A DNA stretch of 64,000 bases from the NCBI GenBank assembly GCA_902806085.1, contig CADCVH010000053.1, positions 1 through 64,000 of the forward strand, given 5' to 3'. The position numbers and the translations under genes were made by a program. This stretch comes from an uncultured Rubrobacteraceae bacterium (GTDB lineage Bacteria > Actinomycetota > Rubrobacteria > Rubrobacterales > Rubrobacteraceae). Shown piece after piece: positions 1-64,000 of the stretch. The notes beneath the pieces were generated by a model. That model was given only the letters and a program-made list of their open reading frames with translations. It searched no databases and was not told the origin of the DNA. Each line of letters begins with the position of its first letter. Position 1 is the stretch's first letter.

Positions 1-40
1 GGATCTTCTCCACCAGGGTACGTTCTTCTGTCAGGCTCAC
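1..40 (-). CDS. 5' end of an unidentified gene (partial)
   Basis: A GTG start at 40 reading leftwards gives [13 protein letters not shown] before the window ends. A GGAGG ribosome site sits 7 bases upstream of the GTG, which supports a real start. Thirteen residues are too few to name a family. The gene is divergent from purE. Confidence 0.5.
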
Positions 41-163
41 GATGCAACCTCCGGCACGGCCCGTCGCGGACGACACATCTTGGAGTCCTCCCGCGCTCTC
101 GTAACCTATCGTCCGCCATGTTACATCTTTTCCCGGCGGAGGAGTTCGGAGCGGGATGGTGCG

Positions 164-169
164 TATACT
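164..169 (+). promoter_or_regulatory. Putative -10 box of the purEK operon
   Basis: TATACT lies 25 bases upstream of the purE ATG. No convincing -35 box stands 16-18 bases further up, so this is only a candidate promoter. Confidence 0.3.
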
Positions 170-193
170 GGCCCCAAAGAGCCGGGGAGGACG

Positions 194-703
194 ATGGAAG
201 AGAGAGGACCGCAGGAACCTCTGGTGGGCGTGGTGATGGGCAGCGCCTCGGACTGGGAGACGATGCGCCACGCGGCCGAGACCCTGGAGCGCTTCGGGGT
301 GGCGCACGAGCGCCGGGTGGTCTCGGCCCACCGCACGCCGGACCTGATGGCCTCCTACGCGAAGGAGGCAGAGGGTCGGGGGCTGGAGGTGATCGTCGCC
401 GGCGCCGGGGGCGCTGCCCACCTGCCGGGCATGATCGCCGCCCACACCACCGTCCCCGTGCTCGGTGTCCCCGTCGAGAGCCGGGCCCTCAAGGGCATGG
501 ACTCTCTCCTCTCTATCGCCCAGATGCCCGCCGGAGTACCCGTCGGAACCCTCGCTATAGGGAAGGCCGGCGCCACGAATGCCGCCCTCCTCGCCGTCGC
601 CATCCTCGCCAATACGCGGCCACGCTTACGCGACAAACTCCGAAGCTTCCGCGAGGAACAGGCCGGGAAGGCGGCGAACTCCGAGCTGCCGGGACCGGCT
701 TGA
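194..703 (+). CDS. purE: N5-carboxyaminoimidazole ribonucleotide mutase PurE
   Basis: This is a class I PurE of 169 residues, the normal length. It moves the carboxylate of N5-CAIR to C4 to give CAIR in cytosolic purine synthesis. The family motifs are visible: GSxSD at residues 16-20, SAHRTP at 44-49 with the catalytic histidine at 46, and a GGAAHL loop near 72-77. The frame is open further upstream, but the ATG at 194 is chosen because it has a GGGAGG site 3 bases before it and the family homology begins right after it. Its stop overlaps the purK start by four bases (TTGA), indicating translational coupling. Confidence 0.95.
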
Positions 704-1836
704 GCGGACCGCTGCTGCCCGGCGCCACCATCGGCGTCCTGGGCAGCGGGCAGCTCGGGCGGATGCTGGCCCTCGTCGCCCGCAGGATGGGCTACGGGGT
801 CCACGTCTTCTCCCCGGAGCGGGACAGCCCGGCCGGCCGGATCGCCAACCGCGAGTGGAGCGCCCCCTACGAGGACCTCGACGCCGCGCGCCGGTTCGCC
901 CGCGGCGTGGACGTCGTCACCTTAGAGTTCGAGAACATCCCGGCCGGGACGGTCGAGGAGATCTCCGCCCTGGCGCCCGTCAGGCCGGGCCTCCGGGCCC
1001 TCCAGACCACCCAGAACCGGCTCAGGGAGAAGGAGTTCCTGCGCGAGGCCGGTTTCCCCGTGGCGCCGTTCCGGGCCGTGCCGGACCGGGCTTCCCTCGA
1101 CGCCGCGATGGGGGAGGTCGGTGTTCCGGCGGTGCTAAAGACGGCCGGCTTCGGCTACGACGGCAAGGGCCAGACGAGGATCTCGGGTCCAGAAGACGCC
1201 GGCGCCGCCTGGGAGTCCTTAGGCGGGGAGGCCGTGCTGGAGGCCTGGGTGGTCTTCGAGATGGAGCTCTCCGTCGTCGCCGCCCGCGGTACGAGCGGCC
1301 TCTTCGCCCACTACGGGGCCGTCCGGAATACCCACGACCGGCATATACTCGACCTGACCGTCGCACCCGCCGGTGTCCCGCCCGAAGTCGAAGAAGAAGC
1401 CGTCGAGATAGCCGCCGGCATCTTCGAGGAGCTCGGGATCGTCGGGACGGCCTGCGTGGAGTTCTTTCTGACGACCGGCGGGGATCTACTCGTCAATGAG
1501 ATCGCGCCCAGGCCCCACAACTCGGGCCACTGGACGATCGAGGGCGCCGCCACCTCCCAGTTCGAGCAGCAACTCCGCGCGGTCTGCGGCCTCCCGCTCG
1601 GCGGTACCCACCGCCCCGAGCCCGCCGCGATGGCGAACCTCATCGGCGACCTCTGGAAGAGCGGCGAACCGGACTGGACCGCCGCCCTCTCAGTCCCCGG
1701 CGTCTCACTCCACCTCTACGGCAAGAAGGAACCCCGCCTCGGCCGCAAGATGGGCCACCTGACCGCCCGCGCCTCCACACCGGAAGAGGCCGCCCGAAAA
1801 GCCGTAGAGGCGCGAGAGTCACTGGGCGGGGCATAG
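700..1836 (+). CDS. purK: 5-(carboxyamino)imidazole ribonucleotide synthase PurK
   Basis: This ATP-grasp enzyme carboxylates AIR with ATP and bicarbonate to form N5-CAIR, the substrate of PurE encoded just before it. The 378-residue product starts with the typical LGSGQLGRM nucleotide-fold motif (about 14-22). It has the ATP-grasp glycine-rich loop FGYDGKGQ (about 151-158) and the [12 protein letters not shown] catalytic segment (about 267-278). The start is the TTG at 700, which overlaps the purE stop. The frame is open far upstream inside purE, but that portion has no homology. Confidence 0.94.
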
Positions 1837-1863
1837 AAGCCGACGGCCACCGATTGTGAACGT

Positions 1864-1896
1864 TTGACGCGTACGGGTTGCAAGATGTACTAGAAT
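1864..1896 (+). promoter_or_regulatory. Possible trxB promoter
   Basis: TTGACG at 1864 and TAGAAT at 1891 are the best sigma-70-like boxes upstream of trxB, but the 21-base spacing is too long for a standard promoter. It may be activator-dependent or fortuitous. Confidence 0.25.
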
Positions 1897-1935
1897 TACA
1901 TAGGTTGGAAATCGCATACGCGAGGAGCGTGCAGG

Positions 1936-2934
1936 ATGCCAGAGAAGACTTACGACGTCGTGATAATCGGTTCGGGGCCCGCCGGGTACACGGCCGCCCT
2001 CTACGCCGCGCGGGCGAACCTTCAGACGCTGGTCTTCCAGGGCTTCGAGAGCGGCGGGCAGCTCATGCTCACCTCGGACGTCGAGAACTACCCCGGCTAC
2101 AAGGAAGGCGTGCAGGGGCCCGAGATGATGGACGAGTTCGAAGAGCAGGCCGCCCGCTTCGGGGCCGAGATGCGCCCGGACAACGTCGAGAAGGTAGACC
2201 TCTCCGAGCGTCCGTTCCGGCTGTGGGCCGAGGGTGAGGAGGAGCCGGTGCTCGCGCGCACGGTCGTCATCGCCACGGGCGCCCAGGCCAAGTGGCTGGG
2301 CCTCGAGAGCGAGGAGCGGCTCTTCGGCAAGGGTGTGAGCGGGTGCGCGACGTGCGACGCGTTCTTCTTCAGGGGCAAGAAGGTCGCCGTCGTCGGCGGC
2401 GGAGACACGGCGATGGAGGAGGCGGCCGTGCTCGCCAAGTTCGCCGACGAGGTGTACCTCATCCACCGCAGGGACGAGTTCCGGTCGTCCAAGATCATGC
2501 TCGAGAGGGCGCAGAAGAACGAGAAGATCACCTTCGTAACCGACACGACGGTCGAGGAGATCCTGGGCGAGACCACCGTCGAGGGCGTCCGCGTCAAGAA
2601 CGCGAAGACCGGCGAGGAGAACACCCTGGCCGTCGACGGCTTCTTCGCGGCCATCGGCCACTCTCCGGCGACGAGCCTCTTCGTGGGCCAGCTGGAGATG
2701 GACGGCTCGGGCTACCTGCTCCAGAAGGAGCACACGATGACGAGCGTCCCCGGCGTCTTCGCCGCGGGCGACGTCTCCGACACCCGCTACCGCCAGGCCG
2801 TGACCGCCGCCGCCGACGGCTGCCGCGCCGCCATCGACGCCGAGCGCTGGCTCGAGGAGCAGGGCGAGGCCGAATACGCCGAGGACCCTGGCGTCTGGAC
2901 GGCCGAGAAGGACGTTAAAGAGAGCATCGCCTAA
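1936..2934 (+). CDS. trxB: Thioredoxin-disulfide reductase
   Basis: This is an NADPH-dependent flavoprotein that keeps thioredoxin reduced in the cytosol. The 332-residue product carries the N-terminal FAD motif GSGPAGYTAA (about 12-21), the redox-active CATC pair at 137-140 followed by D, and the NADPH-binding GGGDTA (about 154-159). A C-terminal FAD segment contains AAGDV. The start ATG at 1936 has GAGGAG upstream. It is followed at once by a strong terminator, so it is probably monocistronic. Confidence 0.95.
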   Translation: MPEKTYDVVIIGSGPAGYTAALYAARANLQTLVFQGFESGGQLMLTSDVENYPGYKEGVQGPEMMDEFEEQAARFGAEMRPDNVEKVDLSERPFRLWAEGEEEPVLARTVVIATGAQAKWLGLESEERLFGKGVSGCATCDAFFFRGKKVAVVGGGDTAMEEAAVLAKFADEVYLIHRRDEFRSSKIMLERAQKNEKITFVTDTTVEEILGETTVEGVRVKNAKTGEENTLAVDGFFAAIGHSPATSLFVGQLEMDGSGYLLQKEHTMTSVPGVFAAGDVSDTRYRQAVTAAADGCRAAIDAERWLEEQGEAEYAEDPGVWTAEKDVKESIA

Positions 2935-2960
2935 AAGAGACCCCGGTATTCGGTATCCTG

Positions 2961-2989
2961 GCCCCCGGCGGAGACGCCGGGGGCTTTCT
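2961..2989 (+). terminator. Rho-independent terminator after trxB
   Basis: A perfect 10-bp stem (GCCCCCGGCG paired with CGCCGGGGGC) with a GAGA tetraloop is followed by TTTCTT. It lies 27 bases after the trxB stop. Confidence 0.9.
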
Positions 2990-3019
2990 TGTGGCTGGAA
3001 AGGTCCCGGCCCGGGCCGC

Positions 3020-3025
3020 TATAAT
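3020..3025 (+). promoter_or_regulatory. Putative -10 box for the response regulator at 3056
   Basis: A perfect TATAAT lies 31 bases upstream of the chosen GTG start. The -35 region is poor. Confidence 0.45.
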
Positions 3026-3055
3026 GCGCCGCCAGCGATTGTGCGAGGGGGAAGC

Positions 3056-3496
3056 GTGGGCGAGAAGACAATACTGCTCGTTGAGGACGATGAGGACCAG
3101 GTGATCCTGGCGATGCGCGCCCTGCGCAAGCACGGCATAGCGGCCGAGGTGGACGACGTGATCGTCTCCGGCACCGGCGAGGAAGCCCTCGACTACATGT
3201 TCGGCACCGGCGCCTACGACGGCCGCGACGCTAGCTCGACCCCCGAGTTTGTCCTCCTGGACGTCAACCTGCCCAGGCTGGACGGCCACCAGGTACTCGA
3301 AAAACTGCGCGACGACGACCGGACGCACCTCGTTCCCGTTATCCTCTTCTCCTCATCCAACGAGCACAAAGACGTCGTCAAGGGCTACGAGCTCGGCGCC
3401 AACTCCTACGTTACGAAACCGGCCAACTTCGACCGGTTCTCCGAGGCGATGCAGTACCTCGGGTGGTACTGGCTCAACTTCAACGAGTCGCCGTAG
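3056..3496 (+). CDS. Stand-alone response regulator, Rcp1-like
   Basis: This is a single-domain CheY-like receiver of about 146 residues with no output domain. The acidic pocket is at E10-D11-D12, the phosphoacceptor is the Asp of LLDVNLP at 69, and the conserved Lys is in TKP at 121. The long insertion after the second helix (GEEALDYM...) is typical of Rcp1-type regulators paired with phytochrome- or GAF-type kinases. Start choice: a GTG at 3041 is possible, but the GTG at 3056 is preceded by GAGGGGGAA and matches receiver homology. It is a paralogue of the regulator at 8697. It probably takes phosphate from a nearby kinase; the partner is inferred. Confidence 0.88.
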   Translation: MGEKTILLVEDDEDQVILAMRALRKHGIAAEVDDVIVSGTGEEALDYMFGTGAYDGRDASSTPEFVLLDVNLPRLDGHQVLEKLRDDDRTHLVPVILFSSSNEHKDVVKGYELGANSYVTKPANFDRFSEAMQYLGWYWLNFNESP

Positions 3497-3811
3497 GGCG
3501 CCCAAGATTACCTGCGGGTTAGATCCGTGGCTCGAGTGCTCGGAGCGCGGCGTGTCTCGCGGTGCCCGCCTGTCTGCCAGGGACGTTGGCGCCGCGGAAC
3601 CGCCCCCAAGTAGTACCTCGAGATGGCGTTGGTCGTGGCGCGGCTGACAGAGTTCCGGGCGGGAACGCCCGCCGGGTCTACTAGAAGGACGGCATGAGCA
3701 GTTTGTGGGGGTGCGAAGGTACGCAAATTGTGGGATGCAAAGATACCCCATCCGGACGATAACGGCGACGACGCTTTTGCCTACCATTGGTATTCCTGAC
3801 GGGCGGAAGAG
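3497..3811. other. Gene-poor gap
   Basis: No coding region with recognisable homology, no good ribosome site and no repeat is visible here. Reading frames in this stretch look random. Confidence 0.5.
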
Positions 3812-4108
3812 ATGGAGAAAACGATGTCCCACCGAGCCTCAAAGGAAAGCAGGTACGACGGGCGGTCTTGCCCCGAGCGAACGATCGAAGTTACGGACAA
3901 GCTCTTACGGGAGATGGTCGGTTGCCTGTCACGGCAGTACCCCACGCACGCGGTCGGGGAGGCAGCAAGCGATAGCTTGCGGGATCTGAGGCCCCACCTG
4001 GAAGACGGTCTGAGCGCGTTGGCGGACATCGAACGGATCAGAGAGCTTACCGACCAGGAGTGCTCCCGGCAAAGAGCGTTTCGCATCGCCCTGATATCGA
4101 GCATGTAA
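3812..4108 (+). CDS. Small hypothetical protein (98 aa)
   Basis: The family is not recognised. The frame starts with an ATG at 3812 and encodes a polar, helix-rich product, with a charged stretch near SALADIERIREL. Support is indirect: an 11-bp perfect inverted repeat begins six bases after the stop, as expected of a terminator hairpin. The ribosome site is weak. It lies in a decayed region between signalling genes, so a relic is possible. Confidence 0.4.
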   Translation: MEKTMSHRASKESRYDGRSCPERTIEVTDKLLREMVGCLSRQYPTHAVGEAASDSLRDLRPHLEDGLSALADIERIRELTDQECSRQRAFRIALISSM

Positions 4109-4113
4109 GTGGC

Positions 4114-4144
4114 CGCCAACGTCGTCTACGGACGTTGGCGGCAT
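4114..4144 (+). terminator. Hairpin after the small ORF at 3812
   Basis: Arms GCCGCCAACGT and ACGTTGGCGGC form a perfect 11-bp stem with a 9-base loop. There is no T tract, so termination would be of the L-shaped type or Rho-assisted. Confidence 0.5.
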
Positions 4145-4769
4145 GAAGCCGCGCCGCTCTCCGGTGGTGGCAGGGAGGGTGGTGCGTAACGCCAGCCCCC
4201 ATTTAGGGCACGGGTTGGCGTTCTGTGCGACCATAGAACACCCTACCGCGGCGCGCGGATGCGTATTCCCGCACGAGATCAAGAGCCGGCCAGGTTCCCG
4301 CTTACCACCTACACGGCGGCGGACGGAGCCCTACGCCCGGGCCGAGGGTTGGGCAAGCTCGGGGCTCCGGTCTACCTGGCAAGATGAGCACGCCTATCCG
4401 GGTTTGGGCAGACATCGAGACCGCTCCTGGACGTGTCCCTGAGTTGTTGATGACCGTCTCCAAGACCCGAGAAGATAGGCCGTTCGGGGACGCGCCCGAT
4501 CCTCCCGTAGGCTACGGTTGCGGGCACGAAAGAGTGTGGGCAAAGGGAAGGACCCGGATGGCCGAAGCGGTGCGGATAGGACCGGCAAATTGGCGTTGCA
4601 GGTATCTCTACCCCGCCTGGGTGACGACCGGCGCTGGAAACCAAAGACGCGCCTGCTGCTTGGGGTGCGGGGAACTCGGACCGCCGCGGACAGACCTGTC
4701 CAAGGCGCTCCGGGCGCTCCGCGATTCTTTCGCGGAGCCGGAACGCTTGACACGAAGACAGCGAGAAGG

Positions 4770-5560
4770 GGATGTCCTAGTCTAGAGGATTTCGAGACGG
4801 GCAGGCTAGTGGAGGTAGAGGCGCTCGTGAGCTGGTAGCACCCGGAGCGGGGCCTACTCTCGTCAAAGGCATTTATCGAGATCGCTGAGGAGACGGGGCT
4901 CATCGTGTCCGTGGGATAATGGGTGCTGGAGGAGACCTGCCGGCAGATGCGAGAGTGGCAGGATGAGCACGGGTGCGACCCCTCGCTCAAGACGAACGAA
5001 CCTCTCTGCCAAGCAGTATCTGCCCAGCCATACCAGGCGCGCAAAGTCACACGGGCTCTCGAAGCGTCGGGGCTGGACGCGAACAATCTAGAACTCGAGT
5101 TAACCGAGAGCGTCGTGGTGGGCGACGGGGAGGCCATGGCTGCCTCCCTGCGGGAGCTCACGGCCTTGAGCGTAAACCTCGCCACGGACGACTTTGGCAC
5201 GAGCTACCCCTCCTTCACGTACCTGAAACGCTGCCCCGCGAGCACGCTAAAGACAGACAGACAGGCAGTTTGTGGAGGGTATAGGACGAGACCTGAAGGA
5301 CGCGGCTATCGTTGAGGGGTGATCGGGCTCGGGCATGGCCTAGGTATGAAGGTGATCGCGGAGGGGGTGCAGACGCCCGAGCAGCTGGCGACGCTACGAG
5401 TGCTCGGATGCAAGGGTAGTACCCCTGCGAACCCTTGTCCCCCCCACGGCCTATCAGGGGGCTCTCAGAGGGTATTCGGTTCGACGGATGACGCCGAGGG
5501 TACGCCTGGAGTACAGGGCGAGCAGGATCGCGAAGGGTAGACTGCCTACCCGCCGATTTT
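4770..5560 (+). pseudogene. Decayed EAL-domain (c-di-GMP phosphodiesterase) gene
   Basis: Pieces of one EAL domain can be read in order across broken frames. These are GRLVEVEALVSW followed by an in-frame TAG, HPERG and a FIEIAEETGLIVSVG segment followed by TAA, then WVLEETCRQMREW. After those come LELELTESVVVGD, LATDDFGTSY and, after a frame change near 5260, a DRQFVEGIGRD-like segment. A second frame change near 5318 leads to GLGMKVIAEGVQT. At least two stops and two frameshifts are present, and the EAL motif itself is degenerate at VEAL. The remnant cannot make an active enzyme. It suggests a lost c-di-GMP branch in this signalling island. Confidence 0.85.
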
Positions 5561-6077
5561 GATGCCTTGTCTGGGCGTGCAAGGGAGGTGATCTCTATGC
5601 AGGCAGGTTCGGATGTGCGCGTCTCCTAAAGGTGACCGGGTTGTCGGCCGTCGCGCATCTCGGCACGGGGACGAGCACACGACACCGAAAACCTCTGCGG
5701 GTGATCTTGGCCGCCCCCGGCGAGATAGGCCGTATGGTGGATACCTCTACGTCTGTTCTCCCTTAAGATACTGTGTGTTGTCGGCTGCTAGAAGGGGCGG
5801 CTACTTGAGGTGAAAGGTAAGACCGACGATGCGGCGCGCGTTCCTCCCGGCTACCACGAAGGTCGGCGGGGTGGCGTCGAAAAGACGGCAACCTTAAGAC
5901 GCGACAAAGTAGCGTGCGGTCAGGCTACGGTTGGGGCGTGGCTCCGGCGCCGGTATGGCGCGGAGCCCTCGGTCACTAGGAGGCATCGAAGGTCGCACCC
6001 TTTAGGGCTCGTTCAGAAGGCGCCAGCTCGAACGCCCCCCGATTTGCCCTCCACAGAGCAGGGATCGTGCCCGTGCG
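5561..6077. other. Gene-poor gap with a near-perfect Shine-Dalgarno and an 10-codon frame
   Basis: AAGGGAGGTGAT at 5581-5592 is almost exactly complementary to the 16S rRNA 3' end. It precedes an ATG at 5597 that encodes only MQAGSDVRVS before TAA. This looks like the surviving start of a lost gene. No other coding signal is seen in the gap. Confidence 0.4.
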
Positions 6078-8704
6078 GTGCGTCACGATAGGACGCAGCC
6101 GGTCTTAAGTTCGAGGCTTCGGCCACAGCTCGGTTACGCCGTGGCGGTGCTGGCGGTCGGGCTCGCGCTGTCGCTGCAGTCGGTGTTCGTCCCCCTGATC
6201 GGGGGAGACCCGCGCAGCAGCCCGTTCCTGCTGTTCTTCGCCGCGGTGATGGTCGCCGCCTGGATCGGTGGCCTGTGGCCGGGCCTCCTGGCGACCGTCC
6301 TCTCGGCGGTGCTGGCGGGCTACTTTTTCCTCTTCTCGGGGTACGCCCTGCAGATCGTCAACATCACCCAAGACCTTCGCTGGGCCCTCTTCGTCCTAGA
6401 GGGGATCCTGATCAGCGCGCTCGTGGAGATGACGCGCTCGGCGAGGCGCCGCGCGGAGGCGCAGGCGTTAAAGGCCGAGGGGGGTGAGAAGGAGGTCCGG
6501 GCACGAGCACGCGAGCAGCGAGCCGTCGCGGAGCTTGGCCAGCGGGCGCTGACGGAGAAGAGCCTCCCCGCGCTTATGGAAGCCGCGGTCCGGCTGGTCG
6601 TCGACGTCTTGGAAGTCGAGTACTGCGCCATCTTGGAGCTGCTGTCTGACGACGAGCGTCTTCTCTTGCGGGCGGGCGCGGGTTGGAAGGGGGGCTCGTC
6701 GGCCGCGCAACGGTCCGCGCGGCTGCCGAATCGGGGGCGGGTCGTTCGCCCCTCCCGTTGGAGCCTATGACGTTCGAGGACCTGCGCACAGAAGCGCCCT
6801 TGCGCGATTCGTCGTTGCTGCGCGAGCACGAGGTGGTGAGCGACGCGGGTGCGATCGTCAGCCCCGGAGGACGCCTGTTCGGCGTCTTGGGTGCCTATAC
6901 CAGGGAGCGCAGGGTCTTTGCGCAGGGCGAGAGCAGCTTCTTGCAATCGGTGGCGAACGTTCTCGCCGCGGCCATCGAGCGCGAGCGGGCGGACGAGACG
7001 CTGCGCTTCCTCGCCGAGTCGGGCGAGGTGCTGGCCTCCTCGCTGGACTACCGCGTCACGCTGTCGAGCGTAGCGCGCCTCGCGGTCCCCCACCTGGCTG
7101 ACTGGTGTGCCGTCGATGTACTGGGAGAGGGCGGATCGATCGAGCGGCTCGCCATCGCCCACCAAGACCCGGAGAAGGTCGTCTGGGCCCGCGAGCTCCA
7201 GGAACGCTACCCGCCGGACCCCGATGCCCCCGCCGGGGTTCCCAAGGTGCTGAGGACCGGTCGCCCCGAGTTTCTGCCCGAGATCACCGACGAGATGATC
7301 GAGGCTTCTGCCCGCGACGAGGAGCAACTCCGCATCATCCACAAGATCGGCTTCACCTCCGCCATGATCGTGCCGCTCAACGCCGCCGGGGGAACCTTGG
7401 GCGCGATCACCCTCGTCTCGGCCGAGTCGGGACGACGCTACGAGCCATCCGACCTGAGGGTCGCCGAGGAACTAGCCCGCCGCGCCGCCTTGGCGGTAGA
7501 CAACGCTCTCCTCTACGGCAGGGCCCAGAGGGAGGTCGCGGAGCGCGGCAGGATCGAGGAGGACCTGCACCGGGGCGAGAGACGCTTCCGGGCGCTGGTT
7601 CAGAACAACTCGGACATAATCAGCGTGTTCGATGCAGAAGGAAATATCCTCTACCAGAGCCCTTCGGTGGAGCGCATACTGGGCTATGGAGCCAAAGACA
7701 GGATCGGCGAGAACGTCTTCGAGTCGCCACTGGTCCACCCGGACGACATTGATCAGAATCGCGAGTTCTTTATCGAGGCCTTGGCCAACCCGGGCGTCAA
7801 CGTGAGGGCCGAGTTCCGTCGGCGTGCCGCAGACGGATCCTGGTGCCACATCGAGGCGGTGGGCAAGAACCTGCTCGACGATCTGTTCGTGGAGGGGATC
7901 ATCGCTAACTACCGCGACGCGAGCGAGCGCACGCGAGATCAGGATCAGATCCGCAAGCTCAACGAGGAGCTGGAGCGGCGGATCGAAGAGCGCACGGCGC
8001 AGTTGTCTGAGGCCAACAAAGAGCTGGAATCCTTCTCTTACTCCGTCTCACACGATCTGCGGGCACCGCTGCGGGATATCGGCGGCTTTGCACAGATGCT
8101 GCGCAGGAGAACAGGCTCGTCGCTGGATAAGGTCAGCCTACGCTACCTCGAGACGATCCTCTCTTCGGTCGAGCACGCCGGAACCCTCGTCGACGACCTC
8201 CTGGCCTTCTCCCGGATGGGGCGCGCCGAGATGCGCCAGACCGTGGTCGATATGAACGGCATCGTCGGTGAGGCGAGGAGCGAACTTCAGCTCGAGACGG
8301 AGGGAAGGGAGGTCGAGTGGAAGGTGGGGGTACTGCCCGACGTTCACGGCGACCCCTCGATGTTGCGGCTCGTCGTGGGGAACCTTCTCTCCAACGCCAT
8401 AAAGTACACGCGTGACCGCGACCCGGCCATTATCGAGGTCGGGAGTATCCACGAGGAACGGGAGACGGTGTTCTTTGTTCGGGACAATGGGGTGGGGTTT
8501 GATGTAAAATATGTGAGCAAACTTTTCGGGGTGTTTCAGCGCCTGCACAGTACAGACGAGTTTGAGGGCAACGGCATTGGGCTAGCGAACGTGCAGCGCA
8601 TCGTCAACCGTCACGGCGGACGCGTCTGGGCGGAGGGTGAAATGGGGAAGGGGGCCACCTTCTTTTTCTCGCTGCCCCGGTCTATGGAGAACGACGATGG
8701 GTGA
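6078..8704 (+). pseudogene. DUF4118-GAF-GAF-PAS histidine kinase, interrupted by a -1 frameshift
   Basis: Two overlapping frames make one kinase of about 875 residues. The first (6078-6770) encodes a DUF4118-like membrane domain with about four hydrophobic segments, a coiled linker and the start of a GAF domain. The second continues the same GAF from about 6690, then a further GAF, a PAS domain, HisKA with the phosphoacceptor in SVSHDLRAPL (His codon at 8051) and a complete HATPase (LLSNAIKYT, DNGVGFD, GNGIGLANV). The break falls in the G6 run 6689-6694, exactly on the heptamer G_GGG_GGC. One extra G or a -1 slip restores the protein. There is no other lesion. It may be a sequencing error, a recent mutation or programmed frameshifting. 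Its 3' end overlaps the next regulator, a probable partner. Confidence 0.75.
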
Positions 8705-9149
8705 TCCCGGTGTGATCTTGCTAGTCGAAGACAACCCGAACGACGTGGAGCTCACGCTCGCTGCCCTGGGCGAGAACCAGCCGATACCCGAGGTGTTCGT
8801 CGCCAACCACGGCGAAGAGGCGCTGGACTACCTGTACCGTAAGGGGGCTCACGAGTCGAGGCCCAAGGCGAACCCCAAGGTGGTGCTCCTCGATCTCAAG
8901 CTGCCCAAAGTGGACGGGTTGGAGGTGCTGGAACGGATCAAGACCGACCCTTGCATGAAGACGATACCCGTTGTAATGCTCACCTCCTCGCGCGAGGAGA
9001 GGGACTTGCTCGAAAGCTACGACCTCGGTGCCAACGCTTACGTCGTGAAGCCGATGAGCTACGACGGGTTTATCGAAGCCCTGAGGGAGGTCGGCCTCTT
9101 CTGGGGCTCGCTCAACCAACTCCCGAGCACCACGGACCAAGACCGTTGA
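8697..9149 (+). CDS. Stand-alone response regulator, Rcp1-like
   Basis: This is a CheY-like receiver of 150 residues without an output domain. It has acidic residues E11-D12, phosphoacceptor Asp 66 in LLDLKLP, and Lys 118 in VKP. It starts at ATG 8697, overlapping the end of the kinase frame by 8 bases and preceded by GGAGA. Co-translation with the kinase makes that kinase the likely phosphodonor (inference). It may relay phosphate to the large kinase encoded immediately downstream, which begins with its own receiver domain. Confidence 0.92.
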   Translation: MGDPGVILLVEDNPNDVELTLAALGENQPIPEVFVANHGEEALDYLYRKGAHESRPKANPKVVLLDLKLPKVDGLEVLERIKTDPCMKTIPVVMLTSSREERDLLESYDLGANAYVVKPMSYDGFIEALREVGLFWGSLNQLPSTTDQDR

Positions 9150-12100
9150 CCGCAGCACGCGGCCTCGTGGGGCGGGACGAGAGGGGGTCGGGCACGATAC
9201 GCATTCTTCAGCTCGAAGACAGCCGTCTGGACGCCGAACTCGAGCACGACGCCCTGGCCGAGGGCGGCATAGACTGCGAGATAGAGCGGGTGCAGACGCG
9301 CTCCGAGTTCTCCGCCGCCCTGCAAAAAGGCGGTTTCGACCTCATCCTGGCCGACTATGCGCTCCCCGGCTTCGACGGTCTCTCCGCGTTGGAGATAGTG
9401 CGAGGGGTCTGTCCCGAGGTGCCGTTCATCCTCATCTCCGGCACGCTCGGCGAGGAGGCGGCGATCGAAACCTTAAAAAGGGGCGCCACGGACTACGTTC
9501 TGAAACATCGCTTGGAGCGCCTCGCACCGGCGGTTCGCCGGGCTGTGCGCGAATTCGAGGAGCGAACCGAGCGCGAGCGCGCCGAGCAAGTGCTGCGGAA
9601 AAGTGAAGCAGAGTACCGCGCCATGTTCGAGCTCGCGGGCGTCGGGAAGGCGCAGGTCGATCCCCACACCGGGCGCTTCCTGCGCGTCAACCCGAAGCTC
9701 TGCGAGATCACCGGATACTCCGCCGAGGAGATGCTCCGGCTTACGCCCTCCGAGATCACGCACCCCGAAGATCGCGAGAGGGACGCCGAAGGCCTCAGGA
9801 GCATGATCTCCGGCAGGACCTCCGAATACTCCGCCGAGCAGCGCTACATGCGCAAGGACGGCACCACTATCTGGGTCGAGGTGAACACAACCCTCCTAAG
9901 GGATGAGGCCGGGCGGCCATCCCGCGCGGTCGCCACGATCCAGGACATCACGCATCGCAAGGGGGCCGAGGAAGAACTCGTTTGGTTGGCCTCGTTTCCG
10001 GATCTCAACCCAGATCCCATACTCGAGACCACCGTCGGGGGTGAGATTACCTACCTCAACGCTGCGGCGCGCGAGCGGTTCCCGGACTTGGGCGCGCTGG
10101 GTCTGCGGCACCCCGTGCTCGAAGGCCTGCAGGCGGTCGAACACGAGATCCGGGGAGGCGGCCGGCCCGTCGTCCGGGAGATCCAGGTCGACGGGTCCGC
10201 CTATCGGCAGATGATCATCTCGGTCCCGGAGAGGGAACTGCTGCGCTTCTACACGGCCGACACGACGGAGCAACACCGCGTCCAAGAGGCTCTCAGGCAG
10301 AGCGAGAAGAGGTTCCGTTCGTTGGTCCGCTACGCCTCGGACATCATCATGATCCTCGACGCCGATGGCACGATAGTCTACGAGAGCCCGGCTGTAGAGC
10401 TCGTGCTTGGTTTCAAGCCCGAAGAGAGGGTGGGCTTGGCCGCCCTCGACTTTATGCACCCGGACGATGCGGGGCCCGTGAGGAGTAAGCTGGCGGAACT
10501 TCTGGAAGAACCCGGGCGGCGCTTGTCGGTCGAGTATCGGGTCCGCGACAGGGCGGGGAGCTGGCATGATTTCGAGGCCATCGCGGTCAACCTGCTCGAC
10601 GATCCCATCATACGCGGGGTCGTCGTCAATACCCGCGACACCACTAAGCGTCGGCGGGCCGAGGAGGCGCTCAGACAGAGCGAGGAGCGTTTCAGGCTGC
10701 TCGCGGAGAAGACGAACGACCTGATCTGCCTCCACGAGCCCGACGGGCGCTACGTCTACGTCAGCCCCTCTTCCAAGCGGTTGCTCGGTTACGAGCCTGA
10801 TGAGCTGCTCGGTGCCGACCCTTACGCCCTGTTCCACCCTGATGACGCCTGGCGCATCCGCTCGGAGGCCCACCACAGGGTTCACCAGGGGCGGGGCGCC
10901 TCGATAACCTACCGGATCCGCAAGAAGAACGGCGAGTACACCTGGTTCGAGACGCTCACCGAGCCTATTCTGAACGACGACGGCAACGTCGTGCGCCTCC
11001 AGACCTCCTCGCGGGACGTCAGCGACCGCACCCGCGCCGAGGAGGCGCTCAGGCAGCGCGAGCAACTGTACCGCTCCGTGGTCGAGCAGAGCGTCGAGAA
11101 CATCTTTATCGTCGACCCCGAAGACAAACGTATCCTGGAGGCCAACGCGGCGCTGCAGCGCTCGTTGGGCCTCACGGCAGACGAACTTCAGGACATGACC
11201 CTCTACGACGTTGTCGCCCACGAACCCGGGAGCGTCGACGACAACACCAGACGCATCGTGGAACGGGGGCACTACTCCGTCGGCGAGAGAAAGTACCGGC
11301 GCAAAGACGGCTCCCTGTTAGACGTCGATGTGAACGTCAGCCTCGTGCTGTACGGCGGCAAGGAGGCCATGTGCATAGTCGCCCACGACGTCACCCAGCG
11401 GAACCGCTCCGAAGAGGATCTTCGCAGGAGCCTGAGCACCCTGCTGGCGCTCCGGGAGGCCGGCCAGGTCCTCGGTTCCACGCTGCGATCGGAAGAGGTC
11501 GTATCGAGGCTGCTGAAGATTATGCGCGGCGTCGCGGGGCTCACCGCGGCGGTCATCAGCAGGACCCGCGAAGATGGGGAGCTGCGCATCTGGCGTTCGG
11601 AAGGGCTGGAGGGCCTGTGGCCACGCATCCGATTCTCCCCGGAGGCCGAGCGCGCGCGCCTAGAGGTTCTGGAGGATCAGCAGCGGCGCCTGCTCCGTCT
11701 GCGAAGCTCCGAGCACTCCGGTAACAACGGCCTGGTGCTGTACCTGCCGCTAAAGGTCAGGGACCGTGTCGCGGGGATCCTCGAGGCCTACGGCTCGGAG
11801 TCGTTGGCCCAAGACGATACGATCGAGGTGCTGAGCAGCCTCTCCAGCCAGGCCGCCAGCGCCCTGGAGAACGCCCAGCTCTACGAGGAGTTGGCCGAGC
11901 GAGAGCGGATGCTGCAGGATCTGATCGGGAAGCTGCTCGGGGCCCAGGAAGAGGAGCGCCGCCGGGTGGCCTACGAGGTGCACGACGGGCTGGCCCAGGT
12001 CGCGGCCGCCGCCCACCAGCACCTCCAGGCTTTCGCCCGTCGCCACCCGCCTGAGGCGGAGAAGGGGCGAAACGATCTGCAGCGGATCCTCAAGCTCGTC

Positions 12101-12571
12101 AGGGGGACGGTCTCGGACGCCAGACGCATCATCGCGAACCTGAGGCCGACGACCCTCGACGACCTCGGGCTGGTGGCGACCCTCTCCCTGGAGGTCGAGC
12201 GCCTCCGCGAAGAGGGGTATGGGGTCGACTATGAAGAGACCGCCGGGGAGGATCGTCTGCCCGAGACGGTAGAGATCGCCTTCTACCGCATAGCCCAGGA
12301 AGCCTTGACCAACATGCGCAAGCACGCCAGGGCCCGGCGGGTCCGCATAGAACTGCTGCGCGAAGTGGAGGAGGTGCGCCTCGTGGTCTCTGATGACGGA
12401 CGAGGGTTTGACCCGGCCGCGCCGCCCCTGGAGAGCGGGCCCGGAGAGCGGGTCGGCCTGGCCGGGATGCGGGAGCGCATCGGCGCTCTCGGAGGGACGC
12501 TCCGGGTCGACAGCCGTCCCGGCGGCGGTACCTCGGTGGTGGCCAACGTACCTCTGGCGCTCACGAGGTGA
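9146..12571 (+). CDS. Receiver-PAS(5)-GAF sensor histidine kinase
   Basis: This is a soluble kinase of about 1141 residues. It has an N-terminal receiver (acidic pair in LEDS, Asp 70 in LADYALPG, Lys in VLKHR), then five PAS modules starting near 156, 278, 390, 516 and 641. A GAF-like domain (about 763-900), a HisKA_3 dimerisation domain and a HATPase (about 1028-1138) follow. The phosphoacceptor is His 946 in EVHDGLAQV, the NarX/UhpB class. The TTG at 9146 overlaps the previous stop (TTGA); a GTG at 9167 is the alternative. No membrane segment is seen, so PAS ligands or redox cues are probably cytosolic. The NarL-type regulator at 12730 is the expected partner. Confidence 0.88.
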   Translation: MTAARGLVGRDERGSGTIRILQLEDSRLDAELEHDALAEGGIDCEIERVQTRSEFSAALQKGGFDLILADYALPGFDGLSALEIVRGVCPEVPFILISGTLGEEAAIETLKRGATDYVLKHRLERLAPAVRRAVREFEERTERERAEQVLRKSEAEYRAMFELAGVGKAQVDPHTGRFLRVNPKLCEITGYSAEEMLRLTPSEITHPEDRERDAEGLRSMISGRTSEYSAEQRYMRKDGTTIWVEVNTTLLRDEAGRPSRAVATIQDITHRKGAEEELVWLASFPDLNPDPILETTVGGEITYLNAAARERFPDLGALGLRHPVLEGLQAVEHEIRGGGRPVVREIQVDGSAYRQMIISVPERELLRFYTADTTEQHRVQEALRQSEKRFRSLVRYASDIIMILDADGTIVYESPAVELVLGFKPEERVGLAALDFMHPDDAGPVRSKLAELLEEPGRRLSVEYRVRDRAGSWHDFEAIAVNLLDDPIIRGVVVNTRDTTKRRRAEEALRQSEERFRLLAEKTNDLICLHEPDGRYVYVSPSSKRLLGYEPDELLGADPYALFHPDDAWRIRSEAHHRVHQGRGASITYRIRKKNGEYTWFETLTEPILNDDGNVVRLQTSSRDVSDRTRAEEALRQREQLYRSVVEQSVENIFIVDPEDKRILEANAALQRSLGLTADELQDMTLYDVVAHEPGSVDDNTRRIVERGHYSVGERKYRRKDGSLLDVDVNVSLVLYGGKEAMCIVAHDVTQRNRSEEDLRRSLSTLLALREAGQVLGSTLRSEEVVSRLLKIMRGVAGLTAAVISRTREDGELRIWRSEGLEGLWPRIRFSPEAERARLEVLEDQQRRLLRLRSSEHSGNNGLVLYLPLKVRDRVAGILEAYGSESLAQDDTIEVLSSLSSQAASALENAQLYEELAERERMLQDLIGKLLGAQEEERRRVAYEVHDGLAQVAAAAHQHLQAFARRHPPEAEKGRNDLQRILKLVRGTVSDARRIIANLRPTTLDDLGLVATLSLEVERLREEGYGVDYEETAGEDRLPETVEIAFYRIAQEALTNMRKHARARRVRIELLREVEEVRLVVSDDGRGFDPAAPPLESGPGERVGLAGMRERIGALGGTLRVDSRPGGGTSVVANVPLALTR

Positions 12572-12614
12572 TCCATCTGCGACGCAGGACCGTAAGGTCC
12601 CTCGGACCCGAAAA

Positions 12615-12634
12615 GATCATCCGTTTGGATGATC
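12615..12634 (+). promoter_or_regulatory. Inverted repeat between kinase and NarL-type regulator
   Basis: GATCATCC and GGATGATC form a perfect 8-bp dyad around GTTT in the 158-base spacer. It could be an operator for the regulator or a transcript hairpin. There is no T tract. Confidence 0.35.
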
Positions 12635-12729
12635 CCGAAGGTGCCCTTTCAAGGATAGCCTGATAACGTAAGATGGCTCGGCGCGGGCGCATGTTTTGAC
12701 GGGCGTTTTTCTAGCATTGGGGTGGAAAC

Positions 12730-13446
12730 GTGGAGGGAAACGAGGCATCCGGGCTCAACGAGGGGCGCACAGCGACGCGACTCGTCGTCGTAGACGACCA
12801 CGACCTCGCCCGCGAGGGGATCAAAGACATGCTCTTGGACGAGGCCGATATCGAGGTTGTGGGCGAGGCCGCCAACGGCCGGGAGGCGCTACTGGTGTGC
12901 TCGCGAACGCGGCCCGACATGCTGCTCATGGACGTGCGCATGCCGGAGATGGACGGGCTGGCAGCCACGAGCGAGATCAAGAAGAGGTACCCCGAAACCA
13001 GCGTTCTTATGATTACGATGCACGAGAACCCAGACTACCTGCTGGAGGCGCTTAAGGCGGGCGCGGCGGGCTACGTGCTCAAGGACGCCCCCCAGGAGGA
13101 GGTCATCGGGGCCGTGCGACGGGTACGCGAGGGCGAGTCGCCCCTGGATTCCGAGCTCGCGGCACGACTGCTCCGGCGATTGGCGGCCGGGGAGGGGGCG
13201 AAGGGCCCCCGGCGGCCCGCCGGGGACCCTTCTTCCGGCCAACTCACGCCCAGAGAGCTCGAGGTCTTGCGGCTGATGAAGAGGGGGCTTACCAACCGTC
13301 AGATCGCCGAAGAGCTGGTGATAAGCTTGGGCACGGCCAAGAACCACGTTGAGCACATCATAGCCAAGCTGGGAACATCCGATCGTACTCAGGCGGTCGT
13401 GAAGGCGCTAGAGTTGGGTATCCTGGACCTGATCACCGAACCTTAG
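12730..13446 (+). CDS. NarL/FixJ-family response regulator
   Basis: This 238-residue DNA-binding regulator has a receiver domain (acidic pocket at D22-D23, phosphoacceptor Asp 68 in LLMDVRMP, Lys 118 in LKDA). A C-terminal LuxR-type helix-turn-helix (about 175-235) contains LTPRELEVLRLM and NRQIAEELV. The GTG start at 12730 follows GGTGG. It sits after the HisKA_3 kinase at 9146, the class of kinase that normally pairs with NarL-type regulators, so it is the probable output of the island. Confidence 0.92.
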   Translation: MEGNEASGLNEGRTATRLVVVDDHDLAREGIKDMLLDEADIEVVGEAANGREALLVCSRTRPDMLLMDVRMPEMDGLAATSEIKKRYPETSVLMITMHENPDYLLEALKAGAAGYVLKDAPQEEVIGAVRRVREGESPLDSELAARLLRRLAAGEGAKGPRRPAGDPSSGQLTPRELEVLRLMKRGLTNRQIAEELVISLGTAKNHVEHIIAKLGTSDRTQAVVKALELGILDLITEP

Positions 13447-14020
13447 CGCCGCGCCGGACAGATCCCCGTCCCCATGAAGTAAACGTACGCGCGAATGCGT
13501 CGCGGAGGACGCGGCTATGGGCTCCCGTACCGGGTGGTCTCGTCGAACAGCAGACGACCCGTTCGCAATGTTGATCTGCTGCTTGAGTTGTTCGGTGCTG
13601 CAAGGCCAAGGAATTCTGCGGTCCGTACGGGTGACCTCTCGCCGCGGCTCCGGCTCGTCTTCGAAGGTGGGAGCCAACTCCAGTACGTGGATGCCCCTGG
13701 TATCCTCTACTCTATCCAGGAGTTCCAGAACCGTCCTGCGCCGACTCATGTCGAGCCCGAGCGCTAGCAAAAGTACCTTGACCCCCGTCAGCCCCCCGAA
13801 ACACCCAAAGAGGTATCGGGCAGGTACCTCACGTTGTAGTCGGGATTCCGGAGGAGCAACACCAAAGCTCGACAGATTATCGGATCTCCACACACGGCTA
13901 AGGTTGCCTGATCGAAGCGCAAGCAGCTTGTCGCTTCGGTCTCAAGGTCGCGCGTCGCGCTCTCTCTTTCGAGCAATAGTTGCCCCCGTATACACTGGTT
14001 TTGGCAGCTATAATGCCTAG
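13408..14020 (-). pseudogene. Receiver-like protein gene with a frameshift
   Basis: On the minus strand one frame gives a start-like TTG near 13925 and LAVCGDPIICRALVLLLR up to SLGVSGG and a stop. The neighbouring frame continues as GLTGVKVLLLALGLD, then LELLDRVEDTRG and VLELAPTFEDEP, then PWPCSTEQLKQQI. The layout resembles CheY-like domains without the usual catalytic residues. The switch lies in the C6 run 13792-13797, read on the minus strand as G_GGG_GGC, the same context as the kinase frameshift at 6689. The 3' end overlaps the NarL-type gene by 39 bases. The function is unknown. Confidence 0.5.
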
Positions 14021-14205
14021 GTAGTCTAAACCTCACATCTGCCAACCGGCCCATTTTTTGTTGGGTGATATTTCCTGGCGCTACAAGCATTCGACAGTAA
14101 AGAGCGCGAAGCGTCAAACCGCTTACGTCCCTCGCGTCCTACAAGCACTTACAGCTGTAGATTCGCACAGCGTTTCGAGACACTTTTATCGTAAGCGACC
14201 TCCGC

Positions 14206-14747
14206 TCAGATTGGTGCGAAGTCTTCTTTGAAGACAGTCCAACGCTCGCGCCCGGCATTAAAGCGGACGGCTGCGGGGTAGTCGTTGTAGACACCAACTC
14301 CTCCGCCGGGATTACAGATCTGAGTGACAGAGACGACCGCCTCGGGTTTGCCGTTAGTGAAGGGATAGTCGATGAAGGCGACATTCGCGGAGGTGTTGTT
14401 CAGTGTGGCGCGGTGAACGAACGACTCGGAATCGCGCGTAACGACCACCCGAAATGCAGAGCCCACCGGCACCGCAGCTCGGTCCCGGTTAGAAGATAGC
14501 CCAACTTCCCCGGCTCACGAAGTCATACCAGACGCCGATATTGTGATCGTATGTGCCGCCGGACGCTGGCGAAACTGAAAAGATAGCATCAGCGTCGCCG
14601 TTGTTATGTTGGGTGTCGAGGTAAGTGTAATCGCCTCGACTGTCCTTGTCCGTAGCGCAATGGAGAAACGCGTTTCGGGCGGCTGTCTCGTCGCGTTCTG
14701 CTTTCTCGGCGCAACGGGTAGCGCCGGACGCGGTTTTGTCGGATGTT
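14206..14747 (-). pseudogene. Two-repeat DUF7452-like secreted-type protein, truncated and frameshifted
   Basis: Two consecutive copies of one domain can be read. The first (about 14670-14485) includes FLHCATDK, DYTYLDTQHNNGDADAIF and GGTYDHNIGVWYD. The second (14472-14206) includes FVHRATLNNTS, FIDYPFTNGKPEAVVSVTQ and NPGGGVGVYNDYPAAVRF. This FVH-ATxxN-S...NPGG...GVxY pattern fits the DUF7452 family as I recall it. An extra base near 14490 puts a TAA after WAIF; reading past it in the next frame gives NRDRAAVPVGSAFRV. The 5' end has no start or signal peptide and stops next to the palindrome at 14750. Confidence 0.65.
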
Positions 14748-14749
14748 CA

Positions 14750-14793
14750 GGCTCGGCCCTACACGACCCAAGCCGGTCGTGTAGGGCCGAGCC
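14750..14793. repeat. 44-bp near-perfect palindrome (19-bp stem)
   Basis: Arms 14750-14768 and 14775-14793 are perfect reverse complements around a 6-base loop (CAAGCC). There is no T tract on either side. It sits exactly where the DUF7452-like remnant loses its 5' end. It could be a bidirectional transcription block or a relic of a mobile element. Confidence 0.75.
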
Positions 14794-15097
14794 ACCACTC
14801 TTCCTTGCTCGGGTGGGCGTGACCACTTCCTCAAGACTTTGCGGCCTGTCAACACCTTCACTGGATCCTCTTTTCCGCGGTACGTCTCACCCGATAGGAC
14901 ACAATAAGGCTATGATGATCATTGATATAAGATCGCTGACCCTCGCAAGAGGGGTTTCGCGAACCAAATTTCGCGGTTCTTGGGTGTTGATGCACGAAGG
15001 TAGCCTGTCGACGCGTAGACGCCGCGACCTATGGACCGTTCTTCATAAAGAAGGAGGGTAATCTGGAGAGGCGGCTTTATCGCAGAAGGGACCTCTA
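14794..15097. other. Gene-free stretch before the IS element
   Basis: This stretch is more AT-rich than its surroundings (for example around 14910-14935). No credible coding frame or repeat is visible. It is probably decayed sequence flanking the transposon. Confidence 0.4.
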
Positions 15098-15106
15098 GAG
15101 CGTTTG

Positions 15107-15706
15107 TCACAGCGATTGGTCCAGCGGACGGTAGCCGCGGTGCTCGAAAAAGCCCCGCGCATCGTTCGCCGTCACCGCATCGAGCGCCAGGCCCATCGCT
15201 TCCAGCAAGGCTTCTCGGGTGCGGGCTCCGGCCCTCCTCAGCGACGCCTTGAGCTTTGAGAACGCCTCTTCTATGGGGTTGAGGTCCGGCGAGTAGGGCG
15301 GCAGGTACAACAGTTCGCATCCGCACGCCTCGATCAGCTCGCGCACCCGCCCGCCCTTGTGCGCGGAGAGGTTGTCCATCACCACGATCCGTCCGGGCGA
15401 AAGCGAGGGGGCCAAGACCTTCCCCACATAGGCCTCAAAGACCGCCCTCGTGGTCGCGCCCTCCACCGCCAGGGAAGGCCCCATCCCCGATCCGCTCATG
15501 CTCGAGAGCAGGGTGACGTTCGCCCCCCAGTTGCGCGGCGCTTCGAAGCTCACCCGAGAGCCCCGGCGCGACCAGCCGTAGATCGGCGAGAGCGAGGTGT
15601 TGGTGGAGCACTCGTCCACGAACACCAAGCGCCTCCCGTCCAAGCTTCCCGAGACCAGCGCGCGCCAGGCCGCCCTCAAGAACTCGTCGCGTTCTGTCGC
15701 TCCCAC
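15107..15706 (-). CDS. IS630-family transposase, DDE catalytic half (orfB)
   Basis: This 200-residue frame contains the DDE triad of IS630 transposases: Asp in VFVDECS, Asp in VVMDNLSAHK, and Glu in PPYSPDLNPIEEAFSKLK. It is probably made as a fusion with orfA by -1 frameshifting, because the frames overlap by 31 bases. The slippery heptamer C_CCA_AAA lies at 15721-15715 in the correct phase. The GTG at 15706 is only the first in-frame start and need not be used. Confidence 0.9.
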   Translation of the reverse strand: MGATERDEFLRAAWRALVSGSLDGRRLVFVDECSTNTSLSPIYGWSRRGSRVSFEAPRNWGANVTLLSSMSGSGMGPSLAVEGATTRAVFEAYVGKVLAPSLSPGRIVVMDNLSAHKGGRVRELIEACGCELLYLPPYSPDLNPIEEAFSKLKASLRRAGARTREALLEAMGLALDAVTANDARGFFEHRGYRPLDQSL

Positions 15707-16053
15707 GCTCCGTCTTTTGGGCTGAAGCCCATCTTCCTCAAGAGCCGACTGAGGGTCGACTCGCTCACCGAAACCCCCGCCATCGCCTCCAAGAAACGGC
15801 GCCTGTCCTTGAGGGTAGCGGCGGGTCTCTCCTCCACGTCGGACTCAAGGAGCGCCCTGGCCCTCTCGTCGAGCTTGGGTTTGGAGCCGGGGTGCCTTCT
15901 TGGGGCGAGGGTCCTGCCCTCTCGGCGGGCCGCCGCGTAGCGTTTGATGGAGGTGCGGCTCACCCCGAAGGTCTTGGCCGCCTCGCTCTTTGGCATCCCC
16001 CTGTCCACGGCTTCGAGTATCTTTGCGCGCAGGTCTTCCGAGTAGGCTTTCAT
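15676..16053 (-). CDS. IS630-family transposase, N-terminal DNA-binding half (orfA)
   Basis: This product of about 125 residues has a helix-turn-helix (SEAAKTFGVSRTSIKRY) and a second winged-helix-like segment (LSRLLRKMGFSPK), typical of the DNA-binding part of IS630 transposases. I chose the ATG at 16053 (MKAYSEDLRAK), because family homology begins there; the frame is open to 16083. Near its 3' end is a CCCAAAA slip site that would switch ribosomes into orfB. Confidence 0.87.
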   Translation of the reverse strand: MKAYSEDLRAKILEAVDRGMPKSEAAKTFGVSRTSIKRYAAARREGRTLAPRRHPGSKPKLDERARALLESDVEERPAATLKDRRRFLEAMAGVSVSESTLSRLLRKMGFSPKDGAWERQNATSS

Positions 16054-16109
16054 GCGCCAATGGTGCTCCCGGACCAACAACACCGCAACTTGCTCTAGAA
16101 CCTCAAAAC

Positions 16110-17786
16110 CTACCCCTCCAGCCTCACCGTACCCGCCTTCTCGCTACGGACTTCCACCTCGAGGGGGCCTTCGCCGCGCACGACCCAGACGCATCGTTTG
16201 GCGTGGTCCGAGGGCAGGCCCTGGAAGAACGCCGGTCCTTTCCACCGGCCGCCGACGAGGGCCGAACGGCCGGCGAGGTGCCCGAGGTCGGCCTCCGGCT
16301 CGCCGGAGATGAGGGTCGCGCCCTCGGGCAGGTTCAGGACGGCTTTTACGGGCTTGACGAGCTTTTTGTCGGCGGCGACGCGGGTGACGTTGGTGGGCAG
16401 GTAGCCGGTGTTCTCGATTCGCAGCTCCAACCGTCGCACGTCGGGGGAGAGCCCTTCTGTTTGGAGGTCCGCCTGGAGGCGGGGGGCGGTGGAGGCGTGG
16501 GCGAGGGCGAAGCGGGCCAGCTTCTCGCACTCCGCACGCAGGTACTTCGGGGGCGGGTTCTGGTGGGTGAACTTGGTCTTCCAGCCGCCGACCTCGACGG
16601 GCCCGAGCTGGGGGTGGTCGAAGGGGGCCCAGGGGGAGAAGCCCTCCCCGCCGAGCTCGCGGTCGTTCCAGGAGAGCATCTTCAGGGAGGCCTCTTCGGG
16701 CGGGTCTCGGAAAAAGGAGATGAAGTCCTTTACCTCGACGCCGGCGGCGGCTGGCAGGGACCAGAACTCCACGGTGAAGGCGAAGACGCCGTAGTAGTCG
16801 AAGGCCCAGTCGTCGAAGGCGCCGGTTATGAACTTGTTCTCCTCGTAGCGGAAGTCGTGGTAGACGGAGATGTTCGGGTAGCCGGTAAGGTCGGTGCCCC
16901 GGTCCCCGATGGCCTTGTAGACGGCGAGGTCGTGGTCTGGCATCTCCTTGTCGTCCCGGTCCGAGTACGGGCGCAGGATCGCGCCGCAGAAGGTGTGGTG
17001 GCTGTGGATGGAGAACACGTTGCGGCGGGCGAGCAGGGCGTCCACGTGCGCCCTCGATTCCGGTTCCGAGAGCGGGTAGGGGCCCGCGCCGCCCTGGTCG
17101 GCGTCCTCGCGCCAGCGGTACGGGTACTGGCGGTTCATGTCGAGGCCGTGGAAGGGGCGGGCTATCTTCCGCTCGAAGCCGTCGAAACCCTCGAATAGGC
17201 CCTCTTTGTAGAGGCGGTAGTAGGTGGCCCCCGGCTCCGCTTCGTCCGGGGCGCGGGGGACCATCAGGCGTTCGTCCCCCTCGGAGACCCGCCACTCGCC
17301 GCCCGGGTCCTCGACGCGCATCTGGAGGACGTGGCCGTCGCCGTCGATATCTTCGGGCTGGAGGCCCGGCTCCGGCTCCGGCTCGGGCCAGGGGCGCGGG
17401 TTGGAGCGCAGGGTGTGGGGGGTGGTCAGGTAGTACTCGGCGCCGTCGGGGGAGAGGCGGGGGAGGACGTAAAAGGTTTGTTCGTCCAGGAGGCGGGTGA
17501 CGAGGTCGTCCGAACCGTGGCCTTGCAGGAGGTGTTCGATCAGGTACAGCGCCGCCATCGAGCCCGTCACCTCGCCGGCGTGGGTGTTGCCGTCGACCCA
17601 GAAGGCCGGCTTCTCGGAGGCGGGCCCGGTCCGGGCGTTGGTCAGCTCTGCGAGCCAGATCTCACGCCCCTCCCCGCTCCTGCCCGCGGACCCCACCCGG
17701 CACAGGTTCGGGTGCTCTTCGGCGAGGGCGTGCAGGGTTTGCGTCAGTTCCTCGTAGCGCAGGTATCTGTCGAAGGTCGTCCTCAT
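16110..17786 (-). CDS. M14-family zinc carboxypeptidase
   Basis: This 558-residue peptidase has the M14 zinc site: His 69 and Glu 72 in NTHAGE, and a further His in IHSHHT (about 261-264). The catalytic Glu 340 lies in TVEFWSLP. A roughly 200-residue C-terminal extension looks beta-rich and contains RIENTGYLPTNVT. There is no signal peptide or membrane segment, so it is probably cytosolic, unlike secreted carboxypeptidases. It may act on peptides or on cell-wall peptide fragments; the substrate is unknown. Its stop lies 15 bases from the IS630 right end, so the insertion just missed the gene. Confidence 0.9.
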   Translation of the reverse strand: MRTTFDRYLRYEELTQTLHALAEEHPNLCRVGSAGRSGEGREIWLAELTNARTGPASEKPAFWVDGNTHAGEVTGSMAALYLIEHLLQGHGSDDLVTRLLDEQTFYVLPRLSPDGAEYYLTTPHTLRSNPRPWPEPEPEPGLQPEDIDGDGHVLQMRVEDPGGEWRVSEGDERLMVPRAPDEAEPGATYYRLYKEGLFEGFDGFERKIARPFHGLDMNRQYPYRWREDADQGGAGPYPLSEPESRAHVDALLARRNVFSIHSHHTFCGAILRPYSDRDDKEMPDHDLAVYKAIGDRGTDLTGYPNISVYHDFRYEENKFITGAFDDWAFDYYGVFAFTVEFWSLPAAAGVEVKDFISFFRDPPEEASLKMLSWNDRELGGEGFSPWAPFDHPQLGPVEVGGWKTKFTHQNPPPKYLRAECEKLARFALAHASTAPRLQADLQTEGLSPDVRRLELRIENTGYLPTNVTRVAADKKLVKPVKAVLNLPEGATLISGEPEADLGHLAGRSALVGGRWKGPAFFQGLPSDHAKRCVWVVRGEGPLEVEVRSEKAGTVRLEG

Positions 17787-17871
17787 GTCTCCTCTGGGGG
17801 GATTCGGGCCGGAACCCGCATATTATGGACCATTTCGGGCCCGAGGTTACCCCAAGATGTGCCGCCCGGAT

Positions 17872-17900
17872 TTGACATGCTCCCCTATGTTGGGTAACGT
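17872..17900 (+). promoter_or_regulatory. Sigma-70-type promoter for the Ser/Thr kinase gene
   Basis: A perfect TTGACA (17872-17877), a 17-base spacer and TAACGT (17895-17900) predict a start near 17907, leaving a leader of about 47 bases. A second TATAAT at 17946-17951 is only two bases before the GTG and would start transcription inside the gene. Confidence 0.55.
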
Positions 17901-17953
17901 CGTTATCTCCCTGGTGATGCTGTTTCTGGAGGGCATCGAGGGCTATATAATCG

Positions 17954-19396
17954 GTGCATTACAGGCTGCGCACGGTCAGAGGTGGTAAGGCGCTGGAAAC
18001 CGCGGTTGGAACGGTCCTCTCGGGACGGTACGAGGTAAAGTGCACGCTCGGTTCGGGCGGGATGGCGGTCGTCTACAAGGCCCAGGACGCCATCCTCGGG
18101 AGATCCGTCGCGCTCAAAACGCTCCACCGTCACTACGCGGAGACGCCCTCTTTCCAGGCCCGTTTCCGGCAGGAGGCGCGGGCGATGGCCTCCCTAGACC
18201 ACGAGAACATAGTCAAGGTCTACGACATCTCCCAGGACGGCGAGGTGCCGTTTATCGTGGTGGAGTGCGTGGTCGGGAGGGACCTCGGCAAGCTCCTCGG
18301 CGGGCAGAACGGCGGTCGCCTGAGCGAGGCCTTCGTGAGGCGGCTGGCGGCGCAGCTCTTGCGGGCGCTTTCCTACGCCCACCGGCGCGGGATCATCCAC
18401 CGCGACATAAAGCCGTCGAACATCCTTCTCACCCCGGAAGGAACCGTCAAGGTGGCGGATTTCGGCATCGCGCGCATCATCGAGGAGGACGACCTCGCGG
18501 GCGGGGAGCCGGGCGAGATAGTCGGCAGCGCCCGCTACATGTCCCCAGAGCAGCTCCGGGGCGACGAGGCGACGCCCGAGAGCGACATCTACTCCGTGGG
18601 CGTCCTGCTCTACCACTGCCTGACCGGCCGCCCGCCCTTCTCCGGCGACGTCAAGAGCCTCGCCCGCCAGCACATGGGTGAGCAGCCCACCCCGCCGCGC
18701 CGGCTGAACAAGAAGATATCGCCGGGCATGGAGGCCGTGATCCTGAAGGCACTCGATAAGGACCCCGGGCGCCGCTACCACTCGGCGTCCGCGATGCTCG
18801 ACGACATGGAGATGGAGCCGCCCCCGGCGGCCTCGCGCGGGACGGCAGTCGCGAAGTCCTCTGGCCGACGGCACGGCGGACTGGTGCTGGCCGCGGCTCT
18901 CGCGCTGCTTCTCCTGTTCGGCGGGGGCGTCGCCCTGGCCTCCAGCTACGTGGGCCTGCCGCAGAACAGCGTCGAGAATGCCCTGAACCGTATCAGCCCC
19001 GTCGAGACGGACACCGCCGCGGCCCCCGATCCGCCGGAAGCTTCGCAAGGGACGGACTCCGAACCTCAGAACACGGACGGGGCCGAGGAAGATCCCGCCA
19101 ATACGGAGGGCGGCACGCAGCCCGAGGCCCCCGTATCGGAGACGGCCACCCGGAAAGAGCCCCAGAAGTCCCTCGTCCCGGTGCCGGACGTCACCGCCTA
19201 CTACGATTACTACGCGGCCGACGCCCTGGCGGCGAGCGGCTTCGACGTGGTGTTCGCACCCCGCGACTACAGGGAGGGCTTCGACGTTCGCGGCGTGACC
19301 TACGCAACCGAGCCCGCCGCTGGCACGCTCGCTCCCGAGGGCTCGACCGTGACGGTCTATGCCACGCCGCAGAACCTGCCGCAGCCGGTATTTTAG
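17954..19396 (+). CDS. PknB-type membrane Ser/Thr protein kinase with one PASTA-like domain
   Basis: This 480-residue Hanks-type kinase has a glycine loop LGSGGMAVVYKA (about 32-43) and catalytic Lys 55 in VALKTL. It also has HRDIKPSN with Asp 151, DFG Asp 169 and an activation loop ending in SARYMSPEQ. The kinase domain is followed by one transmembrane segment (about 308-331) and a Pro/Glu-rich extracellular linker. A single C-terminal PASTA-like repeat (about 395-475, VPVPDVTAYYDYYAADAL) follows. Such kinases sense wall fragments and control growth; one PASTA repeat is fewer than the usual three or four. The GTG at 17954 is the only early start and lacks a clear ribosome site. Confidence 0.9.
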   Translation: MHYRLRTVRGGKALETAVGTVLSGRYEVKCTLGSGGMAVVYKAQDAILGRSVALKTLHRHYAETPSFQARFRQEARAMASLDHENIVKVYDISQDGEVPFIVVECVVGRDLGKLLGGQNGGRLSEAFVRRLAAQLLRALSYAHRRGIIHRDIKPSNILLTPEGTVKVADFGIARIIEEDDLAGGEPGEIVGSARYMSPEQLRGDEATPESDIYSVGVLLYHCLTGRPPFSGDVKSLARQHMGEQPTPPRRLNKKISPGMEAVILKALDKDPGRRYHSASAMLDDMEMEPPPAASRGTAVAKSSGRRHGGLVLAAALALLLLFGGGVALASSYVGLPQNSVENALNRISPVETDTAAAPDPPEASQGTDSEPQNTDGAEEDPANTEGGTQPEAPVSETATRKEPQKSLVPVPDVTAYYDYYAADALAASGFDVVFAPRDYREGFDVRGVTYATEPAAGTLAPEGSTVTVYATPQNLPQPVF

Positions 19397-19453
19397 GACA
19401 CGCCACCTGCGGCGGCGGCTCTCAGTACGCCCCGTCTTCGTAGAAGGGCCGCT

Positions 19454-19972
19454 TTACGATCCTGCCCGGTACGCCTTGCTTCGGAGCGCGACGGTGTGGT
19501 GGAGCAGGAAGACGGCGACGGGGAGGGAGGCCGGGTCTTGCGGATCGAAGGTCGCCCTGTAGCGGCGGTTCGTCAGGCCGCCGGAGAGGCTGGCCGTCTC
19601 GTTGCCGGTGGAAGATACGGCCGTGGCCCTGTTGCGGAGCAGGGAGATGCGGGCCTCGTAGAGGTGGTCGCCTGAGCGTAGCGCCAGGTGCGTCTGGGAG
19701 CCGGCGGGCTCGGCGCTCAGGGTCTCGGTGCCGCCGGTCGTCATCGCGTAGCGGGTGCTTTCGGGCTGCTGGATCTCCGCCTCCAGGTCGCCGGCCCGGA
19801 GGCGTGTTCCCCCGGCCGCGTCCGTCAGGAGTTGGCCGAAGGTTTCGTTCCCGGGCGTGAGCAGGTCCAGCCCGGGGGAGACCAGGCCGCGGGCGCGGGC
19901 GGTGAAAGAGCCCCCGAGGGTCCGGGCCAGGTCTTCCCACGACGAGGCCGGGTTGTCTCCGCGACGATCCAT
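19454..19972 (-). CDS. Hypothetical protein (172 aa)
   Basis: I do not recognise the family. The product starts with MDRRGDNPASSWEDLARTLGG and has a long beta-type region of alternating polar and hydrophobic residues (TTGGTETLSAEPAGSQTHLALRSGDHLYEARISLLRN). It has no signal peptide or membrane segment. The frame ends in YRAGS at 19454, while the next frame carries GRIVKRPFYEDGAY to 19422, so a small frameshift near the 3' end is possible. It is convergent with the kinase gene. Confidence 0.6.
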   Translation of the reverse strand: MDRRGDNPASSWEDLARTLGGSFTARARGLVSPGLDLLTPGNETFGQLLTDAAGGTRLRAGDLEAEIQQPESTRYAMTTGGTETLSAEPAGSQTHLALRSGDHLYEARISLLRNRATAVSSTGNETASLSGGLTNRRYRATFDPQDPASLPVAVFLLHHTVALRSKAYRAGS

Positions 19973-20101
19973 GCGTCAGATCATACGACGTGGGGCGGGT
20001 CGAGGTTGCTCCGACCGCCGCCCCGCTCTCGCCGAAAGCTGACAGCCACCACCCCGAAGTGCTTAGATTAGGTCCGGAGAAACGAGAGGGCTTGGAGTCT
20101 T

Positions 20102-20464
20102 ATGGAGCTACAGAACAAGGACGAGATACGCAACGAGATCCTGCAGACCTGGCTTCGCAGCGCCTGGGTCTACCCGTTCGAGGGTCCCGACGGAAAGAGC
20201 TACCTTCGCCTGACCCCGGGCGGGCGGCTCAAGATCCGGCGCAGGATCGGTGAGCTCGAAAAATCTCTGGGCGTCGAGGGGGAGGAGCTGGCAAGGCAGG
20301 AAGAGGCCGGCACCCTGCCCGTCGAGCGCGAGAAGTTGGAGCTCGCCATCATGGTCCAGGCCTACGACTCCGAGCGCCGGTTCATCCAGAGCCAGGGCGG
20401 CGTCCTCGGCACCCCCGCCGTGAAGCTGCCGGAGGTCGAGGCGACGGAGAGCGAGGCCGGGTAG
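20102..20464 (+). CDS. Hypothetical protein (120 aa)
   Basis: This is a small, charged, mostly helical protein without known motifs; it has a central GRLKIRRRIGELEKSLGVEGEEL segment. The ATG at 20102 is preceded by GGAG at 4 bases. There is no signal peptide. It lies upstream of the first VanW gene but 255 bases away, so it is probably a separate unit. Confidence 0.6.
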   Translation: MELQNKDEIRNEILQTWLRSAWVYPFEGPDGKSYLRLTPGGRLKIRRRIGELEKSLGVEGEELARQEEAGTLPVEREKLELAIMVQAYDSERRFIQSQGGVLGTPAVKLPEVEATESEAG

Positions 20465-20718
20465 GAAGGCCGCTGTAGGCCGGGGCCGGCCGGGCGGCCA
20501 GATGTGGTGTGCCGATCTCCTGAGAAGTACGTCGGATGGTGGAAAATCCGGCGCCCGAAAGTGGCGGGTAACCCTTGCCCGTGATAGGCTCTTCGGGCGA
20601 TGCGTGCCCGCTCCCGGCGGGTCATCGCCGCGGAAGAGAGAGGGGGGACCTCTCCAGGAACGCGCAGCATTGGTGTTGTCGGGGTGTGCCGGAGTTCGCA
20701 CGCGGAGGGTACTGGGTC

Positions 20719-22527
20719 TTGAGCCTCATAAATCGGAAAAAGAGAGACAGACGAACGGGGAGCGGGTACGAGGGTTACCCTACCGGTTCAGGCACCACCG
20801 GCAGCCGCCGTTCGCGGCGCCGTAACAGCGTCGCGGGCCCGATCATCATCGTCTGTGCCCTCGTCGCCGTGTTGGTGGCCGCCGACTTCTGGATGAACTA
20901 CGGCAAGGTCCACCGCGGCGTGGAGGTAGGCAACGTCTCCCTGGGCGGCATGGAGCCGGCCGAGGCGCGGGAAGTGGTCAGGGAGCGGGCGCTCGGCCCG
21001 CTGCAGGAGATCGAGCTCAGCGGCCCCGACCGGTTCACCCGCAGCGCCGAGGAGCTCGGCGTCAACTTCCACATCGACGCCACCGTGGACAAGGCCTACG
21101 CCGTGGGCCGCGACGGGAACGTCCTCGAACGGCTGGGCGAGCGGCTGCGCGCGGCCTTTCCCGGCATCACGATAGACCCGAACATCGACTACCGCTCCGA
21201 CAGGGTCAAGGCCGAGGTGGGCGAGATAGCGTCCCAGGTCAACGCGCCTGCGCGGGACGCCACGGTGAAGGTCGTCGGCTCCGAGGTCGAGGTCGCCGAG
21301 TCCCGCGAGGGCTACAGGCTGAACGCCGAGGACACGATGGCCAGCTTGGACGAGGCCATCGACGGCATGACCGGTACCGCCAGGCTCCGCGGCGACGTGC
21401 TCGCGCCCCGGATCACCACCGCCGAGGCCGAGGCCGCCGCCGAGAAGGCCCAAGGCGCCGTTGCCCAGCAGCTCGTCTTCGAGCACCAGGACAAGAACTG
21501 GACCGTCTCCCCGGCCGACGTGGGCGCGAGCCTCGACGTGGCGCCGAACGACGGCAAGCTCTCGGTAAGCCTCGACCGCGACCGCATGAGCGACCGCCTG
21601 GCCGCCGTCTACTCCGACCTTACCGTCAAGCCCAAGAACGCCTCCTACGACTTCGACGATTCCGGAAACGTCGTCGTCCTCGCCGCCCGCGACGGACGGT
21701 CCGTACAGTGGGAGAAACTCCTCGACTCCGTAGAGAACAACATCTTCGAGGGCAAGCGCGAGTACCAGGTAAACACCACCGTTCAGAAGCCCCGGTACAC
21801 CACCGCCGGCCTCGAAGCCAAAAAGCCGACCGAGCTTCTCGGCTCCTACAAGACCAACTACACCGCGACCACCGACCAGGGTGCCGAGCGCGCGGAGAAC
21901 CTCGAGATCGCCTCGGACGCCGTGAACGGCACGTTCGTCGCCCCTGGTGAGACCTTCTCCATGGTCCAGCACGTTCAGGACCTCGACTACAACGACGCGC
22001 ACGTCATCATAGACAGCGAAGAGGCCGTTGCCGAAGGCGGCGGTCTTTGTCAGGTCACATCCACGCTCTACAACGCGGTCCTCTATGCCGGCCTGCCGGT
22101 AGTGGAGCGCCAGCCCCATGATTCCCAGTTGCCCTACATCCGGCCCGGGATGGACGCGACCGTGTGGTACGGCGACAAGACGACGACGGTAGACGATACG
22201 GACATGAAGTTCAAGAACAACACCGACGGCTACGTGCTCCTCAGAGAGTACGTCTCTGACGACGGTTACATGTACGCTCAAGTCTATGGCGTGCCGAATA
22301 ACATAGAGGTGGAGATGTCCTCCAAGGAGGTCTGGATGACCGAAGACGCCTCCGAGTGGGTCACGTACTACACGAGGTACAAGGACGGCGAGGTCGAATA
22401 CAAGGACAGCTGGAACAGCGAGTACAGCGCCCTCTACGACGACAAGGGCAAGAAGATCCCGACGCCCAAGGTCGAGATCGCCGAGGTCGACGGAAGCTAC
22501 TACGGGTTCGACTTTAGTAGCCAGTAG
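20719..22527 (+). CDS. VanW-family cell-envelope protein, first copy
   Basis: This protein of about 602 residues has a basic N-terminus and one transmembrane segment (about 35-57). Two PG_binding_4-like domains follow (GVEVGNVSLGGMEPAEA..., then a repeat), then a C-terminal VanW domain (about 369-530) with GGGLCQVTSTLYNA. It should be anchored in the membrane with the bulk outside, probably contacting peptidoglycan; VanW biochemistry is unknown. The TTG at 20719 is preferred over upstream frame extensions because GGAGGG stands 10 bases before it. A paralogue is at 27746. A bidirectional terminator follows. Confidence 0.9.
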   Translation: MSLINRKKRDRRTGSGYEGYPTGSGTTGSRRSRRRNSVAGPIIIVCALVAVLVAADFWMNYGKVHRGVEVGNVSLGGMEPAEAREVVRERALGPLQEIELSGPDRFTRSAEELGVNFHIDATVDKAYAVGRDGNVLERLGERLRAAFPGITIDPNIDYRSDRVKAEVGEIASQVNAPARDATVKVVGSEVEVAESREGYRLNAEDTMASLDEAIDGMTGTARLRGDVLAPRITTAEAEAAAEKAQGAVAQQLVFEHQDKNWTVSPADVGASLDVAPNDGKLSVSLDRDRMSDRLAAVYSDLTVKPKNASYDFDDSGNVVVLAARDGRSVQWEKLLDSVENNIFEGKREYQVNTTVQKPRYTTAGLEAKKPTELLGSYKTNYTATTDQGAERAENLEIASDAVNGTFVAPGETFSMVQHVQDLDYNDAHVIIDSEEAVAEGGGLCQVTSTLYNAVLYAGLPVVERQPHDSQLPYIRPGMDATVWYGDKTTTVDDTDMKFKNNTDGYVLLREYVSDDGYMYAQVYGVPNNIEVEMSSKEVWMTEDASEWVTYYTRYKDGEVEYKDSWNSEYSALYDDKGKKIPTPKVEIAEVDGSYYGFDFSSQ

Positions 22528-22545
22528 TAGACGGCGCCAACCAGC

Positions 22546-22577
22546 AAAAAGCCCCCGGTTGCAAATCGGGGGCTTTT
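22546..22577. terminator. Bidirectional Rho-independent terminator
   Basis: Stem GCCCCCG/CGGGGGC is flanked by AAAAA and TTTT, so it works in both directions. It separates the convergent VanW gene and the decarboxylase operon. Confidence 0.88.
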
Positions 22578-22621
22578 GTTGTTCGTGACCGGGCCCTTGC
22601 CGACAGGCTGAAAACCGCCGA

Positions 22622-23953
22622 CTAGCTCGTTAGCGCCTTCTGACCGTTCAGCACGTCCTCGGGCTTGCCGCCGGCGCGGAGCAGGACGGCCTCGCCGTCG
22701 AGGAGGAGCACCTCGGCGGGGGAGGGATGGCTGAGGAAGCCCAAGTTGGAGGCGGAGTAGCCGTAGGCGCCGCTGTAGAAGACGCCTATGAGGTCGCCGA
22801 CCTCGGGCTCGGCCAGCGGGATGTTGTTGCCGAACGAGTCGAGCGGGGTGCAGCAGGGGCCGGCGACGGCCACGCCCTCCTCGGGGACGGCCCCGTCCAT
22901 GCGGGTGAGGTTCAGGAGCGGGTAGGCCTTGCGGAAGACCTGGCCCATGTTGCCGGTCGCGGTGAGGTGGTGGTTCATGCCGCCGTCGGTGACGGCGAAG
23001 GTCTTGCCGCGGGTCTCCTTGACGTCCACGACGCGCGTTACGTAGAGGCCGGCGTCGGCGACGAGGTAGCGCCCGAGCTCGAAGAGGAAGCGGCAACCCT
23101 CCAGGCGCGGGTCGGAGCGGTAGCTAGAGACGATCTCGCGCAGGCCCTCGCCGAAGCGGTCGAGGTCGAACTCGCTCGTCTTCTCGAAGTAGGGGACGCC
23201 GAAGCCGCCGCCGAAGTCGATCATCTCGAGCGGGTGCCCCGCGTGGTCGGCCGCCTCAAGCGCGATGTCGAAGATGTTGCGGCAGTGCTCCAGCAGGGGG
23301 TCCACCTCGAAGACCTGGGTCGCCGTGTAGACGTGGACGCCACGCAAGACGAGGCTCTCGTGGGAGAGGACCTTCGTAACGGCCTCGGCGAGGTCGGCCT
23401 GGTCGATGCCGAACTGGCCGACCGTGCCGCCCATGCGCATCCCGCTCCCCATAAGCTGGGCCGACGGGTTGATCCTGATCCCCACGCCGATGGTCTTTCC
23501 GGCTTCTTCGGCTATGGCGGCCAGCCGCTCTATCTCGCCGAGCGACTCGACGTTGACGGCGTGGATGCCCTCGTCGACGGACATCCTGAGCTCCTCGTTC
23601 GTCTTGGCGGGACCCGCGAAGACGATGTCCTCCGGCGCGAAGCCCGCCGCCCGGGCCACGATCAACTCCCCGGAAGAGGCGACCTCGCCGCCGGCGCCGG
23701 CCCTGGCTATGAGCGAGCACACGGCGAGGTTCGGGTTTGCCTTCAGGGAGTAGGCGACTTCGGTGCCGAGGGCCTCCCGGACGCGTTGGACGCGGTCTGA
23801 GATCATGTTAGCGTGGTAGAGGTAGAACGGCGAGCCGTAGCGCTCCGCTATCTCCGAAACCGGGACGCCGTCGGGGGCGAACTCTCCATTCTCGGCGCCG
23901 GAGCCGCCGAAGCGGGCCGCCAGGTCGCGGGCCTTATCCGTTTGTGTAAGCAT
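22622..23953 (-). CDS. PLP-dependent decarboxylase, LysA/ornithine-decarboxylase fold
   Basis: This 443-residue fold-type III decarboxylase has the PLP lysine in AYSLKANPN, the glycine loop FGGGFGVPY and ELGRYLVADAG. The active-site cysteine segment is GPCCTPLDSFG. It resembles decarboxylases annotated as exosortase-A associated rather than classic LysA. It is the last gene of a four-gene operon and overlaps the ligase by 20 bases. The likely role is decarboxylation of an amino acid, either free or loaded on the neighbouring carrier protein (inference). The substrate cannot be read from the sequence. Confidence 0.85.
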   Translation of the reverse strand: MLTQTDKARDLAARFGGSGAENGEFAPDGVPVSEIAERYGSPFYLYHANMISDRVQRVREALGTEVAYSLKANPNLAVCSLIARAGAGGEVASSGELIVARAAGFAPEDIVFAGPAKTNEELRMSVDEGIHAVNVESLGEIERLAAIAEEAGKTIGVGIRINPSAQLMGSGMRMGGTVGQFGIDQADLAEAVTKVLSHESLVLRGVHVYTATQVFEVDPLLEHCRNIFDIALEAADHAGHPLEMIDFGGGFGVPYFEKTSEFDLDRFGEGLREIVSSYRSDPRLEGCRFLFELGRYLVADAGLYVTRVVDVKETRGKTFAVTDGGMNHHLTATGNMGQVFRKAYPLLNLTRMDGAVPEEGVAVAGPCCTPLDSFGNNIPLAEPEVGDLIGVFYSGAYGYSASNLGFLSHPSPAEVLLLDGEAVLLRAGGKPEDVLNGQKALTS

Positions 23954-25520
23954 TGCTGATCCCCTTGCGGTCTATCTTGCCGTTCGCGTTCTTCGGGAGC
24001 TCGTCCCTGACGATGATCTCCTTCGGGATCATGTACGGCGGGCCGTTCTTTATGGCGTACTCCCTGACGGAGTCTATCGCCCCGTCGCCGCCGCCGTCCT
24101 TCAGGGAGATCACGGCCACGACGTCGTGGCCGACGGCGGGGTTCTCGACCCCGAAGGCGCAAGCCTCGTGCACGAGCCCGGACCCTAAGAGGAGGTTCTC
24201 GACCTCCTCGGGGCTCAGGCGGTAGCCCTGGTTCTTTATCATGGCGTCCTCGCGCCCGAGAAAGTACAGGTATCCTTCCTCGTCGCGCGTGACGGTGTCC
24301 CCCGAATAGACCACCCGCTCGACGCCGAGCAGCTCGGGCGGGGCGAGCGGGTTCGGGCGGTAGGCCTTGGCCGTGGCCTCCTCGTTACCCCAGTAGCCCA
24401 TCGCCACGGTGGGGCCGCGGTGGACGAGCTCGCCTGGTTCGCCCGGGGCCGCCTCCTTGCCCTCCTTGGTTATGACCATGATCTCGGTATCGGGGATGGC
24501 CTTGCCGATGCAGTTGCCCTGCTCGGGCGAGGAGCGGTGGATCTCCCGCGGGTCGAGGTACGTCGAGCGGAACGCCTCCGTGAGGCCGTACATCAGGTAG
24601 ATCTTCGTCCCCGCGGGCTCCAGCAGGTTCCTCAGCTCGTCGAGGTTTGCCTGCGGGATGCGTCCGCCGGTGTTGGCGAGGTAGCGCAGGTGGGCCATCG
24701 GGTTCTCGCGGAGAGACTTGGCGCCGCGAAGCAGCAACGCCCAGAGCGGCGGGACGCCCGTAACACCTGTGATCTCGTGCCTGCGCAGCCCCTTCAAAAG
24801 ATCCCCCGGCAGCCTGGAACGCAGCAGGTACAGCGTCGCCCCGACCCGCAGGGACGTCGTGAACTGGCTCATCCCGGCGTCGAAGTTCAGGGGCAACGCC
24901 GAGAGGATGCGGTCTTGTGGCGTGTTCTCCAGGTACGTCGAGACGATCTGGGCCCCGACGACGACGTTGCGCTGGCTCGTCGCCACACCTTTTGGCATGC
25001 CCGTCGAGCCCGACGTGTAGAGGATCGTCCCGAGGTCGATCTCGGAGACCGCGCGGTCCTCTTTGAGGCCATCGCCCTTGAGGGCTTCGGCGACGTCCAC
25101 GTAGGACTTCGCGGCGTTGCCTTCGGGCTTCTCGCCCCTGTAGAACGCGGTCTCGACGGTCTTGGGCCGGAGCTCGTCGAGCTTGCCCGTGTCCCCGACC
25201 ATGACGCGGATGTCGCAGTCCGCGGCCAGGTACTCGATCTGGGGCGCCTTGAAGAGCGGGTTGACGTTGACGTAGGCCGCCCCGATGCGCGACGCGGCGA
25301 GCATCGAGACGATGGCCTCCCACGACTTGTCTACGAGCACGCCGACCCGGTCGCCCTTGTTTACGCCCGCGTCCACGAGGGCCGCCCCTAGAGAGCTGCT
25401 CTCGCGCTCCAGGTCTTCGTAAGAGTATTCGGCGTCGCCGTCCACGACGGCGGCCTTTCTGGGGTCTCGTTCGAGGGAGTTGTGGAGAAGGTCGTGGAGG
25501 GTGAATTCCGGGCGGGGCAT
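23934..25520 (-). CDS. AMP-forming acyl/aminoacyl ligase, exosortase-A-associated type
   Basis: This 528-residue ANL-family adenylating enzyme has the P-loop YTSGSTGMPKGV and the A5-like MYGLTEAFRSTYL. Further motifs are the A7/A8 segments YSGDTV and GREDAMIKNQGYRLSPEEVE, and catalytic Lys in NANGKIDRK. The YGLTEAFRSTYL region matches my memory of the acyl-CoA ligases annotated as exosortase-A associated. Its ATG shares one base with the stop of the carrier-protein gene (TGATG), so the two are made together. The likely reaction is activating a carboxylic or amino acid and loading it onto that carrier. The substrate is unknown. Confidence 0.88.
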   Translation of the reverse strand: MPRPEFTLHDLLHNSLERDPRKAAVVDGDAEYSYEDLERESSSLGAALVDAGVNKGDRVGVLVDKSWEAIVSMLAASRIGAAYVNVNPLFKAPQIEYLAADCDIRVMVGDTGKLDELRPKTVETAFYRGEKPEGNAAKSYVDVAEALKGDGLKEDRAVSEIDLGTILYTSGSTGMPKGVATSQRNVVVGAQIVSTYLENTPQDRILSALPLNFDAGMSQFTTSLRVGATLYLLRSRLPGDLLKGLRRHEITGVTGVPPLWALLLRGAKSLRENPMAHLRYLANTGGRIPQANLDELRNLLEPAGTKIYLMYGLTEAFRSTYLDPREIHRSSPEQGNCIGKAIPDTEIMVITKEGKEAAPGEPGELVHRGPTVAMGYWGNEEATAKAYRPNPLAPPELLGVERVVYSGDTVTRDEEGYLYFLGREDAMIKNQGYRLSPEEVENLLLGSGLVHEACAFGVENPAVGHDVVAVISLKDGGGDGAIDSVREYAIKNGPPYMIPKEIIVRDELPKNANGKIDRKGISNAYTNG

Positions 25521-25771
25521 CAGGCGGCCTTGCCCTCCACCAGCGTGGCGATGGCGTCGACGGAGCCGAAGTTCTCCTCATCGAACTCGTCGTCCTCCAC
25601 GGTGATACCGAACTCGTCTTCCAGGAAGGTGACGAGCTCGACCGTCTGCAGGGAGGTCATGACGCCGTTGTCTATGAGGGGCTCGTCGTTGGCGACGTCG
25701 CGCCCGCCCGTCACGTTCTCCTGCAGCCAGCCGCGTACCGCGGACCTCGCGTCCCCGTTGTTTGCAACCAT
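25520..25771 (-). CDS. Stand-alone acyl/peptidyl carrier protein
   Basis: This is an 83-residue four-helix carrier protein. The phosphopantetheine serine is in NGVMTSLQTVEL; the usual DSL is TSL here, a known tolerated variant. The helix III region FLEDEFGITVEDDEF is typical of DltC/PCP-like carriers. The RBS (GGAGATAG) is close before the ATG at 25771. It lies between the GNAT gene and the ligase, 13 bases after the first and overlapping the second by one base. Confidence 0.9.
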   Translation of the reverse strand: MVANNGDARSAVRGWLQENVTGGRDVANDEPLIDNGVMTSLQTVELVTFLEDEFGITVEDDEFDEENFGSVDAIATLVEGKAA

Positions 25772-25783
25772 CTCTCTATCTCC

Positions 25784-26971
25784 TTATCTGAGCCAGAACG
25801 TCGCTTCGCCGTCGCCGATGTTATACGACCAGCGGGCCACCGACGTCGCCCGCTCGTGCTGCGTCCCGTCAGCGAACTTCGTCATGAGCGTGTTGCGCCT
25901 GTCGTTGCGGTGGAAAAAACCGAGCCGCGCCAGGTCGGCCGACCTTGGCGCGGTCGGCGACTCGGCGAACCTGTACCGGACGATGTGGGACCCGGCCTCC
26001 CGCAGCAGCCGCACGCCCCCCCGGAGCAGCGCCCGCGCCACGTCGCGGCGCCCCGGGAGCGTGACAAGATCCAGGATGTAGCCGTCCAGGCCCCCCGAGA
26101 CCGTCCTGACCACGGCGTAGCCCGCCAGCCCGCCGGCCTCCCGCACCGCGAGCACCGTGACGGGCCACTGGGGCGAGCCGGGGCCGTAGCGCCACCTGAG
26201 GAACGCCGCGTCCTTCTCGACCACGCACGAGACGCCCGCGGACACCTTCTCGAAGAAGGCGTCGAAGGATTCGTCGAAGTGCTGAACGGGCTCCACCTTC
26301 GGGCCCGGCGCGAAGGCGCTGCCCAAAGCGCCGTCCACCAGGCGCAGCCCGCCGTTCAGCACGCCCTTGACCGGGCCCGGAATCGGGGCGCGGGGCCGGG
26401 GCGGCGAGTAGCCCTCGGGGTCCGGGGGTTGCTCCATCCCCTCCGGGGACGGACGCCCGTTCGGGGAGCCCCGGCCCGCCGGGGCCAGGACGCGCTCCAG
26501 CCGCGCCGGCATGGGCAGCCTCGCGACGTTCAGGAGCTTGGCCGCGTACCGGAGCTGGCCGGCGTCCACAGCGCCGAATTTGGACTGGACCCCGATCACC
26601 TCCGGCACCATGTCCAGCGAGACGCAGTTGTCGCAGGTGGCGAAGAACTTACGCATGAGCATGATGGCCTGGAACCCGTAGTCCGGGTGGCCCATGTAAT
26701 CCCCCGGCGAGTGCGCGACGACCCTGCGGCCGTTTACCCTGTAGTACAGCGGCGTCGCCGCCAGGTGCCCGACTATCTCCCCGTCCTCGGTCGCCGCGAC
26801 CCACCGGTGCGCCTCGCCCGCCAGCGGGTGGGTCCCGAGCCACCGGTAGACGGCGTCGTAGAAGTCCATCTCCCTCACCTCGGGAAGGTACGGGAACGCG
26901 CGGACGCGCAGCTCGCCGACGCCCCTGGCGTCGCCCTCCTCGAACGGCCTGACCTTCGCCTTCTTCGCCAT
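25784..26971 (-). CDS. Large GNAT-like acetyltransferase, probably double-domain
   Basis: This 395-residue protein has a GNAT-like N-terminal half (VRPFEEGDARGVGELRVRAF; WVAATEDGEIVGHLAATPL) and a second half with WRYGPGSPQWPVTVLAVREAGGLAGYAVVRT and a GxRDVARALLRGG motif. A proline-rich linker joins them (about 180-215). It may acylate the amine made by the downstream enzymes or transfer the carrier-bound group (inference). It is the first gene of the intact operon, with the FemA-type remnant just upstream. Confidence 0.75.
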   Translation of the reverse strand: MAKKAKVRPFEEGDARGVGELRVRAFPYLPEVREMDFYDAVYRWLGTHPLAGEAHRWVAATEDGEIVGHLAATPLYYRVNGRRVVAHSPGDYMGHPDYGFQAIMLMRKFFATCDNCVSLDMVPEVIGVQSKFGAVDAGQLRYAAKLLNVARLPMPARLERVLAPAGRGSPNGRPSPEGMEQPPDPEGYSPPRPRAPIPGPVKGVLNGGLRLVDGALGSAFAPGPKVEPVQHFDESFDAFFEKVSAGVSCVVEKDAAFLRWRYGPGSPQWPVTVLAVREAGGLAGYAVVRTVSGGLDGYILDLVTLPGRRDVARALLRGGVRLLREAGSHIVRYRFAESPTAPRSADLARLGFFHRNDRRNTLMTKFADGTQHERATSVARWSYNIGDGEATFWLR

Positions 26972-27192
26972 CTAAAAGATCGTTTCGGGCGTCTCTTGGC
27001 GGCGGGGCCGCGGGGTCAAGGCGATCATAGTCCGGGCTCCATCATCTCCGTCCCCCTCCAGGTCTCGACGCAAGGTTTCTCTCTTCGGCAGGGTTTGCCA
27101 CACGATCGAATTCAAGGGCTAGAGTGTAAATGAGGCGCACCGCAAAATCCAAGCCGGGAGCGGGCCCACCGGTCGCCGGCCGGGGGCCGCCC

Positions 27193-27420
27193 TTGGTAGT
27201 AGATGTCCCCCTTAAGCTTCTGGTGGAGCCGGTAGTACACGGGCTCGGCCGCGGTTCCACAGCGCGGCGCGCAGCGGCCGGACCGGCAGGTCGAGGCAGC
27301 CGAGAAACTCGGTGACCTCGCCCCCGAAGCCGGACTTGAACTTGTAGGCGTCGTGCAGGGGGTGGTCCTCGTTGTCGAGTTGGCCCGGAGGGGGACGGCC
27401 ACCATGTCGTAGTACACGCC
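27193..27420 (-). pseudogene. FemA/FemX-type aminoacyl- or glycyltransferase remnant
   Basis: The C-terminal part of a FemAB protein can be pieced together on the minus strand: VYYDMVAVP, then in another frame GQLDNEDHPLHDAYKFKSGFGG and CLDLPVRPLRAALW. Back in the first frame it continues AEPVYYRLHQKLKGD. YKFKSGFGG is the hallmark of the family. The first frame change can be explained by loss of one C in the run in GTCCCCCTCC; the second needs an extra base near TGGAACC. The N-terminal two thirds is missing. FemAB proteins add amino acids to lipid II, and FemAB-like proteins also occur in exosortase-type polysaccharide loci. Confidence 0.7.
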
Positions 27421-27745
27421 GCCGCGCCGCGTGGCCCAGCGCCACCTCGGTTGCGCGACGGGTGGACGGAGCAAGCGCAGTCTAGGGAGCGGGCCCAACC
27501 GGGTCAAGGTCCAAAAAGCGTACATATGCGGTACGGAGGGCTCGGCTGCAACAGCATGTTGTGGCCCGTCGCGCCGGGGCGGGCGGCCGTTACGTATGTG
27601 GGATCGTGCCCGCACGGAAGGCCGTTGAGCAGATTTCGCGCCGGAACTTGAAGGTTTGGTGGGTTGCCCCGATAATTAGCGCCTGCGCGTCGCCGTTGTT
27701 TCGCGAAAAGGCGGCGCGGGGTCGCGCTGCAGGAGGGGCGAACGC
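27421..27745. other. Gene-free stretch upstream of the second VanW gene
   Basis: Apart from the end of the FemA-type remnant, no homologous coding segment is visible. It should contain the promoter of the VanW gene, but no clear boxes are seen. Confidence 0.35.
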
Positions 27746-29215
27746 TTGAAGGAAATAAGCAAGAAAGGCGGCCCGGGGGCCACCCGGAAGTTCGGCCGTG
27801 ATCGGTCGAAGGCTAACGAGAGGCCGCCGCGGGCCAGCCGGCCGCGTGGCCGGAAGTCGCGTAACTACGCCTTGAGGCGCGGGCTGGCGGTCGCGGCCGT
27901 GGCGGCCGGCGTCCTTGTGGTCGGCTTCGTGGCCCTGGCCCTCTTCTCCGGGGACGACGGCATCCAGCGCGGCGTCCGGATCGGGGACGTCGACGTCGGC
28001 GGTATGAGCAGGGGCGAGGCCCGCGCGGCCGTGGAACGGAACGCCGCCGGGACCTTCGAGGAGATCTCCTTCGGAAAGGGCCCTGACGCCCTCACCGTGG
28101 GGGGCGACAAGCTCGGCGTAGAGGTAAACGCCGAGGCGGCCGTGGACGAGGCGTACTCCGTCGGGCGCGGCGGCGGGCCTTTGCAGAAGATCTCGAACTC
28201 CTTCGGCTCCTCCTTCGGCGGTACCCAGGTCGACCTCGAGGCCAGCTACGACGAGCAGGCCGCCCGCGGCGTCCTCGACGGGCTGGCCGAAGACTTCGAC
28301 CGCCAACCGCAGGACGCCACCTTCAGCGTCACCGATAACGGCGGCGTCCAGGTGAAGGAGGCGGAGAACGGGCGGGTGCTCGACAAGGAGGCGACCCTGG
28401 CGAACCTCGATGGGGCGCTGGGGAACATGAGCGGGCGGGTGCCCCTGGCGGAGGGCCCGGTCCCCAAGCCGGAGATCACAACCGCCGAGATCCAGGCGAG
28501 CAAGCCGGAGAAGGTCATCGGGGAGTACCAGACGGACTTTCGCTGGGACTCGAACCCCAACCGCAAGGAGAACATGAAGCTCGCGGCGGGCGCCGTGAAC
28601 AACACCGTCCTCGGGCCGGGCGAGACCTTCTCGTTCAACGATCTGGCCTCCTCCCTGGAATACAAGGAGGCGAAGACCTTCTCCGACGGGGGCGTTGGCA
28701 TCGCCAACGGGGGCGGGCTCTGCCAGGTCTCCTCGACGCTGTACATGGCGGCCCAGTACGCGGGCCTGGACATCGTCGAGCGCCACCCGCACTACGCGGT
28801 CCTGCCGTACATCAAGCCGGGTTTCGACGCGACGGTGTGGTTCGGCGACGAGTACGGCTACGGCGTGCAGGACATGAAGTTCGAGAACTCCACCGACGCG
28901 CCCATCCTTATCCGCGAGTGGGTCGACGAGAAGGGCTTCCTGAACGCCCAGATCCTCGGCCAGCCGACCGGCAAGGAGGTCGAGATGAGCACGGAGAAGA
29001 TCTTCGAGGACACCACCCGCGGCATCCGGTGGGACACCTACAAGAAGGTCACCGAGAACGGCGAGGTGACCTACGACGACAGGATCCACACGTACACCTA
29101 CAGCTACAACCCGCCCCCGCCGGAAGACGGGCCCCACTACGACACGGCCGCCCCGCGGGTGGCCGGCTGGTCGGACCCGGGTAACACCACCGGCTGGGCC
29201 GAAGTCCCCGAGTAA
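27746..29215 (+). CDS. VanW-family cell-envelope protein, second copy
   Basis: This 489-residue protein has a highly basic N-terminus, one transmembrane segment (about 48-70) and a single PG_binding_4-like domain. A VanW domain follows (about 249-415) with NGGGLCQVSSTLYMAAQYAGL. The C-terminus is proline-rich and ends in GNTTGWAEVPE. The TTG start at 27746 has a perfect AGGAGG 9 bases upstream. It is shorter than the copy at 20719, lacking one PG_binding_4 repeat. The beta-lactamase-like gene 45 bases downstream is probably co-transcribed, suggesting a wall-related role. Confidence 0.9.
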   Translation: MKEISKKGGPGATRKFGRDRSKANERPPRASRPRGRKSRNYALRRGLAVAAVAAGVLVVGFVALALFSGDDGIQRGVRIGDVDVGGMSRGEARAAVERNAAGTFEEISFGKGPDALTVGGDKLGVEVNAEAAVDEAYSVGRGGGPLQKISNSFGSSFGGTQVDLEASYDEQAARGVLDGLAEDFDRQPQDATFSVTDNGGVQVKEAENGRVLDKEATLANLDGALGNMSGRVPLAEGPVPKPEITTAEIQASKPEKVIGEYQTDFRWDSNPNRKENMKLAAGAVNNTVLGPGETFSFNDLASSLEYKEAKTFSDGGVGIANGGGLCQVSSTLYMAAQYAGLDIVERHPHYAVLPYIKPGFDATVWFGDEYGYGVQDMKFENSTDAPILIREWVDEKGFLNAQILGQPTGKEVEMSTEKIFEDTTRGIRWDTYKKVTENGEVTYDDRIHTYTYSYNPPPPEDGPHYDTAAPRVAGWSDPGNTTGWAEVPE

Positions 29216-29260
29216 CGGGATGCCCGCGGCGAGACCGGATACCGCGGAGCCGGGCACCCC

Positions 29261-30769
29261 TTGAACGGGCTTCCGCGCCAAAAGAGGCCCGCCTCGCGCA
29301 TCGCGGCGCGGCGTAAGCGTCGTCGGCGCAGGCTCGGGGCCCTGGTCCTCGTCGTCGTCGTCGCCGTCGGCGGCGTGTTCCTCGTGGGCCAACTGCTGGG
29401 AGAGACCCCTTCCGCCGGCCTCTCTCCCAGGGCGGACAACGATCCCCGGTCGCAGCCCAGGGGGGATTCCCCCTCCGAACCCCGCGAAGGGGGCCAGGGG
29501 GCGAAGGGCGGGGCGAAGCAACCCCCACCCGAAGAGCCCCCACCCGAAGAGCCCCCGCCCGACCCCGACCAGAAGACCCCCGAGGCCGCGGCCTTCGTTG
29601 CGGTGGCCCCGGAATTTCCCGGGGTGGAGAAGGGGAACGTCGAGGCCGTGTACAGGAGCAGGATGGACCCGTCGTGGGCCTCCGTCCGGTTCTCCCCCGA
29701 GGGCGAGAACAAGGACTTCGTCGTCTTCTCGCACAAGGAGGGAGAGACGTGGCGGGCGGAGAAGTCCGTCCGCGCCGACGAGCCCAACTACCCCAAAAAC
29801 GACGTGGTCCCGCTCGTGGGCGTCCCCAGGGACCTGCTCGACTACCTCTACGAAGAGAACCTCTTCGCCGCCCAGGTGCCCGAACCCAGTCGGGAGGAGA
29901 TCGGTGGCCTGCCCGACGTCGGGCCCGCGGAGAAGCCGCCGGTCGAGACGACGATGGACGGCGTACCGGAGGGCGACCGCAAGCGGGTGGAGGAGGTCGT
30001 CGGCAAGCTCGAAGAGAGGGTGAAGGGCTACGACGGGGTCGCGGGCGTCTACGTGCGGGACCTCGAAGGGGGCTTCGGCTACGGGGTGCGCGCCGACGAG
30101 ACGTTCTTCTCGGCCTCGATCATCAAGGTCCCCGTTATGGTCGCCGTCTACCGCAAGGTCGAGAAGGGCGACTTGAGCTTCTCCCAGCCCGTCGAGCTGA
30201 AGGAAGAGGACTGGGCCGCGGGGGCCGGCTGGCTGCAGTGGGAGAAGGCGGGGACAAGTCAGACGGTCGGCGACCTCCTGCTCCTCATGATGACCCAGTC
30301 GGACAACGTCGCCACGAACGCCCTCACGCGCATGGTCGGGGGCAGGGACCACGTCAACGACGTCGCCCGGTCCCTCGGGGCGGAGGACACCCTCCTCTAC
30401 CAGAAGGTCAGCAGCGAGCGGGGCGCCGTGCCCGGGCTCGACAACAGGACCACCCCGCGCGACGTGGCGACCATGATGCAGAAGATAGCCGACGACGAGG
30501 CTGCGAGCGAGAAGAGCTGCGGGTACATGATCGACCTCATGCGCACCAACGAGCTCGACTGGTGGCTCGACGCCGGCCTCCCCGACGACGCGGACGCCGC
30601 CAACAAGGCCGGCTGGCTCTACCAGGTATACGGCGACGCGGGCGTAGTCGAGCACGACGGCCACCGCTACACCGTCGCCATACTCAGCAAACACGGCTCG
30701 GCCACCGTCGACGAAGGCGCCGTTCTCATAGAAGACCTCTCCCGCATCGCCTGGGAATCTAGGCCCTAG
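29261..30769 (+). CDS. Membrane-anchored class A beta-lactamase-like serine hydrolase
   Basis: This 502-residue protein has an arginine-rich start, one transmembrane segment (about 25-46) and a low-complexity linker with tandem PPPEE repeats. A middle domain of unknown type is followed by a penicillin-recognising domain (about 245-500). The active-site motifs are complete: SIIK at 286-289, SDN at 347-349 and KAG at 449-451. The family includes beta-lactamases and D,D-peptidase-like proteins. The anchored extracellular placement and envelope neighbours favour a wall role over antibiotic resistance, but this is inference. It starts at TTG 29261. Confidence 0.85.
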   Translation: MNGLPRQKRPASRIAARRKRRRRRLGALVLVVVVAVGGVFLVGQLLGETPSAGLSPRADNDPRSQPRGDSPSEPREGGQGAKGGAKQPPPEEPPPEEPPPDPDQKTPEAAAFVAVAPEFPGVEKGNVEAVYRSRMDPSWASVRFSPEGENKDFVVFSHKEGETWRAEKSVRADEPNYPKNDVVPLVGVPRDLLDYLYEENLFAAQVPEPSREEIGGLPDVGPAEKPPVETTMDGVPEGDRKRVEEVVGKLEERVKGYDGVAGVYVRDLEGGFGYGVRADETFFSASIIKVPVMVAVYRKVEKGDLSFSQPVELKEEDWAAGAGWLQWEKAGTSQTVGDLLLLMMTQSDNVATNALTRMVGGRDHVNDVARSLGAEDTLLYQKVSSERGAVPGLDNRTTPRDVATMMQKIADDEAASEKSCGYMIDLMRTNELDWWLDAGLPDDADAANKAGWLYQVYGDAGVVEHDGHRYTVAILSKHGSATVDEGAVLIEDLSRIAWESRP

Positions 30770-30773
30770 GCAC

Positions 30774-30812
30774 AAGGCTTTAGGTATAAGGCTTTAGGTA
30801 TAAGGCTTTAGG
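30774..30812. repeat. Tandem 14-bp repeat (AAGGCTTTAGGTAT), 2.8 copies
   Basis: Three head-to-tail copies begin 5 bases after the beta-lactamase-like stop. A related inverted block at 30942-30966 (CCTAAAACCTTGTGCCTAAAGCC) can pair with 30770-30785 with one mismatch in 16. Confidence 0.75.
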
Positions 30813-30968
30813 AAGCCATGACGGTCGCGTAAAGTCGGAGCGTTAGTTCGTAGGCCGGCGAGAGCAAGGGGGCGAGGATCCCACGTTTTGGACCCCGAGT
30901 AGCTTTTCCTATCAGACGCTCGACAAGACCAAACAACCTCAAAACCTAAAACCTTGTGCCTAAAGCCT
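30813..30968. other. Intergenic spacer between convergent genes
   Basis: This spacer holds no gene. Its right side contains the inverted partner of the tandem repeat just before the murJ stop, so the two genes are separated by a large potential hairpin. Confidence 0.5.
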
Positions 30969-32537
30969 CTAAGCCCTGCGGCGCCTGAGGAGTCCGGCCA
31001 CGGACTTCAGTTCTTCCGTGCGTAGCAGGAACGCGGCGCCGAGGTAGGCGGCCAGGGAGGCGCCTCCTGCGGCCGTGAGGACGAGGAGGCGCCCGGTGAA
31101 GTCGTCGCCGGTGCCGAGGAGGGTCGTGCCGGCGACGGCCACGGCGTACATGACGGCGCCGGCGGCCAGGATCTTGGCGAGGGAGATGAGAACGCGGCGG
31201 CCGTCGATGCGCCCGATCTCCTTCCTGGTTGCGGCGAGGGCGAGCGCGGCGAGCGCGGCGTAGGCGATGGAGAGGGCCAGCACGACGCCCGTGGCCTCGA
31301 AGAAGTAGGCCAGAGCGTAGGCGAGCGCCGCGTAGACGGCGAAGATGCCGACGTTCAGGAGGGCCGGGGTCTTCGTGTTCTGGCGGGAGTAGAAGGCCCG
31401 GACGAGAAAGAAGTACGCGGAGTAGCCGGGAAGGCCCACGGCGTACGCGACGAGCAGGGTGGCGACTATTCCGGTGTCCTGCGCCCCGAACTCGCCGCGC
31501 TGGTAGAGGAGGCCGACGATGGGTTCCGCGAGCACGATCAGGCCGACCGTGGAAGGCACCACCACGAAGACCATCGTTCTGAGGCCGAAGGAGAGCGTCT
31601 CCCTGTAGCCTTCGACGTCCTCGCGGGAGTGCCTCTCGGAGAGATCGGGCATCAGGGCCGTCGCTATGGCTACCACGAAGATGCCGTACGGTAGGGAGAA
31701 TACGGTGAACGCGTAGGTAAGCTCCGCGTACCGTTGGAAACCGGTCGCCAGGCTGGCCGCCAGGAGTTGGAAGGCCACGGACGCCGCCACGAGCACCACC
31801 ATCGGCCCGGCGAGCTTTGCGGTAGGGAGCAGGGCCGGGTGCCCGACCTGCGGGCGCGGCCTGTAGCCGAGGGCGAGCAGCGTGGGTATCAGCGCGAGCG
31901 CCATTACCGTAACACCGATCGTTACCCCAAAGGCGAGGACGTAGAGGGCCAGGCTCCTGTCGCCCTCCTCCAGAAAGGCGTAGGCGGCGAAGGAGCAGAT
32001 GATGATCAGGTTGTTCAGCACGGGCGCGAAGGTCGGCAAAAAGAAGCGCCGGTGGGCCTGGAGCACCCCGGTCGCGATGGTGGTTACACCGTAGAAGAGC
32101 ATCTGCACGGCGAAGACGCGGAAAAAGAACACCGCGAGCTCCGTGGTCTGCCTGGCGTCGGCGGGTGAGATGTCCGCGGAGGGGCTCAAGCCCACGACCA
32201 GGGCCACGAGGGGGCCGGCGAAGACGAAGCCGAGGAGGGCCAGAAGCGCCATCAGCGGGAGCACCAGCGTGATCAGGGCGTTCGTCAGGCGGCGGGCGTC
32301 CTCCTCGCCGTGGCTCGTGATGCGGTCTACCAGGACCGGGATGAAGATCGAGTACAGGATGCCGCCCAGGAAGAGCTCGTAGATCAGGCTCGGCAGGAGC
32401 ACGGCGAGGGCGTAGGCGTCCGCCACCACGGCCACGCCGAGGACGGCGCCCTGCACCGCGATGCGCACGTAGCCCGTCGCCCGCGAGAGGACCGTCGCCG
32501 CGGAGATGGAGAGCATCGACCGGAGGACGCCGGTCAT
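30969..32537 (-). CDS. murJ: Lipid II flippase MurJ
   Basis: This 522-residue polytopic protein is of the MVF/MOP superfamily with about 14 hydrophobic segments. It starts with the family signature MSISAATVLSRATGYVR and has ALMPDLSE and LVRAFYSRQNTKTP, typical of MurJ. It moves lipid-linked peptidoglycan precursors across the inner membrane. The ATG at 32537 is used; the flanking frame upstream has no homology. It is convergent with the beta-lactamase-like gene, and an amino-acid ABC importer lies upstream on the same strand. Confidence 0.92.
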   Translation of the reverse strand: MTGVLRSMLSISAATVLSRATGYVRIAVQGAVLGVAVVADAYALAVLLPSLIYELFLGGILYSIFIPVLVDRITSHGEEDARRLTNALITLVLPLMALLALLGFVFAGPLVALVVGLSPSADISPADARQTTELAVFFFRVFAVQMLFYGVTTIATGVLQAHRRFFLPTFAPVLNNLIIICSFAAYAFLEEGDRSLALYVLAFGVTIGVTVMALALIPTLLALGYRPRPQVGHPALLPTAKLAGPMVVLVAASVAFQLLAASLATGFQRYAELTYAFTVFSLPYGIFVVAIATALMPDLSERHSREDVEGYRETLSFGLRTMVFVVVPSTVGLIVLAEPIVGLLYQRGEFGAQDTGIVATLLVAYAVGLPGYSAYFFLVRAFYSRQNTKTPALLNVGIFAVYAALAYALAYFFEATGVVLALSIAYAALAALALAATRKEIGRIDGRRVLISLAKILAAGAVMYAVAVAGTTLLGTGDDFTGRLLVLTAAGGASLAAYLGAAFLLRTEELKSVAGLLRRRRA

Positions 32538-32709
32538 CGGAGCCCGCCCTCAGCACGTCCCCTCCGGGACCTTTCGGCACGCGGCTTTTCGGCCGCTTTC
32601 TGCATTCCGCCGGGCGTTGCCGGTGACGCCCGGGTCTCTTCCCGAAGCCGTACTGCCGGGAGCGGTGCCGAGGACGCAAGCCGAAGGCTGCGGCGTGCCG
32701 AGAGGCTTT

Positions 32710-33552
32710 CTAAGGTATCTCCTCCGGGGGGCGGCCGATCCAGCGCTCGTAGATCTCCTCGTAGGTGCCGTCCTCTTTTATCTCGACGAGCGCCTCGTTG
32801 ACGGGCTCGGTCAGGGGGCTCTCCTTGGGCAGGGCGATGCCGTACTGTTCGCCGGTCGGGATGACTTCGACCAGCTCCAGGGCCCCGCCCGACCCGTCCA
32901 CCTCCTCCTGGACGGAGGGCAGGTCGTAGATCACGCCGTCCACGACCCCTTTCTCTAGCGCGGCGAAGGCCTCACCGATCGTCCTGTAGGTGCGGACCGA
33001 GTTGACGTCGTCGGCGTTCAGAAGGTCCCCGGCCTCCGCCTGGCCCAGCGTGCCGAGCTGGACGCCTAGGGTCTCCTCCGTGAGGTCGCCCGTGGACTCT
33101 ATCTCGGAGCCGCTCTGGACGACCAGCGCCTCGTCCACGCTGTAGTAGGGGTCGGAGAAGTCCACCTGCTGGCGGCGGGTATCGGTGATGGTCATGCCCG
33201 AGATCACCGCGTCGAAGAGGTCCGTGCTCAGGCCCCGCAGCAGGCTGTCGAACTGGACGTTCCTGTACTGGACCTCGAGGCCCGCCCGGTCGGCTATCTC
33301 GTTCATCAGGTCTATGTCGAAGCCCTTGGGACCCTTTCGCGGGGAGAACTCGAAGGGCGGGTAGGCGATGTTCGAGGCGACGACTATCTTACCGTCGGCC
33401 AGGGCGGAGCTGGTGGTCTCCTCTTCCTGCTGCACGACCTCGGCCGGGGGAGGACCGTCGTCCCCCGCGCTGCATCCCGTCGCGAACGCCCCGGCGAAGA
33501 GGGCGCCCAGGACGAACAACGCCGCAAAAAGCCTCCCGGACCACCCTGTCAC
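32710..33552 (-). CDS. Polar amino-acid ABC transporter substrate-binding lipoprotein (copy A)
   Basis: This 280-residue family 3 solute-binding protein has a lipobox ending at Cys 27 (AFATGC), so it is membrane-anchored outside the cell. Typical motifs follow: VASNIAYPPFEF, GFDIDLMNEIADRAGL, DAVISGMTITDTRR, and YGIALPKESP. It probably binds glutamine, glutamate or arginine-like substrates. The GTG at 33552 is chosen over the longer frame because a GGGAGGG site lies 10 bases upstream and the signal peptide starts there. It is a paralogue of the gene at 34428. Confidence 0.9.
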   Translation of the reverse strand: MTGWSGRLFAALFVLGALFAGAFATGCSAGDDGPPPAEVVQQEEETTSSALADGKIVVASNIAYPPFEFSPRKGPKGFDIDLMNEIADRAGLEVQYRNVQFDSLLRGLSTDLFDAVISGMTITDTRRQQVDFSDPYYSVDEALVVQSGSEIESTGDLTEETLGVQLGTLGQAEAGDLLNADDVNSVRTYRTIGEAFAALEKGVVDGVIYDLPSVQEEVDGSGGALELVEVIPTGEQYGIALPKESPLTEPVNEALVEIKEDGTYEEIYERWIGRPPEEIP

Positions 33553-33686
33553 CGTGAACGTTCCCTCCCGCGTCTGCGACCCGGGGCTTCCGCCCGTCTG
33601 GCGGGTCGGCCGGGTGTTGCGTCCCTTGCACGCCAATACTATTCATCCGGCCTCGATCGGTCAAGGCGCCCGGGGCGTGTTGGCCT

Positions 33687-34409
33687 CTAAGCCGTGCGGC
33701 GGTTCAGGCGGCGTTCGAGGCCGTTTGCCAGGTAGATCAGGGGCAGGCAAATCGCCAGGTAGAAGACCGCCGCCGCCACAAGCGGCGTCGCGCTTGCCGT
33801 CGCGGATTGGATGACCCGCGCCGATCGCAGCAGCTCTTCGAGGCCTATCACCGAGACGATAGAAGTATCCTTTATCAGCATCACGAACTCGTTGGTGAGT
33901 GGCGGGATGACGCGGCGGAAGGCCTGCGGGACGATGATGTGGCGCATCGTCTGGGCGTAGGTGAGGCCGGAGGCCCGGCCCGCCTCCATCTGTCCCTTGT
34001 CTATGCTCTGGATGCCGGAGCGGAAGATCTCCGCGACGTAGGCGGCGCTGTTGAGGGTGAGGGCCACGAGGCCCGCGAAAAACAGGCTCTCGATGCGGAT
34101 GCCGATGTTCGGGGTGGCGAAGTAGATGAAGATTATCTGGATCAGGAGCGGCGTCCCGCGGAAGACGTCTATGTAGACCTGGGCCGGGGCGGAGAGGATC
34201 TTCGAGCGGCCTATCTTCATGAGCGCCAGCACGAGCCCGAGGATTATGCCCAGGATCTCCGCCAGGAGCGCCAGCCCCACCGTGATGAGGAATGCCTGCA
34301 GCAGGGTATCGAAGTTCTCGAAGATCACCCCGGAGTCGAGATACTGTTCCCGGATATTCTGCAGGCTAAAGCGGCTGGGATCGAACTCCACGGGCCATTC
34401 GAACGGCAC
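33687..34409 (-). CDS. Polar amino-acid ABC transporter permease (HisM/GlnP family)
   Basis: This 240-residue inner-membrane permease has about five hydrophobic segments. The cytoplasmic EAA loop, which docks on the ATPase, reads GQMEAGRASGLTYAQTMRHIIVPQAFR. DVFRGTPLLIQ is characteristic of the His/Glu/Gln/Arg group. It lies between two binding-protein genes and 18 bases after copy B, so it is in the same operon. Only one permease is present and probably forms a homodimer. Confidence 0.92.
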   Translation of the reverse strand: MPFEWPVEFDPSRFSLQNIREQYLDSGVIFENFDTLLQAFLITVGLALLAEILGIILGLVLALMKIGRSKILSAPAQVYIDVFRGTPLLIQIIFIYFATPNIGIRIESLFFAGLVALTLNSAAYVAEIFRSGIQSIDKGQMEAGRASGLTYAQTMRHIIVPQAFRRVIPPLTNEFVMLIKDTSIVSVIGLEELLRSARVIQSATASATPLVAAAVFYLAICLPLIYLANGLERRLNRRTA

Positions 34410-34427
34410 TTCGCTACCCCTCGAGCC

Positions 34428-35237
34428 CTACCGCGGGATCTCTTCCGGGGCGCGGCCGATCCACTTCTTGTAGATCTCCTCGTAGGTGCCGTCCTCTTTT
34501 ATCTCGGCGAGCGCCTCGTTGATGTCCTGGCGCAGGTCGGAGTCTTTGGGAAGGGCGATACCGTATTGCTCGTCCGTCGGGATGACCTCTATTATCTCCG
34601 CGTTCCCGTCGCTGTTCTTGGCCTCGTACTGGGAGACGGCCAGGTCGTTGATGATGGCATCTATCTGCCCGTTCTCCAGAGCGTTGAAGGCATCCTCGAT
34701 GGTATCGAAGGTTCGGATCTCGCCATTGATGGTCCCCTCGTCCTTGAACTCCCTGGCCGTGATCTCGCCCGTCGTGCCGAGCTGCACGCCGACGGTGGCG
34801 TCGCCGAGGTCGTCGACGGACTCGATGCCGGCGTCGCCGGGCGCTAGCAGCGACTGGTCGGCATTGAAGTAAGGCTCCGAGAAGTCTATGCGCTTCTCGC
34901 GGTCCGGCGTGATGGTCATCGAGGAGATGGCGACGTCGTATTGATTGTTGCGCAGGCCATTTATGATGCCGTCGAAGGTTACGTTCTGGTACTCGGGCGT
35001 GAAGCCGGCCCGCTTGCCAACCTCGTTCAGAAGGTCGATGTCGAACCCGACGGGCTCCCCATCCCTCTCGAACTCGAACGGCGGGTAGGCGATGTCCGAG
35101 GCCACGGTAACGTCTTCTCCGCCCTGGCCCCCTCCACCTCCGCCGCCGCCGCAGGCGGCGAGCGTCGCCGCCAACGCCGCCGCGAGAACGAACAACGAGA
35201 GAACCCTCCCGAAAGTCCCGAAAGAACCCTTTGACAT
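34428..35237 (-). CDS. Polar amino-acid ABC transporter substrate-binding lipoprotein (copy B)
   Basis: This 269-residue family 3 solute-binding protein has a lipobox at Cys 29 (LAAC) followed by an octaglycine tail. The motifs VASDIAYPPFEFERDG, GFDIDLLNEVGKRAGF and DVAISSMTITPDREKR fit glutamine or glutamate binding proteins. Its last 40 residues are nearly the same as copy A (EIKEDGTYEEIYKKWIGR), including a 36-base identical DNA stretch, so the two arose by local duplication. It is the first gene of the import operon. Confidence 0.92.
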   Translation of the reverse strand: MSKGSFGTFGRVLSLFVLAAALAATLAACGGGGGGGGQGGEDVTVASDIAYPPFEFERDGEPVGFDIDLLNEVGKRAGFTPEYQNVTFDGIINGLRNNQYDVAISSMTITPDREKRIDFSEPYFNADQSLLAPGDAGIESVDDLGDATVGVQLGTTGEITAREFKDEGTINGEIRTFDTIEDAFNALENGQIDAIINDLAVSQYEAKNSDGNAEIIEVIPTDEQYGIALPKDSDLRQDINEALAEIKEDGTYEEIYKKWIGRAPEEIPR

Positions 35238-35441
35238 AGAAACGCCCTTCTCCGTATCCGACGGGATCCCCGCGGGGGTGTGATCCCGAAAACCGACCGT
35301 CTAACGAAACGATATTGGGGGCCAATATAGTTACGCGGCACTCCCTGGTCAAGCGCGTTTGGGCGGCGTGTTGCCCGGCGGCCGACGCCCGTGCTACGGT
35401 GCCGCACTGCTCGTCGGCGTTGTTGTTGCAGGGGAGGCCTC

Positions 35442-36722
35442 GTGACGGACCTTGACCGGAAGCTCGTAGATGCCGTGACCCGCGTCGTCGCGGCCCGCCG
35501 CGACGACGCGGTGCGGCTCCTGCAGGCGCTGGTCCGCGTCCCCTCCACGACGGGCGAGGAGGGCGCCGTCCAGGAGAAGGTCGAGCACGCCTTCCGCGGG
35601 CGCGGCCTTGAGGTGGACGTGTGGGAGGCGACGGCCGCAGAGGTCGAACCCTACCGCGACCACGTCGGGCAGCAGCGGACGTACGAGAACCGCCCGAACG
35701 TCGCGGGCAGGCTCCGTGGCCGGGGCGGGGGCCGGTCGCTGCTGCTCAACGCCCATACGGACACGGTGGCGCCGGGCGAGCCGGGGGCGTGGGGCCACGA
35801 CCCGCTCGGGGGCGAACTCGTCGGCGACACGCTCTACGGCCGGGGCTCCTGCGACATGAAGGGCGGGCTCGTCACCCACCTGGCCGCGCTCGACGCGCTG
35901 GAGGCCGCCGGCGTCGAGCTCGCCGGCGACGTAACCGTGACGGCGACCGTCGGGGAGGAGAACGGGGGGCTGGGCGCCCTCTCGACCGTGCTCCGGGGCT
36001 ACCGGGCCGACGCCGCCCTCATAACCGAGCCGACCAGGCTGCGGCTCGTGCCTGCCCAGGGGGGCTCTCTCGTCTTCCGCCTCACCGTCCCCGGGAGGTC
36101 GGCGCACGCCGCCGTGCGCGACGAGGGCGTCTCCGCGCTGGAGAAGTTCGTGCCGCTCTTCGAGGCGTTGCGAGGGTTAGAACGGGAGCGCAACGCGTCG
36201 TTGCGCCACCCCCTCTACGACCACCTGAAGAACAAGGTTCCCATCAACATAGGCGTCGCGCGGGCCGGAAACTGGGCCTCGACCGTGCCGGAGGGGCTCG
36301 TCGCCGAAGGCCGGGCCGGCCTGATCCCCGGCGAAGAGGTGGAGCCTTTCAAGAGGCAGGTAACGGAGCGCCTCCTGGCCGTCGCAGACGGGGACCCCTG
36401 GCTGCGCGAGAACCCCCCGATCCTGGAATGGTTCGGCGGCCAGTTCGCCCCGTCCGAGGTGCCGACCGACGCCCCGATCTGCGAGGCCGTCAAAAGGGCC
36501 CACGTCCTTGCCACGGGAGAGGAGCCCATCGTGGAGGGCGTCTCCTACGGGGCGGACATGCGCCTCTTCATCCGCTTCGGGGAGACGCCGTGCGTGATGT
36601 ACGGGGCGGGGGACGTGCGCGACGCCCACGCGCCCGACGAGCACATAAGCATCCCCGACCTCGTGACCGCCACGAAGACCGTCGCGCTCCTGATAGCGGA
36701 CTGGTGCGGCGTGGCGCGGTAG
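35442..36722 (+). CDS. M20-family metallopeptidase/deacylase (ArgE/DapE/ACY1 type)
   Basis: This 426-residue amidohydrolase-like enzyme has the metal ligands of M20 proteins: His 105 in NAHTDTV, Asp in GRGSCDMKGG, the Glu pair in VGEENGG, Glu in ITEPT and His in DEHISIPD. It may be an N-acetylornithine or succinyl-DAP deacylase, or an N-acyl amino-acid hydrolase; the exact substrate cannot be assigned. The GTG at 35442 follows GGGGAGG by 4 bases. It is divergent from the amino-acid importer. Confidence 0.9.
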   Translation: MTDLDRKLVDAVTRVVAARRDDAVRLLQALVRVPSTTGEEGAVQEKVEHAFRGRGLEVDVWEATAAEVEPYRDHVGQQRTYENRPNVAGRLRGRGGGRSLLLNAHTDTVAPGEPGAWGHDPLGGELVGDTLYGRGSCDMKGGLVTHLAALDALEAAGVELAGDVTVTATVGEENGGLGALSTVLRGYRADAALITEPTRLRLVPAQGGSLVFRLTVPGRSAHAAVRDEGVSALEKFVPLFEALRGLERERNASLRHPLYDHLKNKVPINIGVARAGNWASTVPEGLVAEGRAGLIPGEEVEPFKRQVTERLLAVADGDPWLRENPPILEWFGGQFAPSEVPTDAPICEAVKRAHVLATGEEPIVEGVSYGADMRLFIRFGETPCVMYGAGDVRDAHAPDEHISIPDLVTATKTVALLIADWCGVAR

Positions 36723-36737
36723 CCATACGGGACGGAT

Positions 36738-36766
36738 TTGACCCGGGTTCGCCCCGCAAATACAAT
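36738..36766 (+). promoter_or_regulatory. Promoter of the APC transporter-UspA operon
   Basis: TTGACC (36738-36743), a 17-base spacer and TACAAT (36761-36766) match the sigma-70 consensus well and predict a start near 36773. Confidence 0.65.
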
Positions 36767-36820
36767 TCGCATCCTGTAGCCCTTGCGACATAGTGGGGGC
36801 GTTGCGAAAGGGGAGGGTAT

Positions 36821-38260
36821 TTGGAGACGCCGGGCGCGCAGCCGACGGTCACCGAAAGCGAGGTCGGCCAGTCAGAAGAGCTCACGCGCGCCATCAGCGC
36901 GCCGCTGCTGTTCTTCTACGTGCTTGGGGACGTGCTCGGGAGCGGGATCTATGCCCTGATCGGGGTGATGGCAGCCAACGTCGGCGGGGCGTTCTGGACC
37001 TCGTTCGTCGTCGGGGTGGCCGCCGCCATGCTGACCGGCTTCGCCTACTCCGAGCTGATCACCAAGTACCCCCACGCGGCGGGCGCCGCCATGTACGCTG
37101 GCAGGGCCTTCAGGAATCGCTTCTTTACTTTCCTGGTGGCGTTCTGCACGGTGGCCGCGAGCCTTGCCGCCACGGGTGCTCTGGCGCTGGCGTTCAGCGG
37201 GTACTTTCTGGAGCTCCTGGCGGCGCTGCTGAGCGTGCCGCTTCTCTTGGCCGCGCTCGTCTTCGTCGTGTTGCTGGCGTTCATCAACTTCCGCGGCATC
37301 TCGGAGTCCGTAAAGTTGAACCTCGCCATGAGCATCACCGAGATCGCGGGTCTCGCGCTGGTGCTCGGGATCGGGATCTTCGTGCTCCTGGCCGGTGGCG
37401 CGGACCTGGGGAGACCGTTCCAGTTCAACGAGGGGGGCAACCCCGCGCTTCTGGCCCTGGCCGGGGCCACGCTCGCGTTCTTCGCGATGACCGGATTTGA
37501 GAACGCGGCGAACGTGGCCGAGGAGGTGCAGAACCCGAGCAGGGTCTACCCGCGCGCGCTGCTCGGCGGCATGGCGTCGGCGGGGCTTATCTACCTGATC
37601 ATCGCTTTTATCGCCTCGATGGTGGTTGCCACCGGCCAGCTCGCCGGCTCGGAGGTGGCGCTGCTCGAGGTGGTGCGGCAGGGCCTGCCGGCCTTCCCGG
37701 GCTGGCTGTTCGCGATCGTAGCGTGCATAGCGATAACGAACACCTGCCTCGTCGCCCTGATAACGAACTCCAGGATCATGTACGGCATGGCGCGCGAGGG
37801 CGTGGTGCCACGCATCTTCGCCCGCACCCACCAGTCGCGGCGCACGCCCTGGGTCGCCATCGTCTTTACCACGATCGTCGCGCTGATCCTGATCGTCGGC
37901 GTCGGGGAGGAGGGCGTCAACACCCTGGCGAGCGCCACCGTGGCGTTCCTGCTGGCGGTCTTCGCGCTGGTCTGCCTGTGCGCGCTGGTCCTGCGCCGCG
38001 ACAGCGTCCCCCAGGACCACTACACGGCGCCGACGGCGATCCTCGGCCTCGGGGTGGTGGTGAACGTGGCGCTCCTGCTCTACGTTCTCGTAACAGACAT
38101 CCAGGGCCTCGCCGCGGGCGACACCGGCATCAGGGAGAGCGTGGTCGTGGTGTGCCTGGTGATGCTCCTAATAGGGGTCGGCCTCTACTTCGTGAACAAC
38201 CTCGCCCAACGCAGGCTGGACCCGTCGCTGAGGCGGAACGGACGAGAAGGAGGACCATGA
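36821..38260 (+). CDS. APC-superfamily amino-acid permease
   Basis: This 479-residue transporter has about 12 hydrophobic segments. The conserved TM1 region reads FFYVLGDVLGSGIYALIG, and an ENAANVAEE motif lies in the middle, both typical of APC amino-acid permeases. The C-terminal tail is short and charged. The TTG at 36821 has GGGGAGGG just upstream. Its stop overlaps the UspA start in an ATGA, so the two are coupled, a common pairing for APC transporters. The substrate is unknown. Confidence 0.9.
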   Translation: METPGAQPTVTESEVGQSEELTRAISAPLLFFYVLGDVLGSGIYALIGVMAANVGGAFWTSFVVGVAAAMLTGFAYSELITKYPHAAGAAMYAGRAFRNRFFTFLVAFCTVAASLAATGALALAFSGYFLELLAALLSVPLLLAALVFVVLLAFINFRGISESVKLNLAMSITEIAGLALVLGIGIFVLLAGGADLGRPFQFNEGGNPALLALAGATLAFFAMTGFENAANVAEEVQNPSRVYPRALLGGMASAGLIYLIIAFIASMVVATGQLAGSEVALLEVVRQGLPAFPGWLFAIVACIAITNTCLVALITNSRIMYGMAREGVVPRIFARTHQSRRTPWVAIVFTTIVALILIVGVGEEGVNTLASATVAFLLAVFALVCLCALVLRRDSVPQDHYTAPTAILGLGVVVNVALLLYVLVTDIQGLAAGDTGIRESVVVVCLVMLLIGVGLYFVNNLAQRRLDPSLRRNGREGGP

Positions 38261-38712
38261 CCCACGTGCTCGTCGCCACGGACGGCTCCGAACAGTCGCT
38301 CAAGGCGGCCCGGTACCTTCGCGACCTCTTCGGGGACTCGGCACCGGATAGGGTCAGCGTCATCGCCGTCGTGCGCCCCCTGGCCGCCGTCCCCTTCGCC
38401 AGCGACTTCGGCGAGGAGGAGCACGCCGCCCAACGGGCGGAGGTCGATCCCGGCGGCTACTCGTTCCAGGAGGCGGCCAGGGAGGCGGTCGACCGGGTGG
38501 CGGCGGAGCTCGCGGAGATGGGCACGCAGGTGGACACCATGGTCCGCGGCGGCACGCCGGCCGACCAGATCGTGCGCGTCGCCGACGAGCTCGAGGCCGA
38601 CCTCATAGTCATCGGGGGCCGCGGCAAGGGCGCCATGGAGGCCATAGTCCTGGGCAGCGTCGCCTACCGCGTACTCCACCACGCCCCCTGCCCCGTGCTC
38701 GTCACGCGGTAG
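38257..38712 (+). CDS. Universal stress protein, UspA family
   Basis: This is a single-domain Usp of 151 residues. The ATP-binding signature is complete: VATDGSEQS at the N-terminus and GGRGKGAMEAIVLGSVAYRVLHHAPCPVLV (G-2x-G-9x-G-S/T) at the C-terminus. The ATG at 38257 overlaps the permease stop, with AGAAGGAGG just before. It probably regulates or senses transport through the coupled permease (inference). Confidence 0.92.
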   Translation: MTHVLVATDGSEQSLKAARYLRDLFGDSAPDRVSVIAVVRPLAAVPFASDFGEEEHAAQRAEVDPGGYSFQEAAREAVDRVAAELAEMGTQVDTMVRGGTPADQIVRVADELEADLIVIGGRGKGAMEAIVLGSVAYRVLHHAPCPVLVTR

Positions 38713-38727
38713 GGGGGAGCAGGGAAC

Positions 38728-39789
38728 CTATCTGGAGAGCGCCGCGAGCAGCCGGTCGTTCTCCTCGGGGCCGCCTATGGTGACCCGGCTCCACCCGGCC
38801 GGGTAGCCTAAGGCTTCGCCCTCGCGCACGAGCACGCCGGTCTTCTCGAAGAGCTCGGGCTTCGCGCCGACCATGACGAAGTTGGTGTGGGAGGGGACGT
38901 ACTCAAGACCCGCCGCGCCGAACCCGTCCTGCACCCGCTCCCGCTCGCGCTTCATCAGGCGGGAGCGTTCCGCGATGGCCTCGGGCTGTTCCAGGGAGGC
39001 CGTCGCGGCTGCCTGGCCGGCCTGGTTCACGGAGAAGGGCACGTGCGCCCGCCAGACGAGGTCCGCCAACGCTGCCGGGGCGAGGCCGTAGCCGACCCTG
39101 AAGCCCGCGAGCCCGTGGACTTTGGAGAAGGTGCGTGTCGAGACGACGTTCTCGGATTGGAGCACCAGCCCGTGGGAGCCGGAGTACGTCGGGTCGTCCA
39201 CGAACTCGTAGTAGGCTTCGTCCAGGATCAGCAGCACGTCACCCGGCAACGCCCCCGCGAAGCGGCGCACCTCGGAGAGCGGGAGGTAGGTGCCGCTCGG
39301 GTTGTTGGGGTTGCACAGGATCACGGCGCGCGTCCCGGCCGTGACGGCGGCGAGCATCGCGTCGAGGTCGGCCCTGTGATCGCCGTCGAGAGGAACCTTT
39401 TTCGCGTCCAGCCCGACCACGCGCGCGGCCGAGACGTAGAACGGGAAGGAGGGCCAGGGGATGACGACCTCGCCCGGACGTTCCAGGACCTGCATCAGGT
39501 CGACGAGCGTCTCGCTCGAGCCGTTGCCGACGACGACGTTGCCCGGCGCAAGGCCAGGATTGGCGCGGGCTATGCCCTCACGCAGGGGGTCCGCGTCGCG
39601 GTCGGGGTAGCGCCCGGCGCGGGAGAGGGTTTCCACTATCGCGGCCCTCGCCTCCGGCAGCGGCCCGAAAGAGAGCTCGTTCATCGTCAACTTCACGAAC
39701 TCTTCGGAGCCGTAGTCCACCGAGATCTCCTCCCGCAGCCGCGGCGGGTTGTACGGACCGATACCTTCGAGAACCGACCTCGTCTTCAC
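38728..39789 (-). CDS. hisC: Histidinol-phosphate aminotransferase-like enzyme
   Basis: This 353-residue class I/II PLP aminotransferase has NPNNPSG (160-166), DEAYYEF with Asp 190, and the Schiff-base Lys 223 in TFSKVHGLAG. An Arg in the C-terminal GWSRVTIG completes the site. It is closest to HisC; a role with aromatic amino acids is also possible because this group overlaps in substrate. It is not next to other his genes and stands on the minus strand, 174 bases after the ATPase gene. Confidence 0.85.
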   Translation of the reverse strand: MKTRSVLEGIGPYNPPRLREEISVDYGSEEFVKLTMNELSFGPLPEARAAIVETLSRAGRYPDRDADPLREGIARANPGLAPGNVVVGNGSSETLVDLMQVLERPGEVVIPWPSFPFYVSAARVVGLDAKKVPLDGDHRADLDAMLAAVTAGTRAVILCNPNNPSGTYLPLSEVRRFAGALPGDVLLILDEAYYEFVDDPTYSGSHGLVLQSENVVSTRTFSKVHGLAGFRVGYGLAPAALADLVWRAHVPFSVNQAGQAAATASLEQPEAIAERSRLMKRERERVQDGFGAAGLEYVPSHTNFVMVGAKPELFEKTGVLVREGEALGYPAGWSRVTIGGPEENDRLLAALSR

Positions 39790-39963
39790 ACCGACTCCTA
39801 TCTTTCCTCACAAATAGCGAACGCCCGGAAAAGATAGCTGCCCGTTGCCCCGGCCGCAACGAGCCCTGTCCGCGACGCGGATCCGGGCAACGGGCCGAAA
39901 CGCCGAAAGCCGCCCGCGGGGCACGTGCTGGAAGCGGGGGTATAAGCCGGGGCGTGATGGAAC

Positions 39964-40695
39964 CTAATGAACTATCTGGTTCAAGAACCGCTTCGTGCGC
40001 TCGTTTTTCGGGTTGTCGAAGAAGGTCTCGGGCTCGGCGACCTCGACGATGCGGCCCTCGTCCATGAAGACCACGCGGTCCGCGACGCGCCGGGCGAAGT
40101 TCATCTCGTGGGTGACGACTACCATCGTCATGCCGCCGCGGGCGAGGTCGGCCATCGCTTCGAGCACCTCGTTGATCATCTCCGGGTCCAGCGCGCTCGT
40201 CGGCTCGTCGAAAAGCATGATCTTGGGCTCCATCGCCAGCCCCCTGGCTATGGCCACCCGCTGCTGCTGGCCCCCCGACAGGCTCTCGGGGTACTTGTCC
40301 GCCTGCTCGGGGATGCCGACGCGGGCGAGCAGCCTCTCGCAACGCTCGTCGGCCTCCCCCTGCGATACGCTCTTCACGCGCACCGGGGCGAGCTTTATGT
40401 TCTGGGAGACGGTCATGTGAGGGTAGAGGTTGAACTGCTGGAAGACCATGCCTATCTCGGAGCGAAGCTTGTTGATGTCGGTCTTGTTGTCGTGGACGGG
40501 GAAGCCGTCCACCGTGAGCTCGCCCGAGGTTATCTCTTCGAGGCCGTTTATGCAGCGCAGGAGCGTGCTCTTGCCCGACCCGCTAGGCCCGATGACGACG
40601 ACGACCTCGCCCTCGTCTACGGAGAAGTCTATGCTTTTCAGGACCTGGAAATCCCCGAAAAACTTGTCCACCCCGCGGAACTCTATGATGCCCAA
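39964..40695 (-). CDS. glnQ: Polar amino-acid ABC transporter ATP-binding protein (GlnQ type)
   Basis: This ATPase of about 243 residues has Walker [10 protein letters not shown] (about 36-44), the Q-loop [14 protein letters not shown] and the signature LSGGQQQR. Walker B is [13 protein letters not shown], and the H-loop is VVVTHEM. The RMVFQQFNL region is typical of glutamine-type importers. Start choice: TTG at 40695 has GGGAGAG directly upstream; the TTG at 40707 is the alternative. It probably energises the importer at 33687-35237, which has no ATPase of its own, although four genes separate them. Confidence 0.92.
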
Positions 40696-40763
40696 TCGCT
40701 CTCCCAAAACCCGTTAAACGTGCGGTGTAGAATAGCACAAGCACGCTAATTTCAGGAGGAGTT

Positions 40764-41411
40764 TTGGACAGTCTCTTCGACGTTGCGGAGGGCGGCGAGA
40801 ACCGCGAGAAAAGGCTGGAAGACCTCGCCCGTCAGGTCTCGGTCTGCACGCGGTGCGACCTCGCGATGACCCGCACGAACACGGTCTTCGCCAGCGGCGA
40901 CCCGTACTCGCCGCTGATGCTCGTCGGGGAGGGGCCGGGCGAGAACGAGGACGCCACCGGCCTGCCCTTCGTCGGCCGGGCCGGCAAGCTCCTCGACGAC
41001 ATCCTCGGGGCGGTCGACCTCACCCGCGACCAGGTCTACCTGACGAACACGGTGAAGTGCCGGGCGGCGGTCCAGGAGGGCGGCCGGATGAAGAACCGCC
41101 AGCCCAAGACCACCGAGATCCGGGCCTGCAACCCCTACCTCCAGGGCCAGATGGAGGCGGTAAAGCCCGCGCTCATCCTCTGCCTCGGCGGCCCGGCGGC
41201 CAAAACCCTCATAGACAAAGACTTCAAGATAACCAAGGACCGCGGCAAGTGGTACGACTTGAGCAACGGCGCGAGAGCAATGGCGACCTTCCACCCCGCC
41301 TACGTCCTCCGCCAGCGCGGCGACGACCTCGACAACACCAAGCGCCTGGTCTGGAAAGACATCCAGAACGTCTACGCCGAGTACCAGAAGGCGATGGAGG
41401 AGCCGGGCTAA
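40764..41411 (+). CDS. Type 4 uracil-DNA glycosylase (Fe-S)
   Basis: This 215-residue glycosylase removes uracil from DNA at the start of base-excision repair. The family-4 motif GEGPGENED (about 55-63) and the C-terminal FHPAY motif are present. Four cysteines at 28, 31, 99 and 122 fit the 4Fe-4S cluster ligands. The TTG start has an AGGAGGA ribosome site. It is divergent from the ABC ATPase gene. Confidence 0.93.
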   Translation: MDSLFDVAEGGENREKRLEDLARQVSVCTRCDLAMTRTNTVFASGDPYSPLMLVGEGPGENEDATGLPFVGRAGKLLDDILGAVDLTRDQVYLTNTVKCRAAVQEGGRMKNRQPKTTEIRACNPYLQGQMEAVKPALILCLGGPAAKTLIDKDFKITKDRGKWYDLSNGARAMATFHPAYVLRQRGDDLDNTKRLVWKDIQNVYAEYQKAMEEPG

Positions 41412-41591
41412 CGCCAGGAACCCTGTTTTACGGGGGAATCCCAGACCTCGGCGGCGTCGCTTTCGGGCCTGCCCGGTGCCGAAGGCCCGCCCGAACGTAA
41501 CGACGTAAACATTCTCATACCAGAATTTGGCCTTGCCTGTTATGATGGCTCGCAAATAGTCTGAAACCGTCGTGGAAGGGCCCTACATAAC

Positions 41592-42653
41592 GTGGTAAGC
41601 ACAATCTCCGACAGCCGTATGATGGATAGCATCGACAAGGACATCCTCAATCACATCCAGCGCGAGGTGCCGCTCGAACGGGAGCCGTTCGCGGCCATCG
41701 GGCGCGAGTTAGGGATAGGCGGCGACGAGGTGATTCGCCGCATAGAAGCGCTCAAGCGCGGTCGCGTCATTCGCCAGATCAGCGCCATCTTCGACACCCG
41801 GGTCTTGGGCTACGAGTCGAGCCTGGTCGCCGCCACGATCCCGGCCGAGAGGCTCAACGAGGGCGCGAAGGCCGTGAACTCCCACCCCGGCGTCTCCCAC
41901 AACTACGAGCGCAACAACGAGTTCAACCTCTGGTACACGGTCGCCGTCCCGCCGGACTCGCGGCTGGGCCTCGAGGGCACCGTGGACGTGCTCCACCACA
42001 TCAGCGGCGCGGAGAAGACCCGCATCCTGCCCACGCTGAAGCTGTTCAAGATCGGGGTGACCCTCGACATGAACAAGGGCGCCACCGCCAAGAAGGAGGC
42101 CCCCCAGTACGGCGAGTCCGACCGCCAGGGCGCCGACCGGAACATCACCGAGGACGACAAGGCGGCCATAAAGGCGCTTCAGGAGGACGTGCCGCTGACG
42201 CCGCGGCCCTTCGACCTCTGGGGCCGGCAGGTCGGGCTCTCCTACGAGGAGCTTCTGGAACGGGCGCACGATCTGCGGGAGCGCAAGATCATGCGCCGCT
42301 TCTCGGCCGTTCTCTACCACCGCAAGGCGGGCTTCCGGGCGAACGCGATGGGCGTGTGGAAGGTGCCAGAGGAGCGCATTGAGGAGGTCGGCAACGCCTT
42401 CGCCCAGTTCCAGGCCGTGAGCCACTGCTACGAGCGCCCGACCTACGAGGATTGGCCGTACTCAGTGTTCTCCATGGTCCACGGCCGCAGCGTCGAGGAG
42501 TGCGAGGCCGTGCTTGACGCGATGGCCGAGGAGACCGGCCTCACCGAGCGCGAATCCCTCTACTCGACCCGCGAATACAAGAAGACGCGGGTGAGGTACT
42601 TCACGCCCGAGATGGAGGCCTGGGAGCGCCTCTACGCCGGCGTGTTGAGGTAA
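41592..42653 (+). CDS. Fused AhbA/AhbB-type siroheme decarboxylase
   Basis: This 353-residue protein consists of two similar Lrp/AsnC-like halves (about 10-160 and 187-353), each with a winged-helix-like start (DILNHIQREVPLEREPFAAIGRELG; AAIKALQEDVPLTPRPFDLWGRQVG). The halves match AhbA/NirD and AhbB/NirL, which together remove carboxylates from siroheme in the alternative heme or heme d1 pathways. Separate genes are usual in many species, but fused NirDL forms are known. Conserved His-rich positions include NYERNNEFNLW and HCYERPTYEDWPYS. A -10-like TATGAT lies at about 41540. Confidence 0.85.
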   Translation: MVSTISDSRMMDSIDKDILNHIQREVPLEREPFAAIGRELGIGGDEVIRRIEALKRGRVIRQISAIFDTRVLGYESSLVAATIPAERLNEGAKAVNSHPGVSHNYERNNEFNLWYTVAVPPDSRLGLEGTVDVLHHISGAEKTRILPTLKLFKIGVTLDMNKGATAKKEAPQYGESDRQGADRNITEDDKAAIKALQEDVPLTPRPFDLWGRQVGLSYEELLERAHDLRERKIMRRFSAVLYHRKAGFRANAMGVWKVPEERIEEVGNAFAQFQAVSHCYERPTYEDWPYSVFSMVHGRSVEECEAVLDAMAEETGLTERESLYSTREYKKTRVRYFTPEMEAWERLYAGVLR

Positions 42654-42691
42654 AGCCGGCCGGCTAGTCGCGTTCCGGCGGTCGGCTTTCG

Positions 42692-43435
42692 GTGTTGACC
42701 TGGAGCCTGCTGGTCGCGCTGGTCGCGGCGCTTCTGGCGGGGACGGTTACGGGGTTGACGGGATTCGGGCTTGCGCTCGTCGGCACGCCGCTGCTCCTCT
42801 TCGTCTACGAGCCCAGGACCGTCGTGGTGCTGACGGTGTTTTTCTCGATCTTTATCAACATCGCCGTGGTGTGGGACTCGTGGCGGGAGGCGCGCCGGCC
42901 GCTCGCGCTGGCGCTCTTGTTGCCGTCGGCCGTGGGGGTGGTGCTCGGGACGGAGGTCTTGCGTCTCGTCGACCCCGTCTACATCCGGCTGGCGGTGGGG
43001 GTCGTGGTGGTGTTCTCGGCGCTGTTGCTGGTTCGGGAGGTGCGGCTGCCGGGGGCACAGACGCGGTGGGGGCCTGTCGTGGCGGGGGCCACGAGCGGGG
43101 CGCTCTCGACCTCAACGGGGCTCGCGGCGCCGCCGATCGTGCTCCTGCTCGCCTCGCGGGGGTTGCCCAAGGAGGAGTTTCGGAGCACGAGCGCGCTCTA
43201 CTTTCTCGCCATGAGCGTGATCGGGCTGCTCGTGCTCGCCGGGCGCGGCCTGATCGAGGCGGATGAGGTCTCGCTTGGCGCGGTGCTCGTCCCCGCCGCG
43301 ATAGCGGGCAAGGTCATAGGCACGGCCCTGCTCAAGAAGGTCTCCGAGAAGGCCTTCCGGGCCTTTAGCCTCGGTATCGTCATCCTGACCGGCGCCTTGG
43401 GCGTCGCCACGGCGCTCTGGGCGCTGGCCGGCTAG
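42692..43435 (+). CDS. TauE/SafE-family sulfite/sulfonate exporter
   Basis: This 247-residue membrane protein has about eight hydrophobic segments. A duplicated half-motif (GTVTGLTGFGLALVGTPLL and GATSGALSTSTGLAAPPIVLLLA) is the hallmark of TauE/SafE proteins. Members export sulfite, sulfoacetate or related organic acids. It lies between the siroheme enzyme and, convergently, a sulfite-oxidase-like gene, which supports a sulfite role. Confidence 0.88.
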   Translation: MLTWSLLVALVAALLAGTVTGLTGFGLALVGTPLLLFVYEPRTVVVLTVFFSIFINIAVVWDSWREARRPLALALLLPSAVGVVLGTEVLRLVDPVYIRLAVGVVVVFSALLLVREVRLPGAQTRWGPVVAGATSGALSTSTGLAAPPIVLLLASRGLPKEEFRSTSALYFLAMSVIGLLVLAGRGLIEADEVSLGAVLVPAAIAGKVIGTALLKKVSEKAFRAFSLGIVILTGALGVATALWALAG

Positions 43436-43443
43436 ACCCGGTC

Positions 43444-44541
43444 CTACTCGACCCGGACGGTTACCCCGTGCCAGGCGTTGTTGGCGTAGCCCTGGAAGTT
43501 CCAGACCTCTTCGACCCTCCGCGGTTGCGTCGCGCCCCCCGCGGCGGTCGCCCGGGCCAGGATCTCGCACGATCCCGGCCCGGGCTCCAAAGTGGTCTCC
43601 CAGAACCGCCACGCCGCGGGGCCGTCCCCTTCCGTCAGGATCGCCTCCGTCCAGGACCGTCCCGCGTCCGTGGAGACCTCCACGCGCTCGACGCCGCGGT
43701 CGTCGCCCGAGATGGCGTACCCACGCACGGCGACGGGGCCCCGTGCTAGCGTCTCGCCGTTCTCCGGGGCGCATACCACGCAGTTCAGGGGGATCTCGCC
43801 GAGCATCTCGCCTTGCGAGTAGTCCACGTTCTCGGCCGTCACGTGGGGAGGGAAGATCTTGTACTCGACGGCCTGGTAGTGGTTGTCCGACGGCTCCGGC
43901 TGGAGGGTTATCCCCGAGAGCCACTTGACGCTGCGCGCCCCGACGTACCCGCCGACCACCGCGCGCAGGGGGAAACCGTGCTCCGGCGCCAGCGGCTCGC
44001 CGTTCATCTCGTAGGCGAGCAGCGCCCCGTCCGCCGTCGCCCTCTCGATGGGCACGGAGCCGCCGAAAGGCTCGCCCGTCCCGGACTCCACGTCCCCGTC
44101 CAGGCCGGTGAAGGCCGCGTGGCGGACCTCGCCCTTCAAGCCGGCCTCCCGGAGCACGTCGCGCAGGAGGACGCCGCCCCAGCGGGCGTTGCCGGCCGCG
44201 CCCACGTCCCAGGCCACCTTGCCGGGTATGGGGGATGTCTCCATCAACTCCCTGCGGCGGTTGCCGGCGCAGTAGAGGGTCGAGGTGGACTCCGTCTTGG
44301 GGAAGCCCTTGATCTCCTCCAGCGACAGTTCCAGCGGGTTCTCCACCAGGCCGGAGACCCTCAGACGGTACCGTTGCGGGTCCACTTCGGGCACGTCGCC
44401 GTGGTTGCGGACGTAGAAGGAGTCCGTGGGCGTGATAAAGCTCTTTCGGAGCAGGTCGGGCGGGGTTTCGGCGTTGTAAGGGTGGCGTTTTCTGGTTTTT
44501 ATCTCCGGGCGCTTGTGGGTGGCTCGGGTCGAATGCGGCAT
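43444..44541 (-). CDS. Sulfite-oxidase-like molybdopterin enzyme
   Basis: This 365-residue protein has an oxidoreductase Mo-cofactor domain (about 30-240) with the Mo-binding Cys 91 in TLYCAGNRR. A Mo-co dimerisation domain follows (about 250-365). Arg-rich active-site segments include WGGVLLRDVL and GGYVGARSVKWL. There is no twin-arginine signal, so a cytosolic enzyme is likely. It probably oxidises sulfite to sulfate. It has an AAGGAGC ribosome site and lies 29 bases downstream of the GntR gene on the same strand, although its function matches the convergent exporter. Confidence 0.88.
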   Translation of the reverse strand: MPHSTRATHKRPEIKTRKRHPYNAETPPDLLRKSFITPTDSFYVRNHGDVPEVDPQRYRLRVSGLVENPLELSLEEIKGFPKTESTSTLYCAGNRRRELMETSPIPGKVAWDVGAAGNARWGGVLLRDVLREAGLKGEVRHAAFTGLDGDVESGTGEPFGGSVPIERATADGALLAYEMNGEPLAPEHGFPLRAVVGGYVGARSVKWLSGITLQPEPSDNHYQAVEYKIFPPHVTAENVDYSQGEMLGEIPLNCVVCAPENGETLARGPVAVRGYAISGDDRGVERVEVSTDAGRSWTEAILTEGDGPAAWRFWETTLEPGPGSCEILARATAAGGATQPRRVEEVWNFQGYANNAWHGVTVRVE

Positions 44542-44570
44542 GCGAAGCTCCTTGCTCGTGGGTTGATCCG

Positions 44571-45290
44571 TTACCTGCGGGCCCGTTGGCGGTCGGAGAA
44601 GCGGATCGCGGACTCAACCGAGATGAGGTGGGCGAGCATCGCCTCGCGCGCGGCCTCGGGGTCCCGTCGTTCTATCTCCTCGACGATCCGCTCGTGCTCG
44701 TCCAGGGAGAGCCGGGCGCGGCCGGCGATCTCCAGGGCCTCGCGGCGGCTGCTCGCCAGCAGGTCTAGAAGCGCGAACATCACCCGAACGAGCACGAGGT
44801 TCCGGGACGCTTCGGCCACCGCGAGGTGGAACCGGGCGTCCGTCTCGTCGAGCACACCCGGGTCGTCGGCGTGGCGGTGGGCCTCCTCCACGATCCCGCG
44901 CAACCGCCCCACGTGGTGATCGCTGCCCCGCCGCGCGGCCCAATGCGCGGCCTGCGCCTCGAGCACCTTGCGGACCTCGAAGAGGTCCCCGAAGCCCTCA
45001 TCCCCGAGCGAGAGCCCTTCGGCGAGCGCCCCGAGGCCCACGGCCGCGTCCTCCGCCGGGTCGGCGACGAAGTTGCCGGCGCCGCGCCTCGCCCTCAGGA
45101 TGCCGCGCCCGGAGAGCGTCTTGACGGCGTCCCTGACCACCGTCCGGCTCACCCCGAACTGCTCGGCGAGCTCCCTCTCCGGCGGGAGCCGGTCGCCGGG
45201 GGCGAGCTCGCCGGAGACGACGGCGTCGGAGATACCGGCGATGATCCTCTCGCTCAACGCCCCGCTCTCCGGGACGCGGCTCCCGCCCAA
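44571..45290 (-). CDS. FadR-subfamily GntR transcriptional regulator
   Basis: This 239-residue regulator has an N-terminal winged helix (LPPERELAEQFGVSRTVVRDAVKTLSGRGIL) and a C-terminal FCD ligand-binding domain (about 100-230). The metal-ligand residues Asp and His are in DETDARFHLAVAEAS. It overlaps the end of the dehydratase operon on the minus strand (4 bases separate the genes), so it probably represses its own catabolic operon in response to a sugar acid. Two GGTANTACC sites upstream of the operon are the likely operators. Confidence 0.9.
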   Translation of the reverse strand: MGGSRVPESGALSERIIAGISDAVVSGELAPGDRLPPERELAEQFGVSRTVVRDAVKTLSGRGILRARRGAGNFVADPAEDAAVGLGALAEGLSLGDEGFGDLFEVRKVLEAQAAHWAARRGSDHHVGRLRGIVEEAHRHADDPGVLDETDARFHLAVAEASRNLVLVRVMFALLDLLASSRREALEIAGRARLSLDEHERIVEEIERRDPEAAREAMLAHLISVESAIRFSDRQRARR

Positions 45291-45293
45291 CCC

Positions 45294-46445
45294 CTACGCG
45301 CTCCGGTAGAGCTTGGTCATCGTGAACTCCCTGTGCCCGAGGGCCTCGGCGGACGTCACGCGCCCGTTCGCCGTGCGCGCCAGGGACTCCATCATCAGGT
45401 CGCCGGCCTCCTGCAGCGTGATCTCCCGGCTCAGGAGCCCGCTGACGTCCACGTCGATGTGCTCGCCCATCGTCCGGACGGTGTTCGGGTTCCCCGAGAC
45501 CTTTATGACGGGCAAGATCGGGTTGCCGATCACGTTCCCCTGGCCCGTCGGGAACATGTGCAACACCGCCCCGCCGGCCCCCATGAGCGTGACGTGCTCG
45601 GCCGCCGCCGACGAGCTGTCCATGAAGTACACCCCCGGCCCGTTCCCCGGCGCCTCCGCCGGCCGCAGCACCCCGATGACCTCCTTGGTCCCGGTCTTCT
45701 CGATGTTCCCGAGCGCCTTCTCCTCGATGGTCGAGAGGCCGCCGGCGATGTTCCCCTGCGTGGGCTGCGAGCCGAGCAGGTCTTCTGACTGCGTCTCGAT
45801 GAGCCCGACGTAGTCGTCGTAGACCCTCTGGAACTCCTCCCTAAGCTCCTGAGTCGCCATCCTCTCCGCTATGAGGTGCTCCCCGCCTGTAAGCTCTGAG
45901 GTCTCCCCGAAAAAGACCGTCGCGCCCTCCTCGACGAGCCGGTCGACCGCGACGCCGACCGTCGGGCAGGAGGCAAGGCCCGTCGTCGTGTCCGACTCGC
46001 CGCACTTGATGCTCACGACGAGGTCTTCCAGGGCGACGGGCTCCCGGCGCTTCTCGGAGGCCCACTGGACGAACTCCCTCGCCTTCCACGAGGCCCGGCG
46101 GACGGTCTCGAGGTCGCCGTGGCCCTCGATGGAGAACGCGGCCACCGGCTTCCCGGTCTCGGCGATGCCGGCGGCGATCTTCTGCGTCCAGTTCTCCTCG
46201 ATGCCGATGACGACCACGGCGGCGACGTTGGGGTTGGCGCCGGTCCCGATCATGGTCCTGAAGTGGAGCGCCAGGTCCTCCCCGTACTGCAACCTCCCGT
46301 ATGAGTGCGGCAGCGCCAGCGTCCCCTTGATGTGCGAAGCCACCGCCTCGCACGCCGCGTTTGAGATGTCGTCCACGGGGAGGACGATGACGTGGTTGCG
46401 CACCCCGACGCGGCCGTTCTCCCGCCTGTAGCCGTAGAGATCCAC
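45294..46445 (-). CDS. UxaA/GarD-family dehydratase, large subunit
   Basis: This protein of about 383 residues has the C-terminal catalytic region of altronate/galactarate dehydratases: [38 protein letters not shown] and KVSGNPNT. The family dehydrates sugar acids to 2-keto-3-deoxy compounds with Fe(II). The N-terminal SAF domain is encoded separately just upstream, so the enzyme is split. The GTG at 46445 with GAGGTGG is preferred; the GTG at 46454 overlaps the SAF stop and is an alternative. Confidence 0.88.
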
Positions 46446-46447
46446 GC

Positions 46448-46726
46448 CTACCACCTCGCGCTCTTGAGGTTGTGGGTGTGCACGTAGTCGCCCCTGCGGA
46501 AGTCTTGCGTGGCCCGGCCGATCCTGGACCCGTACTCCGTCACGTCGCCCCAGGCCTCGCAGCCCTCCACCGCGATCTTGTGCCCCAGGGGCACGTCCCC
46601 CAACGCCTCCACCTCCACCGTCGAGTCGTCGTCCATGTACACCCCGACCACCTTCTCCCCAACCCCGATGTCCGAGGTCGCCACCCCGACGTGGTCGCCG
46701 CCCTTGTGGATCAGAAATTTGTGCAC
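46448..46726 (-). CDS. SAF-domain subunit of a UxaA-type dehydratase
   Basis: This 92-residue protein ([14 protein letters not shown]..., VPLGHKIAV, ending HNLKSARW) matches the N-terminal SAF domain of altronate dehydratases. It probably forms a complex with the large subunit encoded right after it. A GGGAGGAGG site precedes the GTG start. It is the first gene of the sugar-acid operon and is followed without gap by the large subunit. Confidence 0.88.
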
Positions 46727-46753
46727 CCGGCCTCCTCCCGAAAGTTCGATTTC

Positions 46754-46765
46754 GGTAATACCAAT
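46754..46765. promoter_or_regulatory. FadR-type operator-like site 1
   Basis: GGTAATACCAAT contains the inverted repeat GGTA-N-TACC, as expected for FadR/GntR operators. An almost identical site is 84 bases away. It lies between the SAF gene and the divergent LLM gene. Confidence 0.6.
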
Positions 46766-46837
46766 TCTCCGACGATGCTACCAGCGAGAGAGAAGGTCCG
46801 CAACGATAAGCACCGGAGCGCGGCCCGCTCCTGAAAA

Positions 46838-46849
46838 GGTAGTACCAAT
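46838..46849. promoter_or_regulatory. FadR-type operator-like site 2
   Basis: GGTAGTACCAAT matches site 1 in 11 of 12 positions and has the same orientation. The 84-base centre distance is about eight helical turns, which would allow looping by one regulator dimer pair. Confidence 0.6.
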
Positions 46850-46988
46850 CGGAAATACGCAAAACCTGGAGGCGCTTCTGGTGTACGGGGGCGGGCATCT
46901 TTTGGGGGGTTCTGGCGGTACGGGTGGTTCGGGTTCATGCACGAGGGGGCATAAATGGCCGGTTGGCATCCGAAGGAGGAGGCGGAGA

Positions 46989-47786
46989 GTGGCGGCGATA
47001 AGGGTTGGGGCGCAGATCAGGCCGCAGCACGCGGAGTACCGGCAGATGCGCGACGCGTGGCTGAGGGTCGAGGAGGCGGGGGCGGACACGCTCTTCAACT
47101 GGGACCACTTCTATCCGCTGAGCGGCGAGCCCGAGGGCAAGCATTTCGAGTGCTGGACGCTCCTGGCGGCGATGGCCGAGGCGACGGAGAGGGTGGAGTT
47201 CGGGGCGCTCGTCACGTGCAACTCGTACCGCAACCCGAACCTGCTCGCGGACATGGCGAGGACCGTGGACCACATCTCCGGCGGGCGGCTCATACTCGGG
47301 ATCGGGTCGGGGTGGTTCCAGAAGGACTACGACGAGTACGGCTACGACTTCAAGACCGCGCCCGACAGGTTGCGCGACCTGGACGCGGCGATGCCGGTGG
47401 TCGAGGAGCGGCTCGGCAAGCTAAACCCGCCGCCGACGCGGGAGATTCCGGTTCTCGTCGGGGGCGGCGGGGAGAAGGTCACCTTGCGCATCGTCGCCGA
47501 GCGGGCGCACATCTGGAACGGTTTCGGCGATCCGAAGGCGGCGGGCCGCAAGAGCGGCATCCTCGACGACTGGTGCGGCAGGGTGGGCCGGGACCCGGGC
47601 GAGATCGAGCGTTCCATCCTCATCAACCCGGACCAGATCAAAGACGCCGACCGCTACGTCGAGGAGGGCATCACCCACCTGATGCTGGGCTTCGGCGGGC
47701 CCGACTACGACCTCGCCCCGCTGCACGAACTGATCTCCTGGCGCGACGACTACCGCGAGCGTAACCCGGAGGTCCTGGCGGGGTAG
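46989..47786 (+). CDS. LLM-class (luciferase-like) F420-dependent oxidoreductase
   Basis: This 265-residue TIM-barrel flavin- or F420-dependent enzyme has [29 protein letters not shown] and a phosphate-binding [21 protein letters not shown], both typical of LLM actinobacterial proteins. [23 protein letters not shown] follows. The GTG at 46989 is preferred since a GAAGGAGGAGGCGGAGA stretch precedes it; the frame is open much further upstream without homology. It is divergent from the sugar-acid operon and may share its operator region. Confidence 0.88.
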
Positions 47787-47806
47787 GACAGAGCGGGGGC
47801 GGTTCG

Positions 47807-48364
47807 CTAACCGCCCCTACGGTTGGCCGCGATACGCGGTTTTTTCTGGAGCATCGAGGCCGGGGTGGGGAAGGGCAGGGTGCTGACCATCAGGGCGCTC
47901 GTGGCGGCGAGCGCGGCCAGGACGAGGAGTGGCGGCGGGCCGAGGGCGGCGAGCGCCGCCACGAAGAGGCCGGCCGGGGGTATCGGGAGGCCGAGGAAGT
48001 GGTCCGGCCTGCCGACCAGCGGGAAGCGGGCGAGCCTCAGGGCGCCGCACACGAAGAATGCCAGGCACCCCGCTATGCCGGTCACCGGCAGGGTGTGCAG
48101 GACGGCCGCGTAGGCGGCGAAGGCGGGCGCGGCGCCGAAGGAGACGACGTCCGCCAGCGAGTCCAGGTTCTTGCCGAACTCGGAGAGCCGGTCGCCCTCT
48201 TCGCACGCGCCCCGGGCGATGGCGCCGTCCAGAAGGTCGAGGGCGGCGGCCACGAGGACGAAGGCCGCCGCGTGGAGAAAGTCGTGCGAGGCGACGAACA
48301 GCACGGCGAGAAAGCCGGAGGCCAGGTTGCCGCAGGTGACGAGGTGGGGGAGGGCCCACCGCAA
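47807..48364 (-). CDS. pssA: CDP-diacylglycerol-serine O-phosphatidyltransferase
   Basis: This membrane enzyme of about 185 residues has the CDP-alcohol phosphotransferase motif D-x2-D-G-x2-A-R...G-x3-D-x3-D, seen as DLLDGAIAR and GKNLDSLADVVSFG. It has five to six hydrophobic segments. It makes phosphatidylserine, which the downstream-named Psd (encoded just before) decarboxylates. The TTG at 48364 lies 3 bases after the psd stop. The last of three genes in a phospholipid operon. Confidence 0.88.
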   Translation of the reverse strand: MRWALPHLVTCGNLASGFLAVLFVASHDFLHAAAFVLVAAALDLLDGAIARGACEEGDRLSEFGKNLDSLADVVSFGAAPAFAAYAAVLHTLPVTGIAGCLAFFVCGALRLARFPLVGRPDHFLGLPIPPAGLFVAALAALGPPPLLVLAALAATSALMVSTLPFPTPASMLQKKPRIAANRRGG

Positions 48365-48366
48365 GG

Positions 48367-49005
48367 TCAGCGGGGGTCCTCGTAGCGGGCCAGCGGGGTC
48401 AGGCCGGCGCGGACCGTGTCGCCGGGGCGCACGAGCGTCTCGGCTGTTCCGGTTGGGAAGAGGACGTCCGTGCGGGAGCCGAGGTGGATCAGGCCGAGCT
48501 TCCCGCCCGGCTTTACGCGTTCCCCCCTCTCGACCCAGGTCGAGATGCGGCGCGCGATCAAGCCGGCCTTCTGGATCACCACGACGGGCCCGCGCGAGCC
48601 TGAGATCTCGATCCTGTTCCTCCTGTTCTCCTCCGAACGCCTGAAGAGCGCCGGGTAGTACCCGCCGCCGATCTCCTCTATCTCCCGGACCGTGCCGCCG
48701 ACCGGGCTCCGGTTGACGTGGACGTTGTGCAACGAGAGGAAGGTGCTGATGCGCGTCGCCCGGCCACCCTCCATCGCCGGGTCCGAAACCTCGTCCACCT
48801 CCCGGACCAGCCCGTCCGCGGCGGCGTAGAGCACGTCCGGCAGGCGGTCCATCTCCCGCGCCGGGTCCCGGAAGAAGGCGAGCATGCCGCCCGCCGCCAG
48901 CACGCCCAGCCACCCCGACCGCCTGCCGGCGAGCAGCAGCAGAAGCCCGGTGAGAAGGGGAAAGAGCACGTAAGGCCGGGCCGCCTCCCAGCCGCGCCTG
49001 GTCAC
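48367..49005 (-). CDS. psd: Phosphatidylserine decarboxylase proenzyme
   Basis: This 212-residue proenzyme is of the short PSD-A class. A hydrophobic N-terminal region (about 12-45) anchors it. The LGSR self-cleavage motif near the C-terminus (LIHLGSRTDVLFP) makes the pyruvoyl group. Other motifs are FLSLHNVHVNRSPVGG and GGYYPALFRRSEENRRN. It converts PS to phosphatidylethanolamine. Its GTG start lies on the second copy of a 14-bp tandem repeat. Confidence 0.93.
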   Translation of the reverse strand: MTRRGWEAARPYVLFPLLTGLLLLLAGRRSGWLGVLAAGGMLAFFRDPAREMDRLPDVLYAAADGLVREVDEVSDPAMEGGRATRISTFLSLHNVHVNRSPVGGTVREIEEIGGGYYPALFRRSEENRRNRIEISGSRGPVVVIQKAGLIARRISTWVERGERVKPGGKLGLIHLGSRTDVLFPTGTAETLVRPGDTVRAGLTPLARYEDPR

Positions 49006-49029
49006 GACGCCTCGCTCACGACGCCTCGC
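49002..49029. repeat. 14-bp tandem duplication at a gene junction
   Basis: TCACGACGCCTCGC occurs twice head to tail (49002-49015 and 49016-49029). It covers the stop of the methyltransferase and the start of psd. Confidence 0.85.
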
Positions 49030-49654
49030 AGGCGAAGAGGAAGGCGGGCGGCACGTTCAGGGGCGAGAAGCGGTGCCGGATCTTCGGGAACCGCCGCTCC
49101 AGCTCCGGCAGGACCGTCTTCGAGTACTGGAGCACGAGAAAGACCCCGCCGGGGGCAAGGGCCTCGCGGGCGGCGTCGAGAAGGTTCTGCCGCACGGGGG
49201 CCGGCAGGGTCGAGAACGGGAGGCTGGAGACCACGACGTCCGCCCCTCTGCCGAGTGCTTGGAGGTGCCCACCGACCCTCTCCGCCGAGGCGTGGACCAC
49301 CTCCAGGCGCCCGTCGGGGAGCCGGCGGGCGACGGCCGCGGCCAGGGAGCCGTCCACCTCGTAGGAGAGGAGGCGGGCTTCTGGGGCGAGCCGCGCCAGG
49401 ATGCCCTCCGTGTAGACGCCGGTGCCGGCGCCGAACTCGACCACGACGTCCGCCGCGCCGAGGTCGCCCATGTCCAGGAGGTCCTCCACGGCCCGGCGCG
49501 AGGTCGGCCAGACCGCGCCCACCGTCCGCGGGTGCCTCAGCATCGAGAGCCCGAAGAGCACGCGCCGCCTGAGGTCCTCCGCGACGCCTCTGGAGTTCTC
49601 TTTCTGCAGGGTCTTGCCTTTCGTGATCCACCCGAACAACCGGCGAAAGGACAA
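49016..49654 (-). CDS. Phospholipid N-methyltransferase-like SAM enzyme
   Basis: This 212-residue class I methyltransferase has a glycine-rich motif I (VVEFGAGTGVYTEGIL) and an acidic motif (SYEVDGS). It resembles bacterial PmtA-like enzymes that methylate PE to phosphatidylcholine, and its place before psd and pssA fits that role; this would give a complete PS-to-PE-to-PC route. However, rRNA-adenine-methyltransferase-like proteins have a similar sequence, so the assignment is inferred. Confidence 0.75.
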   Translation of the reverse strand: MSFRRLFGWITKGKTLQKENSRGVAEDLRRRVLFGLSMLRHPRTVGAVWPTSRRAVEDLLDMGDLGAADVVVEFGAGTGVYTEGILARLAPEARLLSYEVDGSLAAAVARRLPDGRLEVVHASAERVGGHLQALGRGADVVVSSLPFSTLPAPVRQNLLDAAREALAPGGVFLVLQYSKTVLPELERRFPKIRHRFSPLNVPPAFLFACEAS

Positions 49655-49740
49655 AAATACAGGTTGGAACGTGCCGGATCAAGCACAAAGGGTGAGGCGC
49701 TTCGCTACCCCTCGGCGGACGGGCGCTTAGAATCAGGCCC

Positions 49741-51138
49741 ATGTTCGTCAAAAGGAAACCCCCGAAGCCGGAACCGCGCGCCCACGCCGTAGTCGTGGGC
49801 GCCGGCGTCTCGGGCCTGCTCTGCGCGCGGGTGCTTTCGGAGCGTTTTGATCGGGTGACGCTCGTCGAGCGGGACGCGCTGCCCGAGGAGGCGGTCGCCC
49901 GCAAGGGCGTGCCCCAGGGCCGCCACTTGCACAGCCTCGCGGCGCGGGGTTCAGAGATACTGGAGGACCTCTTCCCCGGCTTCGACGCGGAGCTCGCCGC
50001 CGCCGGTTGCCCGCTGCTCGACCAGGCCTCCGACGCCGTAACGGATCTCTCCGCCGGCCGCCTGCCGCGCTTCCGATCCGGCATCACCATGCGCGCGGCG
50101 AGCCGCGCGCTCATCGAACGCCGCATCCGCGCCCGCCTCGAAAAAGACCCCGGGATAGACTTCTTGCCCGGCCGCGAGGTCGTCGGCCTCGTGCCCGGCC
50201 CGAAGGGCGTCTCCGGCGTCAGGACGCGCCTGCGGGGCGACGGATCCGCCGAAGAGATAGTGGCAGATCTCGTAGTAGACGCCAGCGGCACGGGCTCCCG
50301 GGCGCCGCGGTGGCTGGAGGAGATGGGCTACGAGGCCCCCGAAGAGACGGTCGTGGACGCCCGGCTCGGCTACGCGACCCGCTGGTACAGGGTGCCGGAG
50401 GACTTCCCGGGGGACTGGAAGGGCGTCGCCGTCTTGCCCGGCTGGCCCGAGACCACGCGGGGCGGAACGTTGCGCCGGGTCGAGGGCGGCCTGTGGACGG
50501 CCGTCCTCATCGGGACCGGCGGGGACTACCCGCCGACCGACCCCGAAGGGTTCGTCCATTTCGCCGCGAGCCTGCACAGCCCCGCCATCCACGACGCCAT
50601 AAAGGACGCCGAGCCCGCCTCGCCCGTCTACGGCTACCGCCGCACCGCCAACCGCCTGCGCCACTACGAGAAGACGCGCCTGCCCGACAACTTCCTCGTC
50701 GCCGGCGACGCGGCCTGCGCCCTCAACCCCTCCTACGGCCAGGGCATGACGGCCGCCGCCCTCTCGGCCATGGCGCTAAAGACCTGCCTGGACAAGAACC
50801 GGACCGCCGACCTCTCCCGCCGCTTCCAACGCCACCAGAGGAAGGCCGTCGCCCCATGCTGGACCGCCACCACCAACAGCGACGCCCAGTGGGCCGCGGG
50901 CGGCCTGGAGGACCTCAACCTCGCACGCCGCATCCTCTACCGGATCTCCGAAGAGGTCATGAAGCTGGCCGTCGAGAGGGAGCGCGTGGCCCGGACCCTG
51001 CTCGGGGTCAAGAACCTGCTCGAACCGCCAACGGCCCTCCTGCGCCCCGGCATCCTCCTGCCCGCCCTGGCAAGAACCACAAAACACCGTCCGGCCAAAC
51101 CAACCCCAACGAAAAGCGAGCTGATAGCCGGCCGCTAA
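49741..51138 (+). CDS. FAD-dependent oxidoreductase (geranylgeranyl-reductase/halogenase-like)
   Basis: This 465-residue flavoprotein has the N-terminal dinucleotide motif GAGVSG (20-25), a GRHLHSLAARGSEILE segment and the second FAD motif AGDAACALNPSYGQGMTAAALSAM. The group includes geranylgeranyl reductases, hydroxylases and halogenases. No halogenase-type WxWxIP motif is seen. The reaction is unknown. It ends in a Pro/Lys-rich tail. It starts at ATG 49741; no strong ribosome site is visible. Confidence 0.8.
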   Translation: MFVKRKPPKPEPRAHAVVVGAGVSGLLCARVLSERFDRVTLVERDALPEEAVARKGVPQGRHLHSLAARGSEILEDLFPGFDAELAAAGCPLLDQASDAVTDLSAGRLPRFRSGITMRAASRALIERRIRARLEKDPGIDFLPGREVVGLVPGPKGVSGVRTRLRGDGSAEEIVADLVVDASGTGSRAPRWLEEMGYEAPEETVVDARLGYATRWYRVPEDFPGDWKGVAVLPGWPETTRGGTLRRVEGGLWTAVLIGTGGDYPPTDPEGFVHFAASLHSPAIHDAIKDAEPASPVYGYRRTANRLRHYEKTRLPDNFLVAGDAACALNPSYGQGMTAAALSAMALKTCLDKNRTADLSRRFQRHQRKAVAPCWTATTNSDAQWAAGGLEDLNLARRILYRISEEVMKLAVERERVARTLLGVKNLLEPPTALLRPGILLPALARTTKHRPAKPTPTKSELIAGR

Positions 51139-51186
51139 AAGCCGTTGCAAGGCGGCGTGCCGAAAGCGCAGGCCGGAGCGTGCCGG

Positions 51187-52326
51187 CTAGCTGATGGCCC
51201 GCTCCAGGTCCGCGATAAGGTCCTCTTTATCCTCGATGCCGACGGAGAGCCTGAGCAGGCCGTCGGTGACGCCCCGCGCCTCGCGCTGCTCCTTGGGGAT
51301 GGCGGCGTGGGTCATGCTGGCCGGGTGCGTGATGAGCGACTCGACCCCGCCCAGAGACTCGGCGAAGTGGAAGACTTGCGTCTTCTGGACCGCCGCGTAG
51401 GCGGCCTCCGTCCCGCCCTTCAGCGTAAACGAGACCATGCCGGAGAACCCGCTCATCTGCTTTTTGGCGAGCCCGTGCTGCGGGTGGCTCGGGAGGCCGG
51501 GGTAGTTGACCGTCGCGACCTGCGGGTGGTCTTGCAGGAACCGCGCCACGGCGAGGGCGTTCTCCTCGTGCTGGCGCATGCGTACGGCGAGCGTCTTCAG
51601 GCCCCTGAGCACGATCCAGGAGTCGAACGGCCCCGGCACAGCACCCGCGGCGTTCTGGTAGAAGGCCATCCTCTCGTGCAGGTCCGAATCCGAGGTGATG
51701 GCCGCCCCGCCGACGACGTCGGAGTGGCCGCCCATGTACTTGGTCGTCGAGTGGACGACGATGTCCGCCCCCAGGGAGAGCGGCTGCTGGAAGTAGGGGG
51801 AGGCGAAGGTGTTGTCCACGGCGACCGTCGCGCCGCGCCCGTGGGCCATCTCGGCGAGCAGGGTTACATCCGACAGGGTGAGCATGGGGTTCGTGGGCGT
51901 CTCGATCCAGAGCATCTTCGTCTCCGGCCGCAGCGCCGCCTCCACGGATTCCGGGTCCGTGGTGTCCACGAAGGTGAAGTCGAGGCCGTTGCTCCTCTGC
52001 AGCACCTTGTCGAAGAGGCGGTAGGAGCCGCCGTAGAGGTCGTCGCCGGCGACGATGTGGTCCCCGGGGGAGAGGAGGCTCATCACGGCGGTCGTCGCCG
52101 CCAGGCCGGAGGCGAAGGCCAGCCCGTGCTGGGCACCTTCGAGGGCGGCGACGCACTCTTCGAGGGCCGTCCTCGTCGGGTTGCCGGTACGGCTGTACTC
52201 GTAGCCCTTGTGTTGCCCCGGGGCCTCCTGGGTGTAGGTCGAGGTCTGGTAGATCGGGACGATGGTCGCCCCGGTAGCCGGGTCCGGGTCCTGCCCGACG
52301 TGGATGGCGCGCGTGGCAAACTTCAT
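51187..52326 (-). CDS. metB: Cystathionine gamma-synthase/gamma-lyase
   Basis: This 379-residue fold-type I PLP enzyme of the trans-sulfuration family has the Schiff-base Lys 196 in HSTTKYMGGHSD, YSRTGNPTR and SGLAATTAVM. It either makes cystathionine from O-acyl-homoserine and cysteine or cleaves cystathionine to cysteine; the two are hard to separate by sequence. The neighbouring cystathionine beta-synthase-like gene favours the lyase role in reverse trans-sulfuration. An AGGAGT site precedes the ATG. Confidence 0.87.
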   Translation of the reverse strand: MKFATRAIHVGQDPDPATGATIVPIYQTSTYTQEAPGQHKGYEYSRTGNPTRTALEECVAALEGAQHGLAFASGLAATTAVMSLLSPGDHIVAGDDLYGGSYRLFDKVLQRSNGLDFTFVDTTDPESVEAALRPETKMLWIETPTNPMLTLSDVTLLAEMAHGRGATVAVDNTFASPYFQQPLSLGADIVVHSTTKYMGGHSDVVGGAAITSDSDLHERMAFYQNAAGAVPGPFDSWIVLRGLKTLAVRMRQHEENALAVARFLQDHPQVATVNYPGLPSHPQHGLAKKQMSGFSGMVSFTLKGGTEAAYAAVQKTQVFHFAESLGGVESLITHPASMTHAAIPKEQREARGVTDGLLRLSVGIEDKEDLIADLERAIS

Positions 52327-52358
52327 CTGTTACTCCTTCTCTTCTGGGAGGCTTGGCT

Positions 52359-53435
52359 TCAAAAAGCTACCGCAAGGTCGTGGTCCGCGACGCGGCCGAG
52401 GAAGCGGACCGGCTCGAAAAACTGCTCGATATGGAGAACGCCGGGCCTGGGGGGAGTCGGGGGAGCGTACAGGCTCTCGGCCGCCAGGGCCGCGACGACG
52501 CCGGTCGCGCGGGCCTCCCCTTTTCCGCCCACGGAGCACGCAAAGGAGCGCCCATCCGGCCCCCGGGCTTCGGCCTTGATCGCGAACCCGTCCGAACCGG
52601 AGCGGACCCGGGTCAGGAGGTGGATCGTCGCCTCCCGTACCGCCCGGTTCCTAAGCACGCGGAGCGCCCCCGCGCGCTTGAGCAGCGCCAGGACGCGGGT
52701 CAGGGGAGCCGGGTCGAAGCACAGCCGGGTGGCGACGTCCTCGACGCCGAGGGTGCGCGACACCACGTGCTGATCCGGGAAATCGAAGCGGTAGGCGGTG
52801 CGTCGTCCGTATCCGGCGGGGAAGATGGTCGCTTTCGGATCCTCGAGGCTACCCACCTCCCGCGGGCCGCCCGCACCGGGGGCCGTGAACCGCTTGTCGA
52901 GGTTTTCGACCGTCCAGCGGACGGCCGCTTCGCCGTGGGCCTCGCCCATCCCGATAAGGACGTAGATGTCGATGGTTCGGACGGTGCCAAGGGTGTCCTT
53001 GCATAGCCTGGCCAGCAGGTTGGTGAGCCCCGGGGCGAGGCCGACGCTCAACACGGCCGCAGCACCCCGCTCTTCGGCCACGGTGGCCAGCCGCTCGGCC
53101 TCCTTGAGGAACGCGTGGGACGCAGAGACGTCCACGTAGTGCACCCCGCGTTCGAGGCACGCCCTCGCAAATCCGATGTCGTCCCGTCCTGCGCAGGCGA
53201 CGGCGATCCTGGCGCGGTCGAGCGCGCGGTCGGCCTCCCGCGGGTCGGCGAGGTCGAGACCAAGCGGAAGCACCCTACCACCGGTTTCCCGGGAGAATGC
53301 TTCGGCTTGCCCGGGATCCCGGCCCGCGGCGAACACGCGGCCGGGGAAGCGACTACCCAGGATCTCGCAGGCCACCCTTCCCACGGCGCCGTAGCCGCCT
53401 AGAACGACGATGCCGTCCCGTCCCCGTCTTGCCAC
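52359..53435 (-). CDS. Saccharopine-dehydrogenase-like NAD(P) enzyme
   Basis: This 358-residue protein has an N-terminal Rossmann motif GGYGAVG (13-19) followed by ADPREADRALDRARIAV and SVGLAPGLTNLLARL, typical of saccharopine-dehydrogenase-like oxidoreductases. The substrate is unknown. It lies between the two transsulfuration genes on the same strand with short spacers (13 bases to the upstream gene), so it may act in the same pathway. Confidence 0.8.
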   Translation of the reverse strand: MARRGRDGIVVLGGYGAVGRVACEILGSRFPGRVFAAGRDPGQAEAFSRETGGRVLPLGLDLADPREADRALDRARIAVACAGRDDIGFARACLERGVHYVDVSASHAFLKEAERLATVAEERGAAAVLSVGLAPGLTNLLARLCKDTLGTVRTIDIYVLIGMGEAHGEAAVRWTVENLDKRFTAPGAGGPREVGSLEDPKATIFPAGYGRRTAYRFDFPDQHVVSRTLGVEDVATRLCFDPAPLTRVLALLKRAGALRVLRNRAVREATIHLLTRVRSGSDGFAIKAEARGPDGRSFACSVGGKGEARATGVVAALAAESLYAPPTPPRPGVLHIEQFFEPVRFLGRVADHDLAVAF

Positions 53436-53447
53436 CCGACTCGTCCC

Positions 53448-54440
53448 TTACTCGAAGACGCGGTACGGTTTTTCGAGGTCCTCCTGCGTGGCGGACGAGT
53501 TGGCGAGCACCCACTCGTCGCTGAAGACCTTGGAGACGTAGTTGCGCCCGGTGTCCGGCAGCAACACGACGACGACGGCGCCTTCGGGGAGTTCCCTGGC
53601 GGCCCTCACCGCGCCGACGGCGGCCATCCCGCACGAGCCGCCGACGAAGAGGCCCTCCTCGGACATCAGGCGCCGGGTCATGAGGAACGACTCGCGGTCG
53701 TCCACCTGCACGACCCTGTTCACGACCGACCCGTCGTGGTTGCCGGGGTAGAAGTCCTCCCCGACGCCCTCGACGGCGTAGGAGTGGATGTTGTCCGGGT
53801 CGGAGAAGATGGAGCCCTCCGGGTCCACGCCCACGACTTCCACGTCCGGGTTCTGCTCTTTGAGGTACCTGCCGGTTCCGGTGATGGTGCCGCAGGTGCC
53901 CATGCCGGCGACGAAGTGGGTGATGCGGCCCGCCGTCTGGCGCCAGAGCTCCGGGCCGGTCGTCTCGTAGTGGGCCAGCGGGTTGGCCGGGTTATCGTAC
54001 TGGCCGGGCTTGTAGCCGCCCGGGATCTCGTCGGCCAGGCGCTCGGCGACCTTGTAGTAGCTCTCCGGGTCGTCCGGCGGGGCGCTCGGCGTAACGACGA
54101 CCTCTGCACCCATCGCCTTCAACAGGTCCTGCTTCTCCCGGCTCGCCTTCTCCGGCATCACGCAGATGCACCTGTAGCCCTTCACCGCCGCCGCGAGCGC
54201 GAGCCCGGCCCCCGTGTTCCCGCTCGTCGGCTCGACGACGGTCCCGCCGGGCTTCAAGAGCCCCCGCTCCTCGGCGACCTCCAGCATCTTCAGGGCGGGC
54301 CTGTCCTTCACCGAACCCCCGGGGTTCAGGTACTCGACCTTGGCGAGGAGTGTCGCCCTTATTCCTTCCCCCTGCTCCACCCGTCCGAGCCGCACGAGCG
54401 GCGTCTCTCCTACGACTTCCAGCACGTTCTCGTAAAACCG
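53448..54440 (-). CDS. Cystathionine beta-synthase (catalytic core)
   Basis: This fold-type II PLP enzyme of about 330 residues has Lys 46 in NPGGSVKDRPA, PTSGNTGAGLALAAAVKGYRC and the FVAGMGTCGTITGTGRYLKE loop. It is closer to beta-synthases than to cysteine synthases (MRFYENVLEVVGETPLVRLGRV at the start). It lacks C-terminal CBS regulatory domains. It forms cystathionine from serine and homocysteine. The ATG at 54440 with GGAG nine bases upstream is chosen; ATG 54458 is the alternative. Confidence 0.85.
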   Translation of the reverse strand, partial: RFYENVLEVVGETPLVRLGRVEQGEGIRATLLAKVEYLNPGGSVKDRPALKMLEVAEERGLLKPGGTVVEPTSGNTGAGLALAAAVKGYRCICVMPEKASREKQDLLKAMGAEVVVTPSAPPDDPESYYKVAERLADEIPGGYKPGQYDNPANPLAHYETTGPELWRQTAGRITHFVAGMGTCGTITGTGRYLKEQNPDVEVVGVDPEGSIFSDPDNIHSYAVEGVGEDFYPGNHDGSVVNRVVQVDDRESFLMTRRLMSEEGLFVGGSCGMAAVGAVRAARELPEGAVVVVLLPDTGRNYVSKVFSDEWVLANSSATQEDLEKPYRVFE

Positions 54441-54495
54441 CATCCGCTCCGTCTCCATGCCGGTAATGTACCATCCGGCTTCGTCCGGGCGCCTG

Positions 54496-54501
54496 TATAA
54501 T
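54496..54501 (+). promoter_or_regulatory. -10 box of a probably leaderless gene
   Basis: A perfect TATAAT ends 8 bases before the ATG at 54510, so transcription should start at or within 2-3 bases of the start codon. There is no ribosome site, consistent with a leaderless transcript. Confidence 0.6.
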
Positions 54502-54509
54502 CCCCACCC

Positions 54510-55448
54510 ATGGAAGCCCTCTGGAGGAGCGAGCGCGTCCCCGGGGACGTCGGGATCTCCATAAACCGCGCCGGAGACGGGCCGGACCCCGTCGTCTGCC
54601 TCCACGGCATCACGGCCCAGCACCGCGCCTTCACCCCGGCCGCCAGGCACGCGGGCCCCGCCCGCGGGCTCGTCGGCGTGGACCTCCGCGGGCGCGGCGA
54701 CTCGGACAAACCCGACTCCGGCTACGGCCTCGAAGCCCACGCGGGGGATGCGATCCGGGTCCTCGACCACCTCGGCCTCGATGACGCCGTACTGGTAGGC
54801 CACTCCATGGGCGCCTTCGTCGCCCTCAAGGCCGCCCTGATATACCCGCACCGCGTCCGCGCCCTCGTCCTGCTGGACGGCGGCTGGCCCCGCGTCGAGG
54901 TCCCCCCCCAAGAAGAGATGACCGAAGAGCAAAGACGCGAGGCCGAGGCCATCCGCGAGGGCCTCGCGAGGGCCTTCTCCCGCCTGGAGATGGTCTTCGA
55001 AACGCCCGACGACTACCTGGGCTTCTGGTTCCCGGACGGGAACCTCACGATGGCAGACCTCCCGCCCGACCTCGCCGACTACTACCGCTACGACCTGCAA
55101 CCCGTCGAGGGCGGCCACAACCCGAAGTGCTCCACGGCCGCCGCCAAAGAGGACTCGCCCGCCGTCACCAGAACGAGCCCCACCGCCGAAGAGATGCGCG
55201 CCGTCGGATGCCCCGTGGCCCTCGTCCGGGCCTCCGAGGGCTTCTTCCCCGGCAGCAGGCCGCTGATACCGGACGCGACGCGCGACGTCATGGCCGAAGC
55301 GCTGGACCTCCGATCGGAGATGGTCCTCCCCGGGGCCAACCACTACACGATGCTGTGGACCCCGTACACCCGGCAGTGGGCCGACCTTCTCCTTTCGGAT
55401 GGGTGGTACCGCCAAGGACGCACGCCTGAAGTTCGTGGGCCCGGCTGA
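54510..55448 (+). CDS. Alpha/beta hydrolase
   Basis: This 312-residue hydrolase has the nucleophile elbow GHSMG (Ser 99), the oxyanion HG in CLHGIT and VGVDLRGRGDSDKP typical of lactonase/esterase-like members. The catalytic His is in GANHYTM (about 291). The cap region carries FWFPDGNLTMADLP. The substrate is unknown. It is divergent from the cystathionine beta-synthase gene, and its start has the TATAAT described above. Confidence 0.88.
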   Translation: MEALWRSERVPGDVGISINRAGDGPDPVVCLHGITAQHRAFTPAARHAGPARGLVGVDLRGRGDSDKPDSGYGLEAHAGDAIRVLDHLGLDDAVLVGHSMGAFVALKAALIYPHRVRALVLLDGGWPRVEVPPQEEMTEEQRREAEAIREGLARAFSRLEMVFETPDDYLGFWFPDGNLTMADLPPDLADYYRYDLQPVEGGHNPKCSTAAAKEDSPAVTRTSPTAEEMRAVGCPVALVRASEGFFPGSRPLIPDATRDVMAEALDLRSEMVLPGANHYTMLWTPYTRQWADLLLSDGWYRQGRTPEVRGPG

Positions 55449-55559
55449 GCATAGTTCGTGCTTACCCTCGACCGGCGAGGGCCCGGCCCGGCTCACGGGG
55501 ATCCCCGAACAACCCTACGCCCCGACGTTGGCAACGCGCCCTCGGATTGCGGGTGGGTG

Positions 55560-56234
55560 CTAGCCGCGCAGGTAGGCAAGCACCGCCAACACGCGACGGT
55601 GGTCGGCCTCGCCCTGGGAGAGCCCGAGCTTGCCGAAGATGCTCTTTACGTGCTTCTCGACGGCCCCCCCTGTGACGAAGAGCGCCTTCGCTATGGCCCC
55701 GTTGGTGCGGCCCTCGGCGACGAGGGCGAGGACCTCGCCCTCGCGGGGGGTGAGTGAGGCGAGGCCCTCGTTGTGCCTCCTGCGGGCCAGGAGTTGGCCC
55801 ACCACCTCGGGGTCGAGCACGGTGCCGCCCGAGCCGACCGACTCTAGCGCCGAGACGAACTCGGCGACGTCGGCCACGCGGTCCTTGAGCAGGTAGCCCG
55901 TGCCCTCCATCCCGGACTCCAAGAGCTCCCTGCCGTAGCGCTCCTCGACGTACTGCGAGAGCACCAGCACCGCGAGGCCGGGGGCACGCCTCCTCGCCTC
56001 CAGGGCGGCCTTGAGGCCCTCGTCCCTGAAGCCCGGCGGCATGCGCACGTCCACGACCGCCACGTCGGGGGGGTGCTCCTCGATGGCGCTCAAGAACCCC
56101 GGTCCGTCGCTCGCCTCGGCGATGACCCGGTGGCCCGCGTCGGTTATGAGGCGCGCGATGCCCGCCCGCAAGAGGCCAGAGTCCTCGGCGATGGCGACCC
56201 TCAAGGGGTCCTTTTTGGGGGTGTCCTCATTCAT
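55560..56234 (-). CDS. NarL/LuxR-family response regulator
   Basis: This 224-residue regulator has a receiver (E17-D18, Asp 62 in VVDVRMPP, Lys 117 in LKDR) and a C-terminal LuxR helix-turn-helix (LTPREGEVLALVAEGRTNGAIAKALF). Its start overlaps the kinase stop by 8 bases (ATGAATGA), so the two form a two-component pair. Actinobacterial pairs of this type often control envelope or stress genes; targets are unknown. Confidence 0.92.
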   Translation of the reverse strand: MNEDTPKKDPLRVAIAEDSGLLRAGIARLITDAGHRVIAEASDGPGFLSAIEEHPPDVAVVDVRMPPGFRDEGLKAALEARRRAPGLAVLVLSQYVEERYGRELLESGMEGTGYLLKDRVADVAEFVSALESVGSGGTVLDPEVVGQLLARRRHNEGLASLTPREGEVLALVAEGRTNGAIAKALFVTGGAVEKHVKSIFGKLGLSQGEADHRRVLAVLAYLRG

Positions 56235-57603
56235 CGTCCCGGCCTCCCCTCGGGCCTCCCCACGGCAGCTCCGCGCGCACCCTGGTCGGGCCGCCTATCG
56301 GGCTCTCGACCGTCAGGCGCCCGTCGAGGACCAGCGCGCGGTCGGCCAGTCCTTTGAGGCCCGTGCCGGCCGGATCGGCCCCGCCCCCGCCGTCGTCCAC
56401 GACCTCCGCCACGAGGAGGTCCTTCGGGCGCTCCCAGTTCCGCGGGCGCCTCTCCCGGCGCACCAGGACGCGGGCTTCGGAGGCGCCCGAGTGCTTGGCG
56501 ACGTTGGCAAGGGCCTCGGCGATCACGAAGTAGGCGGTGATCTCGGCGGCATCCGGGGGCCGTTCGTCGAGCTCGACGTCAACCGAGGTGGGCACCGGGG
56601 AGCGGTGCGCCAGCGCTGAGACCGCCGCGTCGAGCCCGCGGTCGGTGAGCACCGCCGGGTGGATGCCCCGGATGAGGTCCCGGATCTCGGCCAGGGCGCG
56701 CTTGGCCTCCTCGTGCGCCTCCCTCACCAGCTCCGTAGCCCCCGCCGCATCGGGACCCCCGGCGGCGCCTTTGCCGGGGCCGTTCTCCAGCTTTTGCCTG
56801 GCCATGCCGAGCGCCATCGCCAGGGAGACGAGGCGTTGCTGGGCGCCGTCGTGCAGGTCGCGCTCTATCCTGCGCCGCTCGGAGATGGCGGCCTCCACCG
56901 CCTTGGATCGGCCCTCGGTCAGGACCTCCACCCGCTCGTCCAGCGCCTCGCGCCTGCGGGGGCCGAGCAGGCGCCGGCCCAGCGAGGCGTGCGCCTGGCT
57001 GGCTTGGGCGACCAAGGCCGACGTGGCCGACGCGAGTACGAGGCCGACGAGCGTGACCACCAACGCTTCGGGCAGGCTGTCCGCCACGAAGGCGCCCGTC
57101 GCCGTTACGGCCACGCCGTCGGGGAGCGCCCAGAACCAAAACGGGTAGCTGACCAGGACCGCCGAAAGGGCGAGGAGGAGGACGACGACGAGCTCGACCA
57201 GGCCGATCGGGAAGAGCAGCAGCAGGTACAGCAGGCCGCGCCACAGCGCGGGGTCCGCCGCCCTCGCCCGCAGGCGGGCCAGGACCGACCCGCGGGGCAG
57301 GGGGCGGTGGGGCGAGGACAGGCGGGTGCCCAGCAACGCGGACAGGCGCCACCGCTCGACGCCGGTGCCCAGGACGCACACCACCATGGCCAAGGCGAGG
57401 ACGGGCAGCCCGACCCAGACGATCGTCAGCGGAAGACCGGCCGCCAGCAGCACGACCAGCACGACGAACCAGAACAGACCGAGGGGGAAGCTCGAGAGCA
57501 AGAAGAGCGTCGAGAGCAGGGCCCGGGGGAGGAGCCGGCCGAGGGGCGTTGCCCCCCGGCCGAAGCCTTCGTCCGCTGCCCCGGTATCTTCGGCGTGGTT
57601 CAT
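56227..57603 (-). CDS. HisKA_3 sensor histidine kinase with membrane sensor
   Basis: This 458-residue kinase has an N-terminal membrane sensor with about four hydrophobic segments (about 28-80 and 123-200), a dimerisation domain with phosphoacceptor His 251 in RDLHDGAQQRLVSLAM, and a HATPase (FVIAEALANVAKHSGA; VVDDGGGGA; GLKGLADR). The sensor resembles the actinobacterial sensor domains with pairs of transmembrane hairpins. The partner is the NarL-type regulator overlapping it. Confidence 0.92.
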   Translation of the reverse strand: MNHAEDTGAADEGFGRGATPLGRLLPRALLSTLFLLSSFPLGLFWFVVLVVLLAAGLPLTIVWVGLPVLALAMVVCVLGTGVERWRLSALLGTRLSSPHRPLPRGSVLARLRARAADPALWRGLLYLLLLFPIGLVELVVVLLLALSAVLVSYPFWFWALPDGVAVTATGAFVADSLPEALVVTLVGLVLASATSALVAQASQAHASLGRRLLGPRRREALDERVEVLTEGRSKAVEAAISERRRIERDLHDGAQQRLVSLAMALGMARQKLENGPGKGAAGGPDAAGATELVREAHEEAKRALAEIRDLIRGIHPAVLTDRGLDAAVSALAHRSPVPTSVDVELDERPPDAAEITAYFVIAEALANVAKHSGASEARVLVRRERRPRNWERPKDLLVAEVVDDGGGGADPAGTGLKGLADRALVLDGRLTVESPIGGPTRVRAELPWGGPRGGRDDE

Positions 57604-57667
57604 GGATTCCCTTCCCTCGCCACAGTCTACCCCGCCCGCCGTGTGCCCGGGCCTCCGCCCCGGGCGC

Positions 57668-59731
57668 TCAGGGCTGGAACCCGAGCAGGTTGTAGTAGCC
57701 GAGCAGCCCGACGAAGGCCAGCGCCGCGAGTGCGACGAGCGAGTAGTGCAGCCGCCCGAAGAGGCCCCAGTACCGGCGCCTCCACGAGAGTATCGCGTAG
57801 ACGACCACGCCCACCACGAGGGCGGCTACCAGGTAGGGCAGCGCCAGGACGGCGACCAAGAGGGGCGAGTCGCCGAAGAACAGGGCCCCCCCCGGGTTCG
57901 AGAACACCATCGCCATCCCGGCCACGAAGAACAGGGCGAGGGCGCAGACGGCCCAGGCCAGCGGCCGCGCCAGACGGGCGGCCTTCGTGTCCCGTTTGGG
58001 CTCGCCGTCAGGCTCCCCGTAGAGCTTTCGGTTCCGTCTCTCGTACCGCCGGGAGATCGCCGCCCCGGCCGGCCACGCCAGGGCCGTGAGCCCGAACACC
58101 GCCAGGCTGCCGGCCAGCAGGCCGAGGTGCAGCCTGGCGGACTCGTAAAAGGGCAGCCTTTCGAAGGCGGACGCCGGGTCCGCGTCGCCGGACAGGTACG
58201 TGACGCGGCCCTCGCCGTCCCCGCGGAAGGCCAGGTGCTCGTCGCCCCCCTCCGCCCGGAACAACAGCGGCCCGTCCTGGACCCACCGCTGCTCCCCGCC
58301 CGCGAGGTCCCCCCGCGACGACACGCCGCTCGTGGTTATGCTGCCGTCCTCGTTGGCCGTCACGCTCGCGGGGCCCAGGAGCGAGAGCACCTTCTCAAAA
58401 CCGGTCTCGTTCGAGCGCGTGGAGCGGTAGCCGCCGGCGACGCGCTCGGCGTCCCTTGAGGCCCCTTCGGCGGAGGGTTCGGCGGCGAGGGCCCGAGGCT
58501 CGGGGTAGTAGCGGTCCATAAAGGCCTCCATCAGCTCGTACTCGGCGAAGTCCCCGCCCTCCCCGTAGGAGTTGTAGGCGACGAAGATCCCGACGTTCCG
58601 CTCGGGCAGCAGGGCGGCCAGCGCGTGGAACCGCAAGAGGTTGCCCCCGTGCCCGATCACGCGCTCGCCGTTTGTGGTCTGCTCGTAGAAACCGAGGGCC
58701 ATCCCGTCCAGGCGCGGATCGTTGGAGAACTGCTTGGCGTGCATCTCTTTCGCGGTCGCCCCTTCGAGGATCCTGGCGTCGCCGTAGCGGCCGTCCTGGA
58801 GGTGGGCGATCATGAAGCGCGCCATGTCCGTGGCCGTGGTGCTCACGCTTCCGGCGGGGGCCTCGTCGATGTACTCGAAGGATCCGGCGGCGGGCTCGCC
58901 GCCTTCGACCTCGTAGCCCGTGGCCAGCCTGTCCTGCAACCCGGGCGCGGGCGGCTGGGCGGCCGTGGTGCTTTTCATGCCCAAAGGGTCCGTTACGTTC
59001 TGCTCGACGTAGCGCTCGAAGGGCATCCCGGACGCCTCCTCCACGACGTGCCCGGCCAGGGACATGCCGTAGTTGGAGTACGAGGTCACCTCGCCCGGCG
59101 GCCTCACGCGCGCCGGCGTGTTCCCGGACAGGTACTCCCCGAGCGGCTCCACGTCCGAGGCGCCGCGCGCGCCGGATCCCGTAAATATCTGCTCGAAGCC
59201 CGCGGTGTGGGTGAGGAGGTGGCGCAGGGTGACGGGCCGCCCGGGATAGGTGTCCGGGATCTCGACGTCGCCGACGTAGGAGTTCACGTCCCTGTCGAGG
59301 TCGAGCTCGCCCTCCTCCACCAGCTGCATCACCGCGGTCGAAGTAAAGAGCTTGCTGGTGGAGGCTATGCGGAAGAGCGTCTCGTCGGCGACGACGGGCT
59401 CCCCCTTCGCGACGTCGGCCTGGCCGTAGCCCTTGGCGAAGAGGATCTCCCCGTCCCTCACCACCGAAACCGTGGCACCGGGGATTTTGTGGCCCTCGAG
59501 CTGCTGCGCGAAGAACCCGTCCAGGAACGCCTCGACCTCCCGTTCGTCGGTCGGGCCGCCGCCCGCCGATGGCCTGGAACCCGGGGAGTCGGGCGGTGAC
59601 TGCGCCAGCGCGGGCGAGGCCATTGCCGTCATGGCCGCCACGGCGACCAGGGCGAGGAGCGCCAGGCGCACGCGGGTTGCACCCGGCAGTGACGCGCGAG
59701 AGCGGGCGGCGTACTCATTGGGGGCTGGCAT
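57668..59731 (-). CDS. Secreted/membrane serine hydrolase, class C beta-lactamase-like
   Basis: This 687-residue protein has a signal peptide (ALLALVAVAAMTAMASPALAQS), a PBP4-like/beta-lactamase C domain (about 65-500) with S124-x-x-K127, Y218-S-N and H361-G-G. A region of four hydrophobic segments forms the C-terminal membrane tail (about 560-680). It probably works on wall peptides or esters outside the cell. Similar proteins are common next to two-component pairs and CPBP proteases, but the substrate is unknown. A ribosome site AGGAGGC lies 11 bases before the ATG. Confidence 0.88.
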   Translation of the reverse strand: MPAPNEYAARSRASLPGATRVRLALLALVAVAAMTAMASPALAQSPPDSPGSRPSAGGGPTDEREVEAFLDGFFAQQLEGHKIPGATVSVVRDGEILFAKGYGQADVAKGEPVVADETLFRIASTSKLFTSTAVMQLVEEGELDLDRDVNSYVGDVEIPDTYPGRPVTLRHLLTHTAGFEQIFTGSGARGASDVEPLGEYLSGNTPARVRPPGEVTSYSNYGMSLAGHVVEEASGMPFERYVEQNVTDPLGMKSTTAAQPPAPGLQDRLATGYEVEGGEPAAGSFEYIDEAPAGSVSTTATDMARFMIAHLQDGRYGDARILEGATAKEMHAKQFSNDPRLDGMALGFYEQTTNGERVIGHGGNLLRFHALAALLPERNVGIFVAYNSYGEGGDFAEYELMEAFMDRYYPEPRALAAEPSAEGASRDAERVAGGYRSTRSNETGFEKVLSLLGPASVTANEDGSITTSGVSSRGDLAGGEQRWVQDGPLLFRAEGGDEHLAFRGDGEGRVTYLSGDADPASAFERLPFYESARLHLGLLAGSLAVFGLTALAWPAGAAISRRYERRNRKLYGEPDGEPKRDTKAARLARPLAWAVCALALFFVAGMAMVFSNPGGALFFGDSPLLVAVLALPYLVAALVVGVVVYAILSWRRRYWGLFGRLHYSLVALAALAFVGLLGYYNLLGFQP

Positions 59732-59839
59732 GGAGCGGCCTCCTGGTCGTCTGGGTCATTGCTAGCCGTGAACATAGGTCCGGGGGCGCCAGCGTTCCGG
59801 GCCGGCTCCTCGCCGTCCGGCCGCCCTTGGGGTTTGCCT

Positions 59840-60868
59840 TCACGCCTCCCGCACCTCAGGGAGATCGACGCGCGTGCCGGCCACCACATGGCCGGCAGGA
59901 ACACCGCCGGGCTCCTTGCCGGCTCCCTCCTCCGGTTGGTCGTCGTAGGGACCGCCGTAGCCGAGCCCCCCGCGGGTGGCGAGGGTGAGCACCAGGGCCA
60001 GGGCGCCGTAACCGATCACGGCCCCCGTGAGCACGTCCCTTGAGGGGTCCAGCGTGGTGAACGTGGCGGCGAGCAGCAGCGACGCGAAGGTGTTGTTGGA
60101 CGCGTGGATCACTATGGCCAGCGGGAGGCTCTCCCGCGTCCTGTTGAAGACCCAGGTGATGACGACGCTGAGCGTGACGCACAGGAGCACGAACAGAAGG
60201 ACGGTGCGCGGGGTCGCCCCGCCGATGCCCGCCCCCCAGTCGGTCAGGAACAGGGGAAGGTGCCACCCGGCCCACAGCACCGACAGGATCAGGGTGCCCA
60301 GGAGGGGGCCGTGCTGGCGCTGGTGGCGCACCAGGGCGAAGTCGCGCCACCCCGGCTCCTCCGCGAGCCCGGTGGTGACCATCTGGAGTGCTAAGAACGG
60401 CAGGTAGACGAGGAACAGCTCGAGCGGCGGGAGGCGCAGGCCGGCGGCAGCCCCTGGCAGCACCAGGGTGCCGGCCACGATGAGCGCCGGGACGCCCACG
60501 AGGGCGAGCGCGTACCACTTCCAGCCGACGCCCCACCTGAACAGCCTCCCCCGCCAGCGGCGGAGGCCCGGCCTCCCCTCGGCCAGGGCCGTCACCATGA
60601 ACGCCGCCCCCAACGGCCCGAGGTACGCGCCGAAGAGAATACCGCCCAACTGCCCGGCCAACTCCCCGGTCCCGAGGACCTCGGGGAAGGGAATGCGAAC
60701 GACGCCCAGGCCGTACTGGGAGAGCACGTAGGGCAGCCAGGCCAACCAACTCAGGCCGTACGCCAGGGCGTAGAAGCTGACCAAACTGTGGCGGCCTGCG
60801 AACGCGCCCGGGCCACGGGCACGATCCGTCGAACCGTGCCCGGATGCCAGTTTACTCGAGTTTCGCAT
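59840..60868 (-). CDS. CPBP-family intramembrane metalloprotease
   Basis: This 342-residue polytopic protein is of the CAAX-protease/bacteriocin-processing (Abi) family. The motifs are E170-E171-x3-R175 in GLAEEPGWRDF, His 203 in AGWHLPLF and HASNN (about 255-259). It has about eight hydrophobic segments. The ATG at 60868 with GAGGAGG four bases upstream is the true start; the frame runs on upstream without homology. The substrate is unknown. Confidence 0.88.
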   Translation of the reverse strand: MRNSSKLASGHGSTDRARGPGAFAGRHSLVSFYALAYGLSWLAWLPYVLSQYGLGVVRIPFPEVLGTGELAGQLGGILFGAYLGPLGAAFMVTALAEGRPGLRRWRGRLFRWGVGWKWYALALVGVPALIVAGTLVLPGAAAGLRLPPLELFLVYLPFLALQMVTTGLAEEPGWRDFALVRHQRQHGPLLGTLILSVLWAGWHLPLFLTDWGAGIGGATPRTVLLFVLLCVTLSVVITWVFNRTRESLPLAIVIHASNNTFASLLLAATFTTLDPSRDVLTGAVIGYGALALVLTLATRGGLGYGGPYDDQPEEGAGKEPGGVPAGHVVAGTRVDLPEVREA

Positions 60869-61581
60869 GGTTCCTCCTCTCGTTCGTTTGTTGTTGGCCA
60901 TAAGCGTAGGTTCGGGAGCGCCCGCGGCCAATGGGGCGGCCGGGAGACTTGGGCGTAGGGATAACCCCACCCCCGCGTGAGCGGTGCCGTCCGTCCGCGG
61001 TGCCGCCGGGACGTCCCGGCGGTACGTCCCGCAACGGGTCAGTAGGGCCAACCGCAGGGCGTCGAGCCGTGACCGGTCAGACGGTCAAACGGGACCATAC
61101 ATCTGGTGTTCCATGGAACGGGAGACCCGAAGGAGAAGCGCATCCCGTTGCGGCTCTCGCCCCGGGCCGATCTTACCGGCGCGCAAGCGCTCGCAACTTA
61201 TGCTGGGCTGAGGACGAAGCTGACGGCGCCCGGGAAGGCCCGCGAGATAGCGCGAAGGGAACTTGGGATCCTCGGCCGGCGCCGGCCGAGGCCATGCGGG
61301 TCGGGGCGGAAACAAGGGGACGATCCTGGACCACCGCGCGCCGAGGGCTCCCGGGACGCCTTACCCCACAGGACCGCGACCGGTGCTACGCGCCGCCTCA
61401 GGTTAACCGTCGAGACCAGCGGCGATCCGGGACCGCGCATCTTGTTAACAACGGCCCTGGAGGCAGCTACACGATAACGCGGTAGCCACACGTGACCGGT
61501 TGGCTCGAACTCCCGCGCTCGGACGGGTGGGCCGCGCAAACGCCCGGCAGCGCCGCCCACAGAACGCCTGGAGCCTTCCCT
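60869..61581. other. Gene-free 713-bp stretch with three perfect palindromes
   Basis: No convincing coding frame is present. The stretch holds perfect palindromes at 61003-61022 (20 bp), 61108-61119 (12 bp, GTTCCATGGAAC) and 61270-61291 (22 bp), the first and last without a loop. Confidence 0.55.
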
Positions 61582-62064
61582 TCAGCCTTCCGGCGAGGGG
61601 GGCGGCAGCTTCCCGCTGCCTTCTTCGATCTGGCGCCGGATGGACTCCAGGGTGGCGCCCAGAGACTCTTCGAGCGGGTTGCGGTCCTCGGCCGAGTCTT
61701 CCTGGATCTCGCCCTCCACCGACCGCGGGCCGAAGGAGAGGTGGACGGTGACCTCGCTCCGGCCGTCGCCCGCCTCGACGACCGTGAGCCAGCCGGAGTA
61801 GTCCCGGTCCGTCTCCGCGCCCCAGCGCATCGTGCGGGCGGCTGCGTCAACGTCGAAGTAGCCCTCGCTCTCGAACTCGCCGCGGTCGGGGATCTCCACG
61901 CGCATCTTTACGCGCTCCCCCGGGCTGCCCGCAGCCGCCGGCCCCTCGATGCCGGCGTCTTTTATGGGCGGCAGGTACTTCGGCAGGTTCTCCACGTCCG
62001 AGACCCAGGCGAACACCTCGTTCGCGGGCGCCGCGACGGCCTCCCTCTGCTCGTACTCCTGCAT
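61582..62064 (-). CDS. SRPBCC-family (polyketide cyclase/CoxG-like) protein
   Basis: This 160-residue protein starts with MQEYEQREAVAAPANEVFAWVSD, typical of SRPBCC (START-like) ligand-binding proteins, and has the LPKYLPPI helix and a beta sheet with GWLTVVEAGDGRSEVTVHLSF. The C-terminus is a long helix and a short proline tail. It probably binds a hydrophobic ligand in the cytosol. The ATG at 62064 has GAGGGAGGA just upstream. It is 14 bases after the small gene at 62079. Confidence 0.88.
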   Translation of the reverse strand: MQEYEQREAVAAPANEVFAWVSDVENLPKYLPPIKDAGIEGPAAAGSPGERVKMRVEIPDRGEFESEGYFDVDAAARTMRWGAETDRDYSGWLTVVEAGDGRSEVTVHLSFGPRSVEGEIQEDSAEDRNPLEESLGATLESIRRQIEEGSGKLPPPSPEG

Positions 62065-62078
62065 CCGATCCTCCCTCT

Positions 62079-62441
62079 CTAGACCCTGGTCATCCTGTCG
62101 GTCAGGGAGTCGCCCTCTTTGCCGAGCAGGGCGCCGAGCTGCGAGAGCTTGCCGCCCACCCGTTCCCCGATCTCTACGCCCGCCACCTGCTCGACCTGAT
62201 CTCCAAGCGACATCAGCAGCGCGCCGACGCTGACGGGGTCGAAGTCGGGGGAGCCCAACTGGTTCCGCAGATCCTCCAGGGTCTTCGCGACCGCTTCCAG
62301 ATCCGGATCGCCCGAGGCCGCGAGCCTCTCCTGCCAGGCCTCTATCTGAGGCAACGCCGCCGCCACGCCCAGGCTCACCACCCCCTCTCCCAGGGACGCC
62401 AACGTCAGGTCGAGCGCGCCACCGATGTCGTTTTCCGCCAA
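62079..62441 (-). CDS. Hypothetical protein (120 aa), same operon as the SRPBCC gene
   Basis: The family is not recognised. The product is helical and acidic, with three regular segments (VSLGVAAALPQIEAWQERLA; LEAVAKTLEDLRNQLG; VSVGALLMSLGDQVEQVAG). The TTG at 62441 follows GAGGAG by six bases and is preferred to the longer frame. Spacing of 14 bases to the SRPBCC gene makes an operon likely. Confidence 0.65.
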   Translation of the reverse strand: MAENDIGGALDLTLASLGEGVVSLGVAAALPQIEAWQERLAASGDPDLEAVAKTLEDLRNQLGSPDFDPVSVGALLMSLGDQVEQVAGVEIGERVGGKLSQLGALLGKEGDSLTDRMTRV

Positions 62442-62535
62442 CGTAGTCTCCTCGCGAGTAGGGCCGTCGGGGAGCATTGTGCCCCGCGAGGCCGCCCGGA
62501 GACTGTGGCAGAGAACACCCGGCACGCACGTAAAA

Positions 62536-62561
62536 GGGCGGGGCCCATAAAGGCCCCGCCC
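62536..62561 (-). terminator. Rho-independent terminator of the membrane-protein gene
   Basis: A perfect 10-bp GC stem (GGGCGGGGCC/GGCCCCGCCC) with a 6-base loop is followed on the minus strand by TTTTA. It lies 51 bases after the stop of the gene at 62613. Confidence 0.88.
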
Positions 62562-62612
62562 TCCTCGGACGCCACGGATCTCGCGTCCCGTCGCCCGTAT
62601 AGTCTACCCTCG

Positions 62613-63257
62613 TTAGGGCCGGCTGCGGCCGGTCTTCGCGCCCCAGAGGCCGCCCAGGGCCCCCCCGATAAACGGGACGAGCAACGCGAGGATGCCCGAG
62701 GTGGTCAGGATGGTGCCGAGGCCCTGCTGGGGGACCTGGTTCTGGACGCCGCCAGGTACCTGGGGCAGCGCGATGCCGGAGAGCTGGTCTATAAAGCTGG
62801 AGCCGACGATGGCGCCGACGATCGCGAGCAGCAGTATGATGAGCAGCGAGAGCACCGGCACCAGGATGCCGTGCTTGAGCCCGGAGCGGCTGGCGAGGCG
62901 GCCCGCCACGTAGCCTCCGATGAGGAAGGCCAGCAAGAGCGTCACGAGCAGCCCCACGAGGCCCGCGATGCCGCCCTCGGTTCCGCCCTGAACGCCCATG
63001 GCGCCGAGTATGCCGCCGACTATCGCGCCGACGATGCCGCTGAGGATCAAACCGGCCCCAAGGGCCGCGAGCCAGCCAAAGATGACGCTGGGCCAGCTCG
63101 TCCCGCGATCTGCCTCCGCGTTCCGGCGGTCCGCCTCGCGGTCCTGACGCGCGTCGCCTACCCTGCGCGGCCCGGACTCCGACCGACCCCCTCTGGAACG
63201 CACCTCGTTCTCGTCCACCCTCGGCGCGTTGGTGTTTCCTCTATCCCTGTCCGTCAT
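62613..63257 (-). CDS. Four-helix membrane protein with acidic, Arg-rich N-terminus (TIGR04086/YrzE-like)
   Basis: This 214-residue protein begins with about 70 charged residues (MTDRDRGNTNAPRVDENEVRSRG...) and then has four hydrophobic segments in two pairs. Glycine-rich segments include LILSGIVGAIVGGILGAMG and FLIGGYVAGRLASRSGLKHG. The GGYxAGR pattern is typical of small membrane proteins of unknown role in actinobacteria. AAGGAGG precedes the ATG at 63257. Confidence 0.7.
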   Translation of the reverse strand: MTDRDRGNTNAPRVDENEVRSRGGRSESGPRRVGDARQDREADRRNAEADRGTSWPSVIFGWLAALGAGLILSGIVGAIVGGILGAMGVQGGTEGGIAGLVGLLVTLLLAFLIGGYVAGRLASRSGLKHGILVPVLSLLIILLLAIVGAIVGSSFIDQLSGIALPQVPGGVQNQVPQQGLGTILTTSGILALLVPFIGGALGGLWGAKTGRSRP

Positions 63258-63323
63258 CCCTTGCCTCCTTGCTAAGACGATCCGAAAACTTGCCCGTATG
63301 CCTCTCGCCGTCATCCCCCACAA

Positions 63324-63352
63324 GTCGGGGCCGGCGAAGCGCCGGCCCCGAC
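63324..63352 (-). terminator. Strong hairpin after the DUF2382 gene
   Basis: A perfect 13-bp GC stem (63324-63336/63340-63352) with a 3-base loop lies 20 bases beyond the stop codon at 63372. Only a short TTG follows on the minus strand, so it is not a classical U-tail terminator. Confidence 0.75.
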
Positions 63353-63371
63353 GGAACTGCGGGAGCTGTCG

Positions 63372-64000
63372 TTAGACGTCGCGGCGGCCCCGCTCGGTGG
63401 CGTCCTCCACGTCCACCTCCTCGCGGCGGACGTCCTCCTCCACCACCTCCGTGCCCTCCACCACGTCCTTGCGGACCCTGACCTCCTCCTTGGCAACCGC
63501 CCTCTTGTCGACCACGACCTCCTCCTCGGTCACCGGCACCGACACCTCGTCCTCGCCTATCTGCGCCTCCGTGGCCTCACCCGAGACCGGAACCCGCTCC
63601 ACGCTCACTTCCTCGTGCTTTACCGGAACCTCCATGCGCTCGCGGTCGGTCCTCACGCGCTTGCGCACCCTCATGGCGCCCGCCTCGCGCTCGCGGGTGC
63701 CGGCCCTGAGCTCCTCCTCGCTCCTCTGCACCCGCAGCTCGTCGCGGTCCTCCACGTCGGCGGCACCGGACGTGGCACCGGACGTGGTACCGGTCGTGGC
63801 GCCGGTGGTCTCCGTGGTGGCCGTTTCGGTCTCGTCGTTGTAGTACCCGCCGTAGGAGCCGGAGGACTCGCCGGTCGTCGAGCGGGTGAGGCCGTAGTAG
63901 GAGTGGACCTCGCTCTCGTACTCGGGGGTGATCTCGCGGTCGTCGTCGAAGGCCGGACCGTTCTTGACGGTCTCCTTGTCCGCGGAGACGTTGATGGCGC
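63372..64000 (-). CDS. YsnF/AvaK-type DUF2382 stress protein (partial, N-terminus outside)
   Basis: The frame is open to the window end. The visible part ends a PRC-barrel-like domain (PEYESEVHSYYGL), then a Gly/Ser/Thr-rich linker with TTG and TSGA repeats, then one DUF2382 domain (VEDRDELRVQRSEEEL..., VRVRKDVV, EEVDVEDATERGRRDV). DUF2382 proteins are common stress-induced proteins in Rubrobacter and Deinococcus-type organisms. The strongly charged alternating Glu/Arg/Val pattern is typical. Its molecular role is unknown. Confidence 0.88.
   Translation of the reverse strand, partial: AINVSADKETVKNGPAFDDDREITPEYESEVHSYYGLTRSTTGESSGSYGGYYNDETETATTETTGATTGTTSGATSGAADVEDRDELRVQRSEEELRAGTREREAGAMRVRKRVRTDRERMEVPVKHEEVSVERVPVSGEATEAQIGEDEVSVPVTEEEVVVDKRAVAKEEVRVRKDVVEGTEVVEEDVRREEVDVEDATERGRRDV

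Follow-up and report, generated by a model that had tools for sequence, protein, structure and literature searches.

The 64,000-nucleotide window of uncultured Rubrobacteraceae DNA analysed here raises the question of what is made by an operon that joins a carrier protein, a ligase, a decarboxylase and an acyltransferase, and where its product is delivered. The operon is real and lies on the minus strand (22622–26971), encoding a tandem-GNAT acyltransferase of 395 residues (25784–26971), a stand-alone carrier protein of 83 residues (25520–25771), an AMP-forming amino-acid:carrier-protein ligase of 528 residues (23934–25520) and a fold-III PLP-dependent decarboxylase of 443 residues (22622–23953). 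An earlier note had described four tightly overlapping genes, which holds for three of them, as the decarboxylase and ligase genes overlap by 20 bases and the carrier stop and ligase start share TGATG; the GNAT gene is set 12 bases upstream of the carrier gene, with a gap rather than an overlap. We found the operon in 24 of 39 Rubrobacteraceae genomes; its bearers include soil and marine relatives of Rubrobacter and the cultured Rubrobacter tropicus, for which papers naming the species yielded no cell-wall data. Estimates of dN/dS are ~0.1 for the carrier, ligase and decarboxylase and 0.27–0.40 for the GNAT gene. Since the operon recurs in many Rubrobacteraceae, with low dN/dS alongside, it is not a chance arrangement.

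The likely substrate is suggested by the ligase, whose pocket segment finds VinN as its top match. Its Asp214 and Arg318 correspond in the alignment to Asp230 and Arg331 of VinN. Both are invariant in ligases encoded in the same trio with a decarboxylase and a carrier in Rubrobacteraceae, Aureimonas, Sinorhizobium, Shinella and Rahnella; two ligases annotated as DltA and an acyl ligase lack Arg318. Given the roles of Lys330 and Arg331 in VinN, this VinN-like pocket suggests that the substrate is an acidic amino acid, attached by the carboxyl of its side chain. An equivalent of Lys330 is missing, its position being occupied by Phe317, and therefore the acidic residue loaded may differ from that of VinN. 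The ligase was also compared with DltA (NF003417), an identity rejected at 178.6 bits against a cut-off of 476. The carrier protein matches the PP-binding family (25.8 bits), and its nearest solved relatives are peptidyl and aminoacyl carriers. As the TSL serine noted earlier had implied, it has a predicted phosphopantetheine site, Ser40 (TSLQ), invariant in eight sequences, and AcpS is encoded in the same genome.

The decarboxylase finds its best PDB match, and nearest solved relative, in BtrK, a glutamyl-[BtrI carrier] decarboxylase, at 281 bits compared with 186 for LysA-type structures, ~95 bits ahead. Its motifs read GPCCTPLD and FLSHP where LysA has GPVCESGD and YNSRP; with this closeness to BtrK, a CTPxD motif and an adjoining carrier gene, the enzyme has the features of the BtrK type.

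From gene order, protein families, pocket residues, conservation, the cell-wall neighbours and a FemAB remnant described below, we infer a substrate, an order of steps, a donor and an acceptor. The ligase would adenylate the side-chain carboxyl of an acidic amino acid (aspartate, glutamate or one closely related to them) and attach the residue to the carrier's pantetheine arm; the decarboxylase would then strip the free alpha-carboxyl from the carrier-bound residue, leaving an omega-amino acyl group, likely as a beta-alanyl- or 4-aminobutyryl-carrier, which the tandem GNAT would pass on to a cell-wall precursor, joining it to an amine that is most likely that of L-lysine in the peptidoglycan stem. 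In some species, a FemAB protein may help or follow the GNAT. The logic of loading, decarboxylation and transfer had been proposed in the earlier note, and it gains from BtrK being the nearest decarboxylase and VinN the nearest pocket; the loading has to be specified as through the side chain of an acidic amino acid, because a residue loaded through its alpha-carboxyl cannot lose that carboxyl. In the VinN/VinL/VinO pathway, thioester formation must precede decarboxylation (PMC11284099). We hold with good confidence that an acidic amino acid is decarboxylated on the carrier. The scheme as a whole, in which the operon makes an omega-amino acyl group and delivers it, probably to the cell wall, is our best explanation of the locus, though we would give it slightly less than an even chance.

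The tandem GNAT is the proposed transferase. It matches only generic GNAT families in Pfam, and its AlphaFold2 model (pLDDT 83.7) contains two GNAT domains; in a fold search, N-myristoyltransferases (Z about 21) and tandem GNATs rank top, and FemABX proteins are absent among the matches listed. Its profile aligns with that of FemAB at an hhalign probability of 0.2%. Searches of the phylum and of a plasmid collection confined the protein to Rubrobacteraceae among 296 genomes of the phylum. Some of its paralogues lie near sulfatase- or LTA-synthase-like genes. The GNAT is present in every complete operon locus that we read, whereas the presence of FemAB varies, and because it is always kept it is the likelier transferase of the two; that the GNAT performs the transfer is a likely assignment.

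Next to the GNAT gene lies the remnant of a FemAB gene (27196–27441, minus strand), comprising the last ~80 residues split over two frames, with the N-terminal ~300 residues missing. It matches the intact operon FemAB of relatives in tblastn with E-values down to 2e-18, and its 60 C-terminal residues, read across frames, reach 2.2e-5 and 23.9 bits against PF02388 (cut-off 24); hand-read remnant sequences gave no NCBIfam match. A comparison of neighbourhoods found FemAB intact at relatives' loci, as part of the operon in many of them, and in three (G011, G017 and G022) on the same side of the GNAT as the remnant. The dead FemA-type gene noted earlier is thus genuine, but the lost transfer step that it had seemed to hint at need not follow, because the GNAT is always retained.

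Further neighbours also concern the cell wall. A VanW/PG_binding_4 protein (20575–22527, plus strand) flanks the operon on one side, and on the other are a second such protein (27746–29215, plus), a class A beta-lactamase-like (Beta-lactamase2) protein (29261–30769, plus) and the lipid II flippase MurJ (30969–32537, minus; PF03023, 275 bits). MurJ, VanW and beta-lactamase-like genes are constant partners of the operon in relatives, joined by FemAB in many species. In operon-free relatives MurJ has other neighbours, and VanW genes are present there too. Together with the intact FemAB of relatives, these partners point to peptidoglycan. We consider an envelope component to be the acceptor somewhat more readily than not; a peptidoglycan cross-bridge in particular is a possibility that we put forward with clear reserve.

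The peptidoglycan of Rubrobacterales is of the A3alpha L-Lys<-L-Ala type (PMC3035278). One conventional FemX is encoded in 13 of 13 reliably operon-free genomes, compared with 3 of 24 operon genomes, the exceptions being G023, G243 and G305; eight operon genomes, including that of the window, have no FemAB match. In the operon-bearing R. tropicus SCSIO 52909, too, no FemAB was found. Two seemingly operon-free genomes, G007 and G301, were left out of these counts, as MurJ is missing too and the absence of the operon looks like an assembly gap. On a MurE tree the exclusion comes down to two changes on supported branches (sign test p = 1), too few for significance, and we regard it as suggestive across genomes and phylogenetically not significant. 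An operon-linked change in the diamino acid of the stem was also considered and is unsupported, since all 30 MurE sequences read, from operon-bearing and operon-free genomes alike, have a DDAY or DDSY loop and none has DNPR. It is tentatively conceivable, though doubtful, that in part of the Rubrobacteraceae a tRNA-independent route, in which carrier-made beta-alanine or 4-aminobutyrate is attached by the GNAT to the stem L-lysine, replaces the tRNA-dependent FemX.

The same chemistry could serve another acceptor, with the group added to amino sugars in a polysaccharide of the envelope or in a polymer akin to teichoic acid; the rhizobial trio probably works in this way. Rhizobial polysaccharide regions contain the ligase/decarboxylase/carrier trio too, as does Rahnella, and the Sinorhizobium and Aureimonas loci of the trio include glycosyltransferases and polysaccharide deacetylases, with a nearly identical ligase pocket; a glycan acceptor is therefore possible, and the sulfatase- and LTA-synthase-like genes near GNAT paralogues would fit it. 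The conserved operon block, however, contains no glycosyltransferase, and its partners are those of the cell wall described above, leaving the glycan acceptor unlikely yet worth weighing. Alternatively, the decarboxylase might turn a free basic amino acid into a diamine, to which the GNAT would attach an acyl group activated by ligase and carrier, giving a small secreted molecule or a polyamine conjugate. Fold-III decarboxylases do include ornithine and lysine enzymes, and GNATs often acylate small amines, but the carrier-dependent BtrK is by far the best relative, the ligase keeps the amino-acid residues Asp214 and Arg318, and the cell-wall neighbours are conserved, making this reading improbable.

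Profile searches bore out the likeness of ligase and decarboxylase to exosortase-A-associated families. The ligase scores 567.7 bits against TIGR03098 (ligase_PEP_1), below the curated cut-off of 592.35, which one orthologue (in L078) passes at 594; the decarboxylase scores 421.7 bits against TIGR03099 (dCO2ase_PEP1; cut-off 478.45), and two orthologues 410–424. These names and near-cut-off scores would suit an exosortase A system, either decayed or of an alternative kind, whose trio would supply released PEP-CTERM proteins with a linker, but PF09721 detects no exosortase anywhere in this genome, extending what had been noted for the window, nor in 24 other Rubrobacteraceae. With the trio found outside exosortase loci as well, this absence is no oddity; an exosortase system is rejected as very improbable, and “exosortase-associated” is only a family name, on whose function (TIGR03098/TIGR03099) we found no literature. 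Weaker still is a plain LysA paralogue for lysine synthesis: the decarboxylase falls slightly short of TIGR01048 (289 bits, cut-off 297.9), but a true LysA at C83 of the same genome scores 507.5 bits and has the diagnostic CESGD motif missing from the operon enzyme, which refutes LysA as its main role and disposes of the concern that it might be the organism's only LysA.

Among known systems, butirosin biosynthesis resembles the operon in pairing a carrier with a BtrK-type fold-III decarboxylase, glutamate being loaded and decarboxylated to 4-aminobutyryl-carrier by BtrI, BtrJ and BtrK. BtrJ is an ATP-grasp ligase, unlike the AMP-forming ligase of the operon, and the target there is an aminoglycoside rather than, as is probable here, the cell wall. 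The starter units of vicenistatin (VinN/VinL/VinO) and fluvirucin (FlvN-type) share the stand-alone carrier, an AMP-forming ligase with the matching pocket Asp and Arg, and PLP-dependent decarboxylation on the carrier; the operon differs in having Phe for VinN Lys330 and a tandem GNAT, and its locus is without a polyketide synthase, a second ligase VinM or an acyltransferase VinK. The exosortase A-associated set shares the families, the pocket code and the gene trio, but the operon proteins fall under both cut-offs, in a genome where PF09721 detects no exosortase. In D-alanylation by the Dlt system, a ligase and a carrier feed a wall polymer, as we propose for the operon, although Dlt has no decarboxylase, the operon ligase lies far under the DltA cut-off, and neither DltB nor DltD is seen in the conserved operon block.

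FemABX proteins act on L-Lys wall precursors, the would-be acceptor here, and occur intact within the operon in many relatives; they draw on aminoacyl-tRNA (PMC2922099) rather than on the proposed carrier-protein thioester, and the GNAT and FemAB profiles align at an hhalign probability of only 0.2%. Known cross-bridges are made either by Fem ligases, which use aminoacyl-tRNA, or by ATP-grasp ligases, which use D-amino acids (PMC2922099). If our reading is true, a carrier route that includes decarboxylation on the carrier would add a third means of building them, walls could hold residues unavailable through tRNA charging, and the widespread “exosortase-associated” trio, so far known mainly by name, would gain a function.

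The minus strand between 22622 and 26971 carries one tight operon of four genes, encoding a tandem-GNAT protein (395 aa, 25784-26971), a carrier protein (83 aa, 25520-25771), an AMP-forming ligase (528 aa, 23934-25520) and a fold-III PLP decarboxylase (443 aa, 22622-23953). The window is part of contig C53 of a 4.4 Mb genome (G000), whose relatives are Rubrobacteraceae. The earlier note likened the ligase and decarboxylase to exosortase A-associated families, and they do score as TIGR03098-like and TIGR03099-type, both below the formal cut-off, the ligase just under it; consistent with its description of an operon without an exosortase, none was found in 25 Rubrobacteraceae genomes (PF09721). 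The closest solved relative of the decarboxylase is BtrK (281 bits, versus 186 or less for LysA-type structures), and its motifs GPCCTPLD and FLSHP differ from GPVCESGD and YNSRP in the LysA of the same genome. LysA proper is encoded separately on contig C83 (507.5 bits), which refutes a role as the organism's only LysA. From this evidence we classify the protein as a BtrK/TIGR03099-type enzyme.

The operon-type decarboxylase, whose full-length copies score over 700 bits, far above LysA-type proteins, occurs in 24 of 39 family genomes. In the stretches read the ligase adjoins it, with carrier and GNAT next in line on every contig that extends far enough. Values of dN/dS are about 0.1 for the slowly evolving carrier, ligase and decarboxylase and 0.27-0.40 for the GNAT, which changes faster. 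Among 296 genomes of the phylum the GNAT was detected only in Rubrobacteraceae, and in the plasmid collection it occurs only on a Rubrobacter tropicus plasmid (NZ_CP045120.1). In most genomes a pair of VanW/PG_binding_4 genes, a class A beta-lactamase-like gene and MurJ frame the locus. Where a relative lacks the operon, its MurJ sits among different genes, although VanW genes are present at other sites of such genomes. Several relatives keep a serine/threonine protein kinase gene (17954-19396, cluster c8) close to the operon block, and two small proteins without Pfam match (19454-19972 and 20102-20464, clusters c9 and c10) are conserved beside a VanW gene in several Rubrobacteraceae. Near the operon of some genus g3 genomes, a protein of ~900 aa (L071:1290-4013, L074:15623-18328) looks like a single-chain fusion of AMP-ligase, carrier and PlsC-like acyltransferase, and adjoins a sulfatase/LTA-synthase-like gene.

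The best match of the ligase pocket segment is VinN, which activates 3-methylaspartate, the product being decarboxylated only after loading (PMC11284099). In the alignment, Asp230 and Arg331 of VinN correspond to Asp214 and Arg318 of the ligase. By analogy with amino-acid adenylating enzymes, Asp214 would contact the amino group, and Arg331 presumably holds the free carboxylate. Asp214 and Arg318 are both invariant in trio-type ligases of five lineages, and Arg318 is absent from all three ligases used for comparison, two annotated as DltA and one an acyl ligase. This pattern favours an acidic amino acid (aspartate or glutamate) whose side-chain carboxyl is the point of loading: attachment by the alpha-carboxyl would leave an alpha-decarboxylase no carboxylate to remove.

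Two GNAT domains make up the predicted structure of the GNAT protein (pLDDT 83.7). Its fold is similar to that of N-myristoyltransferases and tandem GNATs (Z about 20-21), a modelled likeness that by itself shows no function. Many such enzymes N-acylate from a pantetheine thioester. Every complete locus pairs the carrier with the GNAT, whereas FemAB is not constant; the GNAT is thus the better candidate for the carrier-dependent transferase, with FemAB an optional second one. R. tropicus has extra tandem-GNAT copies away from the operon (L082, L083, L084, L181; chromosome and plasmid, one plasmid-borne), some adjoining class E sortase, VanW or sulfatase-like genes; these may act without their own carrier, ligase and decarboxylase, or share them.

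The dead FemA-type gene noted beside the operon is indeed a FemAB wreck upstream of the GNAT (27441-27196), with ~80 C-terminal residues in two frames and the first ~300 missing. FemAB is whole in or adjoining the operon of several relatives (G005, G010, G011, G017, G022, G023, G284, G303 and locus L010), and in G011, G017 and G022 one sits upstream of a GNAT copy, where the remnant is found here. One Rubrobacter MAG (L010:7098-16803) has a single operon surrounded by three FemAB genes, all intact, and two copies of the GNAT, an arrangement that may serve to transfer several residues. Contig ends cut through operon or FemAB genes in fragmented MAGs (L079; G008:C637 and G008:C240), and some FemAB absences in MAGs may be assembly gaps.

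The peptidoglycan of cultured Rubrobacterales is of type A3alpha, L-Lys<-L-Ala (PMC3035278), and tRNA-dependent Fem ligases normally make glycine and L-amino-acid bridges (PMC2922099). With FemAB proteins sorted into classes by similarity, each of 13 operon-free genomes (G009, G012, G013, G016, G018, G019, G020, G021, G024, G063, G135, G264, G300) has one conventional FemX, as do 3 of the 24 operon genomes (G023, G243, G305). Operon-type FemAB occurs in 14 of the 24, G023 having both, and eight gave no FemAB match (G000, G001-G004, G006, G014, G015); several of these assemblies are incomplete, G000 and G006 nearly complete. G006, almost certainly R. tropicus SCSIO 52909, carries the operon (L070) and no FemAB match. 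All Rubrobacteraceae MurE read (L101-L130) have a TTDDAY or TTDDSY loop and none has DNPR, which fits L-lysine better than diaminopimelate; since the loop is the same in operon-bearing and operon-free genomes, the stem residue is probably unchanged. On the MurE tree the FemX/operon pattern falls short of significance, as it reflects few independent changes; that the operon replaced FemX is therefore offered as a hypothesis.

Carrier, ligase and decarboxylase trios like this one are known from the butirosin and vicenistatin pathways, and from exosortase A loci mainly by name. The trio also occurs in polysaccharide regions of Sinorhizobium, Aureimonas and Shinella and in a Rahnella cluster, so that, on this gene content, the name 'exosortase A-associated' is too narrow. 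What looks new here is that the trio is paired with FemAB, MurJ and a tandem GNAT specific to the family.
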